Origin: Micromonospora kangleipakensis
GTDB lineage: Bacteria > Actinomycetota > Actinomycetes > Mycobacteriales > Micromonosporaceae
Direction: 5' to 3'
Assembly (NCBI RefSeq): GCF_004217615.1
Contig: NZ_SHLD01000001.1
Location: 2,108,001-2,172,000 of the forward strand
Length of the DNA stretch: 64,000 nucleotides
Shown here: in pieces, positions 1 to 64,000 of the stretch
Numbering within the stretch: position 1 is the first letter of the stretch
How the letters are laid out: each line of letters opens with the position of its first letter
Translations under genes and position numbers: made by a program
Notes under the pieces: generated by a model
Database searches by the model: none
Told to the model about the DNA's origin: nothing
The model's input: only the letters and a program-made list of their open reading frames with translations

Positions 1-1
1 G

Positions 2-181
2 ACGGATGAGACCGCGGAGGTGGTGGTCGCCACCGCCACCGGCAGCCCGGCGGAAACCGCCGCCGCCCTCATGCACGCCTGGCGCGCCCGCAACCTCGCC
101 ACCGCATCGTCCGAGTTGCGTGCACTGGCCGAGCGCACCGACGACCCCGAACATCGCAGGCTCGCCCTGGCGTACGCCTGA
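2..181 (+). CDS. C-terminal fragment of hypothetical protein (5' end outside window)
   Basis: Only the last 59 codons are inside the window; the reading frame is open from base 2 to the TGA at 179-181. The encoded tail (DETAEVVVATATGSP, then ERTDDPEHRRLALA) matches almost residue for residue the C-terminus of the complete gene at 18519-20045, so this is the end of a paralogue of that protein. The function of the family is not recognised. It may be a full gene running in from the left or a truncated copy; the window cannot decide. The last residues (AYA) differ from those of the paralogue. Confidence 0.75.
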   Translation, partial: TDETAEVVVATATGSPAETAAALMHAWRARNLATASSELRALAERTDDPEHRRLALAYA

Positions 182-500
182 ACCGGCCAGGGCAGACCGC
201 CACCAACGCGGGGAACGCGATCATGCGGCCACGTCTTGCAGAGCCCCGGTGACGCCGTGTCAGGTCGGCGCGTCCGGGGTCCCGGGTGGGTAGCCGCTGA
301 CCGGGTCGGTGGTGAATGGGCCGGCCGTAATCGTCGTCACACGTCGAGGCGCTGGGAGCTAATCCAACGGCGAAGTGTCGGCGGCGGCGGCTAATCTGCC
401 TGCGAGCGTCACCCCTCCGCACGTCGCGCCCGCCCATCGGCCGGCGCCGCGCCGCCACCACCGCTCACCCGTTCGGTCAGATCCGACTTCAGGAGACTTC
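182..500. other. 319-bp intergenic stretch before the exporter gene
   Basis: No convincing gene is visible. The frame of the exporter stays open back to about 375, but it lacks a ribosome site or conserved start there, so this part is most likely leader DNA. No clear promoter hexamers were found by eye, and no terminator hairpin stands out after the stop at 181. Confidence 0.5.
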
Positions 501-2102
501 GTGACACAGCAAGCTGTCGCGGCACCGCAGCCTGTCCCGACATCGGACAAGCTCGACGCCGCGGTTCTCAAGGTGGCCGGCGTCGTCGTGCTCGGTGCGA
601 TCATGTCGATCCTGGACGTGACGGTGGTCAGCGTCGCGCTGCCGACGTTCCAGAGCGAGTTCGACGCGTCCTACGCCCGCGTCGCGTGGACAATGACCGC
701 CTACACGCTCGCGCTGGCCACGGTCATCCCGCTCAGCGGGTGGGCCGCCGACCGGTTCGGCACCAAACGCCTCTACATGGTCGCCCTGGCGCTGTTCACG
801 ATCGGGTCCGGTCTGTGCGCCACCGCCGACACCATCGGGGAGTTGATCGGGTACCGCGTGCTGCAGGGCCTCGGCGGCGGCATGCTCATGCCGATCGGCA
901 TGACGATCATGACCCGAGCGGCGGGGCCGCACCGGATCGGCCGGTTGATGGCCGTGCTCGGCATCCCGATGCTGCTCGGCCCGATCGGCGGCCCGATCCT
1001 CGGCGGCTGGCTGATCGACGTGGCGAGCTGGCACTGGATCTTCCTGATCAACCTGCCGATCGGCGTCATCGCGCTGATCTACGCGCACCTGGCCCTGCCG
1101 AAGGACAACCCCCAGCCGTCGGAGTCGTTCGACTTCCTCGGCATGCTGATGCTCTCGCCGGGGCTCGCCCTGTTCCTCTACGGCGTCTCCTCGCTGCCCG
1201 AGGCCGGCACGTTCGCCGACCCCGAGGTGTGGGCGCCCATGCTCATCGGCGCCGCGCTGGTGGTGGCGTTCGTCCTCTACTCCTTCAAGCCGCGGCACCC
1301 GCTGCTCGACCTGCGGCTGTTCCGCAACCGCAGCCTGACCATCGCTGCGGTGACCATGTTCGTCTTCATCATCGCGTTCATGGGCGCCGGCCTGCTCTTC
1401 CCGAGCTACTTCCTGCAGGTACGCGGCGAGTCGACGCTGGCCGCCGGCCTGCTGATGGCGCCACAGGGCATCGGCGCGATGATCACCATGCCGATCGCCG
1501 GGACGCTGGCCGACCGGGTGCCCATCGGCCGTACGGTGCCGTTCGCGCTGGCGCTCATCGTCCTCGGGTTCTTCGCCTTCACCCAGGTCGACCCGAACAC
1601 CTCGTACGTGCTGCTCTGCGGCTCGCTGTTCGTGATGGGTCTGGGCATGGGCGGCACGATGATGCCGATCATGACGTCCGCGCTGAAGACCCTGCACGCG
1701 CAAGAGGTCGCCCGCGGCTCCACGCTGGTGAACATCCTCCAGCAGATCGGCGGCTCCGTCGGTGCCGCGGTGATGTCGGTGATCCTCACCAACGAGCTGA
1801 ACGGCTCCCAGCCGATCCCCGGTGTGACCGACCCGAGCGGCAAGCCGATCACCCAGGCCGGGCTGGCCATCGCCGCCCAGCAGCGGCCGGAACTGACCCA
1901 GCAGTTCCCGGTCGACCCGTCGCTCATCGAGCGCGGGCTCGACTTCGCCGCCAACTCCTTCGCCACGACGTTCTGGGTGGCGTTCGCGCTGGTGCTGCTG
2001 ACGTTCATCCCGGCCGCGTTCCTGCCCCGCCGGCGTGAGCGGTCGCACCTGCTCGACGACCAGCCGGGGGAGCAGCCGAAGACGCCTGTCGTCGTCCACT
2101 GA
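501..2102 (+). CDS. MFS drug exporter, DHA2 (EmrB/QacA) family
   Basis: A 533-residue multidrug efflux pump of the 14-helix DHA2 class, expected to export small toxic compounds by proton antiport at the cytoplasmic membrane. The first helix carries the family signature LDVTVVSVALP (residues 38-48). The loop between helices 2 and 3 has the motif-A-like GWAADRFGTKR, and a Gly/Pro-rich motif C (GPIGGPILGG) follows. The GTG at 501 is chosen because AGGAG lies at 491-495; the frame is open further upstream to 375, but that part lacks a start with a ribosome site. The hydrophilic C-terminus ends in a short Arg/Asp/Gln-rich tail. No adjacent TetR or MarR regulator is visible, which is unusual for this family. 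Substrate unknown. Confidence 0.92.
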   Translation: MTQQAVAAPQPVPTSDKLDAAVLKVAGVVVLGAIMSILDVTVVSVALPTFQSEFDASYARVAWTMTAYTLALATVIPLSGWAADRFGTKRLYMVALALFTIGSGLCATADTIGELIGYRVLQGLGGGMLMPIGMTIMTRAAGPHRIGRLMAVLGIPMLLGPIGGPILGGWLIDVASWHWIFLINLPIGVIALIYAHLALPKDNPQPSESFDFLGMLMLSPGLALFLYGVSSLPEAGTFADPEVWAPMLIGAALVVAFVLYSFKPRHPLLDLRLFRNRSLTIAAVTMFVFIIAFMGAGLLFPSYFLQVRGESTLAAGLLMAPQGIGAMITMPIAGTLADRVPIGRTVPFALALIVLGFFAFTQVDPNTSYVLLCGSLFVMGLGMGGTMMPIMTSALKTLHAQEVARGSTLVNILQQIGGSVGAAVMSVILTNELNGSQPIPGVTDPSGKPITQAGLAIAAQQRPELTQQFPVDPSLIERGLDFAANSFATTFWVAFALVLLTFIPAAFLPRRRERSHLLDDQPGEQPKTPVVVH

Positions 2103-2161
2103 GTCGACCGTCGGGGCCGTCGGGTACGTCCCGGCGGTCCCGCTCTCCTCATCCTGACCGG

Positions 2162-2183
2162 GGCCGGGTGCCTGCGCCCGGCC
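2162..2183. terminator. Candidate hairpin terminator between tail-to-tail genes
   Basis: GGCCGGG and CCCGGCC form a perfect 7-bp stem with an 8-base loop in the gap between the exporter stop (2102) and the DUF5709 stop (2237, opposite strand). There is no T tract, as is common in high-GC actinomycetes. Confidence 0.4.
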
Positions 2184-2236
2184 GTGACAGGCCAGCTCCC
2201 GCCACTGAGCGCCGCGCGGTGCTGAGCTGGTCCGCC

Positions 2237-2653
2237 TCACCGCAACGGGCCGTCGCCCGGGCCGTTGGGGTCGTCGACCAGGTGCATCGCGGCCTCCTCC
2301 GCGCTGGCCGCACCCCCGTCGATCCCGGCATCCCACGCCACGGAGTCGGCTTCCTCGTCCTCGCCGAGGCCCTCGTCGTAGGCGACCAGGCGTCCCGCGC
2401 GCGTCTCGCGCTCGGACCCACGCCGGGTCAGCTCGTCCTCGTCCTCGGCGGCCTCGGCGTACGGGTCGATGTCCGACTCTTCCTGGGCCAACAGCTGCTC
2501 CAGGGACTCGCCCGCCCGCTCCTCCGCGGGCGTCGTGCCGAACCGGTTCGCACCCGTCCAGCGTTCTCCGGCGACGATTCCGGTGTCGAGGGGATCGCGG
2601 ACCCGGTCGTCCAGGGTGTCCGAGGCGTCCAGGACACCGTCGTCCTCGGCCAC
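2237..2653 (-). CDS. DUF5709 family acidic protein
   Basis: A 138-residue, strongly acidic soluble protein. Two blocks are typical of DUF5709: DDGVLDASDTLDDR near the N-terminus followed by DPLDTGIVAGERW, and then RFGTTPAEERAGESLEQ leading into a Glu/Asp-rich run. The C-terminal half ends with SAEEAAMHLVDDP, also a family hallmark. The family is widespread in actinobacteria and has no established function. The GTG start is supported by GAGGAG six bases upstream; no in-frame start exists further up that could compete. It is a single-gene unit, tail-to-tail with the exporter. Confidence 0.85.
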   Translation of the reverse strand: MAEDDGVLDASDTLDDRVRDPLDTGIVAGERWTGANRFGTTPAEERAGESLEQLLAQEESDIDPYAEAAEDEDELTRRGSERETRAGRLVAYDEGLGEDEEADSVAWDAGIDGGAASAEEAAMHLVDDPNGPGDGPLR

Positions 2654-2856
2654 GTTCCACTCCTCGACGGGGTCAATCCTCTCGGTCTGGCTTACGGCGG
2701 CCTCCCTCGTCTCATTCCTACGCTCGGATCCAGCCTAGGATTCGTCCCACGATCCAGACAGCGGCGAACCATGGGGTCGCGGTCACCCAGACCTGCGGTC
2801 GGCACAGATCGCCGGGTCCGGGCCCTGTCAGACTCGCTCGTTGTTGACTGATCTGG

Positions 2857-5800
2857 TTACTTCCGCCAGGCGGGGGCCATTCGCTCGGACATCTCCCGCC
2901 AGAACGTCCGCAGGTCGTTCCGGTTGACCGCCTGCCAGTCCGCCCGCCCCGGCGAGCGGAACCAGCGCCCGACGAGGTCGATCTGGTGGGCGCAGAAGGC
3001 CTCGTCCATCTGGTACGGCAACTCGTCCCCCTTCGGCGGCAGTGGGCACAGTCGGAACGGGCAGTCGTCGATGCAGGTGGAGCCGGGTTGGACGTCGTGG
3101 GCCTGGCGGCGGCTCAGGGTGACCCGCATGGCGCTGCGGTCGATGGTGAGGCACGGGGGCAGTTCGGCCCGGCTGGCCCGGCTGAGCCGACGCGCTCGCT
3201 CGGAGTTGTCCTGTCCGCGGTCGGCGAGGTTGAGCAGCAGCATCACGTCGGCCAGCAGCCGTTGGGCCCGTGGTTGCAGCACACCCCAGCCGTGCGCCGG
3301 CGGTAGCCAGGAGTTCTGGAGCCGGCGGACGGCGGGCTGAGGGCTGACCGCCCCCACCTGCCCGACGATCGCCCGCTCGTCCGCCCAGCAGTGCCGCTCC
3401 GGATGGCGGTCGATGAGCGCCTCGACGCACAGGTCCGCGACCTCGAGGACGAGCGGGTGGGCCGTACCGCTGCCGGGCTGCGGGGCGCGGTGCCCGCCCC
3501 CGGCGATCGAGATCCAGAAGCCGACCAGCCCGCGCGGGTCCGAACCGTGACCCCGCTCGCGCAGTGTCTCGCCGGGATCCCGGGGCAGGGCCAGCAGGGT
3601 GAGCGCCTGGATGAGCACCAGATGCGAGTACCAGAATCGGGAGTGCCGCAGTGCCTTCTCGGCTTCCTCGATGAGGAGGCTGCGGTGCGCCGGGTACGCG
3701 CGGCAGTTGGCCGCCAGCCGAAACCCCTGCGCGAGTGTGAGTTCGTAGACGCGGGCCCCGTCCGAGGCGTCGGTGGCGAGGCGGTGCACCCAGCGCCGCA
3801 GGGTTTCCCGGGCCACGCCCTGCCAGTCCGGTTCGCCGGGGTCGTGCTCGGCCTCGGTGAAGAGGAACAGCGACGGCGCGATCCAGGTCCGCAGCTCCTC
3901 CAGGCGCTCCCGGCCCGTGGTGTCGGCCGCCTCGGGCGGCTCGTCGAGCAGGTCGCGCAGCGCGCGGACGACGGCGTTGCCGCCGCTGGCGATCTCGCGG
4001 GCCGCGCCCAGCCGGGGCAGGTACGAGGACTCGTCAGCCATCATCTGGAACAGCTGCCGGTACTGCGGCTCCGGCTGCTGCCCCCGGGGCCTGGTGGCCA
4101 CCGGGGGCTGGTCCCTGAGCTGCCGGGCGGCGTCGCCGTACCGGTGCACGAGGGCGATCTTGGCGTCTTCGAGGGGGCGGTCGGTGACCGAGCCGTCCCC
4201 CTGGTGGTTGGGCCAGGCGTCCCGGATGGCGTCGGCCAGTTTCCGGTGGACCGTGTGCCCGGTGGCGGCGTCCATCTCCAGCGCGGCGGCGAACATTTCC
4301 AGCGCCCGGGTGCGGTCCCGCGTGCCGGTCGCCGCGTCACAGAGCCGGTGTACCAGGGCGATCGACCGGTTCCGGGCGACCTCCGCGTCCTGGACGCCGG
4401 TGCGGAGCCGCGCGGCCTGCCGGACGGCGTCACAGAGGCGGTGCAGCTTTGCTTGGGTGGAGGGAGGCTTGCGACGCCCGTCCAGCCGTTCGAACACCCC
4501 GCCGCTGCGGCTGTAGAGGGTGAGAGCGGAGAGCATCTCCCGTCCGGGCCCGTGGTTGCGGGTGAAGGCCCGCTCGAGGAAGGCGTCGTCGCGCAGGGCG
4601 GCGGTGAGGAAGCGCGAGCCGAGGTACGCCTGGATCACCCCGTTCTGGAAGCGCACCCCGTCCTGCCGCTTCACCACGATGTTGAGCGCGTCCCCGGTGG
4701 TCTCGGCGAGCCCGATGTCCTGCGGGTTGTCGGCGCTGAGCTTGTGCAGCCGGACTCGGAGCTCGGCCATGATCCACTGGCGGCCGGCGTCCTCCTTGCC
4801 GTCGGCGCCGGTGAGGTCGGTGGTGCGAACCGACGGCGTGTTGTCGCGCAACCCGATGCAGGCGAGCGCGGAGAGCACCTCGATCGCATCGGCTCGTTCG
4901 GTTTGCGGCATGCCGTAGTCCTCGTACAGATCCCCGGCGACGGTGGCGTCGTACCACTCCTCCAGCAGACTCCACCGCAGCGCGGATCTGCCCTTGCTCG
5001 CCGGCTCCACGCGGTCGAGGCGGTCGACCTCGTGGAGCTGGCCGATGACCCGCAGGTAGAACGGTGAGTCGGCGACGTCGGCGTCCTTGACCAGCCCGGC
5101 GATGCGGTCCGACCGCTGTCCCGCGTCCGAGCGGCGGCTGCGGCTCTGCACGTACTCCAGGGCGGAGCCCTGGGCGAGCGGCTCCAGTTGCAGCAGCAGC
5201 GCATCCAGCCCGCGCAGCGGATCGGCGGGGCGCGACGCGACCACCAGGGGGAGACGCTCGCGGATCGCGGCCCGGACGGCCTCCCGGAGCAGGCTGTCCC
5301 GGTCGGCGGGCTGGGCGGTGTCGGCGAGCACCTCCTCCAGGCCGTCGGCGAGCACCACGATGCGGTTCTCCAGCCAGAGCCGCCGCCACATCTTGTCGGC
5401 CTCGCCCGCGGCGTGCAGCTGGGTGTCGATGGTGCGCTCGAACTGTGCCTGAGCGAGCTGGTGGAAGTTGAGCTTCTCCGGATCCGTGATGGTGCGTAGG
5501 TCGATGCCGATCGGTACGACGTTGGTGGCCATCAGCATCTCCGCGAGGCGGACCAGCGTGGTCGTCTTGCCGGTGCCGATGCCGCCCACGAGCAGCAGTG
5601 GACGGCGGCTGTGCTCGTCGCGGAGCCGCTGGATCATCAGTTCGCACAGTTCGTCCCGACCGACGACGTCGACGGCGCTGACGTCGCGTTCGGCGGTGGG
5701 TATCACCATCCGGCGATTGCGCAGAGCGTTCCGGCCGTACCAGCGGCGGACCCGCAGATACCGCCAGAAGAGGAAGACCGCGAGGCCCAGCGCCAGGATC

Positions 5801-6201
5801 AGCGGGCCCTTGACGAAGCCCTCCACCTCCCCGCAGTAGTACGACCTCGGCGGCTGTCCCGCGCACCATTGCGACACAGGGAGGAAACCGGGCTCGGTGT
5901 TGAGGACCATCAGGACCAGCGAGTAGCTGGTCCACACCACGAGGATCGAGGCGGTCGCGATGATCGCCCACCGCAGCCCGCGGTGGTGCCGCCAGTTCAT
6001 CCGGTGGTCGGATCGCTGGTCCGTCTGTCGGCGGAGGTTCCGCTCGGCGTGGCGTTCGCGTCGGGTGCGCCACCTGCGCCGGCGCTGGCGTAGCCACAGT
6101 TCGGCCGCCCAGACCGGACCACGTCTCGGCCCGCCCATGGACACCCCCATGATCGGCATGGTCGGCCACCGGACGGAGGCGCGCCATACCTCCTCGCTCA
6201 C
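2857..6201 (-). CDS. Membrane-anchored NACHT/STAND-type NTPase
   Basis: A 1,114-residue protein numbered from the first possible start. Two hydrophobic segments (about 77-100 and 131-149) flank a short loop with two cysteines. The NTPase domain follows: GRDEL at 181, Walker A GGIGTGKTT at 206-214, and Walker B-like VVLADGLEE near 280, a NACHT/STAND arrangement. About 600 residues of helical, repeat-like sequence follow. The end carries spaced cysteines (C1043, C1047, C1052, C1070, then H1072) that could bind metal. No effector domain is recognised. STAND NTPases act as signal-triggered switches, and many bacterial members defend against phage; that role is inferred here from the neighbours. 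The true start may be ATG 6150, where similarity to the decayed copy begins. Parts of this gene are duplicated at 10613-11384 and 13081-13744. Confidence 0.82.
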   Translation of the reverse strand: MSEEVWRASVRWPTMPIMGVSMGGPRRGPVWAAELWLRQRRRRWRTRRERHAERNLRRQTDQRSDHRMNWRHHRGLRWAIIATASILVVWTSYSLVLMVLNTEPGFLPVSQWCAGQPPRSYYCGEVEGFVKGPLILALGLAVFLFWRYLRVRRWYGRNALRNRRMVIPTAERDVSAVDVVGRDELCELMIQRLRDEHSRRPLLLVGGIGTGKTTTLVRLAEMLMATNVVPIGIDLRTITDPEKLNFHQLAQAQFERTIDTQLHAAGEADKMWRRLWLENRIVVLADGLEEVLADTAQPADRDSLLREAVRAAIRERLPLVVASRPADPLRGLDALLLQLEPLAQGSALEYVQSRSRRSDAGQRSDRIAGLVKDADVADSPFYLRVIGQLHEVDRLDRVEPASKGRSALRWSLLEEWYDATVAGDLYEDYGMPQTERADAIEVLSALACIGLRDNTPSVRTTDLTGADGKEDAGRQWIMAELRVRLHKLSADNPQDIGLAETTGDALNIVVKRQDGVRFQNGVIQAYLGSRFLTAALRDDAFLERAFTRNHGPGREMLSALTLYSRSGGVFERLDGRRKPPSTQAKLHRLCDAVRQAARLRTGVQDAEVARNRSIALVHRLCDAATGTRDRTRALEMFAAALEMDAATGHTVHRKLADAIRDAWPNHQGDGSVTDRPLEDAKIALVHRYGDAARQLRDQPPVATRPRGQQPEPQYRQLFQMMADESSYLPRLGAAREIASGGNAVVRALRDLLDEPPEAADTTGRERLEELRTWIAPSLFLFTEAEHDPGEPDWQGVARETLRRWVHRLATDASDGARVYELTLAQGFRLAANCRAYPAHRSLLIEEAEKALRHSRFWYSHLVLIQALTLLALPRDPGETLRERGHGSDPRGLVGFWISIAGGGHRAPQPGSGTAHPLVLEVADLCVEALIDRHPERHCWADERAIVGQVGAVSPQPAVRRLQNSWLPPAHGWGVLQPRAQRLLADVMLLLNLADRGQDNSERARRLSRASRAELPPCLTIDRSAMRVTLSRRQAHDVQPGSTCIDDCPFRLCPLPPKGDELPYQMDEAFCAHQIDLVGRWFRSPGRADWQAVNRNDLRTFWREMSERMAPAWRK

Positions 6202-6340
6202 GCCCAGGCTAGTGCCGGTTCCCGCAGGTCAGTGCTCGGTTCCGGCATTCTCGCGGCGGGGCGTCGGCAGCGGGCGGGATCAGCCGCCGTAGAGCTCCGG
6301 ACGGCGCCGTGCCGGGAACAAGAGCCGAAGGATTGCCGGT

Positions 6341-6357
6341 AGGGTCCCGAAGACCCT
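6341..6357 (+). promoter_or_regulatory. Inverted repeat upstream of helicase gene
   Basis: AGGGTC and GACCCT are perfect 6-base arms around CCGAA. The dyad ends 18 bases before the ATG at 6376 and just before the ribosome site GGGAGG (6362-6367). It could be an operator or a small RNA hairpin controlling ribosome access. Confidence 0.3.
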
Positions 6358-6375
6358 TGTCGGGAGGTGTGGTCG

Positions 6376-7689
6376 ATGCTTGCTGGGCTGGAGGTGCCGC
6401 CCGCGGTCGAGGCGGAGCGGGTGATCACGGCCGTGCTGGCGGACCTGCGCTCCGGCGCGCACCGGGGCGTCGTGGTCGACTCCCCGCCAGGTGCCGGCAA
6501 GTCGACCCTCGTGGTCCGCGCCGCCGTCGAGCTGGCCGCCGCCGGCGAGCCGCTGATCATCATCGCGCAGACCAACGAGCAGGTCGACGACCTCATCGAC
6601 CGGCTCGCCCGCAAGGCCCCCGAGCTGCGCATCGGCCGGCTCTCGGCCGCCGACTACCGGCCCTCGGACCGGGTCAAGGACCACGAGACGGTCCGGGTGG
6701 CCGCCAAGGTCGCGGACCTCGGCGGTCCGGCCGTCATCGTCGGTACGGCCGCGAAGTGGGCCACCGTCACCGAGGGCTCCTGGCCGTGGGCGATCGTCGA
6801 CGAGGCGTACCAGATGCGGTCGGACGCCCTGCTGCGCGTGGCCGGCAGGTTCGAGCGGGCCCTGTTCGTCGGTGACCCCGGGCAGCTCGACCCGTTCTCC
6901 ACCGTCGAGACCGCGCGCTGGACGGGCCTGACCTGGGATCCGATGCAGGCCGCGGTGGCGGTGCTGCTGCGGCACAACCCCGACCTGCCGGTGCACCGCC
7001 TGCCCGTGTCGTGGCGGCTGCCCGCGTCGGCGGCGCCGGTCGTCGCGGCGGCGTTCTACCCGTTCACCGGGTTCCGTGCCGGCACCGGGCTCGACGACCG
7101 GGCCTTGACGTTCACCGAATCGGGGCCCGGCGACGGGGTCGACGCGGCGGTGGAGCTGGCGGCCACCTCCGGGTGGGCGCTCTACGAGCTGCCGGCCCGG
7201 CACACCGTGCGCACCGACGGGGAGGCGGCCGCGGCCTGCGCGGCTCTCGCCCTGCGGATGCTGGCACGGGGAGCGGTCGCCGTCTCCGAGCACGCGCCGG
7301 CCGGTACGCCGGTCACCGCGGACCGGATCGCCGTCGGGGCGGCGCACCGCGACCAGGTCTCGGCCATCCGCGCCCATCTCGGCGAGGCCGGCGCGGGCAT
7401 CACCGTCGACACCGCCAACCGGCTCCAGGGCCGCGAGTACGACGTGACGATCGTGCTGCATCCGCTCTCTGGACGGCGGGACGCGACGACGTTCCACCTG
7501 GAGTCGGGGCGGCTCTGCGTGCTGGCGTCCCGGCACCGGCACGCCTGCATCGTGGTGGCGCGGGCGGGCATCGGCGAGCTGCTGGACGCCCACCCGTCGA
7601 CCGAGACTGTGCACCTCGACGTGCCGGTCAAGTTCCCCGACGGCTGGGCCGCCAACCAGGCGATGATCGCCCACCTGGGCGCGAGGTAG
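6376..7689 (+). CDS. SF1-type helicase/ATPase
   Basis: A 437-residue P-loop protein with the superfamily 1 helicase motifs in order: Walker A SPPGAGKST (K42), motif II IVDEAYQ (D142, E143), motif III GDPGQLDPF (166-174), a SWRLP block, then VDTANRLQGREYD (motif V-like) and the motif VI-like LASRHRHACIVVAR. This order resembles the UPF1/Dna2-like AAA_11/AAA_12 group but is compact, without a nuclease domain. It probably unwinds or translocates on nucleic acid using ATP. ATG 6376 is preferred because GGGAGG lies eight bases upstream; an in-frame GTG at 6367 overlaps that site. It is divergent from the NACHT-like gene and 276 bp upstream of the HNH endonuclease in the same direction, suggesting a joint defence role (inference). 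Confidence 0.85.
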   Translation: MLAGLEVPPAVEAERVITAVLADLRSGAHRGVVVDSPPGAGKSTLVVRAAVELAAAGEPLIIIAQTNEQVDDLIDRLARKAPELRIGRLSAADYRPSDRVKDHETVRVAAKVADLGGPAVIVGTAAKWATVTEGSWPWAIVDEAYQMRSDALLRVAGRFERALFVGDPGQLDPFSTVETARWTGLTWDPMQAAVAVLLRHNPDLPVHRLPVSWRLPASAAPVVAAAFYPFTGFRAGTGLDDRALTFTESGPGDGVDAAVELAATSGWALYELPARHTVRTDGEAAAACAALALRMLARGAVAVSEHAPAGTPVTADRIAVGAAHRDQVSAIRAHLGEAGAGITVDTANRLQGREYDVTIVLHPLSGRRDATTFHLESGRLCVLASRHRHACIVVARAGIGELLDAHPSTETVHLDVPVKFPDGWAANQAMIAHLGAR

Positions 7690-7896
7690 CCGCTGATCCT
7701 GCTGCCCATCCACGGCGAGCACGTCACCTTCGAGGCGACCGTCGCGGCAACCTCCGGGCAGTCGCCTCGCTTCCGCGCCTGGCCGGTCACGGCCGACCGG
7801 GCGGGCCATCCTCCGTCGGGTGTTGGGTCCTTTCCCCTCCAGGAGCCTGCATCGGGGCACCGTCCTCTCAGGAGGCTCACTAGCATCAGCGTTCTT

Positions 7897-7923
7897 CCGT
7901 CGGCCACCAAGGGTGGCCGGCGG
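7897..7923 (+). promoter_or_regulatory. Strong inverted repeat upstream of the HNH gene
   Basis: CGGCCACC and GGTGGCCG (7901-7919) form a perfect 8-base dyad around AAG. The arms extend to 12 bases if one T:G pair is allowed. It lies in the 276-bp gap between helicase and endonuclease, 42 bases before the ATG at 7966. It could be an operator, a transcription attenuator, or the terminator of the helicase transcript. The rest of the gap shows no gene. Confidence 0.4.
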
Positions 7924-7965
7924 GCGAGATGAGGTGGGCCGTGAGGTCGTGACGAGGAGTCCGCG

Positions 7966-9330
7966 ATGCGTGTCGGGTCCGATGGCAGCGCCCAGTTCGC
8001 GCGGCTGAGCAAGAGTCGGTACTACGCGGCAGTCGTGGCCGCGAACCGTGCCTACCTCGCCGTGGCCGTGCCAGACGCGGCCGCAACCGAACGCGATTAC
8101 TGGACGCTCTCCTGCCTGCCGAGCACCACAAGAAACCCGCAGCGGCTCTCGGCGGTCTGCATGCGGACGATGGAGACCTTCGTCCTGCATGAGCCCCTCG
8201 ATCCGACGGATGAGGGGGTGGCCGAGGGATTCGTCGTGATCCGGCGATCCATCCTGAAACGGCACTGGGCGACGGGACGTGCGCTCAGCAGGGCATTCCC
8301 GGGGCTCACCGAGGAACCGTCCGACTACCGCGACGCCGGCCCGGACCAGGCCCGGGTGCGCGGTCGGTACGACCAGCTGGTGGCCGCGCTCGCCGACGAC
8401 CGCTTCGCCGAAGCGGTACGCGACCTGACTTCGTCGCTGCTCACTGCGGGAACGATGCAGGGAGCCGGCCACAGCGTGGCCCTCGTGGACGAGGTCCTGG
8501 GCCATGACGCCCGGACGGCGGAGTGGGTCTACCCGGTCAACGACCAGAGCGAGAGTTGGGGCTACGACCAGGGCGTGCTGGAGACCTTCCGCGCCTTCAC
8601 GCCCGGGGAGCCGTTCGCCAACTGGGAACTCGGCTCCTGCTTCCACCAGATCAAGGCCGGCGACCGGATCTGGATTTACGCCACGAGGCCGTACCAGCGG
8701 ATCGTCGCCGTCGGTACCGCCTGGGACGATCCCTACGTCTGGGCCGAGGCCGACGGCGGCTCCGAGTGGCAGTTGGAGATCCGGTGGGACCTGCCGCTGA
8801 CCCGCTTCCTGCTGACGCACCCCGTGGCCGGGGCCGACGTGCTCGACAAGCTGGTGCAGACCGTCCGTGCCCTGCAGCCGTCGGAGTCCGAGCGGTTGGC
8901 CAAAATCCTAGACGGCGGTCGTGCCCCCGAACCGGAGGGCCTGCCCGAAGGGCGCCGCCGCCGGCTCGCCCAGGTCACCGCCCGTCAGGGCCAGGCCGAG
9001 TTCCGGCGTCGCCTGTTGGAGGCGTACGACGGCAAGTGCGCGATCAGCGGCTGCGACGTGCCGGAAGTGCTCCAGGCGGCGCACATCGATCCGTACGACG
9101 GGCCATCCACGAACCGGATCACCAACGGCCTGTTGCTCCGAGCTGACCTGCACAACCTCTTCGACGCCGGGCGGCTCTGGATCGACGACTCCTACCGGGT
9201 GCGGATGGCGGAGGGACTGGACCACTACGACGAATGGAACGGCCGCAGGCTGCGGCCGACGGTCGATCCCGCGCACCGCCCGGACCGACGAGCGCTGCAG
9301 CGCCACCGGCAGGATCAGGGGATCGAGTGA
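7966..9330 (+). CDS. PUA/EVE-like reader fused to HNH endonuclease
   Basis: A 454-residue protein in three parts. Residues 1-180 are not recognised. Residues about 185-290 (with IKAGDRIWIYATRP and IVAVGTAW) fit the PUA-like/EVE/ASCH fold that reads modified bases or nucleotides. Residues about 335-420 form a classic HNH_2-type nuclease: YDGKCAISGCDVPE, then catalytic H373 in AAHIDPY, N387 in TNGLLL, and H396 in DLHNLFD. The architecture is that of modification-dependent restriction enzymes, which cut DNA with modified cytosines or other phage-type bases; the exact modification is unknown. The ATG is preceded by GAGGAG at six bases. Residues after 430 are basic. No partner methylase is present, consistent with a type IV-like role. 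Confidence 0.85.
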   Translation: MRVGSDGSAQFARLSKSRYYAAVVAANRAYLAVAVPDAAATERDYWTLSCLPSTTRNPQRLSAVCMRTMETFVLHEPLDPTDEGVAEGFVVIRRSILKRHWATGRALSRAFPGLTEEPSDYRDAGPDQARVRGRYDQLVAALADDRFAEAVRDLTSSLLTAGTMQGAGHSVALVDEVLGHDARTAEWVYPVNDQSESWGYDQGVLETFRAFTPGEPFANWELGSCFHQIKAGDRIWIYATRPYQRIVAVGTAWDDPYVWAEADGGSEWQLEIRWDLPLTRFLLTHPVAGADVLDKLVQTVRALQPSESERLAKILDGGRAPEPEGLPEGRRRRLAQVTARQGQAEFRRRLLEAYDGKCAISGCDVPEVLQAAHIDPYDGPSTNRITNGLLLRADLHNLFDAGRLWIDDSYRVRMAEGLDHYDEWNGRRLRPTVDPAHRPDRRALQRHRQDQGIE

Positions 9331-9628
9331 CCTTACGGTGGTCGGCGCATCCGGATGCCCAGTGGTGACAGTAGACCGCGGGCATCGTTTCGCGGCCTGT
9401 GGGCAAGTCGGCCCGTCGACCCACGTCGGGATGGGGCGTCCGGTCGTACATCCGCCACTTCCGGCTGTGCCACAGCGGCCGGAGCCCAACGACCTGCGCG
9501 CAGGCGCCCGGGAACGCCTCCTTCAGCTCGTCCGGGTTGCCCCAGTTCTCCTCGCCTCGTTCGTAGGCGGCGGAGCAGTCCGTGCCCGTCACGCGCCGCA
9601 CCCTACCGACCCGGCCGGCCGACCTCAT
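9119..9628 (-). CDS. Small unknown ORF coupled to membrane protein
   Basis: The ATG at 9628 overlaps the stop of the upstream membrane-protein gene (ATGA) and has GAAGGAG five bases ahead, both signs of translational coupling. The first 110 or so residues (for example DELKEAFPGACAQVVGL and WHSRKWRMYD) have an ordinary composition and match no family I recognise. The last 60 residues lie antisense to the end of the HNH gene and look like an unselected Arg/Ala/Gly-rich shadow. Either the natural stop was lost by a deletion or frameshift, or the true product is shorter. It should be read as a possible gene with a damaged 3' end. Confidence 0.4.
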   Translation of the reverse strand: MRSAGRVGRVRRVTGTDCSAAYERGEENWGNPDELKEAFPGACAQVVGLRPLWHSRKWRMYDRTPHPDVGRRADLPTGRETMPAVYCHHWASGCADHRKVTRSPDPAGGAAALVGPGGARDRPSAAACGRSIRRSGPVPPPSAPGRSRRSRAARRRRGCAGQLGATGRW

Positions 9629-10542
9629 TCCGGCTCCTTCGTCCCGATCACCTTCGGCACCAGCTCGCTGAGGATGGTGCACGCACTGGTGAGATCGGCG
9701 ATCATCACGTTGTAGATCGTGGGCTTGGTGATTTCGTGCTGCGCGAGAACGCGTTCGAACTCCTCGGCTCGGAGCGGGGCGGCGGCCAGATACCCGTGCA
9801 CGGTGCGCAGGTACTCGGGCACCGGGTACGCGATGCGCTGGCCGCCCAGCGCCTCCAGCATGCGGTCACCCTTCAGCATGTCGGCGGTCATGACGGCGAA
9901 CAGGTCCCAGGCCTCGTGCGCGTCCGTGCCCATCCGGTCGGCCAGCCACTCGTACGCCTGGTCCCGCCGTCCGATGGCCTCGTGCAGGTCTCGTCGGGTG
10001 CGCATCAGATCGAGCCGGATGGACACGGGGATGCTCTCGTCGGGCCTCGCCTGCCTGCCGCCGTCGAGGGTGGCGCGTAGGGTCGACACGTTCGCCGCTG
10101 CCTTGTCCAGGTCGTCGAGGGCGACCCGCAGCAGTGGGGCGTGTCGGTAGAACTGCAGGCGTCGCGCCTGCGAGTCGTAGTACTCCGACAGTCGACCGAC
10201 TGCGGCTTCGATGTCGCGATCGAGGACGGACAACGTCCGGAACGCGCCTTCGTCGTGCAGGCGTTCCTCCATCTTCCTCCGGAGCACTCGGTCCACCGCC
10301 TCGGTGGGCGTACTGATCATTTCGAGGGCTCGCTGCTCCTGGGTGCGGCTGAAGGCCCGGCCGAAGCAGAAGCCGGCGACTGAGAAGAGCGTTCCGACCA
10401 GGAAGTCCTTCTGTGAGTCGTAGATGGTCCGGAGGTTCGAGGACGCGACGACGGCGATGAACACAAGGTCGGCCAGTCCGACCGTCAACCAGATGACCTG
10501 AGAGCGTGAGAGGTCGGCGCGGAAAATTCCAGGAGTCGCCAT
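9625..10542 (-). CDS. Two-helix membrane protein with long helical domain
   Basis: A 305-residue protein from ATG 10542 (a start three codons earlier, MWG, is also possible). Two hydrophobic helices near the N-terminus (VIWLTVGLADLVFIAVV and FLVGTLFSVAGFCFG) form a hairpin anchor. A charged, mostly helical cytoplasmic part of about 240 residues follows, with Arg/Glu-rich stretches around EDRVLRRKMEERLHDE-like sequence and DLMRTRRDLHEAIGRRDQAY. No enzymatic motif is visible and the family is not recognised. It lies tail-to-tail with the HNH gene and head-on to the decayed NTPase copy, and its stop is coupled to the small ORF at 9628. A membrane effector role is possible but unproven. Confidence 0.7.
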   Translation of the reverse strand: MATPGIFRADLSRSQVIWLTVGLADLVFIAVVASSNLRTIYDSQKDFLVGTLFSVAGFCFGRAFSRTQEQRALEMISTPTEAVDRVLRRKMEERLHDEGAFRTLSVLDRDIEAAVGRLSEYYDSQARRLQFYRHAPLLRVALDDLDKAAANVSTLRATLDGGRQARPDESIPVSIRLDLMRTRRDLHEAIGRRDQAYEWLADRMGTDAHEAWDLFAVMTADMLKGDRMLEALGGQRIAYPVPEYLRTVHGYLAAAPLRAEEFERVLAQHEITKPTIYNVMIADLTSACTILSELVPKVIGTKEPE

Positions 10543-10612
10543 GCCCCACATCTTGTCGGGGCGCGGCCACCAATGTGGACCCTCAACCCGGGATGGACCC
10601 GCGCCAGCGATG

Positions 10613-11384
10613 GGAGCCGGCGGATGGCCCGGCCGGGGGCTGACCGACCCCACCCGCCCGACGATCTCCCGCTCGTCCGCCCAGCAGTGCCGCTCCGGGT
10701 GGCGCTCGATGAGCGCCTCGACGCACAGGTCCGCGACCTCGAGGACGAGCGGGTGGGCCCTACCGCTACGTCCGGGCGGATTCCCACGGTCTGCCGGACG
10801 GCGTCACCGAGGCGGTGCAGCTTTCCTTGTGGGGAGGGAGGCTTGCGCCGCCCGTCCAGCCGTTCGAACGCCCCGCCGCTGCGGGTGTAGAGGGTGAGGG
10901 CGGAGAGCATTTCCCGTCCGGGCCCGTGGTTGTGGGTGAAGGCCCGCTCGAGGAAAGCCTCGTCGCGCATGGCGGCGGTGAGGAAGCGCGAGCCGAGGTA
11001 CGCCTGGATCACCCCGTGCTGGAAGCGCACCCCGTCCTGCCGCTTCACGACGATGCTGAGCGTCTCCGGTGGTCTCGGCGAGCCCGATGTCCTGCGGGTT
11101 GTCGGCGCTGAGCTTGTGCAGCCGGGCCCGGAGCTCGGCCAGGATCCACCGCCGGCAGGCCTCGGTCGTGCCGTCGGCGCCGGTGAGGTCGGTGGTGCGC
11201 ACCGACAGCTGGTTGTCGCGCAACCCGATGCAGGCGAGCGCGGAGAGCACCTCGATGGCGTCGGACCGTTCGGTCTGCGGCATGCCGTAGTCCTCGTACA
11301 GGTCCCCCGTGACGATGGCGTCACACCACTCCTCCAGCAGACTCCAGCGCAGCGCGGATCTGCCCTGGCCCGCCGGCTCGACGC
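10613..11384 (-). pseudogene. Decayed 3' part of a second NACHT-like NTPase gene
   Basis: Two blocks align by eye at high identity with the intact NTPase gene: about 10613-10762 with 3313-3463, and about 10786-11384 with 4414-5014. The roughly 950 bp between them is deleted. The longest surviving frame encodes RSALRWSLLEEW, YEDYGMPQTERSDAIEVLSA and LHKLSADNPQDIGLAETTGD, then shifts frame near 11055 before the continuation (RQDGVRFQHGVIQAYLGSRF). The left end is 70 bp from the start of the membrane-protein gene. The right end stops exactly where the other half (13081-13744) begins in the intact gene. Not expected to be functional. Confidence 0.85.
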
Positions 11385-11554
11385 AGAGCAGTGAGGCCAA
11401 CGCCTGGTCACCCGCCACCGTTGGCCGATACTTGCCGCTGCATCGGGCACGCACCGTAGCTAACGGGCGGGCCTAAGGGCGCAACCGGCAGCCAAGCGCT
11501 CGGTGGTCTGCCATGCGACCCTGGCGAACATAGAAACATGTGAGCGGGGGTCCC

Positions 11555-11848
11555 ATGGCAACACTCCTTCTGACTCGACCGCATGACTCGGGCGCCATGC
11601 TTAGGCGGATCTGGGTGACGGTAGACGGGTGCCGAGTTGCCGGGCTACGGCCAGGTCAGTCCGTCAGCGTCACCGTCGAGGGAGGTCAGCGTGTCGTCCA
11701 GGCGACGCTGGACTGGATCCGCAGCGAAGCCCTGACCATGCAGTTGGGCGACAGCGAGACTGCTTCGCTAGAAGTGTCGTGCCCCGCGCGCGCCTACTGG
11801 CAGACGTGGTCTAAGCCAAGCCAAGCTCTCGACATACGGCACATCTGA
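11555..11848 (+). CDS. Small hypothetical protein
   Basis: A 97-residue protein, or 102 residues if the GTG at 11540 is used. The sequence (IWVTVDGCRVAGLRPGQ, then QRVVQATLDWIRSEALTMQL) looks like a small beta-sandwich of the PEGA-like type often encoded by actinobacterial accessory DNA: a 'DG..V..L.PGQ' turn, strands, and a DW motif. The resemblance is to a pattern, not a named family. The ATG at 11555 is preferred because a G-rich stretch lies just upstream. It sits inside the insert that splits the NTPase copy, next to a secreted-protein gene in the same direction. Function unknown. Confidence 0.6.
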   Translation: MATLLLTRPHDSGAMLRRIWVTVDGCRVAGLRPGQSVSVTVEGGQRVVQATLDWIRSEALTMQLGDSETASLEVSCPARAYWQTWSKPSQALDIRHI

Positions 11849-12240
11849 CCTCTTCGTCCCGAACGCGGGTGCGACGCACCGATAGGTGCTTTCCGTTGCT
11901 GTTCCGTGCTGCCTAGCACGGCCACTGCACTGGGCTTGGTGATCCTGGATGGATGACTGTCGGCTGTTCCCGCAGCCATGCCTCCAGCTCTTCCAGAGTG
12001 GCGTTGGCGGGAGGCGAGACAGCTAGGTAGGAACGGCCCGCTGTGGCCTGCACGGTTGCTGTCTTCGCTGCTGTACGCCGCGCTGACGCTGCCCTCGGCG
12101 TAACCCGCCTCCGCGACACCACGGTGTGCACTGTAGCGGGTTGCCTCGGTCAAATTCACCCTTAATGGACCATTGACACGAAACGGCGCAATCAGGCTGT
12201 TACGGTTCTTCTGCCATGTGACAAGCAAGGGGACTGGAAG
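11849..12240. other. 392-bp gap with possible minor ORF and promoter
   Basis: The stretch is less GC-rich than its surroundings. On the minus strand a 72-codon GTG ORF at 11913-12131 (including SYLAVSPPANATLEELEAWL) has partly natural composition but no ribosome site, so it is not called as a gene. The right end holds the putative promoter of the secreted protein. Confidence 0.4.
12173..12203 (+). promoter_or_regulatory. Candidate promoter of secreted-protein gene
   Basis: A perfect TTGACA (12173-12178) is followed after 18 to 19 bases by CTGTTA/TGTTAC, a weak -10 box. The surrounding region is unusually AT-rich for this genome. It lies 35 to 70 bases before the ATG at 12241. Confidence 0.35.
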
Positions 12241-12795
12241 ATGAAGATGAAGATGAAGACCATTGCGCTCGTGCCGGCGGTGCTGGCAGCGGCCATTCTG
12301 CTGATTGCGGCGCCCGCGTCGGCCGCGCCCGGCAACATCGGCTTCGGCTTCAACGCGACCGACATCAGCGGCTTCCCAAGCGGTGCCGCCAGGCTCACCG
12401 GCGGCGGTGCCCACAACCCGGGGACAGGTTTCGTCAAGTCCGCTGGCGGCTTCCGGTGCACCAGCGACGTCGGCCAGGGCCCACTGGCCGGCTGTCTCGC
12501 CGGCGAGGGCGTTCGCTGGGACACGGTCGAACTGCTTGCGAGCACGACCTTCAAGTGCACCGGGGCAGCGACGGAGCCCCTCAAGACCGCGATCACCGAT
12601 GCGAACACGATCGTGCTCCTCGCCGACTTCTACCGCGCCGGTGACGGTAACGACGAGTCCTTCACCGCGCAGATGATCGTCTCCGCCGACGACATCGCAC
12701 CCGACATCACCGGGATCCAGAACGTCTGGATTCAGGGCGTCGGCTGCGCCTCGGCGATCGCGAATTTCTCCGGAAAGGCGACCTCGCAGGAGTAG
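12241..12795 (+). CDS. Secreted hypothetical protein
   Basis: A 184-residue precursor with a clear Sec signal: a basic start (MKMKMK), a hydrophobic core (VLAAAILLIA) and an ASA-like cleavage site near residue 29. The mature part of about 155 residues is small, Gly/Thr-rich and has four cysteines that may form two disulfides (near RCTSDV, AGCLAG, FKCTG and GVGCAS). The family is not recognised, though similar small secreted proteins are common in streptomycetes and relatives. AAGGGGA lies upstream of the ATG at a workable distance. It is the second gene inside the insert that interrupts the NTPase copy, and it has no operon partner downstream. Confidence 0.8.
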   Translation: MKMKMKTIALVPAVLAAAILLIAAPASAAPGNIGFGFNATDISGFPSGAARLTGGGAHNPGTGFVKSAGGFRCTSDVGQGPLAGCLAGEGVRWDTVELLASTTFKCTGAATEPLKTAITDANTIVLLADFYRAGDGNDESFTAQMIVSADDIAPDITGIQNVWIQGVGCASAIANFSGKATSQE

Positions 12796-13080
12796 ACCAC
12801 AGAACGGCCGAGCTGTCCGGGCACCTGACCCGCCGTCGTTCCTTACTCATTGATTCACCATGGTCTCGCTCGATCCGGTAAGGATTCTGCTGCACCGCCG
12901 GTGAGCGCAGAGGCGGAACAGGCGTTCCTGCTTCTGGAAGAGCGCGGTCGCTTTTGGTGGCTCGACCAGAACACCCGTCGCCATCCCGCCCGCTATCGAC
13001 CCGCGCACCGGGTCGGTGGCGAGCGGGATGCTGTGCGCAACCACCCACCCACGGTGAAGCGCCCACGGTCCCCGGCCATC

Positions 13081-13744
13081 CGGTCGAGGCGGTCGACCTC
13101 GTGGAGCTGGCCGATGACCCGCAGATGGAACGGTGAGTCGGCCACGCCGGCGGCCTTGATCATCTGAGCGATGTGGTCCCGCCACTGTCCCGGGTCCGAC
13201 CGGTGGCTGCGGGTCTGCACGTACTCCAGGGCGGCGCCCGGGGCGAACGGCTCCAGTTGCAGCAGCAGCGCGTCCAACCCGCGCAGCGGGGCGTCGGGGC
13301 GCGACGCGACCAGCAGGGGGAGACGCTCGCGGACCGCGGCCCGGACGGCCTCCCGGAGCAGGCTGTCCCGGTCGGCGGGCTGGGCGGTGTCGGCGAGCAC
13401 CTCCTCCAGGCCGTCGGCGAGCACCATGATGCGGTTCTCCAGCCAGAGCCGCCGCCACACCTTGTCGGCGTCGCCCGTGGCGTTGGGTGTCGATGGGGCG
13501 CTGGAAGGAACAGCGAGTAGATGGTCCAGGCGACGAGTGTCCCGGCGGTGGCGATGATCGCCCACCGCAGCCCGCGGTGGTGCCGCCGGCCCATCCGATG
13601 GTCGGGCCGCTCGTTCGTCCGCCAGCGGAGGCTCCGCTCGGCCTGGCGTTCCCGACGGGTGCGCCACCTGTGCCGCCGCTGACGTAGCCACAGCTCGGCC
13701 GCCCAGACCGGGCCACGTCTCGGCCTGCCCATGGACACCCCCAT
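13081..13744 (-). pseudogene. Decayed 5' part of the second NACHT-like NTPase gene
   Basis: This piece aligns with 5014-5447 and, after a deletion of roughly 460 bp, with about 5908-6150 of the intact gene. It keeps the N-terminal basic region (MGVSMGRPRRGPVWAAEL) and first membrane helix, then jumps past the Walker A region to the Walker B-like part (MVLADGLEEVLADTAQ). The missing P-loop means it cannot act as an NTPase. Its inner edge, LHEVDRLDR, is exactly where the other half begins in the intact gene. Similarity at the outer edge stops at codon ATG 6150 of the intact gene, with unrelated transposase-like sequence next to it. Confidence 0.85.
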
Positions 13745-13751
13745 GCCGAAC

Positions 13752-13985
13752 GGCGCCCGAAGTCGGTTCGCGACGAGCTGCTGGTGCGCCGCCGGACGGA
13801 GCGGATCGAGCCGCCGGTGGCCGGGCGGATCGACCGGATCGTGCGCTCCGCGCTGCACCGGGTCGAGCAGGCGCTGACCGTCCGGGTCGTGGACCGGTTG
13901 CTCGTCGATGTCGACAGCCGGCTGCGGGCTCTGGTCGCGGCAGAGGTGCCGGGCGACGACGCCGGGGATTCCGTGTATCGCGGAC
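13752..13985 (+). pseudogene. Remnant of a Tn3-family transposase (N-terminal, DUF4158 region)
   Basis: An open frame reads RPKSVRDELLVRRRTERIEPP, then AGRIDRIVRSALHRVEQAL, a pattern typical of the N-terminal DUF4158 domain of Tn3-family transposases (arginine-rich start, 'RIEPP', 'RIxRIVRSAL'). Only about 75 residues survive; there is no catalytic DDE domain. It abuts the outer edge of the decayed NTPase copy, which suggests that transposition or later recombination shaped this junction. Homology is by pattern memory only. Confidence 0.6.
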
Positions 13986-14037
13986 GTATCAAAAATTCCA
14001 TACGCCACCGCAACGGCCCTCCGTTTCTAATGGGGGC

Positions 14038-14742
14038 ATGAACCACAGCGCATCCCTGTCAGCACCGCCTCGCCGCACGCGCAGGATCGTGCTTGTCAGC
14101 CTGGCGATCCTGGGCGTGGCGAGCGTCGCGTTCGCCGTGCGGCGACCGCTCATGATGTCCGCTCCGAGGTGCATGGCCGGGCGGTGGCACGGATGCGTCG
14201 ATACGTTCAACGGTGTGCTGCTCATGATGCTGGTTGCGCTGCCGTTGGCCGCTCTGGTGGTGTGGGCTCTGGCTCGCCTGCGGCGTGCCGCTGGCGTCAC
14301 ATCGGCGTGGCGGATGTCGCTGGCCGAGGTCGGCATGGTCTACGGGACGGTGCCGTTCGTATGGATGACCATGATGTCGGGCCCGGGGGCCGGCATCGTC
14401 CCCGGTCGGGTGAGCCTGGTCCCGCTGCGGGACCTGGTCACGATGGGGCCGGTCGGGATCGTCGGCAACCTGCTGATCTTCGCGGCGCTGGGGTTCTTCG
14501 CTCCGATGCGTTTCGCGGCGCTGGCGTCCGTGCCGCGGATCCTGGCGCTCGGGGCAGGCTGCTCGGTCCTGGTCGAAACCGCACAGTACGTCCTGCGGCT
14601 GGACCGGGTGTCCTCCGTGGATGACGTACTGGTCAACGCCGCCGGCGCCGTGCTGGCCGCGCTGGCGTCGCGCCACTGGTGGCGCACTACGGCGGAGGTG
14701 CCTTCGGACCAGCCTCGCCCCGCGCTGGCACCGGCAGACTGA
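14038..14742 (+). CDS. VanZ-like membrane protein
   Basis: A 234-residue integral membrane protein with about five hydrophobic segments. The C-terminal half carries the VanZ pattern: VSLVPLRDLV, then GNLLIFAALGFFAP, ETAQYVLRLDRVSSVDDVLVN and AAGAVLAAL. VanZ-type proteins raise teicoplanin resistance in enterococci by an unclear route and are common in actinomycetes, where their role is mostly unknown. An A/G-rich run (AATGGGGGC) precedes the ATG. It lies 58 bp upstream of a response regulator and histidine kinase in the same direction, so envelope stress or glycopeptide sensing is a reasonable but unproven guess. Confidence 0.83.
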   Translation: MNHSASLSAPPRRTRRIVLVSLAILGVASVAFAVRRPLMMSAPRCMAGRWHGCVDTFNGVLLMMLVALPLAALVVWALARLRRAAGVTSAWRMSLAEVGMVYGTVPFVWMTMMSGPGAGIVPGRVSLVPLRDLVTMGPVGIVGNLLIFAALGFFAPMRFAALASVPRILALGAGCSVLVETAQYVLRLDRVSSVDDVLVNAAGAVLAALASRHWWRTTAEVPSDQPRPALAPAD

Positions 14743-14800
14743 GTCGCGTGTCCGGTGTGCATAGGTCGGCGATATTTTGTGCTGACAATAGGCTTCAGGC

Positions 14801-15517
14801 ATGCGCGTACTGATCGTGGAGGACGAGCCCTACCTGGCCGAAGCCGTCCGTGACGGTCTGCGGCTGGAGGCGATTGCCGCCGACATCGCCGGCGACGGCG
14901 ACTCCGCCTTGGAACTGCTCAGCGTCAACTCCTACGACCTCGCGGTCCTCGACCGCGACATTCCCGGCCCCTCCGGCGACGAGGTCGCCCGGCGCATCGT
15001 CGCCTCCGGCAGCGGCATCCCGATCCTCATGCTCACCGCTGCCGACCGGATCGACGACAAGGCTTCCGGGTTCGAGCTCGGCGCCGACGACTACCTCACC
15101 AAACCGTTCGAGCTGCGGGAACTCGTCCTGCGGCTGAGGGCGCTCGACCGCAGACGCGCGTACGCCCGGCCCCCGGTCCGCGAGATCGCGGGCCTGCGGC
15201 TCGACCCCTTCCGCCGGGAGGTCTTCCGCGACGAACGCTACGTCGCACTCACCCGCAAACAGTTCGCCGTGCTGGAAGTCCTCGTCGCCGCCGAGGGCGG
15301 GATCGTCAGCGCCGAAGAGTTGCTGGAACGAGCCTGGGACGAGAACGTCAACCCCCTCACCAACGCCGTGCGCATCACCGTCTCCGCACTGCGCAAACGG
15401 CTCGGCGAACCGTGGATCATCGCCACCGTGCCCGGCGTCGGCTACCGGATCGACACGGGTATGAACACCATCGCCCCTGGCAGGGACACCACCGCCCCCG
15501 GCAGTACGCATGCATAG
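14801..15517 (+). CDS. OmpR/VanR-type response regulator
   Basis: A 238-residue DNA-binding response regulator. The receiver domain (1-115) has the acidic pair E7/D8, the phospho-acceptor D51 in LAVLDRDIPG, T79 and K101 (TKPF). The winged-helix effector (about 125-220) ends in TNAVRITVSALRKRL and VPGVGYRID, typical of the OmpR group. Residues after 222 form a disordered tail rich in Thr, Ala and Gly, longer than usual. It overlaps the kinase gene by eight bases (ATGCATAG), so the pair is translationally coupled. It presumably controls its own operon and perhaps the vanZ-like gene. Confidence 0.93.
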   Translation: MRVLIVEDEPYLAEAVRDGLRLEAIAADIAGDGDSALELLSVNSYDLAVLDRDIPGPSGDEVARRIVASGSGIPILMLTAADRIDDKASGFELGADDYLTKPFELRELVLRLRALDRRRAYARPPVREIAGLRLDPFRREVFRDERYVALTRKQFAVLEVLVAAEGGIVSAEELLERAWDENVNPLTNAVRITVSALRKRLGEPWIIATVPGVGYRIDTGMNTIAPGRDTTAPGSTHA

Positions 15518-16589
15518 ACGCCCAGGGCTCAGCGCCCGACTGAAACTCACCCTCAGCTACGCCGGGTTCCTCGCCGTCGCCGGCGCCCTCCTGCTCGCCG
15601 TGGTGTGGGGGTTCCTGCTGCGCTACGTACCCGACACCTCCCAGGGCCTTCTCGGGATCTCGCCCAACCGCTACCTTCTTGTGCACACCTTCGCCCCCGC
15701 CGCGGCCGTAGCGATGGTCTTCCTGCTCATGTTCGGGCTCGTCGGGGGATGGATCCTCGCCGGCCGGATGCTCGCACCACTCACACAGATCACGGATGCG
15801 GCACGGATGGCCGGGAGGGGGTCGCTGTCCCACCGGATCCGTATGAAGGGCCGCCAGGACGAATTCCGTGAGCTCTCCGACGCGTTCGACTCGATGCTCG
15901 AACAACTCGAGTCCCACGTCGCCGAGCAGCAGAGGTTCGCCGCGAACGCCTCCCACGAACTGCGCACCCCGCTGGCGATCTCGCGGACGCTCCTCGACGT
16001 CGCCCGCCAGGACCCCACGCGGGACCGGGACGAACTCATCGAACGCCTGCACACCGTCAATCAGCGGGCGATCGATCTCACCGAGGCCCTCCTGCTGCTC
16101 AGCCGCGGCGACCGCGGAAACTTCACTTGCGAGAGCGTCGACCTCTCCCTCATCGCCGAAGAAGCCGCCGAAACGCTGCTTCCCCTCGCCGAACAGCGCC
16201 GGATCACGCTGGACGTCACCGGCGGGGCGGCCCGGACCAGCGGCTCCGCCGAGCTCCTGTTGCGGATGGTGACGAACCTTGTCCAGAACGCCATCGTCCA
16301 CAACCTCCCCGCCGACGGCACCGTAACGGTCCACACCGAGGCGCACGGCGACACAAGCGTGCTGCGGCTCGGGAACACGGGTCGCCGGCTCCCACCGGAA
16401 CTGGTACCGACCCTCACCGAACCCTTCCAGCGCGGAACGGAACGCGTACGCACCGACGAACACCCCGGCGTCGGCCTCGGCCTGGCCATCGTGCACAGCA
16501 TCGTCCGCGCCCACGACGGGACCCTCGACCTCGTCCCCAGCCCCAACGGCGGTCTTTTCGTCACGGTCCGGCTGCCCAGCACGCCCTAG
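15510..16589 (+). CDS. Sensor histidine kinase
   Basis: A 359-residue membrane kinase paired with the preceding regulator. Two helices (about 15-37 and 62-84) frame a very short extracytoplasmic loop of about 25 residues, so it may sense signals in or at the membrane, as VanS- and CutS-like kinases do. A HAMP segment follows (85-140), then the H-box ASHELRTPLA (H149), N-box NLVQNAIVH, and G-box GVGLGLAIV. All catalytic boxes are intact. The coding sequence begins inside the stop of the regulator gene. The signal is unknown. Confidence 0.93.
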   Translation: MHRRPGLSARLKLTLSYAGFLAVAGALLLAVVWGFLLRYVPDTSQGLLGISPNRYLLVHTFAPAAAVAMVFLLMFGLVGGWILAGRMLAPLTQITDAARMAGRGSLSHRIRMKGRQDEFRELSDAFDSMLEQLESHVAEQQRFAANASHELRTPLAISRTLLDVARQDPTRDRDELIERLHTVNQRAIDLTEALLLLSRGDRGNFTCESVDLSLIAEEAAETLLPLAEQRRITLDVTGGAARTSGSAELLLRMVTNLVQNAIVHNLPADGTVTVHTEAHGDTSVLRLGNTGRRLPPELVPTLTEPFQRGTERVRTDEHPGVGLGLAIVHSIVRAHDGTLDLVPSPNGGLFVTVRLPSTP

Positions 16590-16599
16590 GCATCGTCCC

Positions 16600-16849
16600 C
16601 GATCGGGCTGCCAGCGGATCTGCCAGCGGGCGTCCGGCTCGCGCAGACAGGCGGCCCAGAATCGGGAGCCGGGCAGGGCGGCCCAGCCTGCCGGCGCGTA
16701 GCGGGACAGGACCCGGCGTCGAGGGCGGCCGGGGCGCCGAGCGCTGCCGCCATCCACCGGGCGGGGATCTGGTTGCGCTGTGCCAGGCGCAACAACCACC
16801 CGTCGACCGCTTCACCGTCATGGATGCCGACCGACATCCACGGCGACAT
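16600..16849 (-). pseudogene. Frameshifted remnant of a TniQ-like protein
   Basis: The minus strand first reads VGIHDGEAVDGWLLRLAQRN and IPARWMAAALGAP. After one frame change it reads RYAPAGWAALPGSRFWAAC, then REPDARWQIRW. Together these look like the N-terminus of TniQ family proteins ('GESVxxWLxRLA' followed by 'LPGSRFCPxCLxExxGRWxLxW'). The first zinc-ligand cysteine is replaced by tryptophan and the frame is broken. TniQ proteins assist target selection in Tn7/Tn5053-type transposons; many actinomycetes carry stray copies. This fills most of the 316-bp gap between the kinase and the NlpC gene. Homology is from pattern memory. Confidence 0.55.
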
Positions 16850-16905
16850 GACCTTGAGAAAGCGTCATCGAGGTTGAGAACCTACAGCGGCTCGGGACCG
16901 GACGG

Positions 16906-18015
16906 TCACCCGGGGCGGCGAGCACCGCTGTAAGACATATTCGCCAGCTGGGCCATTCGGACCACGTCCCCGGTATGCGGGGCGTGGACGATCAGTCCAT
17001 TGCCGACGTAGATACCCATGTGATGGTGATCGGAATAGAAGAAGACGAGGTCACCCGTGCGAAGGTTTGCTCTGCTCACCGCCACACCCGCGGTCCATTG
17101 AGAGCCTGTGTAATGGTCCAGCTGCACCCCGGCGGAAGCCCACGCGTACTGGGTCAGGCCGGAGCAGTCGAACGAGTCCGGACCGTTGGCCGCCCACACG
17201 TACGGCTTGCCGATCTGCTTGCACGCGGTCTTCGCCGCGACGCCGCCGCTTCCCGTGATGGGGACGGCGGGACACTGCCCACCGATGAACAGCGAACTGG
17301 TCGACGTGATGGGCGAGGTGCTGCTCGCGGTGGCGGCTGTCTGCGCGGCGGCTGCGGCTCTGGCCGCCGCGGCGTCCGCGGCCGCCTTGGCCGCTGCGGC
17401 CGCCTCCGTGGCGGCGATCTGTCGGTGTAGCGCATCCAGCCGCTTGATCTCGGCGTCGATGGCCTTCTTGCGAGCCGCCAACTGGGCCTGCTGGCGCTGC
17501 TGTATCGCGATCAGCGCGTCAACCTTCTCCTTGTCGGCGTCGTAGCTCGCCTGCTGGGCCGACAGCCGGGTGATCTGTCGCTGCTCCGAATCTGCCACCC
17601 GATTCACGAGCGCGAGCTGATCTCCCAACGCTGCCGGCGACGAGCCGCGGGACAGCAGGGCGTTGAATGTGGAAAGCGACCTTTCCTGCTTGTAGTACCC
17701 CGCCAGAATCTCCTGGACCCGGGTCCTGCTGGCCTCCACCGACTTGCCGAGTGGCTCGATCCTCCGGCTCAGTTCGGCCGATCTCCGCTGGTTCGCGGCC
17801 AGGTCCGACCGGACCTTGTTGTATTGCTCGATGACGGGTTCGAGCTTTTGCCACGCCGCGTCGATCTGCTGCTGTACATCGGCGGCGGACGGTGCCGCAT
17901 GGGCGGGGGCCGCCGGCCCGACGGCCACCATGGCCGCCGCCGCGGCCGCGGCCGCGGCCGCGAGGATTCTGGTGAGCAGACGCGATCCGGCAGGCCGGGT
18001 GCGCACGGGTGACAA
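16906..18015 (-). CDS. Secreted NlpC/P60 peptidoglycan hydrolase
   Basis: A 369-residue precursor. An alanine-rich signal peptide ends at PAHA|AP. A long coiled coil (about residues 45-250 of the precursor) follows, then an Ala/Ser/Thr linker and a C-terminal NlpC/P60 domain with catalytic C284 (DSFDCSGLTQYAW) and the His region HHHMGIYVGNG. Such enzymes cut stem peptides of peptidoglycan (D-Glu-m-Dap bonds) during division or growth, like RipA. TTG 18015 is chosen because AAGGAG lies nine bases upstream and because the frame further upstream runs through a conserved riboswitch. GTG 18006 is an alternative. Expression is probably controlled by c-di-AMP. Confidence 0.88.
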   Translation of the reverse strand: MSPVRTRPAGSRLLTRILAAAAAAAAAAMVAVGPAAPAHAAPSAADVQQQIDAAWQKLEPVIEQYNKVRSDLAANQRRSAELSRRIEPLGKSVEASRTRVQEILAGYYKQERSLSTFNALLSRGSSPAALGDQLALVNRVADSEQRQITRLSAQQASYDADKEKVDALIAIQQRQQAQLAARKKAIDAEIKRLDALHRQIAATEAAAAAKAAADAAAARAAAAAQTAATASSTSPITSTSSLFIGGQCPAVPITGSGGVAAKTACKQIGKPYVWAANGPDSFDCSGLTQYAWASAGVQLDHYTGSQWTAGVAVSRANLRTGDLVFFYSDHHHMGIYVGNGLIVHAPHTGDVVRMAQLANMSYSGARRPG

Positions 18016-18065
18016 CGGCCTCGGCTCCTTCCACTCGAGGCCGACGCACCGCACGGTGCACCGAC

Positions 18066-18215
18066 CTCGACCGCCTACCGGGTTAGCTGACGGGTTCGGG
18101 CGTGGAAGGCGCCCTACCGCTGATGCGGATTCACCCCGAAACCTGCGGTGGTTCCCCGGCTCGCCTGGCGACGCCAGTGACGTCCAGCGACTCGGCGGTG
18201 GCCGTCCCGGGGCAC
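18066..18215 (-). promoter_or_regulatory. c-di-AMP (ydaO-type) riboswitch
   Basis: The leader of the NlpC/P60 gene holds conserved ydaO blocks in order on the minus strand: GCCGGGGAACCACC (around 18147-18160), GGGGTGAATC (18128-18137), GTAGGG, and CCGAACCCGTCAGC followed by TAACCCGGTAGGCGG (18071-18099). These are hallmarks of the c-di-AMP-binding RNA that precedes resuscitation and cell-wall hydrolase genes in actinobacteria. Usually c-di-AMP turns such genes off. Exact ends are approximate. Confidence 0.85.
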
Positions 18216-18253
18216 TCCAGGTGGAGACCGACATCCGGAACGGACGCTGACCA

Positions 18254-18283
18254 ACATTAGTGAGGACGGCCAGAAGAAATCAA
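18254..18283 (-). promoter_or_regulatory. Candidate promoter for riboswitch and NlpC transcript
   Basis: On the minus strand TTGATT (18278-18283) and TAATGT (18254-18259) are separated by 18 bases, about 40 bases before the first riboswitch block. The region is AT-rich for this genome. A second TTGACA at 18311-18316 lacks a good -10 box. Confidence 0.45.
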
Positions 18284-18518
18284 CGAGCCGGTGACGCCAA
18301 TTCGCTGCGCTGTCAAGCGGGCACATTGGGTGCCGGAATTATGCGTACGTAAGGTTCCGCTAATCGGATTCTTAATCTCCCCTAATCTTGACCTTCAACC
18401 TGCGCGCTATTTTTCTTCGGCAACCCTCAGGTGACGCTTAACCGTTTTCCCAACGTCATGGCGGCTCCAGCCGACGTTGCGACAGCCCGGGCCGCCTCTG
18501 CCGGTAGGGTCGGCCGTC

Positions 18519-20045
18519 ATGCGGATGGTCTACACCTCAGCACCGGACCACGTGTTCATTCCCGCCCGCCAGCGGCTGCTGCGACGCTTCGGCCGTTGGG
18601 CGCGGCGGCACCACCAGCCGGTCGACGAGTTCGTCCTCGAGTCGCTGCTCGACTACCGCTGGGCCGACGGTGACGGCCTGCTCGGGCGGTGGCAGCCCGA
18701 GGACCTGGAAGAGGCGCTGCTCGACTGGTTTCCCCGCCAGGTGACGCTGTCGCCGGAGCAGTGGGCCGCCGTCACTCCGACCGTACGCGTGTTCGTCGAC
18801 TTCCTCTTCGACCAGGACCTCGCCGACCGACGCTGCGCCGACCGGCACCTGCTGCACGTCGCCCTGGACAAGCTCGCCGCGCCGTTCGCCGACGCGATGG
18901 CGGACCAGAGCCGGTACGGGCTGGCGAAGTTCTGGGCCACCCGGATGCTCCACGAGGGGGTCGACCCGACCGATCAGGTGGCCGCCGAGCGGTTCATCGC
19001 CGACCTGCACGCCGGCCGGATCGCCGTCGACGAGAACCTGCTGCACCAGGTGATGGCCAACCATCTGCTCGGCGAGGATCCCGACCGGCACCCGCCAATG
19101 CCGCTGGTGGCCGTGCCCGACGACGACACCCTGCGCGGACTGGCCGCCGAGTCCCTCGTCGTACTCCGGCTGCAGGAACTCGTGCGGTGGCTCGGTGACG
19201 GGCGGACCCTCACCACCACCGGTCGCCTGCGGCTGGCCGACGCGCGGGAACTCGTCGCGCTGCTGGAAACCGGCGACGTCATTGACCCCGTGATCGGCGA
19301 CCGGGTCTTCAAGACCCGCACCAGCGACGAGCTGTACGGGCTCACCGTGCTCGTCGCCTGGGCCCGGGCGGCCCGCGTCGTACGGATGGTGAAGGGGCGG
19401 CTGGTGCCGGTCAAGAGCGCGGCGAAGGTGCTGGCAGACCCGCTCGCCCTGGCCCGGCGGGCCTTCAGCGGACTGTTCGAGCTCGGCGAGGCGGTCTGCG
19501 GCGCCGGGTGGGCCGAGTCGGTGCTGCGGTGGCGGTTCGACGATGCGGTGTTCGCCGTGCCCATGGCGCTGCTCATCGCACCCGACCCGGTCGAAACCGA
19601 CGAGCTGCGGCAGCTCGCGTACCAGGCGGCATGCGACGGCCTGGGATTCGGCCCGGGCAGCGACGAGCAGGAGCGGGGCTGGCGCCAGCTGGCCGACAAC
19701 GACACGGACCGCCTGCTCGACCAGCTGGCCGGGCTCGGCGCGATCGAGCGGGACGGCACTGTTGCCTCACTGACGCCCTTGGGTGTCGGGCTGTTCGCCG
19801 GGCACCTGCGTGAGCTGGGCGTGACCCTGCCGACCATCGACGAGCTGCTGGACGAGACCGCGGAGGTGGTGGTCGCCACCGCCACCGGGAGCCCGCCGGA
19901 GACCGCCGCCGCCCTCATGCACGACTGGTGCGCACGCAACCCCGCCGGCTCGATCCAGTTGCGCGCACTGGCCGAGCGCACCGACGACCCCGAGCATCGC
20001 CGGCTCGCCCTGGCGGCGACAGCGCCGTTGAACCGCCTTACCTGA
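18519..20045 (+). CDS. Hypothetical protein, paralogue of the window's first gene
   Basis: A 508-residue soluble, helix-rich protein with even charge distribution and no signal peptide or membrane segment. It contains repeated Asp/Glu/Trp-rich helices (PVDEFVLESLLDYRW, then LLDWFPRQVTLSPEQW) and a C-terminal block DELLDETAEVVVATATGSP. The pattern resembles plasmid pRiA4b Orf3-associated or SEC-C-associated actinobacterial proteins, but I cannot assign a family. The ATG at 18519 is the first start that does not read through AT-rich leader sequence; no strong ribosome site is seen. Its C-terminus is duplicated at 2-181. It overlaps the tail-to-tail NmrA-like gene by eight bases at the stops. 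Confidence 0.75.
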   Translation: MRMVYTSAPDHVFIPARQRLLRRFGRWARRHHQPVDEFVLESLLDYRWADGDGLLGRWQPEDLEEALLDWFPRQVTLSPEQWAAVTPTVRVFVDFLFDQDLADRRCADRHLLHVALDKLAAPFADAMADQSRYGLAKFWATRMLHEGVDPTDQVAAERFIADLHAGRIAVDENLLHQVMANHLLGEDPDRHPPMPLVAVPDDDTLRGLAAESLVVLRLQELVRWLGDGRTLTTTGRLRLADARELVALLETGDVIDPVIGDRVFKTRTSDELYGLTVLVAWARAARVVRMVKGRLVPVKSAAKVLADPLALARRAFSGLFELGEAVCGAGWAESVLRWRFDDAVFAVPMALLIAPDPVETDELRQLAYQAACDGLGFGPGSDEQERGWRQLADNDTDRLLDQLAGLGAIERDGTVASLTPLGVGLFAGHLRELGVTLPTIDELLDETAEVVVATATGSPPETAAALMHDWCARNPAGSIQLRALAERTDDPEHRRLALAATAPLNRLT

Positions 20046-20823
20046 CCCGGTCGGTGAGGAACTCCTCCCAGGTCCGGCGGCCCACGGCCTGCTCCGGCGC
20101 CAGGTTCGCCCCGTCCCGGAACGCCCGGGCCGCCTTACCCGGCACCGGCAACGGCACGACGATCCCGCGCCGCCGAGCAGCGCGCAGGTAACCGTGGAAC
20201 AGGTCCGCCGCGGCGTACACCCTCGGCCCGGCCATGTCCGGCACCCGGCCGGCCGGCGTGGCGAGCGCTAGCTCGACGAGCCGGGCCGCCACCTCGTCGG
20301 CCTCGATGGGCTGGGCCCGGAAGCCGGCGGGCACGGGCACGACCGGTGACCTGGCCAGCACCTGCGCGACCTTCAGGATCAGGTCGTGGAACTGGGTCGA
20401 CCGCAGCGTCGTCCATGGCAGACCCGAGTCGGTCACCACCCGTTCGGTCACTCGCTTGGATTCGTAGTAGCCGAACATGGTGCGGTCGAGCGGGCTGCTG
20501 ATCGGGATCCGGTCGACTCCGACGATGGAGATGTACACCAGGTGCGGCCTACCCGCCCGCGACGCCGCCCGGACGAGATGCCGAGCGGCGTCGGGGTCGC
20601 CCCGGTAGCTGCTGGCGCAGTGCACGATCGTCTCGGCACCCGCCACGGCCCGTTCGACGCCCTGGCCGCTGGCCAGATCGCCGGTGACGAACTCGACTCC
20701 GCCCTCGGCCGGTCGGCCGCGCCGGGTCAGGACGCGTACGTCGCGGCCGGCGTCGCGCAGACGTGACACGACGTGGCGGCCGAGTGTCCCCGTCCCGCCC
20801 GTGACCAGGATGGGCGGCGTCAT
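20038..20823 (-). CDS. NmrA-like NAD(P)-binding protein
   Basis: A 261-residue Rossmann-fold protein of the atypical SDR/NmrA group. The dinucleotide-binding loop VTGGTGTLGRHV lies near the N-terminus, RVLTRRGRP follows as the cofactor 2' recognition segment, and YYESKRVTERVV and PWTTLRSTQFHD are typical later motifs. No SDR catalytic tetrad is intact, so it may be a redox sensor or an isomerase/reductase of unknown substrate. ATG 20823 is preferred over GTG 20841, which lacks a better ribosome site. It is separated by 21 bp from the downstream end of the GYD-domain gene and may share its transcript. Confidence 0.85.
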   Translation of the reverse strand: MTPPILVTGGTGTLGRHVVSRLRDAGRDVRVLTRRGRPAEGGVEFVTGDLASGQGVERAVAGAETIVHCASSYRGDPDAARHLVRAASRAGRPHLVYISIVGVDRIPISSPLDRTMFGYYESKRVTERVVTDSGLPWTTLRSTQFHDLILKVAQVLARSPVVPVPAGFRAQPIEADEVAARLVELALATPAGRVPDMAGPRVYAAADLFHGYLRAARRRGIVVPLPVPGKAARAFRDGANLAPEQAVGRRTWEEFLTDRVR

Positions 20824-20844
20824 CGCTCGCTCACCGGACACAGG

Positions 20845-21165
20845 TCATCTACCCGGCGGCTGGTAGGCCTCTTTCACCCGGACCGCCTCGTCGACTTCCT
20901 CGGCTGTGAGCACCGGTGTGATCCGCGAGTCCACACCGCCCGCCGCCCGGATGGCGATGGCCAGTGCGGCCGCGGCCTTGTGGTCCGGCATTTCACACAA
21001 CACATAGGTGTCGTTCTTACCGAATGAGAAGTACATCGACTCCAGCCGGCCGCCGCTAGCCTCGATCATGTTTCGGACGACCTCGACGCGCTTGGTACCA
21101 CCGTCAGTGATCAGCCCCTTGATCCCGTCGATGGTGTAGGTCGACTGCAACAGAAATTTGGGCAC
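20845..21165 (-). CDS. GYD domain protein
   Basis: A 106-residue protein fitting the GYD domain: FLLQSTYTIDGIKGL at the start, then RVEVVRNMIEASGGRLESMY, FSFGKNDTYVLCEMPD and AAALAIAIRAAGGV. This small alpha/beta ferredoxin-like family has no established function. The GTG at 21165 is taken because GGGAG lies 11 bases upstream and because homologues start close to this point; the frame is open to 21210. It is the first gene of a probable two-gene unit with the NmrA-like gene. Confidence 0.85.
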   Translation of the reverse strand: MPKFLLQSTYTIDGIKGLITDGGTKRVEVVRNMIEASGGRLESMYFSFGKNDTYVLCEMPDHKAAAALAIAIRAAGGVDSRITPVLTAEEVDEAVRVKEAYQPPGR

Positions 21166-21250
21166 CTCGGCATCAACTCCCAGATGTGGTGGCAGCCGCT
21201 CGACGGCCACCAGCGCCTGCTCGGTTCAACCCGCGTGGATCAGGTCGCGC

Positions 21251-21472
21251 TCAGCGCGTCCCTTGGCGTTGGATCCGCTCGCGGCCCTCGACCTTCGCCC
21301 GGCCCTGGTCGCGTTCTGTGCCCGATGTCCCGGTCGCGGCCCGCAGGTGCCGGCGGTCTGGCGAGTGTTCGACCTCGGAGCCCTGCCGGCCCCGTCTCCC
21401 GCTGCCCGGATTCCGCCCCGCACGTGCCGACTCGCCGCCGGGGTCGTGCTTGTTTGGCTTGTGGCTACCCAT
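21251..21472 (-). CDS. Possible small basic protein
   Basis: A 73-residue ORF starting MGSHKPNKHDPGGESARAG and continuing very hydrophilic, with many Arg, Gly and Glu. Composition differs from the usual shadow frames, and the N-terminus resembles small uncharacterised actinobacterial proteins. There is no convincing ribosome site, so the call is tentative. Apart from this the 368 bp between 21166 and 21533 show no gene. Confidence 0.35.
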   Translation of the reverse strand: MGSHKPNKHDPGGESARAGRNPGSGRRGRQGSEVEHSPDRRHLRAATGTSGTERDQGRAKVEGRERIQRQGTR

Positions 21473-21533
21473 GCACCGCGCGTACCCGCTACGTCGGGCG
21501 CTAGTCATCCCGCGACGACCACGGCCGCACCGG

Positions 21534-22124
21534 TCAGCCGGCGAGTGCCGGCTCCCGGGCGTACGTCAGCAGCAGCGCGCCGGTGCTGGTTGGCTCGTTG
21601 CTCGTCAGGCGGAACGACGCGAGCCGCCCACCCTCCGGCCAGATGCGCTTGCCGCCGCCCAGCAGCACCGGGTCGAGCATCAGCCGCAGCTCGTCCACCA
21701 GGTCGTGCACCAGCAGGGACGTGGCCAGCCGGGCGCTGCCGATCACGTGCAGCTCACCGTCGCCGGACTCCTTGAGCGCGCGAACCGCGGGCACGTCGGA
21801 CAGCACCGAGGTGGGCGCCCAGGTGGGGGACGACAGCGTCGACGACACGACGTACTTCGGCTTGCTGTTCAGCGGGTCCGCGACCACCTTCTCCGGCCCG
21901 GTGACGTGCGGCCAGTGCGCGGCGAACCGCTCGTAGGTCAACCGTCCGAAAAGGAACCCAGCGGCCTGGTTCAGGTTGTCCACCACCCACTGTCGGGAGG
22001 TGTCGTCGAACCAGCGCAGGTGCCAGCCGCCGTGCGCGAAGCCGCCGCTGGGGTCCTCGTCGGGCGCGCCGGGCGCCTGCACCACCCCGTCCAGGCTCAT
22101 CCACTCGACCACCACGACCTTCAC
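21534..22124 (-). CDS. Dihydrofolate reductase family protein (RibD C-terminal type)
   Basis: A 196-residue protein of the DHFR/RibD-C superfamily: VVVVEWMSLDGVVQAPGA at the N-terminus, FLFGRLTYERFAAHWP, KYVVSSTLSSPTW, and GELHVIGSARLATSLL for cofactor binding, ending with DELRLMLDPVLLGGGKRIWP. Members reduce pteridine or other heterocycle-like substrates with NADPH; the substrate here is unknown. The GTG start overlaps the stop of the SRPBCC gene (GTGA), so it is translationally coupled as the third gene of the ArsR-SRPBCC-DHFR operon. Confidence 0.9.
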   Translation of the reverse strand: MKVVVVEWMSLDGVVQAPGAPDEDPSGGFAHGGWHLRWFDDTSRQWVVDNLNQAAGFLFGRLTYERFAAHWPHVTGPEKVVADPLNSKPKYVVSSTLSSPTWAPTSVLSDVPAVRALKESGDGELHVIGSARLATSLLVHDLVDELRLMLDPVLLGGGKRIWPEGGRLASFRLTSNEPTSTGALLLTYAREPALAG

Positions 22125-22576
22125 GCCGCCACCTCCGCGAGCTTCTCCAGCACCGACGTCCAGCCGGCCGCGACGCCGTCGGCCACCTGCGGCATCGCCG
22201 CCGCCAGGTCGTCCAACCTTTCGTGTACGAGGGTGAGCGCCGTCCCGCCCTCCGGTTTCCCGGCGAGGGTGACGGTCAGCAGCGAGTCGAAGGTCGGGCC
22301 GGCGGCGCGTTGCGGACCGACGAAGCCCCAGCGCCAGACGATGCGCCGGTCCTGCTCCAGCTCGACCAGCTCGCAGTCGAAGCCGCCGACGTCGGCGCCG
22401 GCGTCGGTGTGCCAGATCCGGTACCGGCCGCCGATCCGGGGCTCGACCTCGGCGCGGGTCACCTCCAGGCCGCCGGGGGCGAGCCAGCGGCGCAGCAGGT
22501 CGGGGTCGAGCCAGGCCCGGTATACCTTCTCGGGTGGGGCGGGCAGGTCGCGGTGCAGCCGTACGGCGGTGGTCAT
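22121..22576 (-). CDS. SRPBCC (AHSA1-like) domain protein
   Basis: A 151-residue START/Bet v1-like protein: VRLHRDLPAPPEKVYRAWLD at the N-terminus, then RIGGRYRIWHTDAG, and LTLVHERLDDLAAAMPQVAD leading into GWTSVLEKLAE. These are classic features of the activator of Hsp90 ATPase-like subfamily (PF08327), which binds hydrophobic ligands in a helix-grip cavity. Such genes commonly pair with an ArsR regulator, as here. Its ATG overlaps the ArsR stop (ATGA) and its stop overlaps the next start. Ligand unknown. Confidence 0.92.
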   Translation of the reverse strand: MTTAVRLHRDLPAPPEKVYRAWLDPDLLRRWLAPGGLEVTRAEVEPRIGGRYRIWHTDAGADVGGFDCELVELEQDRRIVWRWGFVGPQRAAGPTFDSLLTVTLAGKPEGGTALTLVHERLDDLAAAMPQVADGVAAGWTSVLEKLAEVAA

Positions 22577-22911
22577 CGGTCGGTCCCTTCGTCGTCGGTG
22601 AGGAGCGCCTCCAGGGCGTCGAGGCGGTCGGTCCAGTGGCGCCGGTAGAAGTCCAGCCAGGCGGAGGCGGTGGCGAGCGGGGCCGGTTCCAGCGCGCAGA
22701 CGTGCCGGCGGCCGGTGATGGTGCGCCGCACCAGGCCGGCGCGTTCCAGCACCTGCAGGTGCTTGGAGGCCGCCGCCAGAGACATGTCCAGGGGCTCGGC
22801 CAGCTCGCCAACGGTCAGCTCCCGCTCGGCGAGCCGGCGCAGCATGGTGCGCCGCGCCCCGTGCGCGAGGGCGTGGAACACCGCGTCCATCCCCACCGGA
22901 TCCTCAACCAT
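22573..22911 (-). CDS. ArsR-family repressor
   Basis: A 112-residue winged-helix regulator: VFHALAHGARRTMLRRLAE, LTVGELAEPLDMSLAAASKH (recognition helix), then LQVLERAGLVRRTITGRRHV. It belongs to the ArsR subgroup associated with SRPBCC proteins and has no metal-binding cysteines, so its inducer is probably not a metal. It heads a three-gene, fully coupled operon. A perfect 7-base dyad overlaps its own start codon (22904-22919), suggesting autorepression by blocking translation initiation or promoter clearance. Confidence 0.92.
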   Translation of the reverse strand: MVEDPVGMDAVFHALAHGARRTMLRRLAERELTVGELAEPLDMSLAAASKHLQVLERAGLVRRTITGRRHVCALEPAPLATASAWLDFYRRHWTDRLDALEALLTDDEGTDR

Positions 22912-22919
22912 GTGGTTGA
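22904..22919 (-). promoter_or_regulatory. Probable ArsR operator over the start codon
   Basis: TCAACCA-TG-TGGTTGA is a perfect 7-base inverted repeat (arms 22904-22910 and 22913-22919). It includes the ATG of the ArsR gene. Its form (TCAACCA..TGGTTGA) matches what is usual for ArsR dimers of the SRPBCC-linked group. Confidence 0.6.
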
Positions 22920-23015
22920 CGATAGCTGGCGCCGGGCCGTTCGTAAACCGATCAGTTGAATTTTCTCGGTCTCGCCGGGCCGCCGGCCGGGACTCGTCGG
23001 GCGGCGGATACGAGG

Positions 23016-23053
23016 AAGCCCCCGACGGCGCCGTGCCAGCGGGTCGAGGGCTT
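23016..23053 (-). terminator. Candidate terminator after the SUKH gene
   Basis: AAGCCCCCGAC and GTCGAGGGCTT can pair with one mismatch around a 16-base loop, 18 bases past the stop of the SUKH-3 gene on the minus strand. There is no T tract. Confidence 0.4.
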
Positions 23054-23070
23054 TCGTGGAGCGCGGCGGC

Positions 23071-23670
23071 TCACGGCTCGCTCGGGGCCTCCTCGCCCTC
23101 CAGCAGCCGGGCCAGGCCGGTCGCGCCGCGGCCGACCCGTTTGATCTGGTCGTTGAAGAGCATGTGGACGGTGCCGGCCGCGTCGATCGCCAGGCTGGCG
23201 TGCCCGTCGTACTCTTCGCCGACCGGATAGAGCTGGCCGGCCGCCGGCGCGTCGAGGCTGTCGAACCACGTCTTCTGCCCCAGGCACAGGGTCGGGTCGA
23301 GTCGTACGCCGATGCGGGCGTAGTCCCGTCCGGGACCGCTGACCGGCACGGCCAGGCCGCCGAACTCGGTCAGGAACGCGCGCGCGGCGGGGTGCATCGT
23401 GAACCCCTCCGGGGCGAGCGCGCTCTCCCACCCGGACACGTCCGCCCGGCGGCGCGGCGACCAGCCCGCCGCCTTGAGCTCCTGTGCCGCCCGCGCCGGC
23501 AGGTCGCGCTCGTCGCCGCGCATGCGGACCCGGACCAGGCCGTCCGCCGCCTCGCCGTACCCCTCGGGCGGCGGCGCATCGGCGCCGTCCGTTGTGGACT
23601 GGTAGGCGGCAAGGCTGCGCAACGTGTCGGTGAGCGCCTTGTCGATGCCGGACGGGTCGGTAGGCGCCAC
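23071..23670 (-). CDS. SUKH-3 immunity-type protein
   Basis: A 199-residue soluble protein with the SUKH-3 pattern: KAAGWSPRRRADVSGWE, FTMHPAARAFLTEFGGLAVP, then LYPVGEEYDGHASLAIDAAG and VHMLFNDQIKRVG. SUKH proteins often neutralise polymorphic toxins in contact-dependent competition; stray immunity genes without toxins are frequent. The N-terminal 60 residues are variable. No toxin gene is adjacent, so it could be an orphan immunity gene or have another role. It is a single-gene unit with a candidate terminator downstream. Confidence 0.8.
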   Translation of the reverse strand: MAPTDPSGIDKALTDTLRSLAAYQSTTDGADAPPPEGYGEAADGLVRVRMRGDERDLPARAAQELKAAGWSPRRRADVSGWESALAPEGFTMHPAARAFLTEFGGLAVPVSGPGRDYARIGVRLDPTLCLGQKTWFDSLDAPAAGQLYPVGEEYDGHASLAIDAAGTVHMLFNDQIKRVGRGATGLARLLEGEEAPSEP

Positions 23671-23890
23671 GTCAGCCCCCGTTTCCGTTGTGACTACGTC
23701 AGCGTGATCTTAAGCGACCGCCGTAAGCGCATCGAGGCTTGTCGGTGCGGTACCGGCATCCGGGACCCAGCCACCGGTCATGCGCCCACGGTTCGCCGGC
23801 GGACCGCCGCCCGCCCGACCCGCACCTCGTGACCGGCCAGGCGGCCGCTGCCCGCATCATGTCGGCCCGTTCCGTTACGGTCGGGGGGCC

Positions 23891-26800
23891 ATGCAGCCGC
23901 GGTTCGGCGAGACCATCATCGGGCGGGAGCATCCCGCGGGCCTGCTGCGCGCCGAGGTGGACCGCGCGACCGCGAGCCACGGCGGCCTGGTGCTCGTCAC
24001 CGGTGAGCCCGGCATCGGCAAGACGACGCTCGTCACGGCCGTGGCCGAGGAGGCCCGGCAGCGGGGCGCGCTGGTGCTCGGCGCCGCCTGCTGGGATTCC
24101 GACAGCGCGCCCGGCTACTGGCCCTGGGTGCAGGTGCTGCGCGCCCTGCGCCGCTCGCCTGACGACTGGGCGCTCGCGCGGGAGGCCGCCGAGCCTGGCC
24201 TCGGGGCCCTGCTCGGCGAGGCGACCGACGGCACGAGCGACGAGGACGACGGCGACCAGGAGGCGTTCGCGCTCTACGACGCGGTGACCACCGCGCTGGT
24301 CGCGGTCGCCCAGCGGCGGCCGGTCGTGGTCGTCCTCGACGACCTGCACTGGGCCGACCCCGCCTCGATGCGGCTGCTGCAGTTCGCCGCCCAGCACACC
24401 TGGTTCGAGCGGCTGCTGCTGATCGGCACCTACCGGGATGCGGAGGTCGAGTCGGGCGACCACCGGCTGCGCCCGCTGCTGATGCCACTGACGGCGAAGG
24501 CGACCACCGTCACCCTCACCGGCCTGTCCCGCGACGAGGTGGGCGCGCTGATGATCCGCACGGCCGGACGGAAGCCCGATCCGGGCCTCCTCGACGAGGT
24601 GCACCGGCGTACCGGCGGCAACCCGTTCTTCGTCGAGCAGACCGCCCGGCTGTGGCGCGCCGACGGCCTGGTCACCACGATCGCCCCCGGGGTCCGGGAA
24701 GCCGTGCGTCGGCGCCTCGCCCAACTGCCCGCCCCGGTGGTCGATGCGCTCACCGTCGCCGCCGTGCTGGGCCGCGACTTCCACCGCCAGGTCCTCGCCG
24801 CCTGCGTACCCGCCCCGGCCGCGCAGGTCGACCGGCTCCTGGATCGCGCGGTGACCGCCCGGCTCGTGGTGGCCCGCGGCGGCGGCCGGTTCGCCTTCGC
24901 CCACGATCTGGTCCGCGAGACCCTCTACGACGGGCTGGCCGACGACGACCGGCGGGCCCGACACGCCTTGGTCGTCCGGGCCGTCGACCGCTCGGCGGCG
25001 CTCGCCGAGCGGCTGATCCCCGCCGACCTGGCCCGCCATGCCTGGCTCGCGGGCACCGATCTCGACCCGTCCCGGGCCGCCGAGTTGCTGGTCGCCGCCG
25101 CGCGGGATGCCGGTGGGCGGCTGGCCATGGAGGAGTCGGCGGTCCACTTCCGGCGGGCGCTGGAGGTCGACGAGGACCCGGCGCAGCGCGTCAAGACCAT
25201 GGTCGAGCTGGCCCAACTGCTGTCGCACCTGGGTGGCCGGGAGGAGTCTGGGCGACTCCTCACCGAAGCGGCGGAGCTGGCGTTCAGGCTCGACGACCCG
25301 GCGCTGCTGGCCCGCGTCGCGCTCACCGTCCACCGGCACCTCTGGGCCCCCTCAGGTCACTCGACGGACTCGGAGGGGCTGTTGCGGGAGGCGCACCGGC
25401 GGCTCATCGGCGAGCCCGACGACGCCGTGCCGGTGACCACCGTGGTGGCCGACCTGATCACCGCCACCGAGACGCTCGCCCGCCGCGGGCAGGACGACGA
25501 GGCTCTCACCTTCAGCCTCTGGGCCCGGCACGACACCACTTGGGGGCTGGGCACAGCTGCCGACCGGGCGGCGCTCACCGCCGAGATCCGCGACGTGGCC
25601 CGCCGGACCGGCGACCGGGAGACCGAGCTGTGGGCGACCTCGCTGCGCTGGGTCGCGCTGCTGGAACTCGGCGACCCGCGCTACCACCAGGAGCTCACCG
25701 CGTTCGTGACGGCCGGCCGGGAAGGCGACGTCGCCCGGCACCGGATGGCGGGCACCATCGACGGCGGCATCATCGCCGCCTTCCGGGGCGACTTCGCCAA
25801 GGCCGACGAGCTGTTCGGCGAGCTGGCCGGGTTCGGCGAGTGGGAGCACTCCGACCACGCCTTCATGGGCCACCACCTGCGCTGGTCCTTGCTGTTGCTG
25901 CAGGGCCGGTTCGACGAGATCGACACGCTGCTCGCCGGGCTGGACCCGACCGATCACCACTACCTCGAGCTGGTCCAGGCGATCACCGCCGCCGAGCGCG
26001 GCGATGACGAGGCTGCCGTACGCCTGACCGCCGGCATCGAGGCGGCGGGCACGCGGTACCCCCGGCCGGTGTCGCCGCTGTGGCTGCGGGTGCGGGCGCA
26101 GGTCGCCGCCGCCACCCGTGACCCGCACCGCTGCGCGCAGGCGCGGGAGGCGCTGCTGCCGTACCGCGGGCAGTGGATGGCGGCGCTCTTCGGCTGCGAC
26201 ATCAGCGGCCCGGTCGACCACTGGCTCGCCCTCGTCGACGCCGCGCAGCAGCGCTGGGACGACGCGATCGCCGGATTCGAGGCGGCCCGCGACGCCGCCG
26301 ACCGGATGGGCGCCCGCCCCTGGTCGGTGATCGCCCGCACCGGCCTGGTGGACGCCCTGACGGGGCGCGGTCGCCTGGGCGACGCGGCCGCAGCAGCCGA
26401 GCTGCGCGCCGCCACCGCAGACGAGGCGAGTGCGCTCGGCATGGCGCAGGTGCTGCACCGGCTGGGCGTCGTGGGCGCGGAACCCGGCGCCACGGGCAGG
26501 CCGGCGCCAGCGCCGCCAACGGCCGGACCGGGCGACGCAGCTGCCGCGCCCGCGGACGGGCGGCGATCCGCCGAGGCTGTCGCCGCGGTAGCGACATCTG
26601 TCGCCACTCCCGTCGTCGACTACGAGTTCCGCTGCGACGGCCCGGTCTGGCAGTTCGCGTACGCCGGCGCGGTCGCGCACCTGCCCGACGCCAAGGGCCT
26701 GCACGACCTGCGCCTGCTGCTGAGCCGGCCCGGCGTCGACGTGCCCGCGGTCGAGCTGCTGGACCCTGCCGCCGGCCCGGAACTCGCCGCCGCCCGCCGG

Positions 26801-27163
26801 CTCGGCGGCGACCCGGTCCTCGACGACGAGGCGAAGGCCCGCTACCGGCGCCACCTGCAACGCCTCGACGACGAGATCGACCGGGCCGCCGCACGGGGCG
26901 ACGAGTCGAAGCTGGCCGCCCTCGACGCCGAGCGCGCGGCGCTGCTCGACCAGCTGCGCGCCGCGGCCGGGCTTGCGGGCCGCAGCCGCCGCCTCGGCGA
27001 CGAGGCCGAGCGGGCCCGCAAGACCGTGACCGCCCGCATCCGGGACACGCTGCGCCGGCTCGACGACCGCCACCCCGCGCTCGCTGCCCACCTGCGCGAC
27101 ACCGTCTCCACCGGCAGCACCTGCCGCTATCTCCCCGCTGAACCGCTGCCCTGGCACCTGTGA
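23891..27163 (+). CDS. Large AAA-type ATPase regulator with TPR-like region
   Basis: A 1,090-residue cytosolic protein. The AAA domain comes first: GREHPAGLL, Walker A GEPGIGKTT (K44), Walker B VLDDLHWAD (D150, D151), as in LuxR/MalT-like STAND regulators. A long helical repeat region (about 330-860) follows. The C-terminus lacks a LuxR helix-turn-helix. Instead it carries a different domain (about 905-1085) with KGLHDLRLLLSRPGVDVPA and ERARKTVTARIRDTLRRLDD, found in many actinobacterial ATPases and probably involved in signalling or DNA binding. ATG 23891 follows a G-rich ribosome site (GGGGGG). It lies tail-to-tail with the DrrB-like gene, across a hairpin. Confidence 0.85.
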   Translation: MQPRFGETIIGREHPAGLLRAEVDRATASHGGLVLVTGEPGIGKTTLVTAVAEEARQRGALVLGAACWDSDSAPGYWPWVQVLRALRRSPDDWALAREAAEPGLGALLGEATDGTSDEDDGDQEAFALYDAVTTALVAVAQRRPVVVVLDDLHWADPASMRLLQFAAQHTWFERLLLIGTYRDAEVESGDHRLRPLLMPLTAKATTVTLTGLSRDEVGALMIRTAGRKPDPGLLDEVHRRTGGNPFFVEQTARLWRADGLVTTIAPGVREAVRRRLAQLPAPVVDALTVAAVLGRDFHRQVLAACVPAPAAQVDRLLDRAVTARLVVARGGGRFAFAHDLVRETLYDGLADDDRRARHALVVRAVDRSAALAERLIPADLARHAWLAGTDLDPSRAAELLVAAARDAGGRLAMEESAVHFRRALEVDEDPAQRVKTMVELAQLLSHLGGREESGRLLTEAAELAFRLDDPALLARVALTVHRHLWAPSGHSTDSEGLLREAHRRLIGEPDDAVPVTTVVADLITATETLARRGQDDEALTFSLWARHDTTWGLGTAADRAALTAEIRDVARRTGDRETELWATSLRWVALLELGDPRYHQELTAFVTAGREGDVARHRMAGTIDGGIIAAFRGDFAKADELFGELAGFGEWEHSDHAFMGHHLRWSLLLLQGRFDEIDTLLAGLDPTDHHYLELVQAITAAERGDDEAAVRLTAGIEAAGTRYPRPVSPLWLRVRAQVAAATRDPHRCAQAREALLPYRGQWMAALFGCDISGPVDHWLALVDAAQQRWDDAIAGFEAARDAADRMGARPWSVIARTGLVDALTGRGRLGDAAAAAELRAATADEASALGMAQVLHRLGVVGAEPGATGRPAPAPPTAGPGDAAAAPADGRRSAEAVAAVATSVATPVVDYEFRCDGPVWQFAYAGAVAHLPDAKGLHDLRLLLSRPGVDVPAVELLDPAAGPELAAARRLGGDPVLDDEAKARYRRHLQRLDDEIDRAAARGDESKLAALDAERAALLDQLRAAAGLAGRSRRLGDEAERARKTVTARIRDTLRRLDDRHPALAAHLRDTVSTGSTCRYLPAEPLPWHL

Positions 27164-27181
27164 CCTGCGGGCGGGCAACGG

Positions 27182-27221
27182 CGACGGGCGCCGGCGGGGG
27201 AGTCCGTGGCGGCGCCCGTCG
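27182..27221. terminator. Bidirectional terminator hairpin
   Basis: CGACGGGCGCC and GGCGCCCGTCG form a perfect 11-bp stem around an 18-base loop, between the convergent ATPase (ends 27163) and permease (ends 27234) genes. Confidence 0.55.
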
Positions 27222-27233
27222 TGGTCACGAGAA

Positions 27234-28088
27234 TCAGCGGCGGTTGTAGCGGTACATCGTCAGCGTGCCGAAGACCACCACGAAGCCGGCGCTCCACAGC
27301 AGCAGCCACATGGTGTTCGTCGGGTCGGACGATCCCGCCATCGCCGCCCGCACCGCCGCCACCAGGTGGGTGATCGGGTTGACCTTGACGAACGCCTGGA
27401 GCCAGCCCGGCATGGTGCCCGGGTCGACGAACACGTTGCTCAGGAAGGTCAGCGGGAACAGCACCATCATGCTGACCCCCATCACCGACTTTTCGCTGCG
27501 CAGGATCAGCCCGAAGAACGTCCAGACCCAGGAGAACGCGAACGAGAAGACCACCAGCAGACCGATCCCGGCCAGCACGCCGAGCAGCCCACCGTCGGGC
27601 CGGAACCCGAGCACCAGCCCGACGCCGAGGATGACCAGGGCGGCGAGGACGTAGCGCAGCACGTCGCCGAAGATCATGCCGACCAGCGCGGCCGGCCGCC
27701 AGACCGGCAGCGTCCGGAACCGGTCGAAGACCCCCTTCTCGATGTCGGTGTTCAGGCCGACGCCGGTGTACATGGTGATCATCACAACGCTGGTCACCAT
27801 GATGCCGGGCAGGAAGAACTGCAGGTAGTCCCGCGGGCTGTCGGCGAGGGCACCGCCGAACAGGTAGGTGAACATCAGCACCATGATGATCGGGAACGCG
27901 GTCACGTCGAACAGCTGCTCCGGCACGTGCTTGATCTTCAGCAGCGCGCGCCAGCCGAAGGTGAACGACGCCGACAGTGCGCTCGGCCGGGGCGGTCGCG
28001 CGCCGGGCGCGAGGACGGTCGCCAGCGCCTCGGCGGACGGTACGTAGACGGACGGGGCCCGCCCGGTCGTGGTAGCGACGTTGCTCAT
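27234..28088 (-). CDS. ABC-2 permease (DrrB-like)
   Basis: A 284-residue membrane protein with six predicted helices and the ABC-2 signature near its C-terminus ([20 protein letters not shown] followed by NPITHLV). The N-terminal 35 residues are cytoplasmic and variable. The gene starts within the ATPase stop (ATGA), and the two form a DrrAB-type exporter thought to pump hydrophobic drugs or lipids out of the cell. Close relatives act in antibiotic self-resistance, though this pair is not next to a biosynthetic cluster. Substrate unknown. Confidence 0.9.
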
Positions 28089-29098
28089 CGGGCTGCCTCC
28101 AGCTGGTCGTCCCGCTCGTCGGCCTCGACGGCGGGGTGATCGGTCAGGGCCAGGAAAACCTCGTCCAGGCTCGGCTGGCCGAGGGAGAAGTCGTCGACGA
28201 CGATGCCGGCGCGGGCCAGCTCCCCGAGCGCCCGGGCCGCCTGCACGCTGGCGTCGAGGTCGGAGCCGTCGCCGCCGACCCGGGCCGTCATCGCCACCGG
28301 ATCCGGTTCGAGCTGCACCGGCACGCCGAGTGCGGCCTGGAGCACCTTCTCGGCCTCCGGCCGCTGCCCCGGGTCGCGCAGTCGCAGGTGGACCGTGCCG
28401 GAACCGACCGACGACTTCAGCTCGCCCGGCGTGCCCTCCGCGATCACCTTGCCGTGGTCGACCACCGCGATCCGCCCGGCGAGCTGGTCCGCCTCGTCCA
28501 GGTACTGCGTGGTCAGCAGCACCGTCGTGCCGTGCGCCACCACCGCCCGGACGATCTCCCACACCTGGTTGCGGCTGCGCGGGTCCAGACCCGTCGTCGG
28601 CTCGTCGAGGAACAGCAGGTCGGGAGTGCTGAGGATGCTCGCCGCGATGTCGATGCGCCGCCGCATGCCACCCGAGTACTTCTTGACCTGGCGGCCGGCC
28701 GCCTCGGTCAGACCGAACACGGCCAGCAGGCTCTCGGCCCGTTGGCGGGCGGCCGGCTTGCCCAGCCCCAGCAGCCGGCCGAGGAGCACCAGGTTCTCCA
28801 TGCCGGTCAGGTCCTCGTCGACCGAGGCGTACTGGCCGGTCAGGCTGACCCGGGCGCGAACGGCGTCAGCCTCCTTCACGACGTCATGCCCGAAGACCCG
28901 CGCCCGGCCGCCGTCGGGGCGCAGCAGCGTCGCCAGCACCCGTACCGCCGTGGTCTTGCCGGCGCCGTTCGGGCCGAGCAGCCCGTAGACGGTGCCGGCG
29001 GGGACTTGGAGATCGATGCCGTCCAGCGCGCGGGTCTCCCCGAACGACCGGGTCAGGCCGTCGGCCTCGACGGCCAGGCCGGTGGTGCGCTTACTCAT
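28085..29098 (-). CDS. ABC transporter ATPase (DrrA-like)
   Basis: A 337-residue ATPase with Walker A GPNGAGKT (42-49), Q-loop segment [13 protein letters not shown], signature [12 protein letters not shown], Walker [14 protein letters not shown] and the switch His in [26 protein letters not shown] and the C-terminal region ([14 protein letters not shown], a DrrA-type regulatory tail) place it in the drug-resistance DrrA group. It drives the permease encoded next. It is 24 bp downstream of the FMN reductase, so the three genes probably form one transcript. Confidence 0.93.
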
Positions 29099-29122
29099 GA
29101 TCGCAACCTTCCTCTTCCACCT

Positions 29123-29677
29123 TCAGGAGACGTACGGGCGCGCCGCGCGACCGTCGCGCAATGTCAGACCCCACCAGCAGAGCTGGTCGAGCAGGACCCG
29201 GGAGTCCTGGCGCAGCTGGTCCTCGGCCTGTGGCGTCGGCTCGCCGCAGAGCAGGTCGACGCCGACCATGTCGCGTACCGTCACGGCGTGCAGGGCGGTG
29301 AAGACCGTCCGGAGCTGGTCGACCGCGTGCAGGCCGACCGAACGGCAGCCGTACGACACGAAGCCGACCGGCTTGGCCTGCCACTCGTCGTACGCGTAGT
29401 CGATCGCCTGTTTCAACGAGGCCGGAAAGCTGTGGTTGTACTCGGGGGTGACCACGACGAACGCCTCCGCCCGGCTCACCTGCTGCGCGAACGACCGCAT
29501 CGTCGCGGTCGGCACCGCCGGATAGCTGGCGGGGAAGTCGTACGCGGCGAGGTCGACGACGGTCACCGTCATCTCGTCGCGCTGCTGCGCCTGGTGGACG
29601 AACCAGCGACCGATCCGGTCGCCCATCCGTCCCTCACGGGTGCTGCCGATGATCACGGCAAGCCTCAGCGGCGTCAT
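29123..29677 (-). CDS. NADPH-dependent FMN reductase family protein
   Basis: A 184-residue flavodoxin-fold oxidoreductase. The FMN phosphate loop is GSTREGRMGD, and the signature VVTPEYNHSFPASLKQAID marks the NADPH-dependent FMN reductase/azoreductase group. It reduces FMN, quinones or azo compounds with NAD(P)H. ATG 29677 is chosen because GGGAGG lies four bases upstream; the frame is open to 29791 without a start of equal quality. It is the first gene of the probable operon with the DrrAB-type exporter, a combination suggesting defence against toxic quinone-like or aromatic drugs (inference). Confidence 0.92.
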   Translation of the reverse strand: MTPLRLAVIIGSTREGRMGDRIGRWFVHQAQQRDEMTVTVVDLAAYDFPASYPAVPTATMRSFAQQVSRAEAFVVVTPEYNHSFPASLKQAIDYAYDEWQAKPVGFVSYGCRSVGLHAVDQLRTVFTALHAVTVRDMVGVDLLCGEPTPQAEDQLRQDSRVLLDQLCWWGLTLRDGRAARPYVS

Positions 29678-29842
29678 GCTTCCCTCCCGCTTCTGTCGGG
29701 CCTCACCCGTCAGGCGCGAGACGATGGCCGGCACCCGCGAGATCTGACCTAGCGGCAAGGCGCAACGGGCGCGATCGAGGGTGAGGTGCACGAATCGTCG
29801 GTGGCGGCTGTTTCAATGAGCCGTCGCGAGAACGGGGGCGAA

Positions 29843-30373
29843 ATGGCCGAGGTGCGCATCGAGCCGTGGCACGAGGGCGACCTGGAGCTGCTGCGACGGC
29901 TCAACACGCACGAGGTGCGCGCGCACACCGGGGGCCCGGAGACCGACGAGCAGGTGATCGCCCGGCACGAGCGGTACGTTCGCGGGCCCGGCCCGCGCAA
30001 CGGCCACATGTTCACCATCGTGCTGCCCGACGGGGTGAAGGTCGGCAGCGTCGGTTACTGGGCCCGGGAGTGGCGCGGCGAACCGGTCTACGAGATGGGC
30101 TGGGCGATCCTGCCCGCGTACCAGGGTCGGGGGCTGGCGACCGCCGCGGTGCGCGCCGTCATCGCGGAGGCCGCGGCGCGCGGCGACCGGCGGTGGGCGC
30201 ACGCCTACCCGTCGGTGGACAACCCGCCGTCGAACGCGGTGTGTCGCAAGGCCGGCTTCACGCTGCTCGGCGAGACCGAGTTCGAGTACCCGCCGGGCCG
30301 CCTGATGCGCTCCAACGACTGGCGCATCGACCTGAACGTCTGGAGATCGACGACGATGTCCAAGCCGGATTGA
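29843..30373 (+). CDS. GNAT-family N-acetyltransferase
   Basis: A 176-residue RimJ/RimL-like acetyltransferase. The acetyl-CoA pyrophosphate loop is AYQGRGLAT, preceded by the beta-4 segment PVYEMGWAI, and NPPSNAVCRKAGFTLLGE is the conserved C-terminal helix and strand. It transfers an acetyl group to an amine; the substrate is unknown. ATG 29843 is used because GGGGGCGAA precedes it; ATG 29816 is in frame but has no ribosome site. It is divergent from the FMN reductase across 165 bp. Confidence 0.9.
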   Translation: MAEVRIEPWHEGDLELLRRLNTHEVRAHTGGPETDEQVIARHERYVRGPGPRNGHMFTIVLPDGVKVGSVGYWAREWRGEPVYEMGWAILPAYQGRGLATAAVRAVIAEAAARGDRRWAHAYPSVDNPPSNAVCRKAGFTLLGETEFEYPPGRLMRSNDWRIDLNVWRSTTMSKPD

Positions 30374-30405
30374 TCGCGGCGGGCGGCCTCTGCGTACCTC
30401 AGGAC

Positions 30406-30585
30406 ATGACGCCTGTGTGGATCGCTGGATCAGACGGGTCGGTCGTGATCAATGTGGCTGACCGTTTCCGCGGTGTCGCGGACGTACCGGGGCCGCTGTC
30501 CGCAGGGTTGGCAGGCGAGACCCGAACGGGGGAGTGGATCGGCATTCGCTATAACGATAGCGTAACGACGATTTCCGATCGATGA
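30406..30585 (+). CDS. Possible 59-residue protein
   Basis: A small ORF beginning MTPVWIAGSDGSVVINVADR and ending NDSVTTISDR, downstream of the GNAT gene. Amino-acid composition is natural and codons are less GC-rich than nearby, but the ribosome site (AGGA directly before the start) is badly spaced. A 6-base dyad (CGCTAT/ATAGCG, 30547-30562) lies near its end. It is mentioned because the 381-bp gap from 30374 to 30754 is otherwise empty and unusually AT-rich around 30540-30610. Confidence 0.35.
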   Translation: MTPVWIAGSDGSVVINVADRFRGVADVPGPLSAGLAGETRTGEWIGIRYNDSVTTISDR

Positions 30586-30714
30586 TTTGAAACAGCGATT
30601 GGCGATACTTGCCGTCGGTGTGTGACGTGCGGTTATTCCGTCGGGGTGGACGTAGTCGGTGGACAAATGTGGCGCAAATCGAAGCTCGACACGCCCCGCA
30701 CTCTGTAGCAGGGT

Positions 30715-30730
30715 GTACTCCTCTGAGTAC
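30715..30730 (+). promoter_or_regulatory. Inverted repeat upstream of membrane-protein gene
   Basis: GTACTC and GAGTAC are perfect 6-base arms around CTCT. The dyad lies 63 bases before the ATG at 30794, a place suited to an operator. Confidence 0.35.
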
Positions 30731-30793
30731 GCTTAGCTGTCGGCGGCGGGGAGCGTGGGGTCCGTGGGGAACCAGCGTAACGCTCGGAAGACG

Positions 30794-32566
30794 ATGATGA
30801 ATCTCGCCATCTGTGTCGTGGCGGTCCCGCTGGCGGTGCTGGCCGGCGCTACCGGATGGCTCCGACACCGCTTCGACGGGTATGACGGTTGGTTGCATGA
30901 TCATGGCGATCTGCTCGAAGCCGCTGCCCGCATGCTCCTGCTACTTCCCGCCATCGCTCTCGCAATGTGGATCTTCGCCCGGTTGCGGGAACGCCTGAGC
31001 CACGACACCCCTATGCCTGAGCAGCCCACGCAGCCCGACGTCGCTTGGCTCCAAGGACTTCAGACGTCAGCGATCGAGCGGCTCACCGAGCACGACCGAA
31101 AAGCGATCGCACTGTTCGTCGAGCTCATCGTCGACCCGGCCCGAAGCCGTTCCCGGCTCACTGAGGTCATCGATCTCGACCACCGTGCGGTCACCCAGCA
31201 GGTGACGATCTCCTTCTCGCTGCCCACCGCGGAGGACGGCGGCCAGGCGTTGTACGTGCCGGTCCTGCAACCCATGAAGGGCGAGCTGGTGGACAACTTC
31301 CACCTGCGTTCCGCCGCCGGTGACTCGCTCACGACCATGTCCTACGAGGAGTCGATCCGGCTGGCGTCGGCCGGTCTGCGGCTCCTGCTCACCGAGATCT
31401 TCGCCGGTCCCGAGACGTCCGCCAACCTCACCACGCTGGACGAGACGGTTCGCGCCGCCGAACTCGCTCTGCTGCACATCGTCGCCGTCCGTGGACCGAT
31501 CAGCAGCCACCTCACCGAGCAGCGGATGGCTGTCATCCTCGAAAAGATCAAATTCCCGGACGACCAGAGCCGCGAGCGGGTCCGCAAGTACGTGGCCGCG
31601 CTGAGTTCTTCCTATCCCATCATCGCCGTCATCCCTGCCACCGATGCCATCAGCCGGCGCCTTCTGATCAAATACGACCGGACCTTCATCCCGTCATCCT
31701 TCACGAAGGGCTGGAAGGGTCTTCTTCGACTCGGTCTCGGCCTGAATCCCGACCAGGTGGCAGTTCCGGTCGAACTGGCGCTCACCGCGGACAGCTACCA
31801 TCTACGGGTCAATGCACCCTCGAACAAATACGTCCTCAAGCAGTACCTCCAGTGCCGGCACTGTCGACTTCTGGCGACCCGTCAGTGGCGCGGGAAGGCG
31901 CCGGAGAATGGCAGCGAGTGCAGGCACGAGGTCGATCCGGCCCTGGCGGACGGAAATGCACCGTTCCACCTCGACCACCACTTCCGGGTACGCCGCAGGC
32001 GGGGGCAGAGCTTCGTCCACGTCTACATGCGCGGGTACGCCCGGCAATCGCCGAAGATGCGTGACCTGCAACTACTCGCGGGCTTCAAGGAGGTGCCGCC
32101 GGGCGCCCGCGGGCGGGCGGCGGTCACCGCTCTCGCCACGACCCTGTTGATCGCGGTCGCCGGAAATCTCATCACCCGGCCTCAGGGCGCCCAGGTGGGC
32201 GGCCTGCCGGCCCTCATGCTCGCGCTGCCCGCGGTCGCCGCCTCCTGGTTCGGCATGTCCTCCGACAAGGAGGCGCTGGTCGGCGGCTCCCTGCTCGCCC
32301 GAATTTCCCTCATCGTCAGCGGCGGCGCCTCGATCGCCGGCGTGATCCTCTACCTCACCTCACCGCCTCCGGCCGCCACCTCGGTAGGGAGTATCGGGGA
32401 TCCCGTCACCTTCGTTGGAATCACCGACTGGCGGTGGATTGCCCTCTGTGTCATTTCCGCGGTGAACCTGATCTACGTCTCCTACCGGTTCACCCTGAAG
32501 CTGATGCACTACAACGACCTGATCAAGCGGAAAGACCTTGGCGCGGGGGAGTTCGCGTACCGATGA
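30794..32566 (+). CDS. Membrane protein with central zinc-ribbon-like segment
   Basis: A 590-residue protein (603 if GTG 30755 is used). Two helices near the N-terminus (about 5-25 and 45-65) and four near the C-terminus (from residue 440 on) frame a 370-residue cytoplasmic region. That region contains a Cys/His cluster, CRHCRLLATRQWRGK followed by ECRHEVDP, resembling a zinc ribbon. No enzymatic motif is recognised. ATG 30794 or 30797 follows GGAAG. The downstream gene begins within its stop codon (ATGA) or just after it, so the two products probably act together. The function and the family are unknown to me. Confidence 0.7.
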   Translation: MMNLAICVVAVPLAVLAGATGWLRHRFDGYDGWLHDHGDLLEAAARMLLLLPAIALAMWIFARLRERLSHDTPMPEQPTQPDVAWLQGLQTSAIERLTEHDRKAIALFVELIVDPARSRSRLTEVIDLDHRAVTQQVTISFSLPTAEDGGQALYVPVLQPMKGELVDNFHLRSAAGDSLTTMSYEESIRLASAGLRLLLTEIFAGPETSANLTTLDETVRAAELALLHIVAVRGPISSHLTEQRMAVILEKIKFPDDQSRERVRKYVAALSSSYPIIAVIPATDAISRRLLIKYDRTFIPSSFTKGWKGLLRLGLGLNPDQVAVPVELALTADSYHLRVNAPSNKYVLKQYLQCRHCRLLATRQWRGKAPENGSECRHEVDPALADGNAPFHLDHHFRVRRRRGQSFVHVYMRGYARQSPKMRDLQLLAGFKEVPPGARGRAAVTALATTLLIAVAGNLITRPQGAQVGGLPALMLALPAVAASWFGMSSDKEALVGGSLLARISLIVSGGASIAGVILYLTSPPPAATSVGSIGDPVTFVGITDWRWIALCVISAVNLIYVSYRFTLKLMHYNDLIKRKDLGAGEFAYR

Positions 32567-32589
32567 AGACGAGATCCGGAGGAGTTGTG

Positions 32590-33006
32590 GTGGCATCTGA
32601 CAAGCCGGAGCCCTCGGCGGAGCAGCCCGAGGAGCGGTACGTGGTGGACGATGCCCTCTGGGTGGTCCCGTCCAGCAACTATGTGGATTCGGGGCCACCG
32701 TTGGAGAAGAGCCTCTTCGACGATCCTCAGCGGCTGAACAAGGCGTGGCATCTCGCCATCACCACTCTCCAGGCGGAGGCGCGGGAATCTGTCGAGAAGA
32801 AGCAGCAGATCGAGGAACAGGCGCGTACGTACATCGATGAGGCCGACCGTGCGGTCGCTCCGGTGAGCGACCCGCAGCCGGATCTGTCGGGCGAGGCCGG
32901 GCAGCCGATTGCCGAGGCGAAGGGCGAGTCGGCCGTCGCCGTGGTCCGACGCCTCGACCGGCTGTTCAGGGCGACCAGGAGAGTGGTTCCCGGGCACACC
33001 ACCTGA
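32590..33006 (+). CDS. Small coiled-coil protein coupled to the membrane protein
   Basis: A 138-residue hydrophilic protein. The first 60 residues include RYVVDDALWVVPSSNYVD and PLEKSLFDDPQRLNKAWHLA; a helical Glu/Lys/Gln-rich stretch follows (ARESVEKKQQIEEQARTYI), then a disordered Pro/Glu-rich tail and a basic end. The family is not recognised. GTG 32590 is favoured because a perfect GGAGGAG lies five bases upstream. An ATG at 32563, overlapping the previous stop, is in frame and would add nine residues. Both arrangements imply translational coupling with the membrane protein. Confidence 0.7.
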   Translation: MASDKPEPSAEQPEERYVVDDALWVVPSSNYVDSGPPLEKSLFDDPQRLNKAWHLAITTLQAEARESVEKKQQIEEQARTYIDEADRAVAPVSDPQPDLSGEAGQPIAEAKGESAVAVVRRLDRLFRATRRVVPGHTT

Positions 33007-33034
33007 CCGACCGATCGAGGCGCCGGCAGCTAGC

Positions 33035-34018
33035 TCAGCGGGCCGCGTCCAGCCGGGCCCGCTGCTCCGCGGTCAGCGCCAGGTCCACCGCGGCCAGGCT
33101 CTCGTCGAGCTGCGCCACCGACGACGCCCCCACCAGGGGGATCGCCGGCACGTCGCCGCCCATCAGCCAGGCCAGCACCACCTGGTTCACCGTCGCCCCG
33201 GTCTGCGCCGCCACCTCCCGCAGCGCGGCCAGCCGGCCCGGCGTGCTCGGCAGGTCGTACGCGGGACCGAGCCGGTCGGCCCGGGTGTAGCCGCCCCGGA
33301 TCAGCGGCGAGTACGCCACCAGCGCCAGCTCCGGCTCGGCCCGCAGGTAGCTGGCCAGGTCCGGGCCGACCGCGCCGACGTCGCCGTCCGGGTCCAGCTC
33401 GCTGGGCACGTCGAACCGCCGCTGCAGGTAGGTGTGGTGGTACTGGAGCACCTCGTACCCGGGCAGGCCGGCCGCGGCGGCGAGCGCGCGGGCCCGCTCC
33501 ACCCGCCAGGCCCGGTGGTTGCTCGCCCCCAGCAGGCCCACCGTGCCCTCGGCGACCAGCTCGGCGAAGGCCGTGACGGTCTCCTCCGCCGGCACGGTCC
33601 GGTCCTCGATGTGCGCGTAGAGCAGGTCGATTTTCGCCACGCCGAGCCGTTCCCGGCTCCGCTCGGACGACTCCCGGATCACCTTCGCCGACAGCCCCTC
33701 CGGGTTGTCGACGTAGCTGGTGCCGGGTGCCAGGGGACGCGCGCCGAGCTTGGTGGCGATGACGATCTCGTCGCCGACGCCCCGGCTGCGCCGCCACCGG
33801 CCGAGCAACTCCTCGCTCTCCCCGCCCTGGCCGCCGTTCATCCAGAACGCGTAGTTGTCGGAGGTGTCGATGAAGGTGCCGCCGGCCTCGACGTACCGGT
33901 CGAGGATGGCGTACGAGGTGGCCTCGTCGGTGGCGGTGCCGAAGAGCATCGCGCCGAGGCTGAGCACGCTGACCTCGCGGCGGGTGGCCGGGTCGGTGCC
34001 GATCGTGCGGTATCTCAT
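33035..34018 (-). CDS. Aldo/keto reductase (AKR7/13-like)
   Basis: A 327-residue TIM-barrel reductase. The catalytic tetrad region is visible: FIDTSDNYAFW (Asp and Tyr), IVIATKLGAR (Lys) and LLYAHIEDRT (His). The C-terminal cofactor segment PLVGASSVAQLDESL binds the NADPH phosphate. It reduces aldehydes or ketones; substrate unknown. GGGAGG lies before ATG 34018. It follows the SDR gene by 72 bp on the same strand, so the two reductases are probably co-transcribed from the divergent promoter region with the palindrome. Confidence 0.92.
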   Translation of the reverse strand: MRYRTIGTDPATRREVSVLSLGAMLFGTATDEATSYAILDRYVEAGGTFIDTSDNYAFWMNGGQGGESEELLGRWRRSRGVGDEIVIATKLGARPLAPGTSYVDNPEGLSAKVIRESSERSRERLGVAKIDLLYAHIEDRTVPAEETVTAFAELVAEGTVGLLGASNHRAWRVERARALAAAAGLPGYEVLQYHHTYLQRRFDVPSELDPDGDVGAVGPDLASYLRAEPELALVAYSPLIRGGYTRADRLGPAYDLPSTPGRLAALREVAAQTGATVNQVVLAWLMGGDVPAIPLVGASSVAQLDESLAAVDLALTAEQRARLDAAR

Positions 34019-34090
34019 GGGTGTCCTCCCCGTGGGATGAGAGCCGACGCCGACCACCCTCGACCTTCGAGTGCGCGCGAAGTCAAGCGG

Positions 34091-34843
34091 TCACCAGGGC
34101 AGCACCCCGTAGCCGCCGCCGGCGTCCATCTGGAACCCCCACAGCAGGCCGCTCGGCCCGTCCGCCGGCAGCGTCGCCAGGTGCACGCTGACCTCGGCGC
34201 CCTGCTCCGGCGTACGGAAACCGGAGTTGCCGTTGAGGTCGGTGGCGCAGTAGCCGGGGTTCGCGGCGTTCACCTTGATCGGGGTGTCCCGCAGCTCCTT
34301 GGCGTACATCGCGGTGACCATGTTCAGCGCCGCCTTCGACGACGGGTACGGCACCGAGGTGAGCTCGAACAGGGCGCCCTGCGGGTCGGTCATCACCGCG
34401 ATCGAGCCGACCTCGCTGGAGACGTTCACGATCCGGGCGGCCGGGGCCCGGCGCAGCAGCGGCAGCAGCGCGTTCGTCACCGCCACCACCCCGAACACGT
34501 TCGTCTCGTACACCTCGCGCAGCGTGGCGAGGGTGGTCTCGCTGGGCAGCGCCGAACCGTCGGCCCGGACGATGCCGGCGTTGTTGACCAGCACGTCCAG
34601 GTGGCCGTACTCCTGCTCGACCAGCTTGGCCGCGGCGGCGATCGACTCCCCGTCGGTGACGTCGAGTGGCACGAACCGGGCGTCCGCGCCGCCGTCGCGC
34701 AGCGCCCGCTCCGCCTCCCGGCCGCGCGCCGCGTCCCGCGCGCCGACCAGCACGGTCCACCCGCGCGCGCCGAGCTGCCGGGCGGTGGCCAGGCCGATTC
34801 CCTTGTTGGCCCCGGTGATCAGGGCGATCGTCGATGTCGTCAT
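34091..34843 (-). CDS. Short-chain dehydrogenase/reductase
   Basis: A 250-residue classical SDR: ITGANKGIGLATA (glycine-rich loop), LVNNAGIV, the catalytic Ser in VNVSSEVGS, and the YxxxK motif (YPSSKAALN; Tyr and Lys present). The sequence is closest to plant-type carbonyl/menthone reductases of the SDR family that also occur in bacteria (cofactor NADPH suggested by ARD after the second strand). The start is 15 bases from a perfect palindrome, and the gene is divergent from an MmyB-type regulator. That layout is typical for regulators controlling a neighbouring SDR. Confidence 0.93.
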   Translation of the reverse strand: MTTSTIALITGANKGIGLATARQLGARGWTVLVGARDAARGREAERALRDGGADARFVPLDVTDGESIAAAAKLVEQEYGHLDVLVNNAGIVRADGSALPSETTLATLREVYETNVFGVVAVTNALLPLLRRAPAARIVNVSSEVGSIAVMTDPQGALFELTSVPYPSSKAALNMVTAMYAKELRDTPIKVNAANPGYCATDLNGNSGFRTPEQGAEVSVHLATLPADGPSGLLWGFQMDAGGGYGVLPW

Positions 34844-34858
34844 GCCGTCGAGCCTGCC

Positions 34859-34884
34859 GCCTCTCCCGGCCGGCCGGGAGAGGC
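34859..34884. promoter_or_regulatory. Perfect 26-bp palindrome, probable operator
   Basis: GCCTCTCCCGGCC followed immediately by GGCCGGGAGAGGC gives 13-base perfect arms with no spacer. It is located between the SDR start (34843) and the regulator start (34946). It is the only strong dyad in the 102-bp gap and is well placed to control both genes. Confidence 0.6.
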
Positions 34885-34945
34885 CGGCGGAGGCTGGGAC
34901 CGGCGGTACCACCCTCGGCGGCGCCGGGTGCGGCAAGCTGGAGGC

Positions 34946-35782
34946 ATGACCACCCTGCGCCGTGACGAGCTGGCCGCCTTCCTGCGCAGCCGCCGCGCCC
35001 GGCTGCGCCCCGCCGAGGTCGGCCTCCCCGACGGGGTACGCCGCCGCACGCCGGGCCTGCGCCGCCAGGAGGTCGCTCAGCTCGCCGGCATGTCGATCGA
35101 CTACTACATCCGCCTCGAACAGGGGCGCGGGCCGCACCCGTCCCGGCAGGTGCTCGCCGCGCTGGCCCGGGCGCTGCTGCTCACCCGCGACGAGCGGGCG
35201 TACCTGTTCCGGGTCGCGGGGGAGAGCGCCCCGGAGTCCGCGGGGCCCAGCCGGGTGGTCTCCGACGGGCTGCGGCACCTGATCGACTCGATGACCGGGA
35301 CCCCGGCGTACCTGGTCGACGCGAGCTACGAGGTGCTGGCCTGGAACCGGCTGGCCACCTGGTTCGTCGGCGAGCTGTCGGCGGTGCCGGCCGAGGAGCG
35401 GAACATGATCCGCTGGATGTTCAGTCGCGTGCTCCCCGGGTCGTACTGGGACGACCCGGAGGTGCTGCGGTTCGCCCGTACCTCGGTGGCCGACCTGCGG
35501 GCCGCGTACGGCCGCTACCCGAGCGACCCGGCGATCGCCGCGCTCGTCACCGAGCTGCTGGGGGTCTCCCCCCGGTTCGCCGCGCTCTGGGCGGAGCACG
35601 AGGTCGGCGAGCGCCGCCCGACCGTCAAGCGGATCGACCACCCCGTGCTGGGGCCGTTGGAGTTCGAGTGCCGGGTGCTGCACGTCCCGGAGACCGACCA
35701 GCGGCTGATCGTCTACGTCCCCGGACCGGGCTCGGCGACCCAGGCGGCGTTCCACCGGATCGCCGAGCGAGTCGGGAGCTGA
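34946..35782 (+). CDS. MmyB-type helix-turn-helix regulator
   Basis: A 278-residue protein with an XRE-type helix-turn-helix (about 10-80: RRQEVAQLAGMSIDYYIRLE, then GRGPHPSRQVLAALARAL) and the C-terminal MmyB-like ligand-binding domain (PAYLVDASYEVLAWN, then a hydrophobic pocket, and HPVLGPLEFECRVLHVPET). Such regulators, found near SDR genes in many actinomycetes, probably bind fatty-acid-like ligands. ATG 34946 follows GGAGG closely. Divergent transcription from the SDR gene and the intergenic palindrome suggest it controls both. Confidence 0.92.
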   Translation: MTTLRRDELAAFLRSRRARLRPAEVGLPDGVRRRTPGLRRQEVAQLAGMSIDYYIRLEQGRGPHPSRQVLAALARALLLTRDERAYLFRVAGESAPESAGPSRVVSDGLRHLIDSMTGTPAYLVDASYEVLAWNRLATWFVGELSAVPAEERNMIRWMFSRVLPGSYWDDPEVLRFARTSVADLRAAYGRYPSDPAIAALVTELLGVSPRFAALWAEHEVGERRPTVKRIDHPVLGPLEFECRVLHVPETDQRLIVYVPGPGSATQAAFHRIAERVGS

Positions 35783-35825
35783 ACGGGCGCACGATGGGAT
35801 CGTCGATCACGCGGGAAGTGTGCCG

Positions 35826-36527
35826 TCAGGTGGCCTTGGCGAACGCGGCGAGGGCCTCCGGGTGGACCGTGCGAAGCAGCGCCTCGGACTTCCGGTGGTC
35901 CGCGGCCTCACCGGCGTTGATCTCCATGACGTAGTTGCCCCGGGCGGTCAGCGCCGTGCACAGGTAGCCGGTGCCGTTGTCGCCGACCAGCTTCTCGCAC
36001 CAGGCCACCGTCTCGCTGCCGGCTCCCGCCAACGGAGTCGCCATCGGCAGCACCGTGGTGGTCCGGCCGTCGGGCTCCCGGTACTTCTTGCAGCCCTTCA
36101 GCGCCGACCGCAGCTCGGCGATCAACGTGCGCCCGGGCACCTTCAGGTAGCCCACCACGTACTGACGGATCCAGATGTCGCTGTCGGCACCCCACTCGCG
36201 GCCCCGGTAGCCGGTCCGCTTCCGGTCGGTGGGCAGGGTGTCCCGGCAGGGGTGGGCGAGCTTGTACCCCTCGGTGTCCTCCTTGCTGATGTCGGCCGTC
36301 TCCGGCCGCAGCCCGGCGAGGTCCACCATGGCCGCCTTCACCTGCCGGCGTATCTCGGCGGCGGAAGCCGGCGCGGGTCGCGGCGACGGTGTGGTCGGCG
36401 ACGGCTTCGCGCTCGGTACGGCCGGCACGGACCAGGCGGCGGCCTCGTCGGCCTCCGAGGTGCCGCATGCGGCGAGCGCGGCGCAGGCGAGCAGGGACAA
36501 CAGGAGCAGCGGGGTACGGCGCATCAT
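35826..36527 (-). CDS. Lipoprotein of unknown function
   Basis: A 233-residue precursor with a lipoprotein signal: MMRRTPLLLLSLLACAALAA and then CGTS, with lipobox LAAC. A Pro/Ser/Thr-rich linker (SAKPSPTTPSPRPAPAS) leads to a globular domain with cysteines in HPCRDT, KGCKKY, AWCEKL and GYLCTAL, probably two disulfides. The family is not recognised; the C-terminus (VMEINAGEAADHRKSEALL) suggests a small sensor or scaffold. ATG 36527 is the first start and ATG 36524 is equally possible. It is 89 bp downstream of the aldo/keto reductase on the same strand. Confidence 0.82.
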   Translation of the reverse strand: MMRRTPLLLLSLLACAALAACGTSEADEAAAWSVPAVPSAKPSPTTPSPRPAPASAAEIRRQVKAAMVDLAGLRPETADISKEDTEGYKLAHPCRDTLPTDRKRTGYRGREWGADSDIWIRQYVVGYLKVPGRTLIAELRSALKGCKKYREPDGRTTTVLPMATPLAGAGSETVAWCEKLVGDNGTGYLCTALTARGNYVMEINAGEAADHRKSEALLRTVHPEALAAFAKAT

Positions 36528-36616
36528 GAGCGGCGGCGCAGTCCTTCCGAACGCGACGAGGAGGAGGCGCTTCCGGCCCCCTCCTTACCTGCGTCGCGCT
36601 GTTCAGCCGCGTTACG

Positions 36617-37468
36617 TCAGCTCGGTACGTAGTCGAAGGTGTCCGGGTTCGGGCCCTGACGTCCGGCCTCGCCCTTGTTCAGCCCATTGATCCGGTCCAT
36701 CGCCGCGTCGTCCAGCTCGAAGTCGAAGATGTGGAAGTTCTCCTCGATCCGCTTCGGGGTGGTCGACTTGGGGAAGACGATGTCGCCGCGCTGCACGTGC
36801 CAGCGCAGCACCACCTGGGCGGGGGTGCGGCCGGCCTGCTGGGCGATGTCGACGATCGTCGGGTCGTCGAGCACCTTGCCCTGGGCGATCGGTGACCACG
36901 CCTCGGTCAGGATGTTGTGCGCCTTGTCGTACGCGCGCACCTCTTCGTTGCCGAAGTACGGGTGCGCCTCGATCTGGTTCACCGCCGGCACCACGTCCGC
37001 CTCGGCGGCCAGCCGCTCCAGGTGCGCCACCTGGAAGTTCGACACTCCGATCGACCGGACCCGGCCGTCGCGCCGCAACTCCTCCAGCACCTTCCAGGTG
37101 GAGACGAAGTCGCCGTCGTAGAGGGTCGGCAGCGGCCAGTGGATCAGGAACAGGTCCAGGTAGTCGAACTTCAGCGCCTGCAGCGTCGACTCGAACGCCT
37201 TGCGGGCGTCGTCGGGCCGGTGGAAGCCGTTGTTCAGCTTGCTGGTGACGAAGACCTCGCCGCGGTCCAGCCCGGAGGTGCGGACCGCCTGGCCCACCTC
37301 GGCCTCGTTGCCGTACATCTCGGCGGTGTCGATGTGCCGGTAGCCGACCTCCAGGGCCTTGCCGACCGCCGCCACGGTGTCCTTCGGCTCGATCTGGAAG
37401 ACCCCGAAGCCGAGCTGCGGGATGGTGTTGCCGTCGTTGAGTGAGATGTCGGGAATCGTGTTCGCCAT
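36617..37468 (-). CDS. Aldo/keto reductase (2,5-diketo-D-gluconate reductase-like)
   Basis: A 283-residue AKR5-like enzyme with all catalytic segments: GYRHIDTAEMYGNE (Asp, Tyr), VFVTSKLNN (Lys), LFLIHWPLP (His). The C-terminal cofactor loop VFPKSTTPKRIEENFHIF binds the NADP 2'-phosphate. It reduces sugar-type or small carbonyl compounds with NADPH. GGGAG lies upstream of ATG 37468. It is not adjacent to a cofactor partner. The LysR gene begins upstream on the same strand, so a LysR-regulated monocistronic unit is plausible but not shown. Confidence 0.93.
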   Translation of the reverse strand: MANTIPDISLNDGNTIPQLGFGVFQIEPKDTVAAVGKALEVGYRHIDTAEMYGNEAEVGQAVRTSGLDRGEVFVTSKLNNGFHRPDDARKAFESTLQALKFDYLDLFLIHWPLPTLYDGDFVSTWKVLEELRRDGRVRSIGVSNFQVAHLERLAAEADVVPAVNQIEAHPYFGNEEVRAYDKAHNILTEAWSPIAQGKVLDDPTIVDIAQQAGRTPAQVVLRWHVQRGDIVFPKSTTPKRIEENFHIFDFELDDAAMDRINGLNKGEAGRQGPNPDTFDYVPS

Positions 37469-37621
37469 GCGGCTGTCTCTCCCATCGTCAAGGTGCCCGT
37501 CCGGCGCGGGAGCGCTGCCACGGCCCGCCGGGCGCGCCTGTCACATCCTTGTCGTACCCGACGGTGCCGCTTCGTCACAGCGGTTTGAGGGTGATCTGCG
37601 ACAAGGGTCTCCTCCGGCCGC

Positions 37622-38590
37622 TCAGCCGGTCGGCGCCTGACCGGCCTCGAAGAGGACCGGCCACGGCCGGGCCACCGGCGGGATCGGCGAGGCGAGCGTC
37701 GGCTCGGCGACCGCCAGCACCTCGGCCGCGAGCTGCCCGAACATCGGCGCGGCCGGGTGCGGCGAACGGTCCGGCCAGGCCGCCGACGTCCGCTTCACCA
37801 GCGGCGCCCCGACCACCGGCCGCCACGCGATCCGGGGCTCCCGGCGGGCCAGCGCCGCCGGCTCGACGGCCACCGCGCCGCCCGCCAGCACCAGCCCGAA
37901 GAGGAACTCCGAGTTGCGGGCGTGCCGGACCCGGCCGGGCGTGAAGCCGTGCCGCCGGCACACCGCCAGGACGTGGTCGTGCAGGCCGGGCGCGGTCGCC
38001 GGGGGCGCGGTGACCAGATCCAGCCCGGCCAGTTCGGCCAGGTCGACCTGCCGGCCGCGGGCCAGCGGCGAGGCCCGCGGCAGCAGCACCCCCAGCGGTA
38101 CGTCCACCGCCGGGCCGAACCGCAGCCCGGCCGAGTCCACCGGGTGGTGCAGCAGCCCCGCGTCGAGCCCGCCCTCGGCGAGCATCCGGACCTGCTCGGC
38201 GCTGGTCAGCTCGTGCAGGTCGACCTCCAGCCCGGGCGCCTCGGCGGCGAGCCGGTCCAGCAGTGCCCGCAGCGTCACCGCCGGCGTCTCCGGCGGTACG
38301 CCGGCCCGCAGCACGCCGAGCGCGCCGCGGCGTACCTGGTGGATGAGGTTGCGTAGCCGCTGCTCCCCGGCGAGCAGTTCGTCGGCCTCGCCGAGCAGCA
38401 GCTGACCGGCGGTGGTGAGCCGGACCTGCCGCCGGGACCGGTCGAAGAGCTCGACCTGGAGTTCCCGCTCCAGCCGCTGGATCGACTGGCTCAGCGGCGG
38501 CTGCGCCATCCCCAGCTCCTCCGCCGCCCGCCCGAAGTGCAGCTCCCGCGCGACCACCACGAAGTGCCGCAGATGCCGCAGCAGATCCAC
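37622..38590 (-). CDS. LysR-family regulator
   Basis: A 322-residue regulator with the N-terminal winged helix (HFVVVARELHFGRAAEELGM then AQPPLSQSIQRLERELQVEL) and the periplasmic-binding-fold inducer domain (from about residue 90). The GTG start is at 38590. The inducer domain shows the usual RxxxxP-like linker and ends in an unordered Pro/Ala-rich tail. Effector unknown. It is divergent from the SigE-type sigma gene across 74 bp, and upstream of the AKR on the same strand; either could be a target. Confidence 0.9.
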   Translation of the reverse strand: MDLLRHLRHFVVVARELHFGRAAEELGMAQPPLSQSIQRLERELQVELFDRSRRQVRLTTAGQLLLGEADELLAGEQRLRNLIHQVRRGALGVLRAGVPPETPAVTLRALLDRLAAEAPGLEVDLHELTSAEQVRMLAEGGLDAGLLHHPVDSAGLRFGPAVDVPLGVLLPRASPLARGRQVDLAELAGLDLVTAPPATAPGLHDHVLAVCRRHGFTPGRVRHARNSEFLFGLVLAGGAVAVEPAALARREPRIAWRPVVGAPLVKRTSAAWPDRSPHPAAPMFGQLAAEVLAVAEPTLASPIPPVARPWPVLFEAGQAPTG

Positions 38591-38664
38591 TCCCGCACCC
38601 TAGTCCTCGGAAGCCACAACCGAATCGGGTCCCGGACCACTCATAGTGTTGCGGGGAGGCCGGG

Positions 38665-39171
38665 TTGCGGGATGAACGGGAATACGTCGACTACGTGCAG
38701 GCGCGCACGCCGTCGCTGCGGCGGCTTGCACACCGGCTGTGCGGAGAGTGGTCGGCCGCTGACGATCTGGTGCAGGAGTGTCTTGTCGCGCTGTACCGGC
38801 ACTGGCGGAAGGCGTCGGCGGCGGACTCGATCGACGCCTACGTGCGGGCGATGCTGGTCCACGCCTACCTGGCCGAGCGGGAGCGCACCTGGACCCGCCG
38901 GGTCCGCCCCGCCGCCGACGTGGCCGGGCCCTCGGCTACGCCGCTGACCGGCGCGGAAGACCGCATCGACCTGCTGGCCGCGCTCGGCAAGCTGTCCCGC
39001 GGGCAGCGCGCAGTGCTGGTCCTACGCTACTGGGAGGACCTCGACGTCGCCCGGACCGCGGCGGCGCTGGGCTGCTCGACCGGGACCGTCAAGAGCCAGA
39101 CGTCGTACGCCATCGCGGCGCTGCGACGCCTGCTGCCGAACTACGTGCCGGGAGGGTCGGACATTCCATGA
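38665..39171 (+). CDS. SigE-family RNA polymerase sigma factor
   Basis: A 168-residue ECF-like sigma factor. Region 2 (REYVDYVQARTPSLRRLAHR then DDLVQECLVALYRHW) and region 4 (LGKLSRGQRAVLVLRYWEDL, then ALGCSTGTVKSQTSYAI) are intact. The group (SigE/SigM-like of actinomycetes) typically pairs with a membrane protein of the next gene, as here. TTG 38665 is used because GGGGAGG lies five bases upstream; no better ATG exists. The stop overlaps the start of the next gene (ATGA). Confidence 0.92.
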   Translation: MRDEREYVDYVQARTPSLRRLAHRLCGEWSAADDLVQECLVALYRHWRKASAADSIDAYVRAMLVHAYLAERERTWTRRVRPAADVAGPSATPLTGAEDRIDLLAALGKLSRGQRAVLVLRYWEDLDVARTAAALGCSTGTVKSQTSYAIAALRRLLPNYVPGGSDIP

Positions 39172-40520
39172 GAGACCTGTTCGCCACCCTGCCGGACGAG
39201 CCGGCGCCGCCGATGCCGGCCGGCTACCTGGACACCGTGCTCACCCTGGGCCGCCGCTCAGCCCGCCGCCGGCGGATCGGCACCGCCGCGGTGTGGGCGG
39301 TCGTCGTGCTCGCCCTCGCCGTCCTGGTCGTGCCCGGCGTGCAGCTTCCCGCCCAGCCAGGCGCCCCGTCGAAGAAGCCCGGGCTGCCGGACCGCTTCGC
39401 CGGGTACTCGCTGCTCACCAGCACCGTCACCAAGGCCCCGCCCGGCCGCGCCATCGCCCTCTACGGCTACGGCAACGGGGAACTGTTCAACATGTTCCAG
39501 CCGCTGGTCGTCGGGGCCGACCGGGAGACGTACCGGCAGGTCGACGCCATGCAGGAGCGCAACCGCCCGTCCGCGCTGCTCGCCCCGGACGGCACCCGCG
39601 TGCTGCTCGGCGACGACCGCGGCGCGACCGGCGACCTGGTCCTCGTCGACCTGACCACCGGCAAGCGCCGGTCGATCCCGCTCGGCGGCCCGGTCGGCGT
39701 GCGGCTGCTGGCCTGGTCCCCCGACGGCCGCTACGTGGCCTACAGCGCCGCGCCCCTCACCGGCTCCGGCGAGTTCGGCAGCGTCAACTTCGTCGATCCC
39801 GAGGTGGGCCGCACCGGCACGCTGCGGCTGCTCGACCTGTCGACCGGGCGGAGCACCGAGGTGCCGGCCGTCAAACCGGCGTGGACGGCGGCGTTCGCGC
39901 CGGACAGTCGCCGGCTCGCCGTGCAGGTCGGTCAGGAGGCCCACCTCATCGACCTCGACGGCCGCGAGTCCGGCAGCGTCCACATCACGGCCGGGCGCGA
40001 GCTGGCCGCCAACGTCGGCTGGTCGCCGGACGGCAGGTTCCTCGCCACCGTGCCGTGGGCCGCGGACGGGCCATTCGACGGTACCGTCGGCGGCAACACC
40101 AACCACGGCGTGTTCCTGTCGATCGCCCGCAACGTCGACTTCATCGCCATCACCGACGGCGGCACGCCGCCGCCGACCCCGGTCCAGGACGTCGTGCAGC
40201 TCCTGGGCTGGCGCTCGGCGGGCAGCGTAGTCATCGCGACCACGAACGCCGCGGGGCAGCTGTCGCTGACCGAGGTGCAGCTCGGTGCCGGCACCCGCCG
40301 GACACTGTCCCGCTTCGACACGGGCGACACCTGCGAACTGGGCACCCAGACCTGCCAGGTGTTCGACCTGCAGCTCGCCACCGGCCTGCTGCCCGACCTG
40401 ACCGTCCGGCACGCCGGCCGCCCGCAACGCGGCCCCTGGCCGGCCGCCCTGACGATCCCCGTCGCCACCGTCGTCCTCATCGCCGCCCTCCTGCTGTGGC
40501 GCGGGGTGCGGCGGACCTGA
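39168..40520 (+). CDS. Membrane protein with WD40/PD40-like repeats, sigma-factor partner
   Basis: A 450-residue protein. A cytoplasmic N-terminus of about 38 residues precedes one helix (IGTAAVWAVVVLALAVLVV), then a large extracytoplasmic beta-propeller-like domain with repeats such as LLAWSPDGRYVAYSAAP and NVGWSPDGRFLATVPWA. A second helix lies near the C-terminus (WPAALTIPVATVVLIAALLL). Coupled directly to the SigE-type gene (ATGA overlap), it probably acts as an anti-sigma-like regulator or sensor; the short cytoplasmic segment is a candidate sigma contact. This is inference from position. Confidence 0.8.
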   Translation: MRDLFATLPDEPAPPMPAGYLDTVLTLGRRSARRRRIGTAAVWAVVVLALAVLVVPGVQLPAQPGAPSKKPGLPDRFAGYSLLTSTVTKAPPGRAIALYGYGNGELFNMFQPLVVGADRETYRQVDAMQERNRPSALLAPDGTRVLLGDDRGATGDLVLVDLTTGKRRSIPLGGPVGVRLLAWSPDGRYVAYSAAPLTGSGEFGSVNFVDPEVGRTGTLRLLDLSTGRSTEVPAVKPAWTAAFAPDSRRLAVQVGQEAHLIDLDGRESGSVHITAGRELAANVGWSPDGRFLATVPWAADGPFDGTVGGNTNHGVFLSIARNVDFIAITDGGTPPPTPVQDVVQLLGWRSAGSVVIATTNAAGQLSLTEVQLGAGTRRTLSRFDTGDTCELGTQTCQVFDLQLATGLLPDLTVRHAGRPQRGPWPAALTIPVATVVLIAALLLWRGVRRT

Positions 40521-40687
40521 CGACCCACGCCTGGAGTCGGCGGCTGATTGGCAGCAGCTCGATCGGATCCCGTGGCGGTTGCCGGCGGCACACCTACGGC
40601 GCGGCCAGAGCCAGCCACCACTGACACCCGGGAGACGCGGGCCCGACGTGCAAGATCGGCGGGGCGGGGGCGGATTAGCGTGGTGGG

Positions 40688-41578
40688 ATGGGTGTGGGGG
40701 AGCGGATCGGGGAGATCTTCGGGCGGGTGGGGATTCGGGGGAACCTGCACGTCGTCGAGGTGGATGGCGGGGGTGCGGGGCGGGAGGTGGAGGTTCGGGC
40801 GGACGAGCAGGTGGTGATCGCCTCCGTCTTCAAGATCCTGCTGGTGCTGGAGTTCGCCCGGCAGGCCGCCGCCGGCCAGCTCGACCCGACCGAGCGGGTG
40901 CTCGTGCGGGCCGACGACCGGCTCGGCGGGTGGGGGATCGCCGGCTGCGCCGACGACGCCGAGGTCTCCCTGCGCGACCTGGCCTACTTCGCCATGTCGG
41001 TCAGCGACAACACCGCCGCCGACCTGCTGCTGCGCCGGGTCGGCCCGGACGTGGTGCCGATGCTCGCCGCCGAGCTGGGGCTGTCGCGTACCCGGATCGT
41101 GGGTGGCCCCCGGCAGCTGGTGGAGACGATGCTCGCCGACGTCGGCGCCCGCACCGAGGCGGACTTCGCCCGGATCTTCCCGACGCTGCCGGCGGAGCGG
41201 GTCCGGGCGATGCGGGTCTTCGACCCGGCGCACACCACGTCCAGCACCGCCCGCGAGCTGACCCGGCTGCTCGGCCTGATCTGGCGCGACGAGGCCGGAC
41301 CGCCCGCCGCCTGCGCGACGGTCCGGGAGTTGATGGGCCGCCAGCTCCTCTGGACCCGGCTCGCCTCCGGCTTCCCACCCGGGGTGCGGGTCGCCGCGAA
41401 GAGCGGCACCCTGCCCGGCCTGCACCTGGAGGCCGGCGTCGCCGAATACCCCGACGGCGGCCGGTACGCGATCGCGGTCTCCGCCCGCACCGAGCGGCTC
41501 GACACCCGCCGGATCGACGTGGACCTGGCGATGGGCGAGGCCGCCCGGGTGGCCGTCGAGGCGCTGCGCGCCGCCTGA
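40688..41578 (+). CDS. Class A beta-lactamase-like serine hydrolase
   Basis: A 296-residue protein with the three active-site motifs of class A beta-lactamases/PBP-like hydrolases: SVFK (S46, K49), SDN (106-108) and KSG (238-240). The omega-loop Glu position is less clear, so a true beta-lactamase activity is likely but not certain. No signal peptide is visible at the N-terminus, so it may be cytoplasmic or use a downstream start. Such proteins can hydrolyse beta-lactams or act as DD-peptidase-like enzymes. It is not near a regulator. Confidence 0.85.
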   Translation: MGVGERIGEIFGRVGIRGNLHVVEVDGGGAGREVEVRADEQVVIASVFKILLVLEFARQAAAGQLDPTERVLVRADDRLGGWGIAGCADDAEVSLRDLAYFAMSVSDNTAADLLLRRVGPDVVPMLAAELGLSRTRIVGGPRQLVETMLADVGARTEADFARIFPTLPAERVRAMRVFDPAHTTSSTARELTRLLGLIWRDEAGPPAACATVRELMGRQLLWTRLASGFPPGVRVAAKSGTLPGLHLEAGVAEYPDGGRYAIAVSARTERLDTRRIDVDLAMGEAARVAVEALRAA

Positions 41579-41730
41579 GTTTCCGACCGGCCGGGGCCGC
41601 CGGCACCCGGCGTGAGCTGCTGCGATATGCGACCGGATATCGCCGGTGCGGCTGGTCGATCTTGGACGTGCGGCTCGTCTCGATGGTGGGGTGGATCTAC
41701 CGATCACCGAACCTCACGGGGAGGACCACC

Positions 41731-42732
41731 ATGCCCGAGAACCGCACGCCCGGCATCGACCGTCGCCGCCTGCTTCGCGACGCCGCCGTCGGCACCGCCG
41801 CCGTCTCCGCCGGCGGGCTCACCGCCGCCGCGCTGACCGCGCCGGCCCACGCCGCGCCGCCGGCCACCGCGCCGCTCGGCGCCACCACCGGCCGGCGCCG
41901 CAGCCCGGTCAGTTTCCGCTGGTGGGGTACGTCCGGCTGGCGGATCGACATCGGCGACCGGACCGTCCTGGTCGACCCCTACCTGAGCCGCTACGACACC
42001 GGCCTGTTCCGGGGCGCCTTCGACCCGGCCACTCCGCTCCGGGTGGACACCGCCGTCATCGACCGGCACGTGGACCGGGCCGAGAACGTGCTGGTCACGC
42101 ACACCCACTGGGACCACTTCAACGACGTGCCGCACATCGCCGGCCGGACCGGCGCCCGGGTCTTCGGCACCCTGACCGCATACCAGCTGGGCCTGGCGTA
42201 CGGGGTGCCGGCCGGGCAGCTCAGCCCGGTGAAGGGCGGCGAGGTGCTCGACTTCGGCGACTACACCGTGGAGGTGGTCAGCTCGCTGCACAGCCGCAAC
42301 GGGGCGTACTCGCTGGCCTTCCCGGGGGTGCGGGTGACCCCGCCGCCGAAGCCGACCAGCATCGCGGACCTGCCCGAGGGCGACACCCTGGCGTACCAGA
42401 TCCGGGTCGCCGACGGCCCGGCGGTCTTCTTCATGGGGGCCAGCGACCTCGACGAGCGCAACCTGACCGGGCTCTCCCCGGACGTGGCGATGGTGGCCTC
42501 GGCGGCGACCAGGTCGACCGCCGACTACGTGCCCCGGCTGATGGCGGCGCTCGACCACCCGAAGGTCGTGGTGCCGGTGCACTGGGACAACTTCGAGACC
42601 CCGCTGACCAATCCGCCGACCGTCGCGCCGAGCGACCGCGAGCGTCTCGACGCTCTCATCGCGGCGGTGCGAAAGGCGTCCCCGCGTAGCCGGGTGGTGG
42701 TGCCGGAGTACCACACGGCGTACCGCTTCTAG
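41731..42732 (+). CDS. Tat-exported metallo-beta-lactamase-fold hydrolase
   Basis: A 333-residue precursor with a twin-arginine signal (DRRRLLRDAAVG, then an Ala-rich core ending near AHAA). The mature part is a metallo-beta-lactamase fold: THTHWDHF is the HxHxDH metal motif, followed by MGASDLDERNL (metal Asp) and VVPVHWDNFETP (late His). The family is UlaG/lactonase-like; substrate unknown. GGGGAGG precedes ATG 41731. It ends at a strong bidirectional terminator shared with the TM2 gene. Confidence 0.9.
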   Translation: MPENRTPGIDRRRLLRDAAVGTAAVSAGGLTAAALTAPAHAAPPATAPLGATTGRRRSPVSFRWWGTSGWRIDIGDRTVLVDPYLSRYDTGLFRGAFDPATPLRVDTAVIDRHVDRAENVLVTHTHWDHFNDVPHIAGRTGARVFGTLTAYQLGLAYGVPAGQLSPVKGGEVLDFGDYTVEVVSSLHSRNGAYSLAFPGVRVTPPPKPTSIADLPEGDTLAYQIRVADGPAVFFMGASDLDERNLTGLSPDVAMVASAATRSTADYVPRLMAALDHPKVVVPVHWDNFETPLTNPPTVAPSDRERLDALIAAVRKASPRSRVVVPEYHTAYRF

Positions 42733-42740
42733 GCGTACAC

Positions 42741-42774
42741 GCAGGGGCCGGGATCGGACGATCCCGGCCCCTGC
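42741..42774. terminator. Bidirectional terminator, 15-bp perfect stem
   Basis: GCAGGGGCCGGGATC, loop GGAC, GATCCCGGCCCCTGC: a perfect 15-bp stem centred between the stops of the metallo-hydrolase (42732) and the TM2 protein (42784). Confidence 0.85.
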
Positions 42775-42783
42775 ACGCGGTGC

Positions 42784-43011
42784 TCACTTGGCGAGCGGCT
42801 GGCCCTGCTTGTCCTTGAACGACCCGACCAGGATCAGGATGAAGTCGATCAGCGTCCAGATGCCCAGACCACCGAAGGTGATCAGCTGCAGCACGCCGGT
42901 GCCGACCTTGCCGACGTAGAAGCGGTGCACGCCGAGCACGCCGACGAAGAAGCAGAGCAGAAGGGCGACCACCCAGGACTTCTGGGCGGTGGCGGAGACA
43001 GGAGCGGTCAC
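42784..43011 (-). CDS. TM2 domain protein
   Basis: A 75-residue membrane protein with two helices joined by a short turn: [20 protein letters not shown], then [19 protein letters not shown] and [12 protein letters not shown], the complete TM2 pattern including the DRF-like HRF motif. TM2 proteins are widespread small membrane proteins with no settled function. GTG 43011 is the start because AAAGGA lies just upstream; the frame is open to 43074 without a ribosome site. It lies tail-to-tail with the metallo-hydrolase gene. Confidence 0.93.
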
Positions 43012-43115
43012 GGTGGTCCTTTCACGGATGACGTTGCGGCCGGGAGCGTAACGGGGCCGTGGACCACCCGACAAGATCGAGAAGATGAAGTCCAGCCGGA
43101 CGTTGGATCCGCCGG

Positions 43116-43676
43116 TCAGCCAGCCGCCAGGTCGCGCAGCGCGCAGACCGACTTCCAGTTGCGGGTGGTCGCCACCACGCCGAGCTGCTTCTCCAGGTAC
43201 GCGTTGGTGAACTTCGACCGGCCGTACCCGCCGTCGGGGAAGTGCAGGTGGATCTCCCGACCGGCCACCGTGTACTCGACGTTCTCCCCGGCCGGCACGG
43301 TCAGCGCGCGCACCCGGGTCTTCGCGGGCGGCGCCGACAGGAAGGCCACCAGCAGCCGGGTCGGATCGTCCTGCCGATCGGCGTACGGGCTGCCCGCGGT
43401 CACCGCCGTCAGCTCGGCGCCGGTGCGGACCAGCACCGGCACGTCGAGCCCCAGCTCGTCGGCGAGCGCCCGCTCGAGGCCCCGCGCCACCTTCGCGGTC
43501 TCCGCCGTCCTGCTGGTGAAGACCACGTTGCCGCTCTGGAGGTAGGTCTTCACCTCCTCGTGGCCGAGGTCGGCGACCAGCCGGCGCAGGTCGGCCATCG
43601 CGATCCGGGTGGTGCCGACGTTGACCCCGCGCAGCAGGGCCACGTACCGGCTCACGCCGGTCTTCCGGTCAGCCAT
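43116..43676 (-). CDS. DUF1697 family protein
   Basis: A 186-residue protein matching DUF1697: [20 protein letters not shown], then [12 protein letters not shown] and [12 protein letters not shown]. The C-terminal part ([19 protein letters not shown] then [20 protein letters not shown]) is also family-like. The fold is a ferredoxin-like duplication and the biochemical role is not established. The ATG is at 43676 and no operon partner is evident. Confidence 0.93.
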
Positions 43677-43754
43677 CCCGCCTCCTCGCGCCGAAGTGCG
43701 TCCTGGTCCAGCCTAGGCAGTCGCCGCCGAGTCGGCAGCGCCCGTCGCCAGTGG

Positions 43755-43783
43755 TTGACCAAGCGGCTGGCAGGGCGTAGAAG
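43755..43783 (+). promoter_or_regulatory. Probable promoter of the permease-amidase operon
   Basis: TTGACC (43755-43760), 17 bases, TAGAAG (43778-43783) form a sigma-70-like promoter. The transcription start would fall near 43790, about 60 bases before the GTG at 43849. Confidence 0.5.
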
Positions 43784-43792
43784 TTAATCAAT

Positions 43793-43808
43793 GGTGACGT
43801 GGGTCACC
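43793..43808 (+). promoter_or_regulatory. Candidate operator just downstream of the promoter
   Basis: GGTGAC and GTCACC are perfect 6-base arms around GTGG, centred roughly 10 bases after the predicted transcription start. A repressor bound here would block the permease-amidase operon. Confidence 0.45.
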
Positions 43809-43848
43809 TGGTGATCCTTTCCAGCCCCGAGCAGAGAGGAGACCGGCG

Positions 43849-45282
43849 GTGACCCGACCCCCCGGCGAGGCCGCCACACCCATCGAGCGCTTCGGCTACC
43901 GGCAGGAGCTGAGCCGCTCACTGAGCTTCACGGACCTCCTGGTCTACGGCCTGATCTTCATGGTGCCGATCGCCCCATTCGGCATCTTCGGCAGCGTCTA
44001 CGCCGGCTCCGGCGGCATGGTGGCGCTGGCGTACCTCATCGGCATGATCGCGATGATGTTCACCGCCCTGTCGTACGCGCAGATGGTCCGGGCCTTCCCG
44101 ATGGCCGGCTCGGTCTACAGCTACGCCGGCCGCGGCATCGCCCCACCCGTCGGCTTCCTCGCCGGCTGGGTGATCCTGCTCGACTACATCCTGGTACCCG
44201 GGCTGCTCTACCTGGTGGCCAGCGTGGCCATGCACTCGCTCGTGCCAGCCGTGCCGGTGTGGGCGTGGCTGGCCGCCTTCGTCGTGCTCAACACCGTGGT
44301 CAACTACCTCGGCATCCGAATGACCGCCCGGGTCAACCGGGTCATGCTGGCGGCCGAACTGATCATCCTGGCGATCTTCCTGGTGGTCGGCGTGGTCGCG
44401 CTCGCCCAGGGCAAGGGAGACGGGTTCAGCCTGCGCCCGCTCTTCGACTCCGGGACGTTCTCCTGGCCGCTGGTGTTCGGCGCGGTGTCGATCGCCGTGC
44501 TCTCCTTCCTCGGCTTCGACGGCATCTCCATGCTCGCCGAGGAGAGCCGGGAGGAGGCCCGCCAGATCGGCCGGGCCATGGTGGCGGCGCTGCTGCTCGC
44601 CGGCACCCTCTTCATCGTGCAGACCTGGGTCGCCGCGCTGCTCGTGCCCGACACCGGCGCCCTGCTGGCCGACGGCGACCCGGAGGGCACGGCGTTCTAC
44701 GACGCCGCCCGCGTCGCCGGCGGCGGCTGGCTGGCCGGCCTCACCGCCCTCGCCACCGCGATCGCGTGGGGCTTCGCCAACTCGCTGGTGGCCCAGGCCG
44801 CCACCTCCCGCCTGCTCTATGCGATGGCCCGGGACGGGCAGATGCCCCGCCTGCTGGCCCGGGTCAACGCCCGCCACCGGGTGCCGGCCAACGCCACCCT
44901 GCTGGTCGCCGGCATTTCCCTGGCGCTCGGGCTCTGGATGGCGAGCCGGGACGACGGGATCTCCCTGCTCTCCACGCTGGTCAACTTCGGCGCGATGACG
45001 GCCTTCCTGGCGCTGCACGTCTCCGTGGTGGTGCACTATGTGATCCGCAACGGCAGCCGGGACTGGGTGCGCCACCTGCTCGTGCCGGTGGTCGGCTTCG
45101 TCATCCTGCTCTTCGTAGTGATCAACGCCAAGGTCGCCGCCCAGGTGCTCGGCTTCGTCTGGCTGGGCGTCGGGGTGCTGGTCCTGCTGACCTTCTACGC
45201 CACCGGCCGGCGGCCCGAACTCCCCGCCCTGACCGAGGCCGCGCACGAGCCCACCGACGAGCCCGTGAAGGAGCCAGGATGA
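43849..45282 (+). CDS. APC-family amino acid/amine permease
   Basis: A 477-residue, 12-helix permease. SFTDLLVYGLIFMVPIAPFG at the first helix and LGFDGISMLAEESREEARQI in the middle are typical of APC transporters for amino acids, amines or putrescine. It may import amides or amines for the amidase encoded next. GTG 43849 follows GAGGAG closely. The C-terminus is acidic (EPTDEPVKEPG). Its stop overlaps the next start (ATGA), so the two are translationally coupled under the promoter and dyad above. Confidence 0.92.
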   Translation: MTRPPGEAATPIERFGYRQELSRSLSFTDLLVYGLIFMVPIAPFGIFGSVYAGSGGMVALAYLIGMIAMMFTALSYAQMVRAFPMAGSVYSYAGRGIAPPVGFLAGWVILLDYILVPGLLYLVASVAMHSLVPAVPVWAWLAAFVVLNTVVNYLGIRMTARVNRVMLAAELIILAIFLVVGVVALAQGKGDGFSLRPLFDSGTFSWPLVFGAVSIAVLSFLGFDGISMLAEESREEARQIGRAMVAALLLAGTLFIVQTWVAALLVPDTGALLADGDPEGTAFYDAARVAGGGWLAGLTALATAIAWGFANSLVAQAATSRLLYAMARDGQMPRLLARVNARHRVPANATLLVAGISLALGLWMASRDDGISLLSTLVNFGAMTAFLALHVSVVVHYVIRNGSRDWVRHLLVPVVGFVILLFVVINAKVAAQVLGFVWLGVGVLVLLTFYATGRRPELPALTEAAHEPTDEPVKEPG

Positions 45283-46292
45283 CCGAGGTCGTGAAGTACC
45301 GGCCCGAGCCGGACGAGCTGTCGTACACCTTCGGGGGGCGGGAGCCGGTGCGCCGGGTACGGCCGGGCACGATCCTGGAGCTGTACACCGAGGACTGCTT
45401 CGGCGGGCGGGTCCGCGGGGTGGACGACCTGCCGTCGCGGGTGTGCGAGTTCCCGTACCTCAACCCGGTCACCGGCCCGATTCACGTCGAGGGCGCCGAA
45501 CCCGGGGACACCCTCGCCGTCCACTTCATCGCCATCGAACCGGCCCGGGACTGGGCGGTCTCCACCACCTTCCCGCACTTCGGAGCGCTCACCGGCACCC
45601 ACGCCACCGCCACCCTGCATCCCCCGCTCGACGAGCTCGTCTGGCGGTACGACGTCGACGTGGCCGCCGGCACGGTCACCTACCGCGCCCGGCGCGGCGA
45701 CTTCACCGTCGATCTGCCGCTGGACCCGATGCACGGCACTGTCGGGGTGGCGCCGGCCGCCTTCGAGGCGCGCATGACGATCACCCCGGACGCCCACGGC
45801 GGGAACATGGACACCCCCGAGCTGCGGGCCGGGGTCACCGCGTACTTCGGCGTCAACGTGCCGGGAGCCCTGTTCGCGCTCGGCGACGGGCACTGCCGGC
45901 AGGGCCACGGTGAGGTCTGCGGCACCGCGGTGGAGGCGGCCATGAACACCACCGTCGTGGTCGACGTCGTCAAGGGCGCCGGTACGCCGTGGCCGCGCCT
46001 GGAGTCCGACGACGCGCTGATGTGCACCGGCTCGGCCCGGCCGCTGGAGGACGCGTACCGGATCAGCCAGCACGACCTGGTCACCTGGACGGCCGAGCTG
46101 GTCGGCCTGGACCAGCTCGACGCGTACCAGCTGATCAGCCAGGCCGGCGAGGCCCCGGTCGGCAACGTCTGCGACCCGAACTACACGATGGTCGCCAAGG
46201 TGGCCAAGCGCTACCTCGGCGGGGCGAGCGCCTACGAGGGGACGCACGCCCGGCTGCGGGCGATCGCCCGTGACTACCTGACCCACCGCTGA
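45279..46292 (+). CDS. Acetamidase/formamidase family hydrolase
   Basis: A 337-residue enzyme of the FmdA/AmdA family, which hydrolyses formamide, acetamide or related short amides to ammonia and acid. It shows HVEGAEPGDTLAVHF, PHFGALTGTHATATL, then GGNMDTPELRAGVTAYFGV and FALGDGHCRQGHGEVCGTA, the characteristic blocks. The usual length is about 330 to 400 residues. It is coupled to the permease (ATGA), indicating uptake and hydrolysis of an amide as a nitrogen or carbon source (inference). Confidence 0.93.
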   Translation: MTEVVKYRPEPDELSYTFGGREPVRRVRPGTILELYTEDCFGGRVRGVDDLPSRVCEFPYLNPVTGPIHVEGAEPGDTLAVHFIAIEPARDWAVSTTFPHFGALTGTHATATLHPPLDELVWRYDVDVAAGTVTYRARRGDFTVDLPLDPMHGTVGVAPAAFEARMTITPDAHGGNMDTPELRAGVTAYFGVNVPGALFALGDGHCRQGHGEVCGTAVEAAMNTTVVVDVVKGAGTPWPRLESDDALMCTGSARPLEDAYRISQHDLVTWTAELVGLDQLDAYQLISQAGEAPVGNVCDPNYTMVAKVAKRYLGGASAYEGTHARLRAIARDYLTHR

Positions 46293-46393
46293 GCCGCCGG
46301 GGGACGTTCGCACGTCGGCGGGCGCCCCCACGGCAGTCAGCAGCGTGCCGAGGGCCACGGCTCGGCGAAGACCTGACCCAGCGGCGTCACGCC

Positions 46394-46852
46394 TCAGCGC
46401 TGGCGGATGGCGGTGGAGTCGAGCCGGAAGCCGATGGTGCGGTCGACGATCCGCTCGACCAGCTCCACCTTCCGCAGTCCGGTCACCCCGCGCAGCCCCG
46501 CTCGCGCGGCCAGCGCCCGCAGGTCCCGCGCCGTCCACGACGACAGGTACGTCGTACCGTCCTCGCGCCGTGACATGGCCGCGAGCGCGGCGTGCGCACG
46601 CTCGGTGTCCATGGCGGACGCAGAGACCGGCAACGATGCGGTACCGGGGGCGGCCGGGGAGGCCGGTCCCGCAGTCGACGTGTCCGCCGAGTGCGCATCC
46701 GTCGGCGTGGCGGCCGTCGCCCGCGGAGGCTCGTCGGTCGGGAGCAGCGCGAGGCGGGCCCGCCCGGCGGCCAGCTCGGTCAGGTCCGCCGTCGAGAGGC
46801 CGGTCAGGAACTCGGCGACCCGGGCCAGCGCGGCGCGCGTCGGGTCGGTCAT
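46394..46852 (-). CDS. Small helical protein coupled to ParA
   Basis: A 152-residue protein with N-terminal helices (LARVAEFLTGLSTADLTELA), a variable Thr/Ala/Pro linker, and a C-terminal helix-turn region (SSWTARDLRALAARAGLRGV then GLRKVELVERIVDRTIGF) resembling SAP or Rho N-terminal folds that bind nucleic acid. Its start overlaps the ParA stop (ATGA), so it is likely the partner of ParA. It is not a ParB homologue by sequence. A DNA-binding or adaptor role is inferred. Confidence 0.72.
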   Translation of the reverse strand: MTDPTRAALARVAEFLTGLSTADLTELAAGRARLALLPTDEPPRATAATPTDAHSADTSTAGPASPAAPGTASLPVSASAMDTERAHAALAAMSRREDGTTYLSSWTARDLRALAARAGLRGVTGLRKVELVERIVDRTIGFRLDSTAIRQR

Positions 46853-47787
46853 GCGGTCGCTCGGGCGGGCTGAAGGTGGGCGAGGAACTCGGTGGTGATC
46901 TGCCGCAGCTCGTCGCGGACCGGCGGGGCGGTGACCCGGTCCCGCAGCACCACCGGCACCCCGCGCGGGGTGTTCGTGGCGAAGAGCGTGACGTTCTCCC
47001 GTAGCGCGGTCGGGAAGACCGGCACGCCGAGTGCCCGCACCTGGTCCATGTAGCCCTGGTGGGCGGCGATCGGCCGCTGCGCCATCAGCTGGATCATCGT
47101 GAACACGACGCCGGCGATCCCCGGCGCCACCTTGTGGTGCCGGCGGATGGTGGCGAACCGGCGGGAGTCCGCGTTGTACCGGTCGACCAGCTCCCGCACG
47201 TTGCCGTGCAGGTAGTCGATGCCGAGCGTGGAGAGGTAGTCGGCCTTCGCCGGGATGAGCAGGTGGTCGCTGGCGATGATCGCCGACTGGGTGACCACGT
47301 TGAAGTTCGGCGGGCAGTCGATCAGCACCAGGTCGTACGGGTCCAGCGCCGCGTCGTGCAGCCCTTCGGCGAGCGAGCCCCGCACCCGGAACAGCTCGGC
47401 GTCGTACTCGTCGCCGTCGGCGACGCCCCGGGCCAGCGCCAGGTCGATGTCGACGAGCTGGAGGTGGGACGCGATAAGGTCGAGCCGGCCGGCGCCCTTG
47501 AGGTGCGCGTTCGCCGGGCCGGGGGAGACCACCAGCTCGCCGAGGGTGACCTTCGGGGTGTCCCCGCGCAGCCCGTCGTACCAGCGTTTCACCGTGCGGT
47601 CGTCCCGCAGCCGGTCCCGCCAGTCGTCCGGGTCGTAGAAGCTGAACGTGAGGCTGGCCTGCGGATCGAGGTCGATCAGCAGCACCTTCATCCCCCGGTT
47701 GGCCAGCTCGGCCCCGAGGTTGGCGGTCATGGTGGTCTTGCCCACCCCGCCCTTGTAATTGATCACCGATACGACGTACACCGGCAC
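46849..47787 (-). CDS. ParA-family ATPase
   Basis: A 312-residue ParA/Soj ATPase with the deviant Walker A KGGVGKTT (12-19, two lysines), [13 protein letters not shown] (A' motif) and [18 protein letters not shown] (Walker B). The C-terminal lobe ends in a short helix. It could position DNA, a plasmid or protein clusters. It is not next to ParB or the origin genes, so it is not the chromosomal ParA. GTG 47787 follows GGGGAGG at five bases. It is coupled to the small protein encoded next. Confidence 0.92.
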
Positions 47788-48051
47788 CTCCCCGACCGGG
47801 AACGGTAACGGGCGGCGGCGGTCGACCTCAGGCCGCCCACCTCGGACCGCTCACCCGAGCGGACGAGCCTGTCTCACGTTCGTGACATTTCTGTAACCTG
47901 ACAAGGCTTCGGATTCACCGTCGCAAGTGGTCTGCTGGGACCATATCCCCAGGTCGGCTGCGATGCCGTCGCAGCGCTCGGGGTCCGGAAGCGTTACACC
48001 GATGGCGGTGGCCGGAGCTGTCCACCGCCCCACCGGCAGGAGGCATCCGCG

Positions 48052-50181
48052 TTGCGAATGACACGATGGAGTCGGATCGCGGCCCTGACGGCGAGCGCGA
48101 CCGCGCTCGCCTTCACGGTCTCGGCCCCGGCCCAGGCCGACGATCACGAGAACCTTCCCGGCGAACCGACCATCACGCTGCCGATCAACGACAGCGCCGC
48201 GGGCGGCACGTACGACCAGGACTTCACCCGGGTGTACGCCAACACCACCCCCGACGGCACCCCGGTCTACATCTACGTACCGAAGGGGACCCCGCTCGAC
48301 GGCACCGCGCCGACCGGCGTGGCCAGCCTCGACCCGCAGTTCGACCACAACCCGGCCGACGAGTTCACCCCCTGCGCCACCGCCACGGCGGCCCAGTTCA
48401 CCCTCACCCAGGCGGAGATCAACTACGTCGGCGACAAGCTCGCCGACCAGATCGTCGCGGTCGACGAGGAGCACTTCGGCCCCATGCAGGCCGCGGATCC
48501 CGACGAGCCGGCCAGCGACTCGCTGGTGATGGTGCTCTACAACATCCAGGACGACGCCTACTACGACTGCGCCGTCGGGTCCTACACCGCCGGCTACTTC
48601 GCGCCGGACTTCATCGACAGCGTCGGCATGAACGTGATCGTGGTCGACGCCCTCGACTGGGCCAACCGGGTCGGGCCGAACGACTCGCCGTGGCGCGACG
48701 CCAACCCGGCCAACGACCGCCCCGAGCTGTACGAGGGCACGGTCGCCCACGAGCTGCAGCACCTGCTGCACAACTACAGCGACCCGGGCGAGCTCTCCTG
48801 GGTGGACGAGGGGCTGGCCGACTTCGCCATCTTCCTCAACGGCCTGGACGCCGGCGGCTCGCACCTGAGCAACCACCAGGTCTTCTACGAGGAGACCTCG
48901 CTGACCCGCTGGGGTGGCACGCTGGCCAACTACGGCGCGTCGTTCACCTACTTCCAGTACCTGTGGGAACAGGCCGGCGGCAACGGCGACGGCACCTACA
49001 CCCCGGACAAGCAGTACGACGGCAAGGCCGGTGACCTGCTCATCAAGACCATCTTCGAGGAGCAGGCCGACGGCATGACCGGCGTGCAGAACGCCATCGA
49101 CGACTTCAACGCCGCGACCGGCGCGCACCTGCGCAGCGCGGCGGACCTGTTCCGCGACTGGTCCGTGGCGGTCTACCTCGACGACGAGCAGTCGCCGATC
49201 TACGACATCAAGGCCTTCGACTTCGGGAACCCGGCCGACACGTCGTGGACCATCGACATCGCCGACGACGTCTTCTGGGCGGGCCGGGGCAGCTACACCG
49301 GCGCGACACCGGAGGCCAAGTGGGCGCGGCTGAAGAACCGCCCGGACACCACCGCCGTGCCGTTCGGCATGTCGGTCGAGCGGTTCCGCAACCCCGGCCC
49401 GACCGTCGCGGTCGCCTTCGACGGCGACGACGAGACGGTCGTCGCCCCGCACACCGGCACCACCCACTGGTACGCCGGCTACGAGAGCCAGTCCGACAAC
49501 ATCCTCGACGTAGCCGCCTCCGGCCCGGTCACCTCGCTGGACTTCTGGAGCTGGAACTTCATCGAGGAGGGCTGGGACTACGGCTTCGTCGAGGCCCTGG
49601 TCGGCGGCGACTGGGTCACCGTCCCGCTGAAGAACGACGCCGAACAGGTCGTCACCACCAACGACGACCCGCACGGCAACAACACCGAGGGCAACGGCCT
49701 GACCGGCACCTCCGGCGGCGAGTACTTCGTGGACGACCCGGTCTACGTGCACCTCACCGCCGACCTGCCGGCCGGCGCCAGCGACGTGCGGTTCCGGTAC
49801 TCCACCGACGCCGCCTACCTGGACACCGGCTGGTTCATCGACGACGTCCGGGTCAACGGCGCCGAGGCGACCCTCTCCTCGCCGGCCGGCGACTGGTTCA
49901 CCACCACCGGCACCCAGGACAACCACTGGACCGTCCAGGTGGTCAGCCACTGCGACCTCACGCCGGGCACGACCTCGGCGGGGGAGACCACCGACGGCGT
50001 GGGCAACTGGGTCTACCGGTTCACCGGGGACCAGTTCACCCGTAGCGGCCTCCAGACGAAGTGCGCCAGCGGCAACCAGGACGACTTCGCGGTCCTGGTC
50101 TCCAACCTGCCGACCGGCGACCTCACCTTCCTGGACGCGGACTACACCTTCCGGGTCAGCAACACGGGCAACAAGAACTAA
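48052..50181 (+). CDS. Secreted immune-inhibitor-A-like zinc metallopeptidase
   Basis: A 709-residue secreted protein. A Sec signal (WSRIAALTASATALAFTVSA, cleavage near QA|DD) precedes a catalytic domain with the zinc motif HELQH (about 232-236) followed by a glutamate (WVDEGLADF). C-terminal beta-sandwich domains resembling those of InhA/M6 peptidases cover about 430-700, with repeated FGNPA/ADTSWTI-like turns. It probably digests extracellular proteins. TTG 48052 is chosen because AGGAGG is eight bases upstream; ATG 48058 in frame would be 14 bases away. The stop is followed by a strong hairpin. Just upstream a dyad TCACG..CGTGA (47874-47885) is seen. Confidence 0.88.
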   Translation: MRMTRWSRIAALTASATALAFTVSAPAQADDHENLPGEPTITLPINDSAAGGTYDQDFTRVYANTTPDGTPVYIYVPKGTPLDGTAPTGVASLDPQFDHNPADEFTPCATATAAQFTLTQAEINYVGDKLADQIVAVDEEHFGPMQAADPDEPASDSLVMVLYNIQDDAYYDCAVGSYTAGYFAPDFIDSVGMNVIVVDALDWANRVGPNDSPWRDANPANDRPELYEGTVAHELQHLLHNYSDPGELSWVDEGLADFAIFLNGLDAGGSHLSNHQVFYEETSLTRWGGTLANYGASFTYFQYLWEQAGGNGDGTYTPDKQYDGKAGDLLIKTIFEEQADGMTGVQNAIDDFNAATGAHLRSAADLFRDWSVAVYLDDEQSPIYDIKAFDFGNPADTSWTIDIADDVFWAGRGSYTGATPEAKWARLKNRPDTTAVPFGMSVERFRNPGPTVAVAFDGDDETVVAPHTGTTHWYAGYESQSDNILDVAASGPVTSLDFWSWNFIEEGWDYGFVEALVGGDWVTVPLKNDAEQVVTTNDDPHGNNTEGNGLTGTSGGEYFVDDPVYVHLTADLPAGASDVRFRYSTDAAYLDTGWFIDDVRVNGAEATLSSPAGDWFTTTGTQDNHWTVQVVSHCDLTPGTTSAGETTDGVGNWVYRFTGDQFTRSGLQTKCASGNQDDFAVLVSNLPTGDLTFLDADYTFRVSNTGNKN

Positions 50182-50198
50182 GACGCACCACCACCGGC

Positions 50199-50229
50199 TG
50201 GGCCCGTGCCGCGCGGCGGCACGGGCCCA
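50199..50229 (+). terminator. Terminator after the metallopeptidase
   Basis: TGGGCCCGTGCCG, loop CGCGG, CGGCACGGGCCCA: a perfect 13-bp stem 17 bases past the peptidase stop. Confidence 0.8.
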
Positions 50230-50334
50230 CCGCCGCGTCGGGGTCGGGCGCCAGGGGCTACCACGCCGGAATGCGATCCGTACGCCCCCTCGGCCTCGCT
50301 CGCCGTGAGCACCGCGCAGCCGCAAAGGCCGAGC

Positions 50335-50844
50335 TCAGGGCTTCTGGTAGACCGGCAGGCCGAGGGTGGCGCGTACCTTGGTCGCCTCCTCGCCGCCGTC
50401 GTGCGCGGCGGCCGCGCGGATCTCCCGCATCAGCGCTTCGGCGCTCGTCGCTTCGCCGGCCAGCTTCCAGTGCCGCAGCGCCAGGTCGTTCTCCTTGAGC
50501 AGCGCCGCCACCGGGGCCTGCGCCTTCGCCGGCCAGACGGTCGTCCGCAGCTGCTCCGCGTGGGCGGCGTTGGTGGCGGCCACCGTCCGGGCCAGGGCGC
50601 GGACCGTACGCCACGGCCGGCCCGCCTTCAGCGCCTCCTGCAGCTCCTCCAGCGCCGTGTTGTACGGCGCCACGATGGCCAGGTAGCGGCCCTTGGCCTC
50701 CTGCGCGGTCAGCGGGGCCGGGGCGGTCGGCGAGGGGGTCTGCCAGGCCGGCGGCTGCGCCGTCCGTTCGGTGCCTCCGCCGCAGCCGGCGAGCAGCAGG
50801 ACCAGGGCCAGGGCGGCGGGCCAGCGACGCACGGGACTTCCCAT
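50335..50844 (-). CDS. Small lipoprotein
   Basis: A 169-residue precursor. A Sec/lipoprotein signal (RRWPAALALVLLLAGC, lipobox LAGC) precedes a Pro/Thr-rich linker and a mostly helical domain (LTAQEAKGRYLAIVAPYNTA, then EELQEALKAGRPWRTVRALA). No family is recognised; similar four-helix-like actinobacterial lipoproteins exist. It is tail-to-tail with the peptidase gene. Confidence 0.85.
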   Translation of the reverse strand: MGSPVRRWPAALALVLLLAGCGGGTERTAQPPAWQTPSPTAPAPLTAQEAKGRYLAIVAPYNTALEELQEALKAGRPWRTVRALARTVAATNAAHAEQLRTTVWPAKAQAPVAALLKENDLALRHWKLAGEATSAEALMREIRAAAAHDGGEEATKVRATLGLPVYQKP

Positions 50845-50906
50845 CTGGGCGGGGGGCGGGACACCGGGAGTCTAGGGGTGACGCGGCGACCGCGCCGGCC
50901 GCCGAC

Positions 50907-51470
50907 CTATTCGCCGACGGGAAGCGCGACCTCGTTACGGCGCAGGAACGACGGCTTCCACGGCGGGTCGAAGCGGGCGTACCGGACCGCGCCGGCCGGC
51001 TGGAACCCGGCGGCGGCGACGGCCCGGCCCAGCGCGGTGGCCCGCTCCTCGAACGCCCGGGTGGTCCACCGGCCGGAGAACCGCGTCGCGGCGACGAGCT
51101 GTGCGGGGATCTCCCGGGTGGTGATCCGGGGATCCTCCGGCTCGGGCAGCGTCGCCGCGGTGAAGGTCGCCGGCATGGCGAACCGCACCAGCCAGCTGCC
51201 GGGCCGGTCGCCCTCCTCCTGCACCATCGGGGCGGTCACCTCGATCTTCTCCGCCCCGGCCGGCTCCTGCCCCACCGGCGCGGTCATCCCGATCGGCCGC
51301 CGGGACCGGTTGGCCCCGCCGATGTACCGGGCCAGCAGTCGGAACGCCTCGCTGCCGGCCGTGGCGAAGTCGCCCTCGACGCGCACCTCGGCCGCCAGGT
51401 GCGGCAGGTAGCGGCGCAGCTCGAAGCCCGGATGGCGGGCCACCACCCGGTACGGCTGCCGCTCGGTCAT
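50907..51470 (-). CDS. SOUL/heme-binding family protein
   Basis: A 187-residue protein of the SOUL family: VVARHPGFELRRYLPHLAAE at the start, then GSEAFRLLARYIGGANRS and IGMTAPVGQEP, with KIEVTAPMVQEE and SWLVRFAMPATFTAATLP, all typical blocks. SOUL proteins bind heme or hydrophobic ligands; bacterial function is not clear. ATG 51470 follows GGGAG at six bases. It sits downstream of nothing obvious and precedes the lipoprotein on the same strand. Confidence 0.92.
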   Translation of the reverse strand: MTERQPYRVVARHPGFELRRYLPHLAAEVRVEGDFATAGSEAFRLLARYIGGANRSRRPIGMTAPVGQEPAGAEKIEVTAPMVQEEGDRPGSWLVRFAMPATFTAATLPEPEDPRITTREIPAQLVAATRFSGRWTTRAFEERATALGRAVAAAGFQPAGAVRYARFDPPWKPSFLRRNEVALPVGE

Positions 51471-51628
51471 CGCACGCTCCCGGCCTCGCTGTCCTGCCGG
51501 AAACGCTACCGGGCTCCCATGGTCACGGACCTGGGGATTGAACTCCTGCCGGCCCGGGGCCGTACCACTGGGCGAGGATGTGGTGCGGCGGGTCAGCCGC
51601 ACCGCTGCCGAGCTGCGGGAGGCCTGCC

Positions 51629-52087
51629 GTGCGAGTTGGTGAGCAGTCGACGGATCCCATCGATCAGATCCTGGGCGAGGTGCCGGTGCCGGCGCCGCTG
51701 ACCCCCGAGGATGTCCGGCTCGCGGTCCGGGCGGTGGTGGTGCACGCCGCCGAGGAGTGGCCCGCCGGACCGAAGTGTCGCAACGACGGGGCGGCGTACC
51801 CGTGCCGGCTGCACCGCTGGGGCCGGCGGGTGCTGGCGACCCACGGGCTCAACGAGCGGCAGATCGACGCGCTGGTGCGGCACGGCAACCCGTTCGTGCA
51901 CGTGCCCTTCCCGTTCGTGCTGACCGGGCCGGCGTCCGCACGTCCGCCGGCCCCGGTCACCCAGTCCCCGCGCGGCCAGGCCGGCCGGATCGTCGCACCT
52001 GGGGTGCGGCCCGCCATCCGGCCCGGCGGTACCGGTCGGCCGGTGGCGCCCCCCGCCACCACGCCGCGCTGGCCCCAGGCGAGCTGA
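51629..52087 (+). CDS. Small Cys/His-containing protein (copy 1)
   Basis: A 152-residue protein. The core (LAVRAVVVHAAEEWPAG, then KCRNDGAAYPCRLHRWGRRV and LNERQIDALVRHGNP) has two cysteines and a histidine in CRNDxxxxPCRLHRWG, a possible small metal or redox site. A second, frameshifted copy is at 59820-60135. The family is not recognised but seems specific to this group of actinomycetes. The C-terminus is Pro/Arg-rich. GTG 51629 has GGGAGG six bases upstream. It ends near a very strong terminator. Confidence 0.75.
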   Translation: MRVGEQSTDPIDQILGEVPVPAPLTPEDVRLAVRAVVVHAAEEWPAGPKCRNDGAAYPCRLHRWGRRVLATHGLNERQIDALVRHGNPFVHVPFPFVLTGPASARPPAPVTQSPRGQAGRIVAPGVRPAIRPGGTGRPVAPPATTPRWPQAS

Positions 52088-52126
52088 TTCGGGGGCACGC
52101 CCGACAGCCCGCGACCCGGGGTGGCA

Positions 52127-52177
52127 CGACGGCGGCCCGGTCGCAGGGTTCCCCACCCCTGCGCCGGGCCGCCGTCG
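52127..52177. terminator. Very strong bidirectional terminator
   Basis: CGACGGCGGCCCGG (52127-52140) pairs perfectly with CCGGGCCGCCGTCG (52164-52177). Inside, CGCAGGG and CCCTGCG add seven pairs after one bulged T. It lies between the convergent Cys/His protein (ends 52087) and the DD-peptidase (ends 52196). Confidence 0.88.
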
Positions 52178-52195
52178 ATGTCCGGTCCAGCTGCC

Positions 52196-52972
52196 TCAGC
52201 TGACCCCGCAGTTCGGCGCGGACCAGGCGGTGGTGTTCGTCAGACCGTCGCTGTTGTTCTCCCGGCGGGAGTCCACGTGCACGTGGTTGCTGTGGCCGGG
52301 GTAGCCGGGGCCGAGGATGCCGCTGAAGCCGTGGCTCCGGGCTTCCCTGGCAACCTGGCAGAGCGTGGCGGTGCTGGGGACGACGTCGGCGGCGGTGCCG
52401 TAGAGGTGCTGGCTCTTGGACGCGCCCCCGACCTGGCGGTTGCAGGCCGTGCTGCGGAAGCCGCTGGTGACCCGGAGCGGCTCGTCGCCGAGTTTTCGGC
52501 GCAAGGCCTCCAGCTTCCACATGGTGCGCGTCACGTTGGCCCGGGTGCTGGCGGCCGACAGCGGGCCCCCGCTGAACCCGCCCTGGCCGCAGCCGCCGTC
52601 CAGCTCGCTGTAGCTGAAGTGCGCGGGCGAGCAGTCGTTGTCCTGCAACTGGTAGAGCTTGTTGAACGTCTGCGGGCCGGCGATCCCGTCGGCGCGCAGC
52701 CCGTACGCGGCCTGGAAGCGCTTCACCGCCGCGGTGGTCTCCGGTCCGTAGACCCCGTCGACGTGGACAATGCTCCGGTAAGCGGCCCAGCCCGCCACCC
52801 GGATCTGCAGCTGGCGGACGTCGCTACCGGATCGCCCCTGGTACAGGGTGCGCTGCCAGGTGTAGCAGCCGTCGGCGTGGGCCGCCGGCGCGGCGACCAA
52901 CGTGGCGATCGCGGCCCCGGGCAACGCCAGGGCGAGCGCGACCAGCGCCCGCTTCAAGGTGTTAGCGCGCAC
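52196..52972 (-). CDS. M15 family D,D-peptidase with peptidoglycan-binding domain
   Basis: A 258-residue secreted enzyme. After the signal (PAAHA|DG), a peptidoglycan-binding domain (about 40-110, GVYGPETTAAVKRFQAAYGL and DGIAGPQT) precedes a zinc D-Ala-D-Ala carboxypeptidase domain like the Streptomyces albus G enzyme (M15A): SGFRSTACNRQVGGASKSQH is the first zinc-ligand segment, GTAADV the Asp ligand, NHVHVD the last His. It trims peptidoglycan outside the cell. GTG 52972 is the start. Its nearest neighbour upstream starts divergently. Confidence 0.92.
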   Translation of the reverse strand: MRANTLKRALVALALALPGAAIATLVAAPAAHADGCYTWQRTLYQGRSGSDVRQLQIRVAGWAAYRSIVHVDGVYGPETTAAVKRFQAAYGLRADGIAGPQTFNKLYQLQDNDCSPAHFSYSELDGGCGQGGFSGGPLSAASTRANVTRTMWKLEALRRKLGDEPLRVTSGFRSTACNRQVGGASKSQHLYGTAADVVPSTATLCQVAREARSHGFSGILGPGYPGHSNHVHVDSRRENNSDGLTNTTAWSAPNCGVS

Positions 52973-53216
52973 AGAAGTCCTCCGGTAGAAGGCGAATGGG
53001 TGGGTGACCAGGGCATCGACGGGGACGTCCGGTCCCTTACACGGTGACAGCTTCTAGGAAGATTGTCGGCCATTAACCAGAATTGTCCTCATAACTGGTT
53101 GTTCCTGAGGGTTGGCTGTGAACGGAAACGGCCGTTCGGGGACACCGAGGGTGATGCCCGCTCGTGACCCGGGGCCGGTAACGTCTGCGCCGGGCTCCGC
53201 GAACGGGGAGGTGGGC

Positions 53217-53858
53217 GTGGCGCGCGGTGGCGTCTTCTGCATCGAGGGCCAGTGGCACCGGGACCTCAACGAACGCGGGTCCGTCCTGCCCACGCTCGAA
53301 CTGCTCGAACGGCTCGGCCGGATCCGGTTCATCCACAAGGACGCCGCCACCCGCGACGAGCTCTTCTACTTCCTCGACCGCTGGCTGCTCAAGCAGTACG
53401 CCGACTACCGGGTCGGCTTCTTCGCGATGCACGGCGAACCGAGCCGGCTCTGCCTCACCGACTGGGACTCCGTCGAGCTGGCCGACGTCGCCGAACGGAT
53501 GGCCGGCCGGTGCGAGGGGCGGCGGCTCTACTTCGGCAGCTGCTCGGTGCTACGCGCCTCGGACGCCGTGCTGCGCGAGTTCCTCGACGTCACCGGAGCG
53601 GCCCTGATCTGCGGTTTCACCCGCGAGGTCGACTGGGTCGAGTCGGCCGCTTTCGAGACCGTGCTGCTCGACGTGCTCGCCAACGGTCAGCGGCACAACG
53701 CCGCCGAGCTGCGGATGGGCTCGGCGCACTGGGCGCCGCTGGCGTCGTACCTCGGGTTCCGGGTGATCTACGCCAACGGCCGGGCCTGGCGGCCGACCCT
53801 CCGCCCCCGGGTGCCGGCCCAGCCCTCCCCGCGCCGCGAAGCCGGCCGCCCCCAGTGA
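53217..53858 (+). CDS. DUF6642-like protein with possible caspase-type His-Cys dyad
   Basis: A 213-residue cytoplasmic protein: GGVFCIEGQWHRDLNERGSV at the start, then LELLERLGRIRFIHKDAATR. The two signature segments are FFAMHGEP (H72-G73) and RLYFGSCSVL (S108-C109). A His-Gly followed about 37 residues later by a Ser/Cys turn is the geometry of clan CD cysteine peptidases (caspase, CHAT), so this could be a small caspase-like protease or an inactive fold. The family resembles DUF6642 as I remember it; no function is assigned. GTG 53217 follows GGGGAGG; the frame is open to 53112 without a ribosome site. Confidence 0.68.
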   Translation: MARGGVFCIEGQWHRDLNERGSVLPTLELLERLGRIRFIHKDAATRDELFYFLDRWLLKQYADYRVGFFAMHGEPSRLCLTDWDSVELADVAERMAGRCEGRRLYFGSCSVLRASDAVLREFLDVTGAALICGFTREVDWVESAAFETVLLDVLANGQRHNAAELRMGSAHWAPLASYLGFRVIYANGRAWRPTLRPRVPAQPSPRREAGRPQ

Positions 53859-53920
53859 CGCCGCGCCACCCGGCCGGGGCACACCCGGCCCGCGGGCCGG
53901 CGGCCTGGTAGAACCGTGGC

Positions 53921-54385
53921 ATGGCACGCAGCATCGCGAGCAACACCCGGGTCGACCGGGACGCCCTCCTCGAGTTCCTCCGCCCCCGGCACAAGGTCGT
54001 GCTGATGACCACCCGAGCCGACGGCCGGCCGCAGTCCTCCCCGGTCTCCTGCGGGGTGGACGGCGCGGGCCGGCTGGTGATCTCCACCTACCCGGAGCGG
54101 GCGAAGGTGACCAACATCCGGCGCGACCCCCGGGTCTCCGCCTGCGTGCTCTCCGACGACTGGAACGGGCCCTGGGTGCAGGTCGACGGCACCGCCGAGG
54201 TGCTCGACCTGCCCGAGGCCCTGGAACCGCTGGTGGAGTACTTCCGCAGCATCTCCGGCGAGCACCCGGACTGGGACGAGTACCGGGCGGCCATGGTCAA
54301 GCAGGGCAAGTCGCTGATCCGGGTCAGCATCGACAGCTGGGGACCGATCGCCACCGGCGGCTTCCCCGCCCGGCTCGCCGCCTAG
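53921..54385 (+). CDS. PPOX-class F420-dependent oxidoreductase
   Basis: A 154-residue split-barrel protein: RPRHKVVLMTTRADGRPQSS, CGVDGAGRLVISTYPERAKV and NIRRDPRVSACVLSDDWNG are the typical blocks of the pyridoxamine-phosphate-oxidase-like, F420-binding (Rv1155/Rv2991-like) family. It reduces unknown substrates with F420H2. ATG 53921 has a purine-poor ribosome site. It ends tail-to-tail with the NAD(P)-binding gene, overlapping by four bases. Confidence 0.92.
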   Translation: MARSIASNTRVDRDALLEFLRPRHKVVLMTTRADGRPQSSPVSCGVDGAGRLVISTYPERAKVTNIRRDPRVSACVLSDDWNGPWVQVDGTAEVLDLPEALEPLVEYFRSISGEHPDWDEYRAAMVKQGKSLIRVSIDSWGPIATGGFPARLAA

Positions 54386-55023
54386 TATGCGGCGGTGAAG
54401 CGGGCGTTCGGGAACCGCGGGCTCTCGATCTCGTCCACGATCGCCACCGCCAGGTCCTCGTAGGTCAGCACCGAGCGGCCCTGGGCGTCGGTCACCGGGT
54501 GGTCGGTGCCGGTGCGGTAGTGGCCGGTCCGCTCGCCGGGGTGGAACTCCAGCGGCGGCGGGGAGACGTACGTCCAGGTCACCCCGTCGGCCGCGGAGCG
54601 GTAGACGGCCAGCGCGTCGGCCTGACCCTGGGCCGAATCCCGGTACTCGGCCGGGAAGTCCGGCTCGTTCAGGTACGGGGTGTCCTTCGGGGTCAGCAGC
54701 GTCGCGCCGCCGCCGACGTGGATCACCCGCGGCGGGTCGGGCAGCTCGCGCAGGGTGTTCACCAGGGTCTGCGCGGCGTCCCGCCACAGCGTCCGGTCAC
54801 CGCCGCCGATCGCCACCACGAACACGTCGGCGTCCTCGGCCAGGTTCCGTACGCTCCGCACCGACGTGGCGTCGCCGGTGACCGTACGTACCCCGGCCGG
54901 CAGGTAGCTGGTCGCCTCCGGGCGGCGTACCGCCGCGGTGACCCGGTGACCCCGCTCCACCGCCTCGGCGGTGATCCGCGACCCCGCGGTGCCACCGGCG
55001 CCGAACACGACGATGTTGCTCAT
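54382..55023 (-). CDS. NAD(P)H-binding (NmrA/SDR-like) protein
   Basis: A 213-residue Rossmann protein: VVFGAGGTAGSRITAEAVER carries the glycine-rich loop, then VVAIGGGDR and VIHVGGGATLL. The family is the NAD(P)H-binding, flavin-reductase-like branch of atypical SDRs; the substrate is unknown. ATG 55023 is the start. A gap of 287 bp to the beta-lactamase-like gene has no further gene. Confidence 0.9.
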   Translation of the reverse strand: MSNIVVFGAGGTAGSRITAEAVERGHRVTAAVRRPEATSYLPAGVRTVTGDATSVRSVRNLAEDADVFVVAIGGGDRTLWRDAAQTLVNTLRELPDPPRVIHVGGGATLLTPKDTPYLNEPDFPAEYRDSAQGQADALAVYRSAADGVTWTYVSPPPLEFHPGERTGHYRTGTDHPVTDAQGRSVLTYEDLAVAIVDEIESPRFPNARFTAAY

Positions 55024-55310
55024 GGCCTGACCACCTCCCGCCCCGACCTGCCTCGCCTCCCAGGCTATGGAGCGGACCGCCCGGCCGGTGCCGTTCCGCC
55101 GATCCCGGACGCGCCCCCGGTCGGCGCGGAGCGGGCCGGTGGACGTGGCGGCTATCGACTACCGTCCAACCGCAAGATCCGCTCCACTGCGGGGGAACCA
55201 CATGAGTCGTCGTCCCATCGCGGCACCGCGACGGTGACGGTGACCCGCGCGCAGCGGCTGGCCTGACCGACGCCGGGGCGCGCCGCCACCCGGCGACGCG
55301 CCCCGGCCGG

Positions 55311-56543
55311 TCAGTCGATCAGCGCGGAGTAGACGAGCTGGCGCAGCTGCGAGCGCAGCGGGTACGTGCTCGACGGCATGAGCTGGGTGAAGAGCAGCGC
55401 GGTGACCTCCTCCGCCGGGTCCACCCAGAACGCGGTGCTGGCCAGGCCGCCCCAGTAGAACTCGCCGACGCTGCTCGGCACCCGCGCCGGGACCGGGTCG
55501 AGCACCACGGCGAAGCCGAGGCCGAAGCCGATGCCGTCGAGCACCGTCTCGGCGAAGCCCTCCGGCTCGAACGAGGCCAGGTCGCGGTCGCCGGGCAGGT
55601 GGTTGCGGGTCATGAAGCGCAGCGTCCGCGGCGCGAGCAGGCGAACCCCGTCCAGCTCGCCGCCGCGGAGCAGGAACTGGGTGAAGCGGTGGTAGTCGGC
55701 GGCCGTGGAGACCAGCCCGCCGCCGCCGGAGAGCCAGCTCGGCTCGGCCAGCGCCCACCGGCCGACGCCGTCGGCGCGGACCGCCTGCCCGGTCGCCGGG
55801 TGCGGGGTGTAGAGGGCGGCCAGCCGCTTGGCGTCCGGCTCGTCGACCCACCAGCGGGTGTCGGTCATGCCGAGCGGCCGGAGGATCCGCTCGGTGAAGA
55901 ACTCGTCCAGCCGCTGCCCGGAGACCACCTCGACCAGCCGGCCCAGCACGTCGGTGGCGACGCTGTAGTTCCAGCTCGTGCCGGGCTGGAAGAGCAACGG
56001 CAGCCGGGCCAGCCCCGCCGAGGCCGTCGCCAGGTCCGCGCCGGCCGGCACGCCCAGGTCGAAGCCCGCCGCCCGGTAGAGGCCGTCGACCACGGTGCTC
56101 TGCGCGAAGCCGTACGTCAGCCCGGCGGTGTGGGTGAGCAGGTGCCAGACCCGGATCGGCTCGACCGCCGGCACCGTGTACGGCTTGAGCACCGAACCCT
56201 TGTCGTAGACCCGGACGTCGGCGAACTCCGGCAGCCAGCGGCTGATCGGGTCGTTCAGCTCGAACCGGCCCTCCTCCCAGAGCATCATCGCCGCGACCGA
56301 GGTGATCGGCTTGGTCATCGAGTAGATGCGCCAGAGGGTGTCGGCCTCGACCGGGGCGCCGGCCTCCCGGTCCCGCAGGCCGTAGGTCGACGAGTGGGCG
56401 ATCTCGCCCCGGCGGGTGACGACGATCTGCCAGCCGGCGAGCCGGCCGTCGTCGACGTACCTCCCGAAGTGCCCGTCGATCCGCGCCAGCCGGGCGGGGT
56501 CGAAGCCGATACGGTCCGGGTCGGTGCTCACTGCCACGCTCAC
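55311..56543 (-). CDS. Beta-lactamase-family serine hydrolase (class C/EstB-like)
   Basis: A 410-residue serine hydrolase with SMTK (S75, K78) and a YSV-containing NYSVATD at the second motif position; the KTG triad position is not obvious. The group includes class C beta-lactamases, EstB esterases and DD-peptidase-like hydrolases. No clear signal peptide is seen. A GTG start at 56543 is used. It lies tail-to-head with the pentapeptide-repeat gene (divergent). Confidence 0.9.
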   Translation of the reverse strand: MSVAVSTDPDRIGFDPARLARIDGHFGRYVDDGRLAGWQIVVTRRGEIAHSSTYGLRDREAGAPVEADTLWRIYSMTKPITSVAAMMLWEEGRFELNDPISRWLPEFADVRVYDKGSVLKPYTVPAVEPIRVWHLLTHTAGLTYGFAQSTVVDGLYRAAGFDLGVPAGADLATASAGLARLPLLFQPGTSWNYSVATDVLGRLVEVVSGQRLDEFFTERILRPLGMTDTRWWVDEPDAKRLAALYTPHPATGQAVRADGVGRWALAEPSWLSGGGGLVSTAADYHRFTQFLLRGGELDGVRLLAPRTLRFMTRNHLPGDRDLASFEPEGFAETVLDGIGFGLGFAVVLDPVPARVPSSVGEFYWGGLASTAFWVDPAEEVTALLFTQLMPSSTYPLRSQLRQLVYSALID

Positions 56544-56608
56544 GCCGCCGAACCTACTCGTCGGTACGCCGGTCGGGAAGTGTCGGCCTCCGCCACTAAT
56601 CTGGCCCG

Positions 56609-57202
56609 ATGGCTGAGCTCACCGAGGACGGCACCTACCGTCACGAGGACTGGTACGCCGAGGAGCTGGTCGACCGGCACTTCGTCCGCTGCTCGTTCTT
56701 CCACGTCGACCTCACCGAGGCGGTCAGCCAGGGGTCCGTCTTCACCGACTGCGTCTTCGGCAATGTGGCCTTCAACGCGTCCCGGCACACCGACTCGGCC
56801 TTCACCCGCTGCACCTTCAAGCGGTGCAACCTCTTCGAGGCCGAGTTCACCGGCTGCAAGCTGGTCGGCAGCAGCTTCGAGCAGTGCGACCTGCGCCCGC
56901 TGCGGATCAGCGGCGGCGACTGGTCGTTCGTCGCGCTGCCGGGCGCGGACCTGCGCGGGGTGAGCATCACCGACGTCCGGATGCGCGAGGTGGACCTGAC
57001 CGGCGCCAACCTGACCGGCGCGACGGTCACCGGCGTCGACCTGTCCGGCGCCCAGCTGCACAGCTCCCGGCTGTCCGGCGCGGACCTGCGGGGCAGCGAC
57101 CTGACCGCGCTGGACCCGACGGTGGTGGAGCGGGCCGGCGCGATCGTCGACGCCGAGCAGGCGATCGTGCTGGCGCAGGCGCTCGGCTTCGAGATCCGCT
57201 GA
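56609..57202 (+). CDS. Pentapeptide-repeat protein
   Basis: A 197-residue right-handed quadrilateral beta-helix protein. Repeats of the A(D/N)LXX type run from about residue 25 to 180 (CSFFHVDLTEA; TGANLTGATVTGVDLSGAQL; LSGADLRGSDL), with a break near 100. Such proteins mimic DNA and protect gyrase from quinolones (Qnr/MfpA) in some cases; length and C-terminus here do not prove that role. The ATG at 56609 follows a weak ribosome site. It is followed by an unrelated PPOX-like gene 55 bp on. Confidence 0.88.
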   Translation: MAELTEDGTYRHEDWYAEELVDRHFVRCSFFHVDLTEAVSQGSVFTDCVFGNVAFNASRHTDSAFTRCTFKRCNLFEAEFTGCKLVGSSFEQCDLRPLRISGGDWSFVALPGADLRGVSITDVRMREVDLTGANLTGATVTGVDLSGAQLHSSRLSGADLRGSDLTALDPTVVERAGAIVDAEQAIVLAQALGFEIR

Positions 57203-57257
57203 CGGCCGCGGGTAAAGACGCCGCCTCCTGTCAGGTTTTCCTGCCAGGCTCGGGGCC

Positions 57258-57710
57258 ATGGCATGGTGGTCCGACCTGGTGGAGTCCGAACCCGAATTCG
57301 CGGCGCGGGTCCGCGCCCGGTTCCAGGTACGCAAGCACGGCACGATGGCGACCCTGCGGCGGGACGGCTCGCCACGGATCAGCGGCACCGAAGTCGACTT
57401 CGCCGCCGACGGGCAGCTCCGGCTGGGCAGCATGGCGGGCGCGCTGAAGGCGCTCGACCTGCGGCGCGACCCCCGGGTGGCGCTGCACTGCCCGACCGAG
57501 GACACCCCGGAGGACGATCCGGGCTCCTGGGCCGGCGACGCGAAGATCGCCGGGGTGGCGCACGAGGAGCCGCCGGCCGAGGACGGTTCGCACCGGTTCC
57601 GGGTCGAGCTGACCGAGGTGGTGCTGACCCGGGTCGGTGACCCGCCCGACCATCTGGTGATCGAAAGTTGGCATCCGGGGCGCGGGCTGCACCGCCGGGA
57701 GCGCCGTTGA
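57258..57710 (+). CDS. Pyridoxamine-5'-phosphate-oxidase-like (PPOX) protein
   Basis: A 150-residue split-barrel flavin/F420-binding protein: KHGTMATLRRDGSPRISGTE, then LRLGSMAGALKALDLRRDPR and VALHCP are family blocks. It binds FMN or F420 and probably acts as a reductase. ATG 57258. It is the second PPOX-like gene in this part of the window, after 53921-54385, and the two are not close relatives. Confidence 0.9.
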   Translation: MAWWSDLVESEPEFAARVRARFQVRKHGTMATLRRDGSPRISGTEVDFAADGQLRLGSMAGALKALDLRRDPRVALHCPTEDTPEDDPGSWAGDAKIAGVAHEEPPAEDGSHRFRVELTEVVLTRVGDPPDHLVIESWHPGRGLHRRERR

Positions 57711-57866
57711 GCGGCGGCCGTCGTCCGGAGTCGTCCGGTTACCGCTTGGTAACAAACCGGAAACGCAGCGCCGTCCCACATGGCGCATTCGCCCGCCCGA
57801 TGGAAACGTGAAGCGCCACGCCCCGCCCGTCCGCCGGCCGGTGCGTGGGTGGGGAGCGGAGGTTCC

Positions 57867-58760
57867 GTGGCGGAGGAAGACCGCACTCGGGTCGGCGGCC
57901 GGGCGTCATCCCCGTACGGGTACCGGCAGCCCCGGTCGGCGCTGCGCCGGATCGCGCGGGCCCGGCGACGCCGCCGCTGGATCGTGGAGGGGCTGGCCGC
58001 GTTCGCCTGCCTGGCCGCCGTCGTCGCGTACCTCGGCACCGAGCAGCACGCGGGGCCCGGCCAGGAGGAGAGGGCCGTCGGGCCGGGACCGGCGCCCGGG
58101 GCCGGGCGGTCGGGCGTACCGTCGCCCCAGCGGCCCGGGGTCGACGCCGCCTCGCCCGGGCTGCGTCCCCGGCAGCGGCCGCCGTCGCCGTCCCCGTCGC
58201 CGTCCCGGCCGGCCGTGGAGCCGGTCCTCACCGTCACCCAGGCGGACGTGCCGGCCCGCGTCGACCTCAGCGCGGCCGGCCCGGTCGACTGGGTCCACTG
58301 GGGACTGCTCGGCGCGGACCAACCCGTGCGCAAGCGGAACGGCTCCGGGGCGATCCGCGACGAGGGCGGGCGCGGCCAGCGGGAGAGCTACAGCAACAAC
58401 CCCGAGGAGTACACCTGGCGGGACGGCGCACCGGTCGGGTCCGCCAGCGGCACCACTTCCGGGCTCTACACCTGCGGCCGGGGCAGCGGCTTCGCGCTCG
58501 CCGTGACCGCCGACGGCGAGGCGCGCACGGTACGGCTCTTCGCCGGCCTCTGGATGGCCCGGGGCCGCCTCGACGTGCGGCTCTCCACCGGGGGGCCGAC
58601 CAGCACGTTGCGGATGGAGGACCCGCACACCCAGCACACCGCCGAGTTCACGGTCCGGTTCCGGGCGCCCCGCGGGGCGAAGCTGCTGGTGAACTGGACG
58701 GTGGAGGAGTCCTTCGGGGACTGCGGCAACGTCAGCGTGCAGGCGGTCGGGCTGCGCTGA
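57867..58760 (+). CDS. Membrane-anchored protein with Pro/Ser-rich stalk
   Basis: A 297-residue protein. About 35 basic cytoplasmic residues precede one helix (IVEGLAAFACLAAVVAYLG), then a Pro/Gly/Ser-rich stalk (PRQRPPSPSPSPSRP) and an extracytoplasmic beta-rich domain (VTQADVPARVDLSAAGPVDW; GGPTSTLRMEDPHTQHTAEF; VNWTVEESFGDCGN). The family is not recognised. GTG 57867 is preferred over ATG 57780 because GCGGAGG lies four bases upstream; the longer form would add 29 basic residues. Confidence 0.78.
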   Translation: MAEEDRTRVGGRASSPYGYRQPRSALRRIARARRRRRWIVEGLAAFACLAAVVAYLGTEQHAGPGQEERAVGPGPAPGAGRSGVPSPQRPGVDAASPGLRPRQRPPSPSPSPSRPAVEPVLTVTQADVPARVDLSAAGPVDWVHWGLLGADQPVRKRNGSGAIRDEGGRGQRESYSNNPEEYTWRDGAPVGSASGTTSGLYTCGRGSGFALAVTADGEARTVRLFAGLWMARGRLDVRLSTGGPTSTLRMEDPHTQHTAEFTVRFRAPRGAKLLVNWTVEESFGDCGNVSVQAVGLR

Positions 58761-58838
58761 CCGCTGTTCGCGCGGTGCCGCCCGCCGGCCGGGAGTAGCG
58801 TGGGCGCGATGGCCGGCCGACGACCCGGGAGGGGATCC

Positions 58839-59276
58839 ATGACGGCGAGCGAGCAGGTGCTGGACAGCCCGGAGGGGTGGGTCGCCGAGCACATCCGCCG
58901 GTATGTCGAGACCGACGGCGCGGAGGGCCACGAGTGGCGTCCCGGCGTCTGGACCCTGCTGCTGACCACCCGGGGCCGGCGCAGCGGCAAGCTGCGGCGC
59001 ACCGCGCTGATCTACGGCCGGGACGGCGACGCCTACCTGGTGGTCGGCTCCCAGGGCGGCGCCCCCGAGCACCCCGCCTGGTATCTCAACCTGCTCGCCG
59101 AGCCGGAGGTGCAGGTGCAGGTCGGCGCGGAGAAGTTCACCGCCCGGGCACGCCTCGCCACGCCCGAGGAGAAGCCCCGGATGTGGCGGACCATGAGCGC
59201 GATCTGGCCGGCGTACGACGGGTACCAGACCAGGACCGACCGGGAGATCCCGGTGGTGGTGCTCGAACGGGTCTGA
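58839..59276 (+). CDS. F420-dependent nitroreductase-like protein (Ddn family)
   Basis: A 145-residue protein of the deazaflavin-dependent (Ddn/FDR) family: LLLTTRGRRSGKLRRTALIY, then YLVVGSQGGAPEHPAWYLNL and VQVQVGAEKFTARAR. Members reduce nitroaromatics, quinones or menaquinones with F420H2. ATG 58839 follows GGGAGGGG at four bases. A possible upstream frame from 58800 is not favoured. Confidence 0.93.
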   Translation: MTASEQVLDSPEGWVAEHIRRYVETDGAEGHEWRPGVWTLLLTTRGRRSGKLRRTALIYGRDGDAYLVVGSQGGAPEHPAWYLNLLAEPEVQVQVGAEKFTARARLATPEEKPRMWRTMSAIWPAYDGYQTRTDREIPVVVLERV

Positions 59277-59379
59277 CCCCGCCCTTACCTCGCGGGTAAT
59301 CGACCTGGGGGCGCGTCGGCCGGAGAATCGGTGCCGGACCCCGCGCCGGAGAGCCGGCGCACCTGCTCAGGGAGGTGCC

Positions 59380-59730
59380 ATGCCCGCGTTCGCGCTCGCC
59401 CACCTGCGTACCCCGCAGGTCAACGACGACGTCATCGAGTACCTGGAGCGGATCCAGGCGACCCTCGACCCGTACGCGGGTCGGTTCCGGGTGCACGGCG
59501 TCCAGCCCGAGGTGATCGAGGGGGAGTGGCCGGGCACCGTGGTGATCATCGAGTTCCCGGACGTCGAGCGGGCCCGCGCCTGGTACGCCTCCCTGGCCTA
59601 CCAGGACATCCTGCCGCTGCGGCTGCGGCACATCGAGGGCTCGGCGATCATCGTGCAGGGTGTCGGGCCGGACTACGATGCCGGCCGGACGGCCGCCCGG
59701 CTCCGCGCGGACGCCGCGACCGCCGGCTGA
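59380..59730 (+). CDS. DUF1330 protein
   Basis: A 116-residue ferredoxin-like, dimeric alpha/beta-barrel protein fitting DUF1330: VNDDVIEYLERIQATLDPYA, then GTVVIIEFPDVERARAWYAS and LRLRHIEGSAIIVQGV. The family is common in bacteria with no biochemical role set. ATG 59380 follows CAGGGAGG. It precedes the frameshifted Cys/His gene on the same strand. Confidence 0.9.
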   Translation: MPAFALAHLRTPQVNDDVIEYLERIQATLDPYAGRFRVHGVQPEVIEGEWPGTVVIIEFPDVERARAWYASLAYQDILPLRLRHIEGSAIIVQGVGPDYDAGRTAARLRADAATAG

Positions 59731-59819
59731 GCCGGGGACAGTCTGTCCGTCGCGCCGCGACGGTGGCGTCGTAGCGTCCGGATGTCCGGGTCCGACCATC
59801 CTGTGTGGAGGCTCCACCG

Positions 59820-60135
59820 ATGAGCAGCACCGCCCGCGTCCGTCCCGCCGTCCCGCGGGGCGGGTGACCCGTCCGGTGGGTGGCTGCGGGAGATTCCGCT
59901 GCCGCCGTACGTGACCGGCGAGGACGCCCAGTTCGCGGTGCGGGCGGTGGTGGTGCACGCGCCGCGGCGCTGGTCCGGCGGGACGGTCTGCCGCAACGAC
60001 GCCAGCCCGCACCCGTGCCGGCTGCACCGGTGGGGCCAGCGGGTGCTCACGCTGCGCGGGCTGCCAGCCGCCGAGATCGACGCGCTGATCGAGCGTGGCG
60101 ACCCGACCGAGCCCCCACACCGGCCCGGCGCCTGA
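59820..60135 (+). CDS. Small Cys/His-containing protein (copy 2) with an apparent frameshift
   Basis: ATG 59820 has a strong ribosome site (TGGAGG at 59806-59811, inside a GTGGAG/CTCCAC dyad) but meets TGA after 15 codons. One extra base near 59850-59865, in a G-rich run, shifts the frame. Without it the product would read MSSTARVRPAVPRGG..DPSGGWLREIPLPPYVTGEDA and continue into AVRAVVVHAPRRW, CRNDASPHPCRLHRWGQR, closely matching copy 1 at 51629-52087. Either a real frameshift, programmed shift, or a sequencing error. A GTG at 59911 is in the second frame but has no ribosome site. Confidence 0.6.
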
Positions 60136-60143
60136 CCCGTCGC

Positions 60144-60178
60144 CGCGGGCCCCGCCCCTTTGGGGGACGGGGCCCGCG
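60144..60178. terminator. Bidirectional terminator
   Basis: CGCGGGCCCCG pairs perfectly with CGGGGCCCGCG; inside, CCCC-TTT-GGGG adds four pairs. It lies between the stops of the Cys/His protein (60135) and the S13 peptidase (60184). Confidence 0.8.
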
Positions 60179-60183
60179 CCGGG

Positions 60184-61764
60184 TCAGCAGGCGATCGGCT
60201 TCACCCAGGAGCACTCCAGGCCCTCCGGCACCCGCGGTGCGTCCGGCTCCGTCGGCACCGCCAGCCGCGCCGTGGTCGCCTTCTCGGTGTACGAGGCGAG
60301 CGCGATGGCGATCTGGTCCTCCAGCCCCTTCACCGAGGAGGTCAGGTAGTTGTTGAGCACGATCGAGAAGGCCAGCAGGTGGCCGTCGGCGTCGGTGACG
60401 TAGCCGGAGAGGCTGGACACGCCGGTCAGGCTGCCGGTCTTGGCGTGCACGTTGTTCGCCGCGACCGTCCCGCGCATCCGGCTGCGCAGCGTCCCGCCGA
60501 CGAAGCGTTCGGCGTTGCCGGCGACCGGCAGGGCGGCGTACCAGGTGTCGAACCAGGGCTCGGCACGGACCGCGGCGAGCAGCGCGACGAACTCCGCCGG
60601 CGGGATCAGGTTGCGCCGGGAGAGGCCAGAGCCGTCACGCTGGCGCAGCGTCCCGGTGTTCACGCCGCTGTCGCCGACGTACTCGCCGATCGCGGCGAGC
60701 CCGGCCGACCAGGTCCCGGAGCCGGAGATGACCCGGCCGAGCTCCTTGGTCAGCACCTCGGCGTGGCCGTTGTTGGAGAGCTTGAGGAACGGCACCATCA
60801 GGTCGGCCAGCGGCATCGAGTCGTGCCGCGCGACCGGCTTCGCGTCGTCCGGGGTGGCCTGCCCGAGCACGGTCCGGCCGAGCACCCGGACGCCGTGCCG
60901 CAGCAGCGCGGCCCGGAAGATGTCGGCGGCGTAGCCGGTCGGCTCCCAGACGGTCATCCAGTCGCTCTCCGGCGCCTCGCCGACCGCGATCTGTCCGGTC
61001 ACCACGATGGTGTTGCTCCCGTGGTCGCGCTCGAAGGAGATCGTCGTCTCCCCGTCGGCGACCGTCTCGGCCCGGTTGTCGATCCGGAGGTAGCCGTTGG
61101 GCGGGGTCATCGTCACCACCGGCGGCGCGCCCGCGCCGGCCGCCGGGGCGGCTTGCACGATCACCGTGCCGGCGTCGTAGTCGGTGTCCGGCGCCACGGT
61201 CAGCGCCGAGACCTGGGCGGCGTAGTAGTAGGACTCGTCGTCCCAGGTCCAGTCGGGACCCAGCCGGGTGCGGTCGTACCGGGTGTCGTCGGCGACCAGG
61301 TTCCCGGTGACCACCCGGACGCCCTCGGCCGCGACCTGGGCGGCCAGCTCGTCGTAGTCCCCGGCCAGCATGGTCGGGTCGCCGCCGCCGCGCAGGTACA
61401 GGTTGCCGGAGAGCAGCCCGGCGCGCCGCGCGCCGCTGCCGGCGACGTCGGTGGTGAACCGGTGGCCGGGGCCGAGCAGTTCCAGCGCCGCGGTCGAGGT
61501 GAGCAGCTTGGTGTTGGAGGCCGGCACCAGCCGGCGGTCCCCGTTGCGCTGGTAGAGGGTCTGGCCGGTGGTGGTGTCCACGACAACCACACCGGCCTGC
61601 GCCCCGGCCAGGCGGGAGTCGGCGAGGACGGCGTCGATGGTGGCGTTCAGCCGGGTCTGCGCGGGGGTGGGCGACTCGGCTGTGGCGGTGGGGGCGCCGG
61701 CGGTGGCCGCGGTGGCGACCAGCGTCAGCACCGCGAGCGTCCGGGGGAAGAGACGACGATCCAT
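60184..61764 (-). CDS. dacB: S13 D-alanyl-D-alanine carboxypeptidase/endopeptidase (PBP4-like)
   Basis: A 526-residue secreted penicillin-binding protein. A Sec signal (LAVLTLVATAATAGAP) precedes the S13 motifs SNTK (S83, K86) in VPASNTKLL, SNN in LSNNGHAEVL, and KTG in VHAKTGSLTG. Domain II and III insertions are present as expected for PBP4. It trims cross-links and pentapeptides in peptidoglycan. A 9-base imperfect dyad lies 18 bases upstream of the start. Together with the M15 and NlpC enzymes it gives this region several wall hydrolases. Confidence 0.93.
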   Translation of the reverse strand: MDRRLFPRTLAVLTLVATAATAGAPTATAESPTPAQTRLNATIDAVLADSRLAGAQAGVVVVDTTTGQTLYQRNGDRRLVPASNTKLLTSTAALELLGPGHRFTTDVAGSGARRAGLLSGNLYLRGGGDPTMLAGDYDELAAQVAAEGVRVVTGNLVADDTRYDRTRLGPDWTWDDESYYYAAQVSALTVAPDTDYDAGTVIVQAAPAAGAGAPPVVTMTPPNGYLRIDNRAETVADGETTISFERDHGSNTIVVTGQIAVGEAPESDWMTVWEPTGYAADIFRAALLRHGVRVLGRTVLGQATPDDAKPVARHDSMPLADLMVPFLKLSNNGHAEVLTKELGRVISGSGTWSAGLAAIGEYVGDSGVNTGTLRQRDGSGLSRRNLIPPAEFVALLAAVRAEPWFDTWYAALPVAGNAERFVGGTLRSRMRGTVAANNVHAKTGSLTGVSSLSGYVTDADGHLLAFSIVLNNYLTSSVKGLEDQIAIALASYTEKATTARLAVPTEPDAPRVPEGLECSWVKPIAC

Positions 61765-62194
61765 GCGTCGATGCTGCCATGGAGGTTTCTTCCAGAGAAG
61801 CCTCTGCCCCGAAAGTTATTTCCGATCAGGGTGGGTGCGGCGGTGCGGCCGGACGATCGGCGGCCCGGCGGCCGACCGATCCGACGGTGTGCCGGCGGGC
61901 GTCCTCCATGCCGTCGAGCTTATGGACATCCGGGTCGGTCCGGGCCGGGAAACCCCTGGTCGCCGCCCCGATTACCCGTTTCGGGGCGGGTCACGCCCGG
62001 CACCGGCCGGCACGGTGTCGACTGATCCCGCTCTATTTGACGGATGCCCGACCAGGGGGCAACGTAGGCCATGAGGGGCGTTCAAGCTGCCCTGGTTTGC
62101 ACGGCGAAGACCGATTCGCCTTCCTGGGCCCGGGCCCGGCCCGCGCGGTCGCGCCGAACCACCGCGATCCCGAACAGCCACGAGGAGTTCCGCC
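61765..62194. other. 430-bp gap with one dyad
   Basis: No gene is supported. GAGGTTTCT and AGAAGCCTC (61782-61804, one mismatch) form a dyad upstream of dacB, a possible operator. The right end supplies the ribosome site of the HesB-like gene (GAGGAG). No clear promoter or terminator was seen by eye. Confidence 0.4.
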
Positions 62195-62476
62195 ATGCTG
62201 ACCATGACCGACAACGCCATGATGGTGATCCGCGACCTCGCCGTCCAGGAGGACGTCGGCGAGGACGGCGGCCTGCGCATCGCCGCCGACACCGACGCCG
62301 GCTCGCTCTCCATCGAGCTGGTGCCGCAGCCGGCGCAGGGCGACCAGGTGGTCGACAACGAGGGTGCCCGGATCTTCCTCGACGCCGACGCCGCCGAGCT
62401 GCTCAACGACACCTCCGTCGACGCGACCGTCGACGACGAGGGGATCGTGCAGTTCGGCTTCACCGAGAGGGAGTGA
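62195..62476 (+). CDS. HesB/IscA-like protein lacking iron-sulfur cysteines
   Basis: A 93-residue protein of the HesB/IscA fold family: MTDNAMMVIRDLAVQEDVGE, GLRIAADTDAGSLSIELVPQ and GARIFLDADAAELLNDTSVD. No cysteine is present, so it cannot hold a cluster in the usual way. Similar cysteine-free versions occur in actinomycetes with unknown roles. GAGGAG lies seven bases before ATG 62195. It ends close to the stop of the Beta-family gene. Confidence 0.85.
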   Translation: MLTMTDNAMMVIRDLAVQEDVGEDGGLRIAADTDAGSLSIELVPQPAQGDQVVDNEGARIFLDADAAELLNDTSVDATVDDEGIVQFGFTERE

Positions 62477-62486
62477 CCGGCTCGGC

Positions 62487-63590
62487 TCAGCCCGCGCGGC
62501 GGGTCTCCCCGCCCCGGTGCGGCCGGCCGGACCGTCCCCGCTCGGGGGCGTCCTGGCCGGCGCCCCAGGGCCCGGGCCGCTGCCCGCGGTCCGGCCGGAG
62601 CAGCGTGCCCAGCACGTACGCCAGATGGTGCGACGTGGTCCACGCCGCCCAGTTGCTCGCCGACCCGGCGCCCGCCCCGCGCCGGGCGCGGCGCAGGATC
62701 TCGTGGTCGCCCCAGGAGAACGCCGCCCCGGCCGTCGGCCAGTGCGGGGCCGCCACCAGCGTCCGGCACAGGTCGGCGAAGCGGTCGTCGCCCCGACCGC
62801 CCCGCCGCGACCAGCGGTAGACCCACCAGGCCCCGTCGGCCGTGTAGCGCAGCGTCGGCAGCCGGTCGCCGGGGCCGTCCGCGCCCGGCACCGCGGAGCC
62901 GACGCCGTAGTCGCCGTACCCCACGCCGAGGTCGGCCAGGCGCTGCCAGAGCTGCCAGTCGAAGCGGTCGAGGCGTACCGGTTCGTCGGTGGGGAGGCGG
63001 GCCAGGGTCGGCGGCATCCCGCCGGCCGCCACGGTGACCGAGCGCCAGGCGTGCCGCCGGGCCCAGTCCAACAGCCGCCGGACCCGGGGCTCGGCCAGCC
63101 GCACGTCCGCCGGGCAGCAGACGTCGCCCGCGTCGACGAGCAGGTCGCACTGCTCCGGGACCAGCCGGGCGAGCCGCCAGACCCGCTCGACCGCGGTCGT
63201 CGTCGCGTCCGGGCCCGCCCGGTCCTGCCCGGTCCGCAGCCGGACCACGGCCCGCCGGGCGTACGCCCGCGCGGCCACCCCGTGCGCCACCAGCCGCCGG
63301 TCGCTCTCCGCCAGCCCGACCACCGGCACCAGGGGTACGCCCCAGCGGACCAGCTCGCTCTCCGGAGCGTCCGGCAGCGCGGAGACGTCGACGGCCGGCA
63401 GCAGCCCGGCCGGCAACCGGCCGACGAGGTCCACCGTGCACGGATCGACCACGCAGACGTCGAGAACCGGAGCGAGCAGCGCAACGGCGGCGTCGTCGAA
63501 ATGGGCCAGTGCCTCGAGCTCACCCCGACGACCGGCCAGAAGGGGGCGGTAGACCGGTTCCGCCGCCCGACCCCCGTGGGCGGGCACCAT
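62487..63590 (-). CDS. Beta-protein family (PF14350-like) protein
   Basis: A 367-residue protein with the Beta family order: YRPLLAGRRGELEALAHFDD at the start, LVPVVGLAES, CDLLVDAGDVCCP, WRSVTVAAGGMPPTLARLP, LGVGYGDYGVGSAVPG and RYTADGAWWVYR, ending with TSHHLAYVLGT. Relatives are related to phage T4 RegB/Beta-like and to proteins suspected in phage defence; the activity is unknown. ATG 63590 is the start. Five 12-bp tandem repeats lie 39 bases upstream of it. Confidence 0.75.
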   Translation of the reverse strand: MVPAHGGRAAEPVYRPLLAGRRGELEALAHFDDAAVALLAPVLDVCVVDPCTVDLVGRLPAGLLPAVDVSALPDAPESELVRWGVPLVPVVGLAESDRRLVAHGVAARAYARRAVVRLRTGQDRAGPDATTTAVERVWRLARLVPEQCDLLVDAGDVCCPADVRLAEPRVRRLLDWARRHAWRSVTVAAGGMPPTLARLPTDEPVRLDRFDWQLWQRLADLGVGYGDYGVGSAVPGADGPGDRLPTLRYTADGAWWVYRWSRRGGRGDDRFADLCRTLVAAPHWPTAGAAFSWGDHEILRRARRGAGAGSASNWAAWTTSHHLAYVLGTLLRPDRGQRPGPWGAGQDAPERGRSGRPHRGGETRRAG

Positions 63591-63629
63591 ACTTCAGGGT
63601 AGCGAGACATCGGCGCCGATCACAGGCTT

Positions 63630-63689
63630 TCCGGCCAGCGGTCCGGCCAGCGGTCCGGCCAGCGGTCCGGCCAGCGGTCCGGCCAGCGA
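63630..63689. repeat. Five tandem 12-bp repeats (TCCGGCCAGCGG)
   Basis: Units start at 63630, 63642, 63654, 63666 and 63678; the last ends in A instead of G. They lie between the divergently placed Beta-family start (63590) and the next gene's stop (63774), so they fall in the leader or promoter of the Beta-family gene. Possible binding array or slippage product. Confidence 0.9.
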
Positions 63690-63773
63690 CCGGGCTGCGC
63701 CGCACCGCGCGCCGACCCGCTCCGGGGGGTCGGGGCGGACGTGGCCCCCCGACCCCGGCAGGTGATCGGTCAC

Positions 63774-64000
63774 TCAGTCGTCGTCCCGCTCGTCGGTGCG
63801 GTCGCCGCCGTGGTCGTCGGCCCACTTCCGCTCGATCTCGACCACGGTGCCGTTGCCCCGGTCGACCTTGACCTCGAGCCCGGCGCCGCCCTTGACAACC
63901 GTGAAGCTCCACACCGGATGCGGTGCTCCCCCTCGGCCTCGATCTCCACGAACCGGCCGCCGCCACGTCACCTCGTCGACCCGGCTGGCCACCGGCATGT
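63774..64000 (-). CDS. PepSY-like protein, partial (5' end beyond window)
   Basis: The visible 75 residues end VVKGGAGLEVKVDRGNGTVV then EIERKWADDHGG and an Asp/Arg-rich tail. The block GLEVKVDRGNGTVVEIE fits the end of a PepSY domain (VDxxTGxV pattern). In about 63905-63960 another frame reads GGRFVEIEAEGEHRIR, which looks more natural than the annotated one; two compensating base changes or errors may be present. The gene start lies beyond base 64000. Confidence 0.55.
   Translation of the reverse strand, partial: MPVASRVDEVTWRRPVRGDRGRGGAPHPVWSFTVVKGGAGLEVKVDRGNGTVVEIERKWADDHGGDRTDERDDD

Follow-up and report, generated by a model that had tools for sequence, protein, structure and literature searches.

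A motor-only SF1B helicase of Micromonospora kangleipakensis as the probable motor of a split DNA2-like helicase-nuclease

The compact helicase HEL, encoded in a 64,000-nucleotide stretch of the Micromonospora kangleipakensis genome, is probably the motor of a three-protein helicase-nuclease of the DNA2/Bad type, composed of A, B, and HEL and split over separate genes, and the four adjoining genes among which it lies are probably not one system. The genome is a single contig of 7.27 Mb, and the stretch analyzed, referred to here as the window, covers its positions 2108001-2172000; the closest named relatives of its proteins come from Micromonospora. Genomes and loci used for comparison are numbered with the prefixes G and L. 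The features concerned are the following, in window coordinates unless marked as genomic.

2857..6201 (-): NACHT/STAND-like NTPase with N-terminal membrane segments (Pfam NACHT, E 3e-8; hydropathy)
6334..6366 (+): conserved 5' element of HEL, -10-like TAnnnT and Shine-Dalgarno sequence (pattern by eye)
6367..7689 (+), genomic 2114367-2115689 (+): HEL, motor-only SF1B helicase, 440 aa (AAA_11/AAA_12 Pfam matches)
7966..9330 (+): HNH nuclease, uncharacterized N-terminal domain and middle domain, the latter EVE-like by eye (HNH_2, E 4e-13)
9625..10542 (-): rare membrane protein, one clear segment in a simple hydropathy test
10613..13745 (-): broken second NACHT copy, pieces 10613-10767, 10768-11384, 13081-13506, and 13506-13745
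11385..13080 (no strand): 1.7-kb insert in the broken NACHT copy, ORFs 11540-11848 and 12241-12795
genomic 1960093-1962722: A-B gene pair

A preliminary description of this DNA, made from the letters alone, had named an SF1 helicase, and the Pfam matches to AAA_11 and AAA_12 at 6367-7689(+) agree with it. Seven blocks (Walker A, QTN, DEAYQM, GDPGQL, SWRL, NR-QG, and SRHR) are invariant in 11 diverse HELs; we take these to be the motor motifs of SF1B (UPF1/DNA2-type) helicases, and judged by sequence the set is complete in HEL, for which DNA2 is the best PDB profile match. In UPF1, IGHMBP2, and Sen1 helicases, domain 1B is located inside the motor polypeptide, whereas here it is apparently absent from HEL and seems to be carried by the separate protein B instead. 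HEL also matches the SF1 motor parts of MkoA of Mokosh and of the helicase-like protein of PLuB, but is itself motor-only, and its score against the PLuB NCBIfam model (53.1 bits) is below the cut-off of 999.

A is predicted to be an iron-staple (Cas4/DNA2-type) PD-(D/E)XK nuclease of the RecB family. Residues C34, C287, C291, C297, D152, and E166 do not vary in 11 diverse As or in 26 nearer ones, and K168 is present in 9 of the former and all 26 of the latter; two sequences with a stop in each (L225 and L235) were excluded from the alignments of conserved residues. One N-terminal and three C-terminal cysteines is the arrangement described in PMC3466216. The predicted model of A matches the folds of Cas4, EXO5, and DNA2, and databases name the protein as a PD-(D/E)XK nuclease in some entries and as hypothetical or secreted in others. 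The C-terminal part of B has its best structural match in one domain of the UPF1/IGHMBP2/Sen1 helicases, presumably domain 1B, and the model suggests that B combines this stalk-and-barrel domain with an exonuclease-like fold seemingly devoid of the usual acidic pair. Pfam, NCBIfam, and PADLOC contain no confident match for either family, and Foldseek returned none for A or B at E 0.001. The TM0106 family (TIGR03491) was considered and set aside, as no place in the M. kangleipakensis genome exceeds its curated cut-off. At one locus (L113 6861-8690, in G009), parts of A and B share one ORF, a hint that the two possibly work together.

Of 200 genomes of the family, 124 encode both HEL and B; HEL alone was found in G094 and B alone in G025, both incomplete drafts. 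The HEL tally leaves out G094 (a draft, at a contig edge), 16 weak HEL-like matches, and short second pieces, and amounts to 141 of 200 at E 0.001 with the weak matches counted; A is present in 126 of 200, one weak match (G043) included. In a sample of the phylum, HEL and B are found in the same 12 of 346 genomes, with two further distant matches for HEL. Outside Micromonospora, HEL is often the last gene of a C-A-B-HEL cluster: 59 of 110 HEL occurrences in other genera lie directly downstream of B (within 300 bp), 13 at 0.3-5 kb, 15 farther away on the same strand, 20 on the opposite strand, and 3 on another contig. At operon-type loci (58 loci, not genomes), A is present on the same strand in every case, C in 34, and SbcD/SbcC (Mre11/Rad50) in 11, although most of these loci were picked for B-HEL adjacency, so that the informative part of this count is A, together with G527, a genome fetched for a weak HEL match only in which the order A-B-HEL is still present. 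The search queries were partly drawn from loci of the same list. In G527, which shares only the phylum, A, B, and HEL (L297 3058-8597) have 24-34% identity, and the gene after them encodes an RNase_H_2 domain.

The A-B order recurs in a broader set. Among the best 80 of 520 named GTDB loci, A lies directly 5' of B in 79, the remaining one being cut, and HEL falls inside the fetched stretch in 25. HEL is a separate ORF in all 19 gene-called loci that hold A, B, and HEL, and A and B are separate in 18 of these, L113 being the exception; they are also separate in L255 and L297.

In Micromonospora, the motor gene stands apart from its partners. Among 32 HEL occurrences in 28 genomes of the genus, 24 (in 24 genomes) lie downstream of the nearest B, on its strand and over 5 kb away, at distances of 14.0-151.7 kb (median 39.7 kb), the largest being that found here. 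Where a separated pair is on one contig, HEL is downstream on the same strand in 24 of 24 genus genomes, and none of the 32 occurrences is on the opposite strand. Among the other eight occurrences, one lies 2.4 kb downstream with a GmrSD-domain gene between, three are beside B in extra operon copies, and four have no B on the contig; in G138, the B nearest to HEL belongs to an operon copy. HEL is likewise split off, by 8-65 kb, in five genomes of neighboring genera (G008, G010, G036, G048, and G068). Many intact HELs and HEL remnants begin to be similar at the 5' element (about 6334). By eye, the start of HEL in the split group stands behind a -10-like element and a Shine-Dalgarno sequence, and that in several operon-type relatives overlaps the stop of B.

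Despite this separation, pairwise comparison indicates the same purifying selection on HEL and B, with median dN/dS values of 0.215 (55 pairs) and 0.216 (45 pairs, from other genomes); the same comparison for NACHT, with sequences containing a stop left out, retained one pair. HEL and B are both missing from 10 of 38 genus genomes and no genome is without just one of them, in a raw count that ignores kinship; the statistics of the split likewise count genomes as independent although they are related. Co-occurrence, gene order, motifs, and selection of A, B, and HEL are established at the level of sequence.

The probable scheme behind these observations is as follows. A would serve as the nuclease, B would supply the domain 1B that normally resides inside UPF1/DNA2-type motors, and HEL would provide ATP-driven translocation, such that the likely action is loading on DNA ends, in some relatives together with SbcCD, followed by unwinding and cutting. 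In Micromonospora, we propose that DNA built up between B and HEL and so broke the operon, which would explain why A-B and HEL are now 152 kb apart here; HEL would have its own promoter-like element, and the three proteins presumably still assemble in trans. We infer from the patterns above that A, B, and HEL form an active complex with a role in defense or end repair.

The nearest known relative in design is Bad of Geobacillus stearothermophilus, a DNA2-like helicase-nuclease that PMC7430649 describes as one chain whose central domain has an unknown fold. It has in common with A-B-HEL an iron-staple nuclease, an SF1B motor, a sporadic distribution in bacteria, and a possible link to restriction, which its authors propose in their Discussion because a Mod-like methyltransferase gene adjoins that of Bad; they also regard the physiological role of bacterial DNA2-like enzymes as an open question (PMC7430649). 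However, Bad is one polypeptide, and so is eukaryotic DNA2, with its N-terminal nuclease fused to a C-terminal SF1B helicase (PMC7430649), whereas here each of the nuclease (A), middle part (B), and motor (HEL) has a gene of its own. As the anatomy is alike and the single chain is lacking, A-B-HEL is considered a variant of DNA2/Bad and not a member. Among the matches listed in a search of titles and abstracts of the openly accessible literature, a split DNA2-like operon in actinomycetes is not described.

Whether such a complex serves defense is a separate matter. A-B-HEL could be a real complex and yet be an enzyme of DNA double-strand-break repair or resection, with defense genes merely using the neighborhood, and we consider this reading to fall only a little short of an even chance. 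Its presence in 124 of 200 family genomes, the purifying selection on it, the SbcCD neighbors, and the scarcity of B on mobile DNA (none among 50,697 phage records and 3 among 72,556 plasmid records, the three including a replicon of 11.9 Mb) are all consistent with repair. However, the distribution in the phylum is patchy (12 of 346 genomes), a GmrSD-domain gene is inside the operon at L080, and on the Streptomyces plasmid NZ_CP108489.1 (L255 2395-13260), where SbcCD is divergent upstream, C-A-B-HEL is followed directly by Wadjet genes. Separately, at L110 1422-4262 (G106), a CHAT-domain protein (Pfam E 7e-37) is tail to tail with the A-B-HEL operon. A viral origin was also considered and rejected, since a pattern scan of IMG/VR found no relative of HEL or of the HNH protein and the phage records hold no B.

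More tentatively, and somewhat against the balance of our own judgment, the actinomycete A-B-HEL(-SbcD-SbcC) operon may be the bacterial counterpart of the eukaryotic Mre11-Rad50 and DNA2 end-resection machinery, with DNA2 split into a nuclease, a barrel-bearing scaffold, and a motor, which would degrade or resect invading or broken DNA. The junction between B and the motor would then be a genus-wide landing site in Micromonospora for other DNA, including defense genes, and a functional complex would be made from subunit genes up to 152 kb apart. The natural split means that nuclease, barrel, and motor can be deleted separately, sometimes beside their own SbcCD, which makes division of labor and role directly testable, and the A and B families gain a working hypothesis. 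The case is also unusual in that the motor gene of a conserved set has been carried off across a genus and yet remains under the same selection.

It is improbable that HEL acts alone and that its co-occurrence with A-B reflects shared ancestry only. The promoter-like element and the distance from A-B in the genus would suit this explanation, but 10 of 38 genus genomes are without both and none without only one, though the genes lie tens of kilobases apart; HEL seems to be without domain 1B, which B seemingly holds; and the order A-B-HEL is kept in the distant G527.

The HNH nuclease recognized earlier is upheld at 7966-9330(+) by its HNH_2 match, and so are its catalytic residues, since H373, N387, and H396 are invariant across 24 aligned proteins. 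Its PUA/EVE label is unconfirmed: a Pfam search up to E 1 gives no match to EVE, the middle region is EVE-like by eye only, and of the EVE-HNH enzyme VcaM4I (6yex in the PDB, E 3e-11; PMC7897488) only the HNH part is matched, the window protein having an extra N-terminal domain. That domain, of about 185 aa, also stands alone and matches no Pfam family. Of the 200 family genomes, 74 have some match to the HNH family, many to the HNH part alone, and six, M. kangleipakensis included, hold seven near-full-length copies, one with an internal stop. Together with the window protein, five loci (L056, L057, L067, L068, and L070) show shuffled architectures: N-terminal domain, middle, and HNH; GIY-YIG and HNH; GIY-YIG and both; and N-terminal domain and HNH. 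As the same HNH domain is combined with differing N-terminal parts, the family fits a nuclease with exchangeable sensors that is not tied to HEL. PMC7641849 has already reported EVE domains fused to HNH or to GIY-YIG nucleases, and relatives of the window protein likewise use GIY-YIG.

A two-gene, helicase-assisted modification-dependent restriction enzyme formed by HEL and HNH is accordingly very unlikely: the genes are 276 bp apart on the same strand and HNH genes or domains lie about 2-10 kb from HEL at L052, L056, L057, L062, L067, L069, and L129, but only one of the seven full-length HNH copies in the 200 family genomes adjoins HEL, namely this one, HNH-family genes exist in three genomes without HEL (G165, G185, and G187), and relatives have other N-terminal parts, including GIY-YIG.

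Twenty stretches were fetched from other genomes for NACHT and 15 hold a near-full-length copy, with intact HEL near four (G261, G206, G272, and G238) and an N-terminal HEL remnant near one (G250), while in two the contig breaks off at the start of NACHT; these five loci are all among the nine copies with at least about 60% identity, and the six more divergent copies all lack a neighboring HEL. G272 also has an HNH relative next to both HEL and NACHT. Among the 20 stretches retrieved for HEL itself, two contain part of a NACHT or HNH relative (the HNH N-terminal domain in L052 and a NACHT piece in L147), compared with 0 of 50 B-proximal controls. The linkage beyond chance on which the proposed grouping had been staked is therefore partly borne out, in that co-location recurs in a few genomes, and these counts speak for some recurrent co-location but no obligate set.

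The membrane ORF at 9625-10542(-) is real, whereas the second of the two helices ascribed to it is not seen, simple hydropathy giving one segment; it matches no family in Pfam, PADLOC, or NCBIfam and is present in 2 of 200 family genomes, plus one gene beside a NACHT remnant in G263. The small ORF said to be coupled to it (9119-9628) is not confirmed, as the gene caller did not call it, it is antisense to the end of the HNH gene, and at the homologous loci L102 and L137 the next downstream gene is convergent and different.

That NACHT, HEL, HNH, and the membrane gene act together as one unnamed anti-phage system, as first suggested, is barely credible, since against their adjacency here, the side-by-side HEL, NACHT, and HNH relative in G272, and the four of 15 other near-full-length NACHT genes that have an intact HEL close by stand 18 of 20 HEL-fetched stretches without a NACHT or HNH relative, the HNH genes of the three genomes without HEL, the rarity of the membrane gene, and the constancy of A and B as the partners of HEL. 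Both the four-gene system and the HEL-HNH pair were dropped on these linkage counts; the four genes are probably not one machine, and adjacency within islands appears to be poor ground for inferring defense systems. NACHT, HNH, and the membrane gene would instead be independent cargo of the surrounding island.

The island-like nature itself is supported in this genome. The DNA that separates HEL from a HEL remnant at 2062.7-2063.5 kb contains, according to PADLOC, DrmA (E 3e-210), a NERD-helicase (1e-18), a C5-methyltransferase (2e-92), an MzaC-like protein (3e-59), and a complete type I Wadjet (JetA 5e-208, JetB 2e-89, JetC 0, and JetD 6e-139). NACHT adjoins HEL at the island border, and HNH and the membrane gene are just beyond it. 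A remnant or partial HEL lies upstream of intact HEL on the same strand and contig in G000, G045, G206, G207, G213, G215, G227, G247, and G270; exceptions are G250, where it is on the other side, and G214, where it is far off on the other strand. By look, remnants elsewhere adjoin methyltransferase-like and helicase-like genes. An element inserting at one fixed site in HEL was rejected, since the 5' boundary (about 6334) is common to many HELs and remnants but the remnants end at many positions, which is also why no attachment site was found. The DISARM-like and Wadjet proteins of this genome have no match in any of 27 HEL-near stretches, so no general claim is made for the islands of other genomes, and the 8 of 27 stretches with an island-protein relative were not accepted as cargo enrichment near HEL, a biased count because 5 of the 27 were fetched for NACHT and 2 for HNH. 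Elsewhere in the window, the small ORFs at 51686-52087 and 59911-60135 look similar on visual inspection and are reminiscent of a small gene that recurs beside HNH-family genes in some other genomes.

The NACHT-type NTPase at 2857-6201(-) is confirmed by Pfam (34.1 bits against a cut-off of 26.7). Its true start is probably near 6000, because four relatives have a stop inside the N-terminal extension. Against the PADLOC Avs/NACHT anti-phage models there is no accepted match, the only one being mad8 at E 0.0012. The decayed NTPase copy noticed earlier likewise holds: one copy lies in pieces at 10613-13745, with the 1.7-kb insert (11385-13080) and two internal deletions. The insert has a lower GC (0.65), and of its two ORFs that at 12241-12795 is secreted-looking. 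A further C-terminal NACHT remnant is upstream of the window (genomic 2106457-2107110), and NACHT matches, fragments counted, occur in 27 of 101 genus genomes. Two genes near NACHT have relatives in similar places: that of the MFS gene at 573-2102 is next to a NACHT remnant in L099 (G265), and that of the DUF5709 gene at 2237-2653 adjoins NACHT in L083 (G141).
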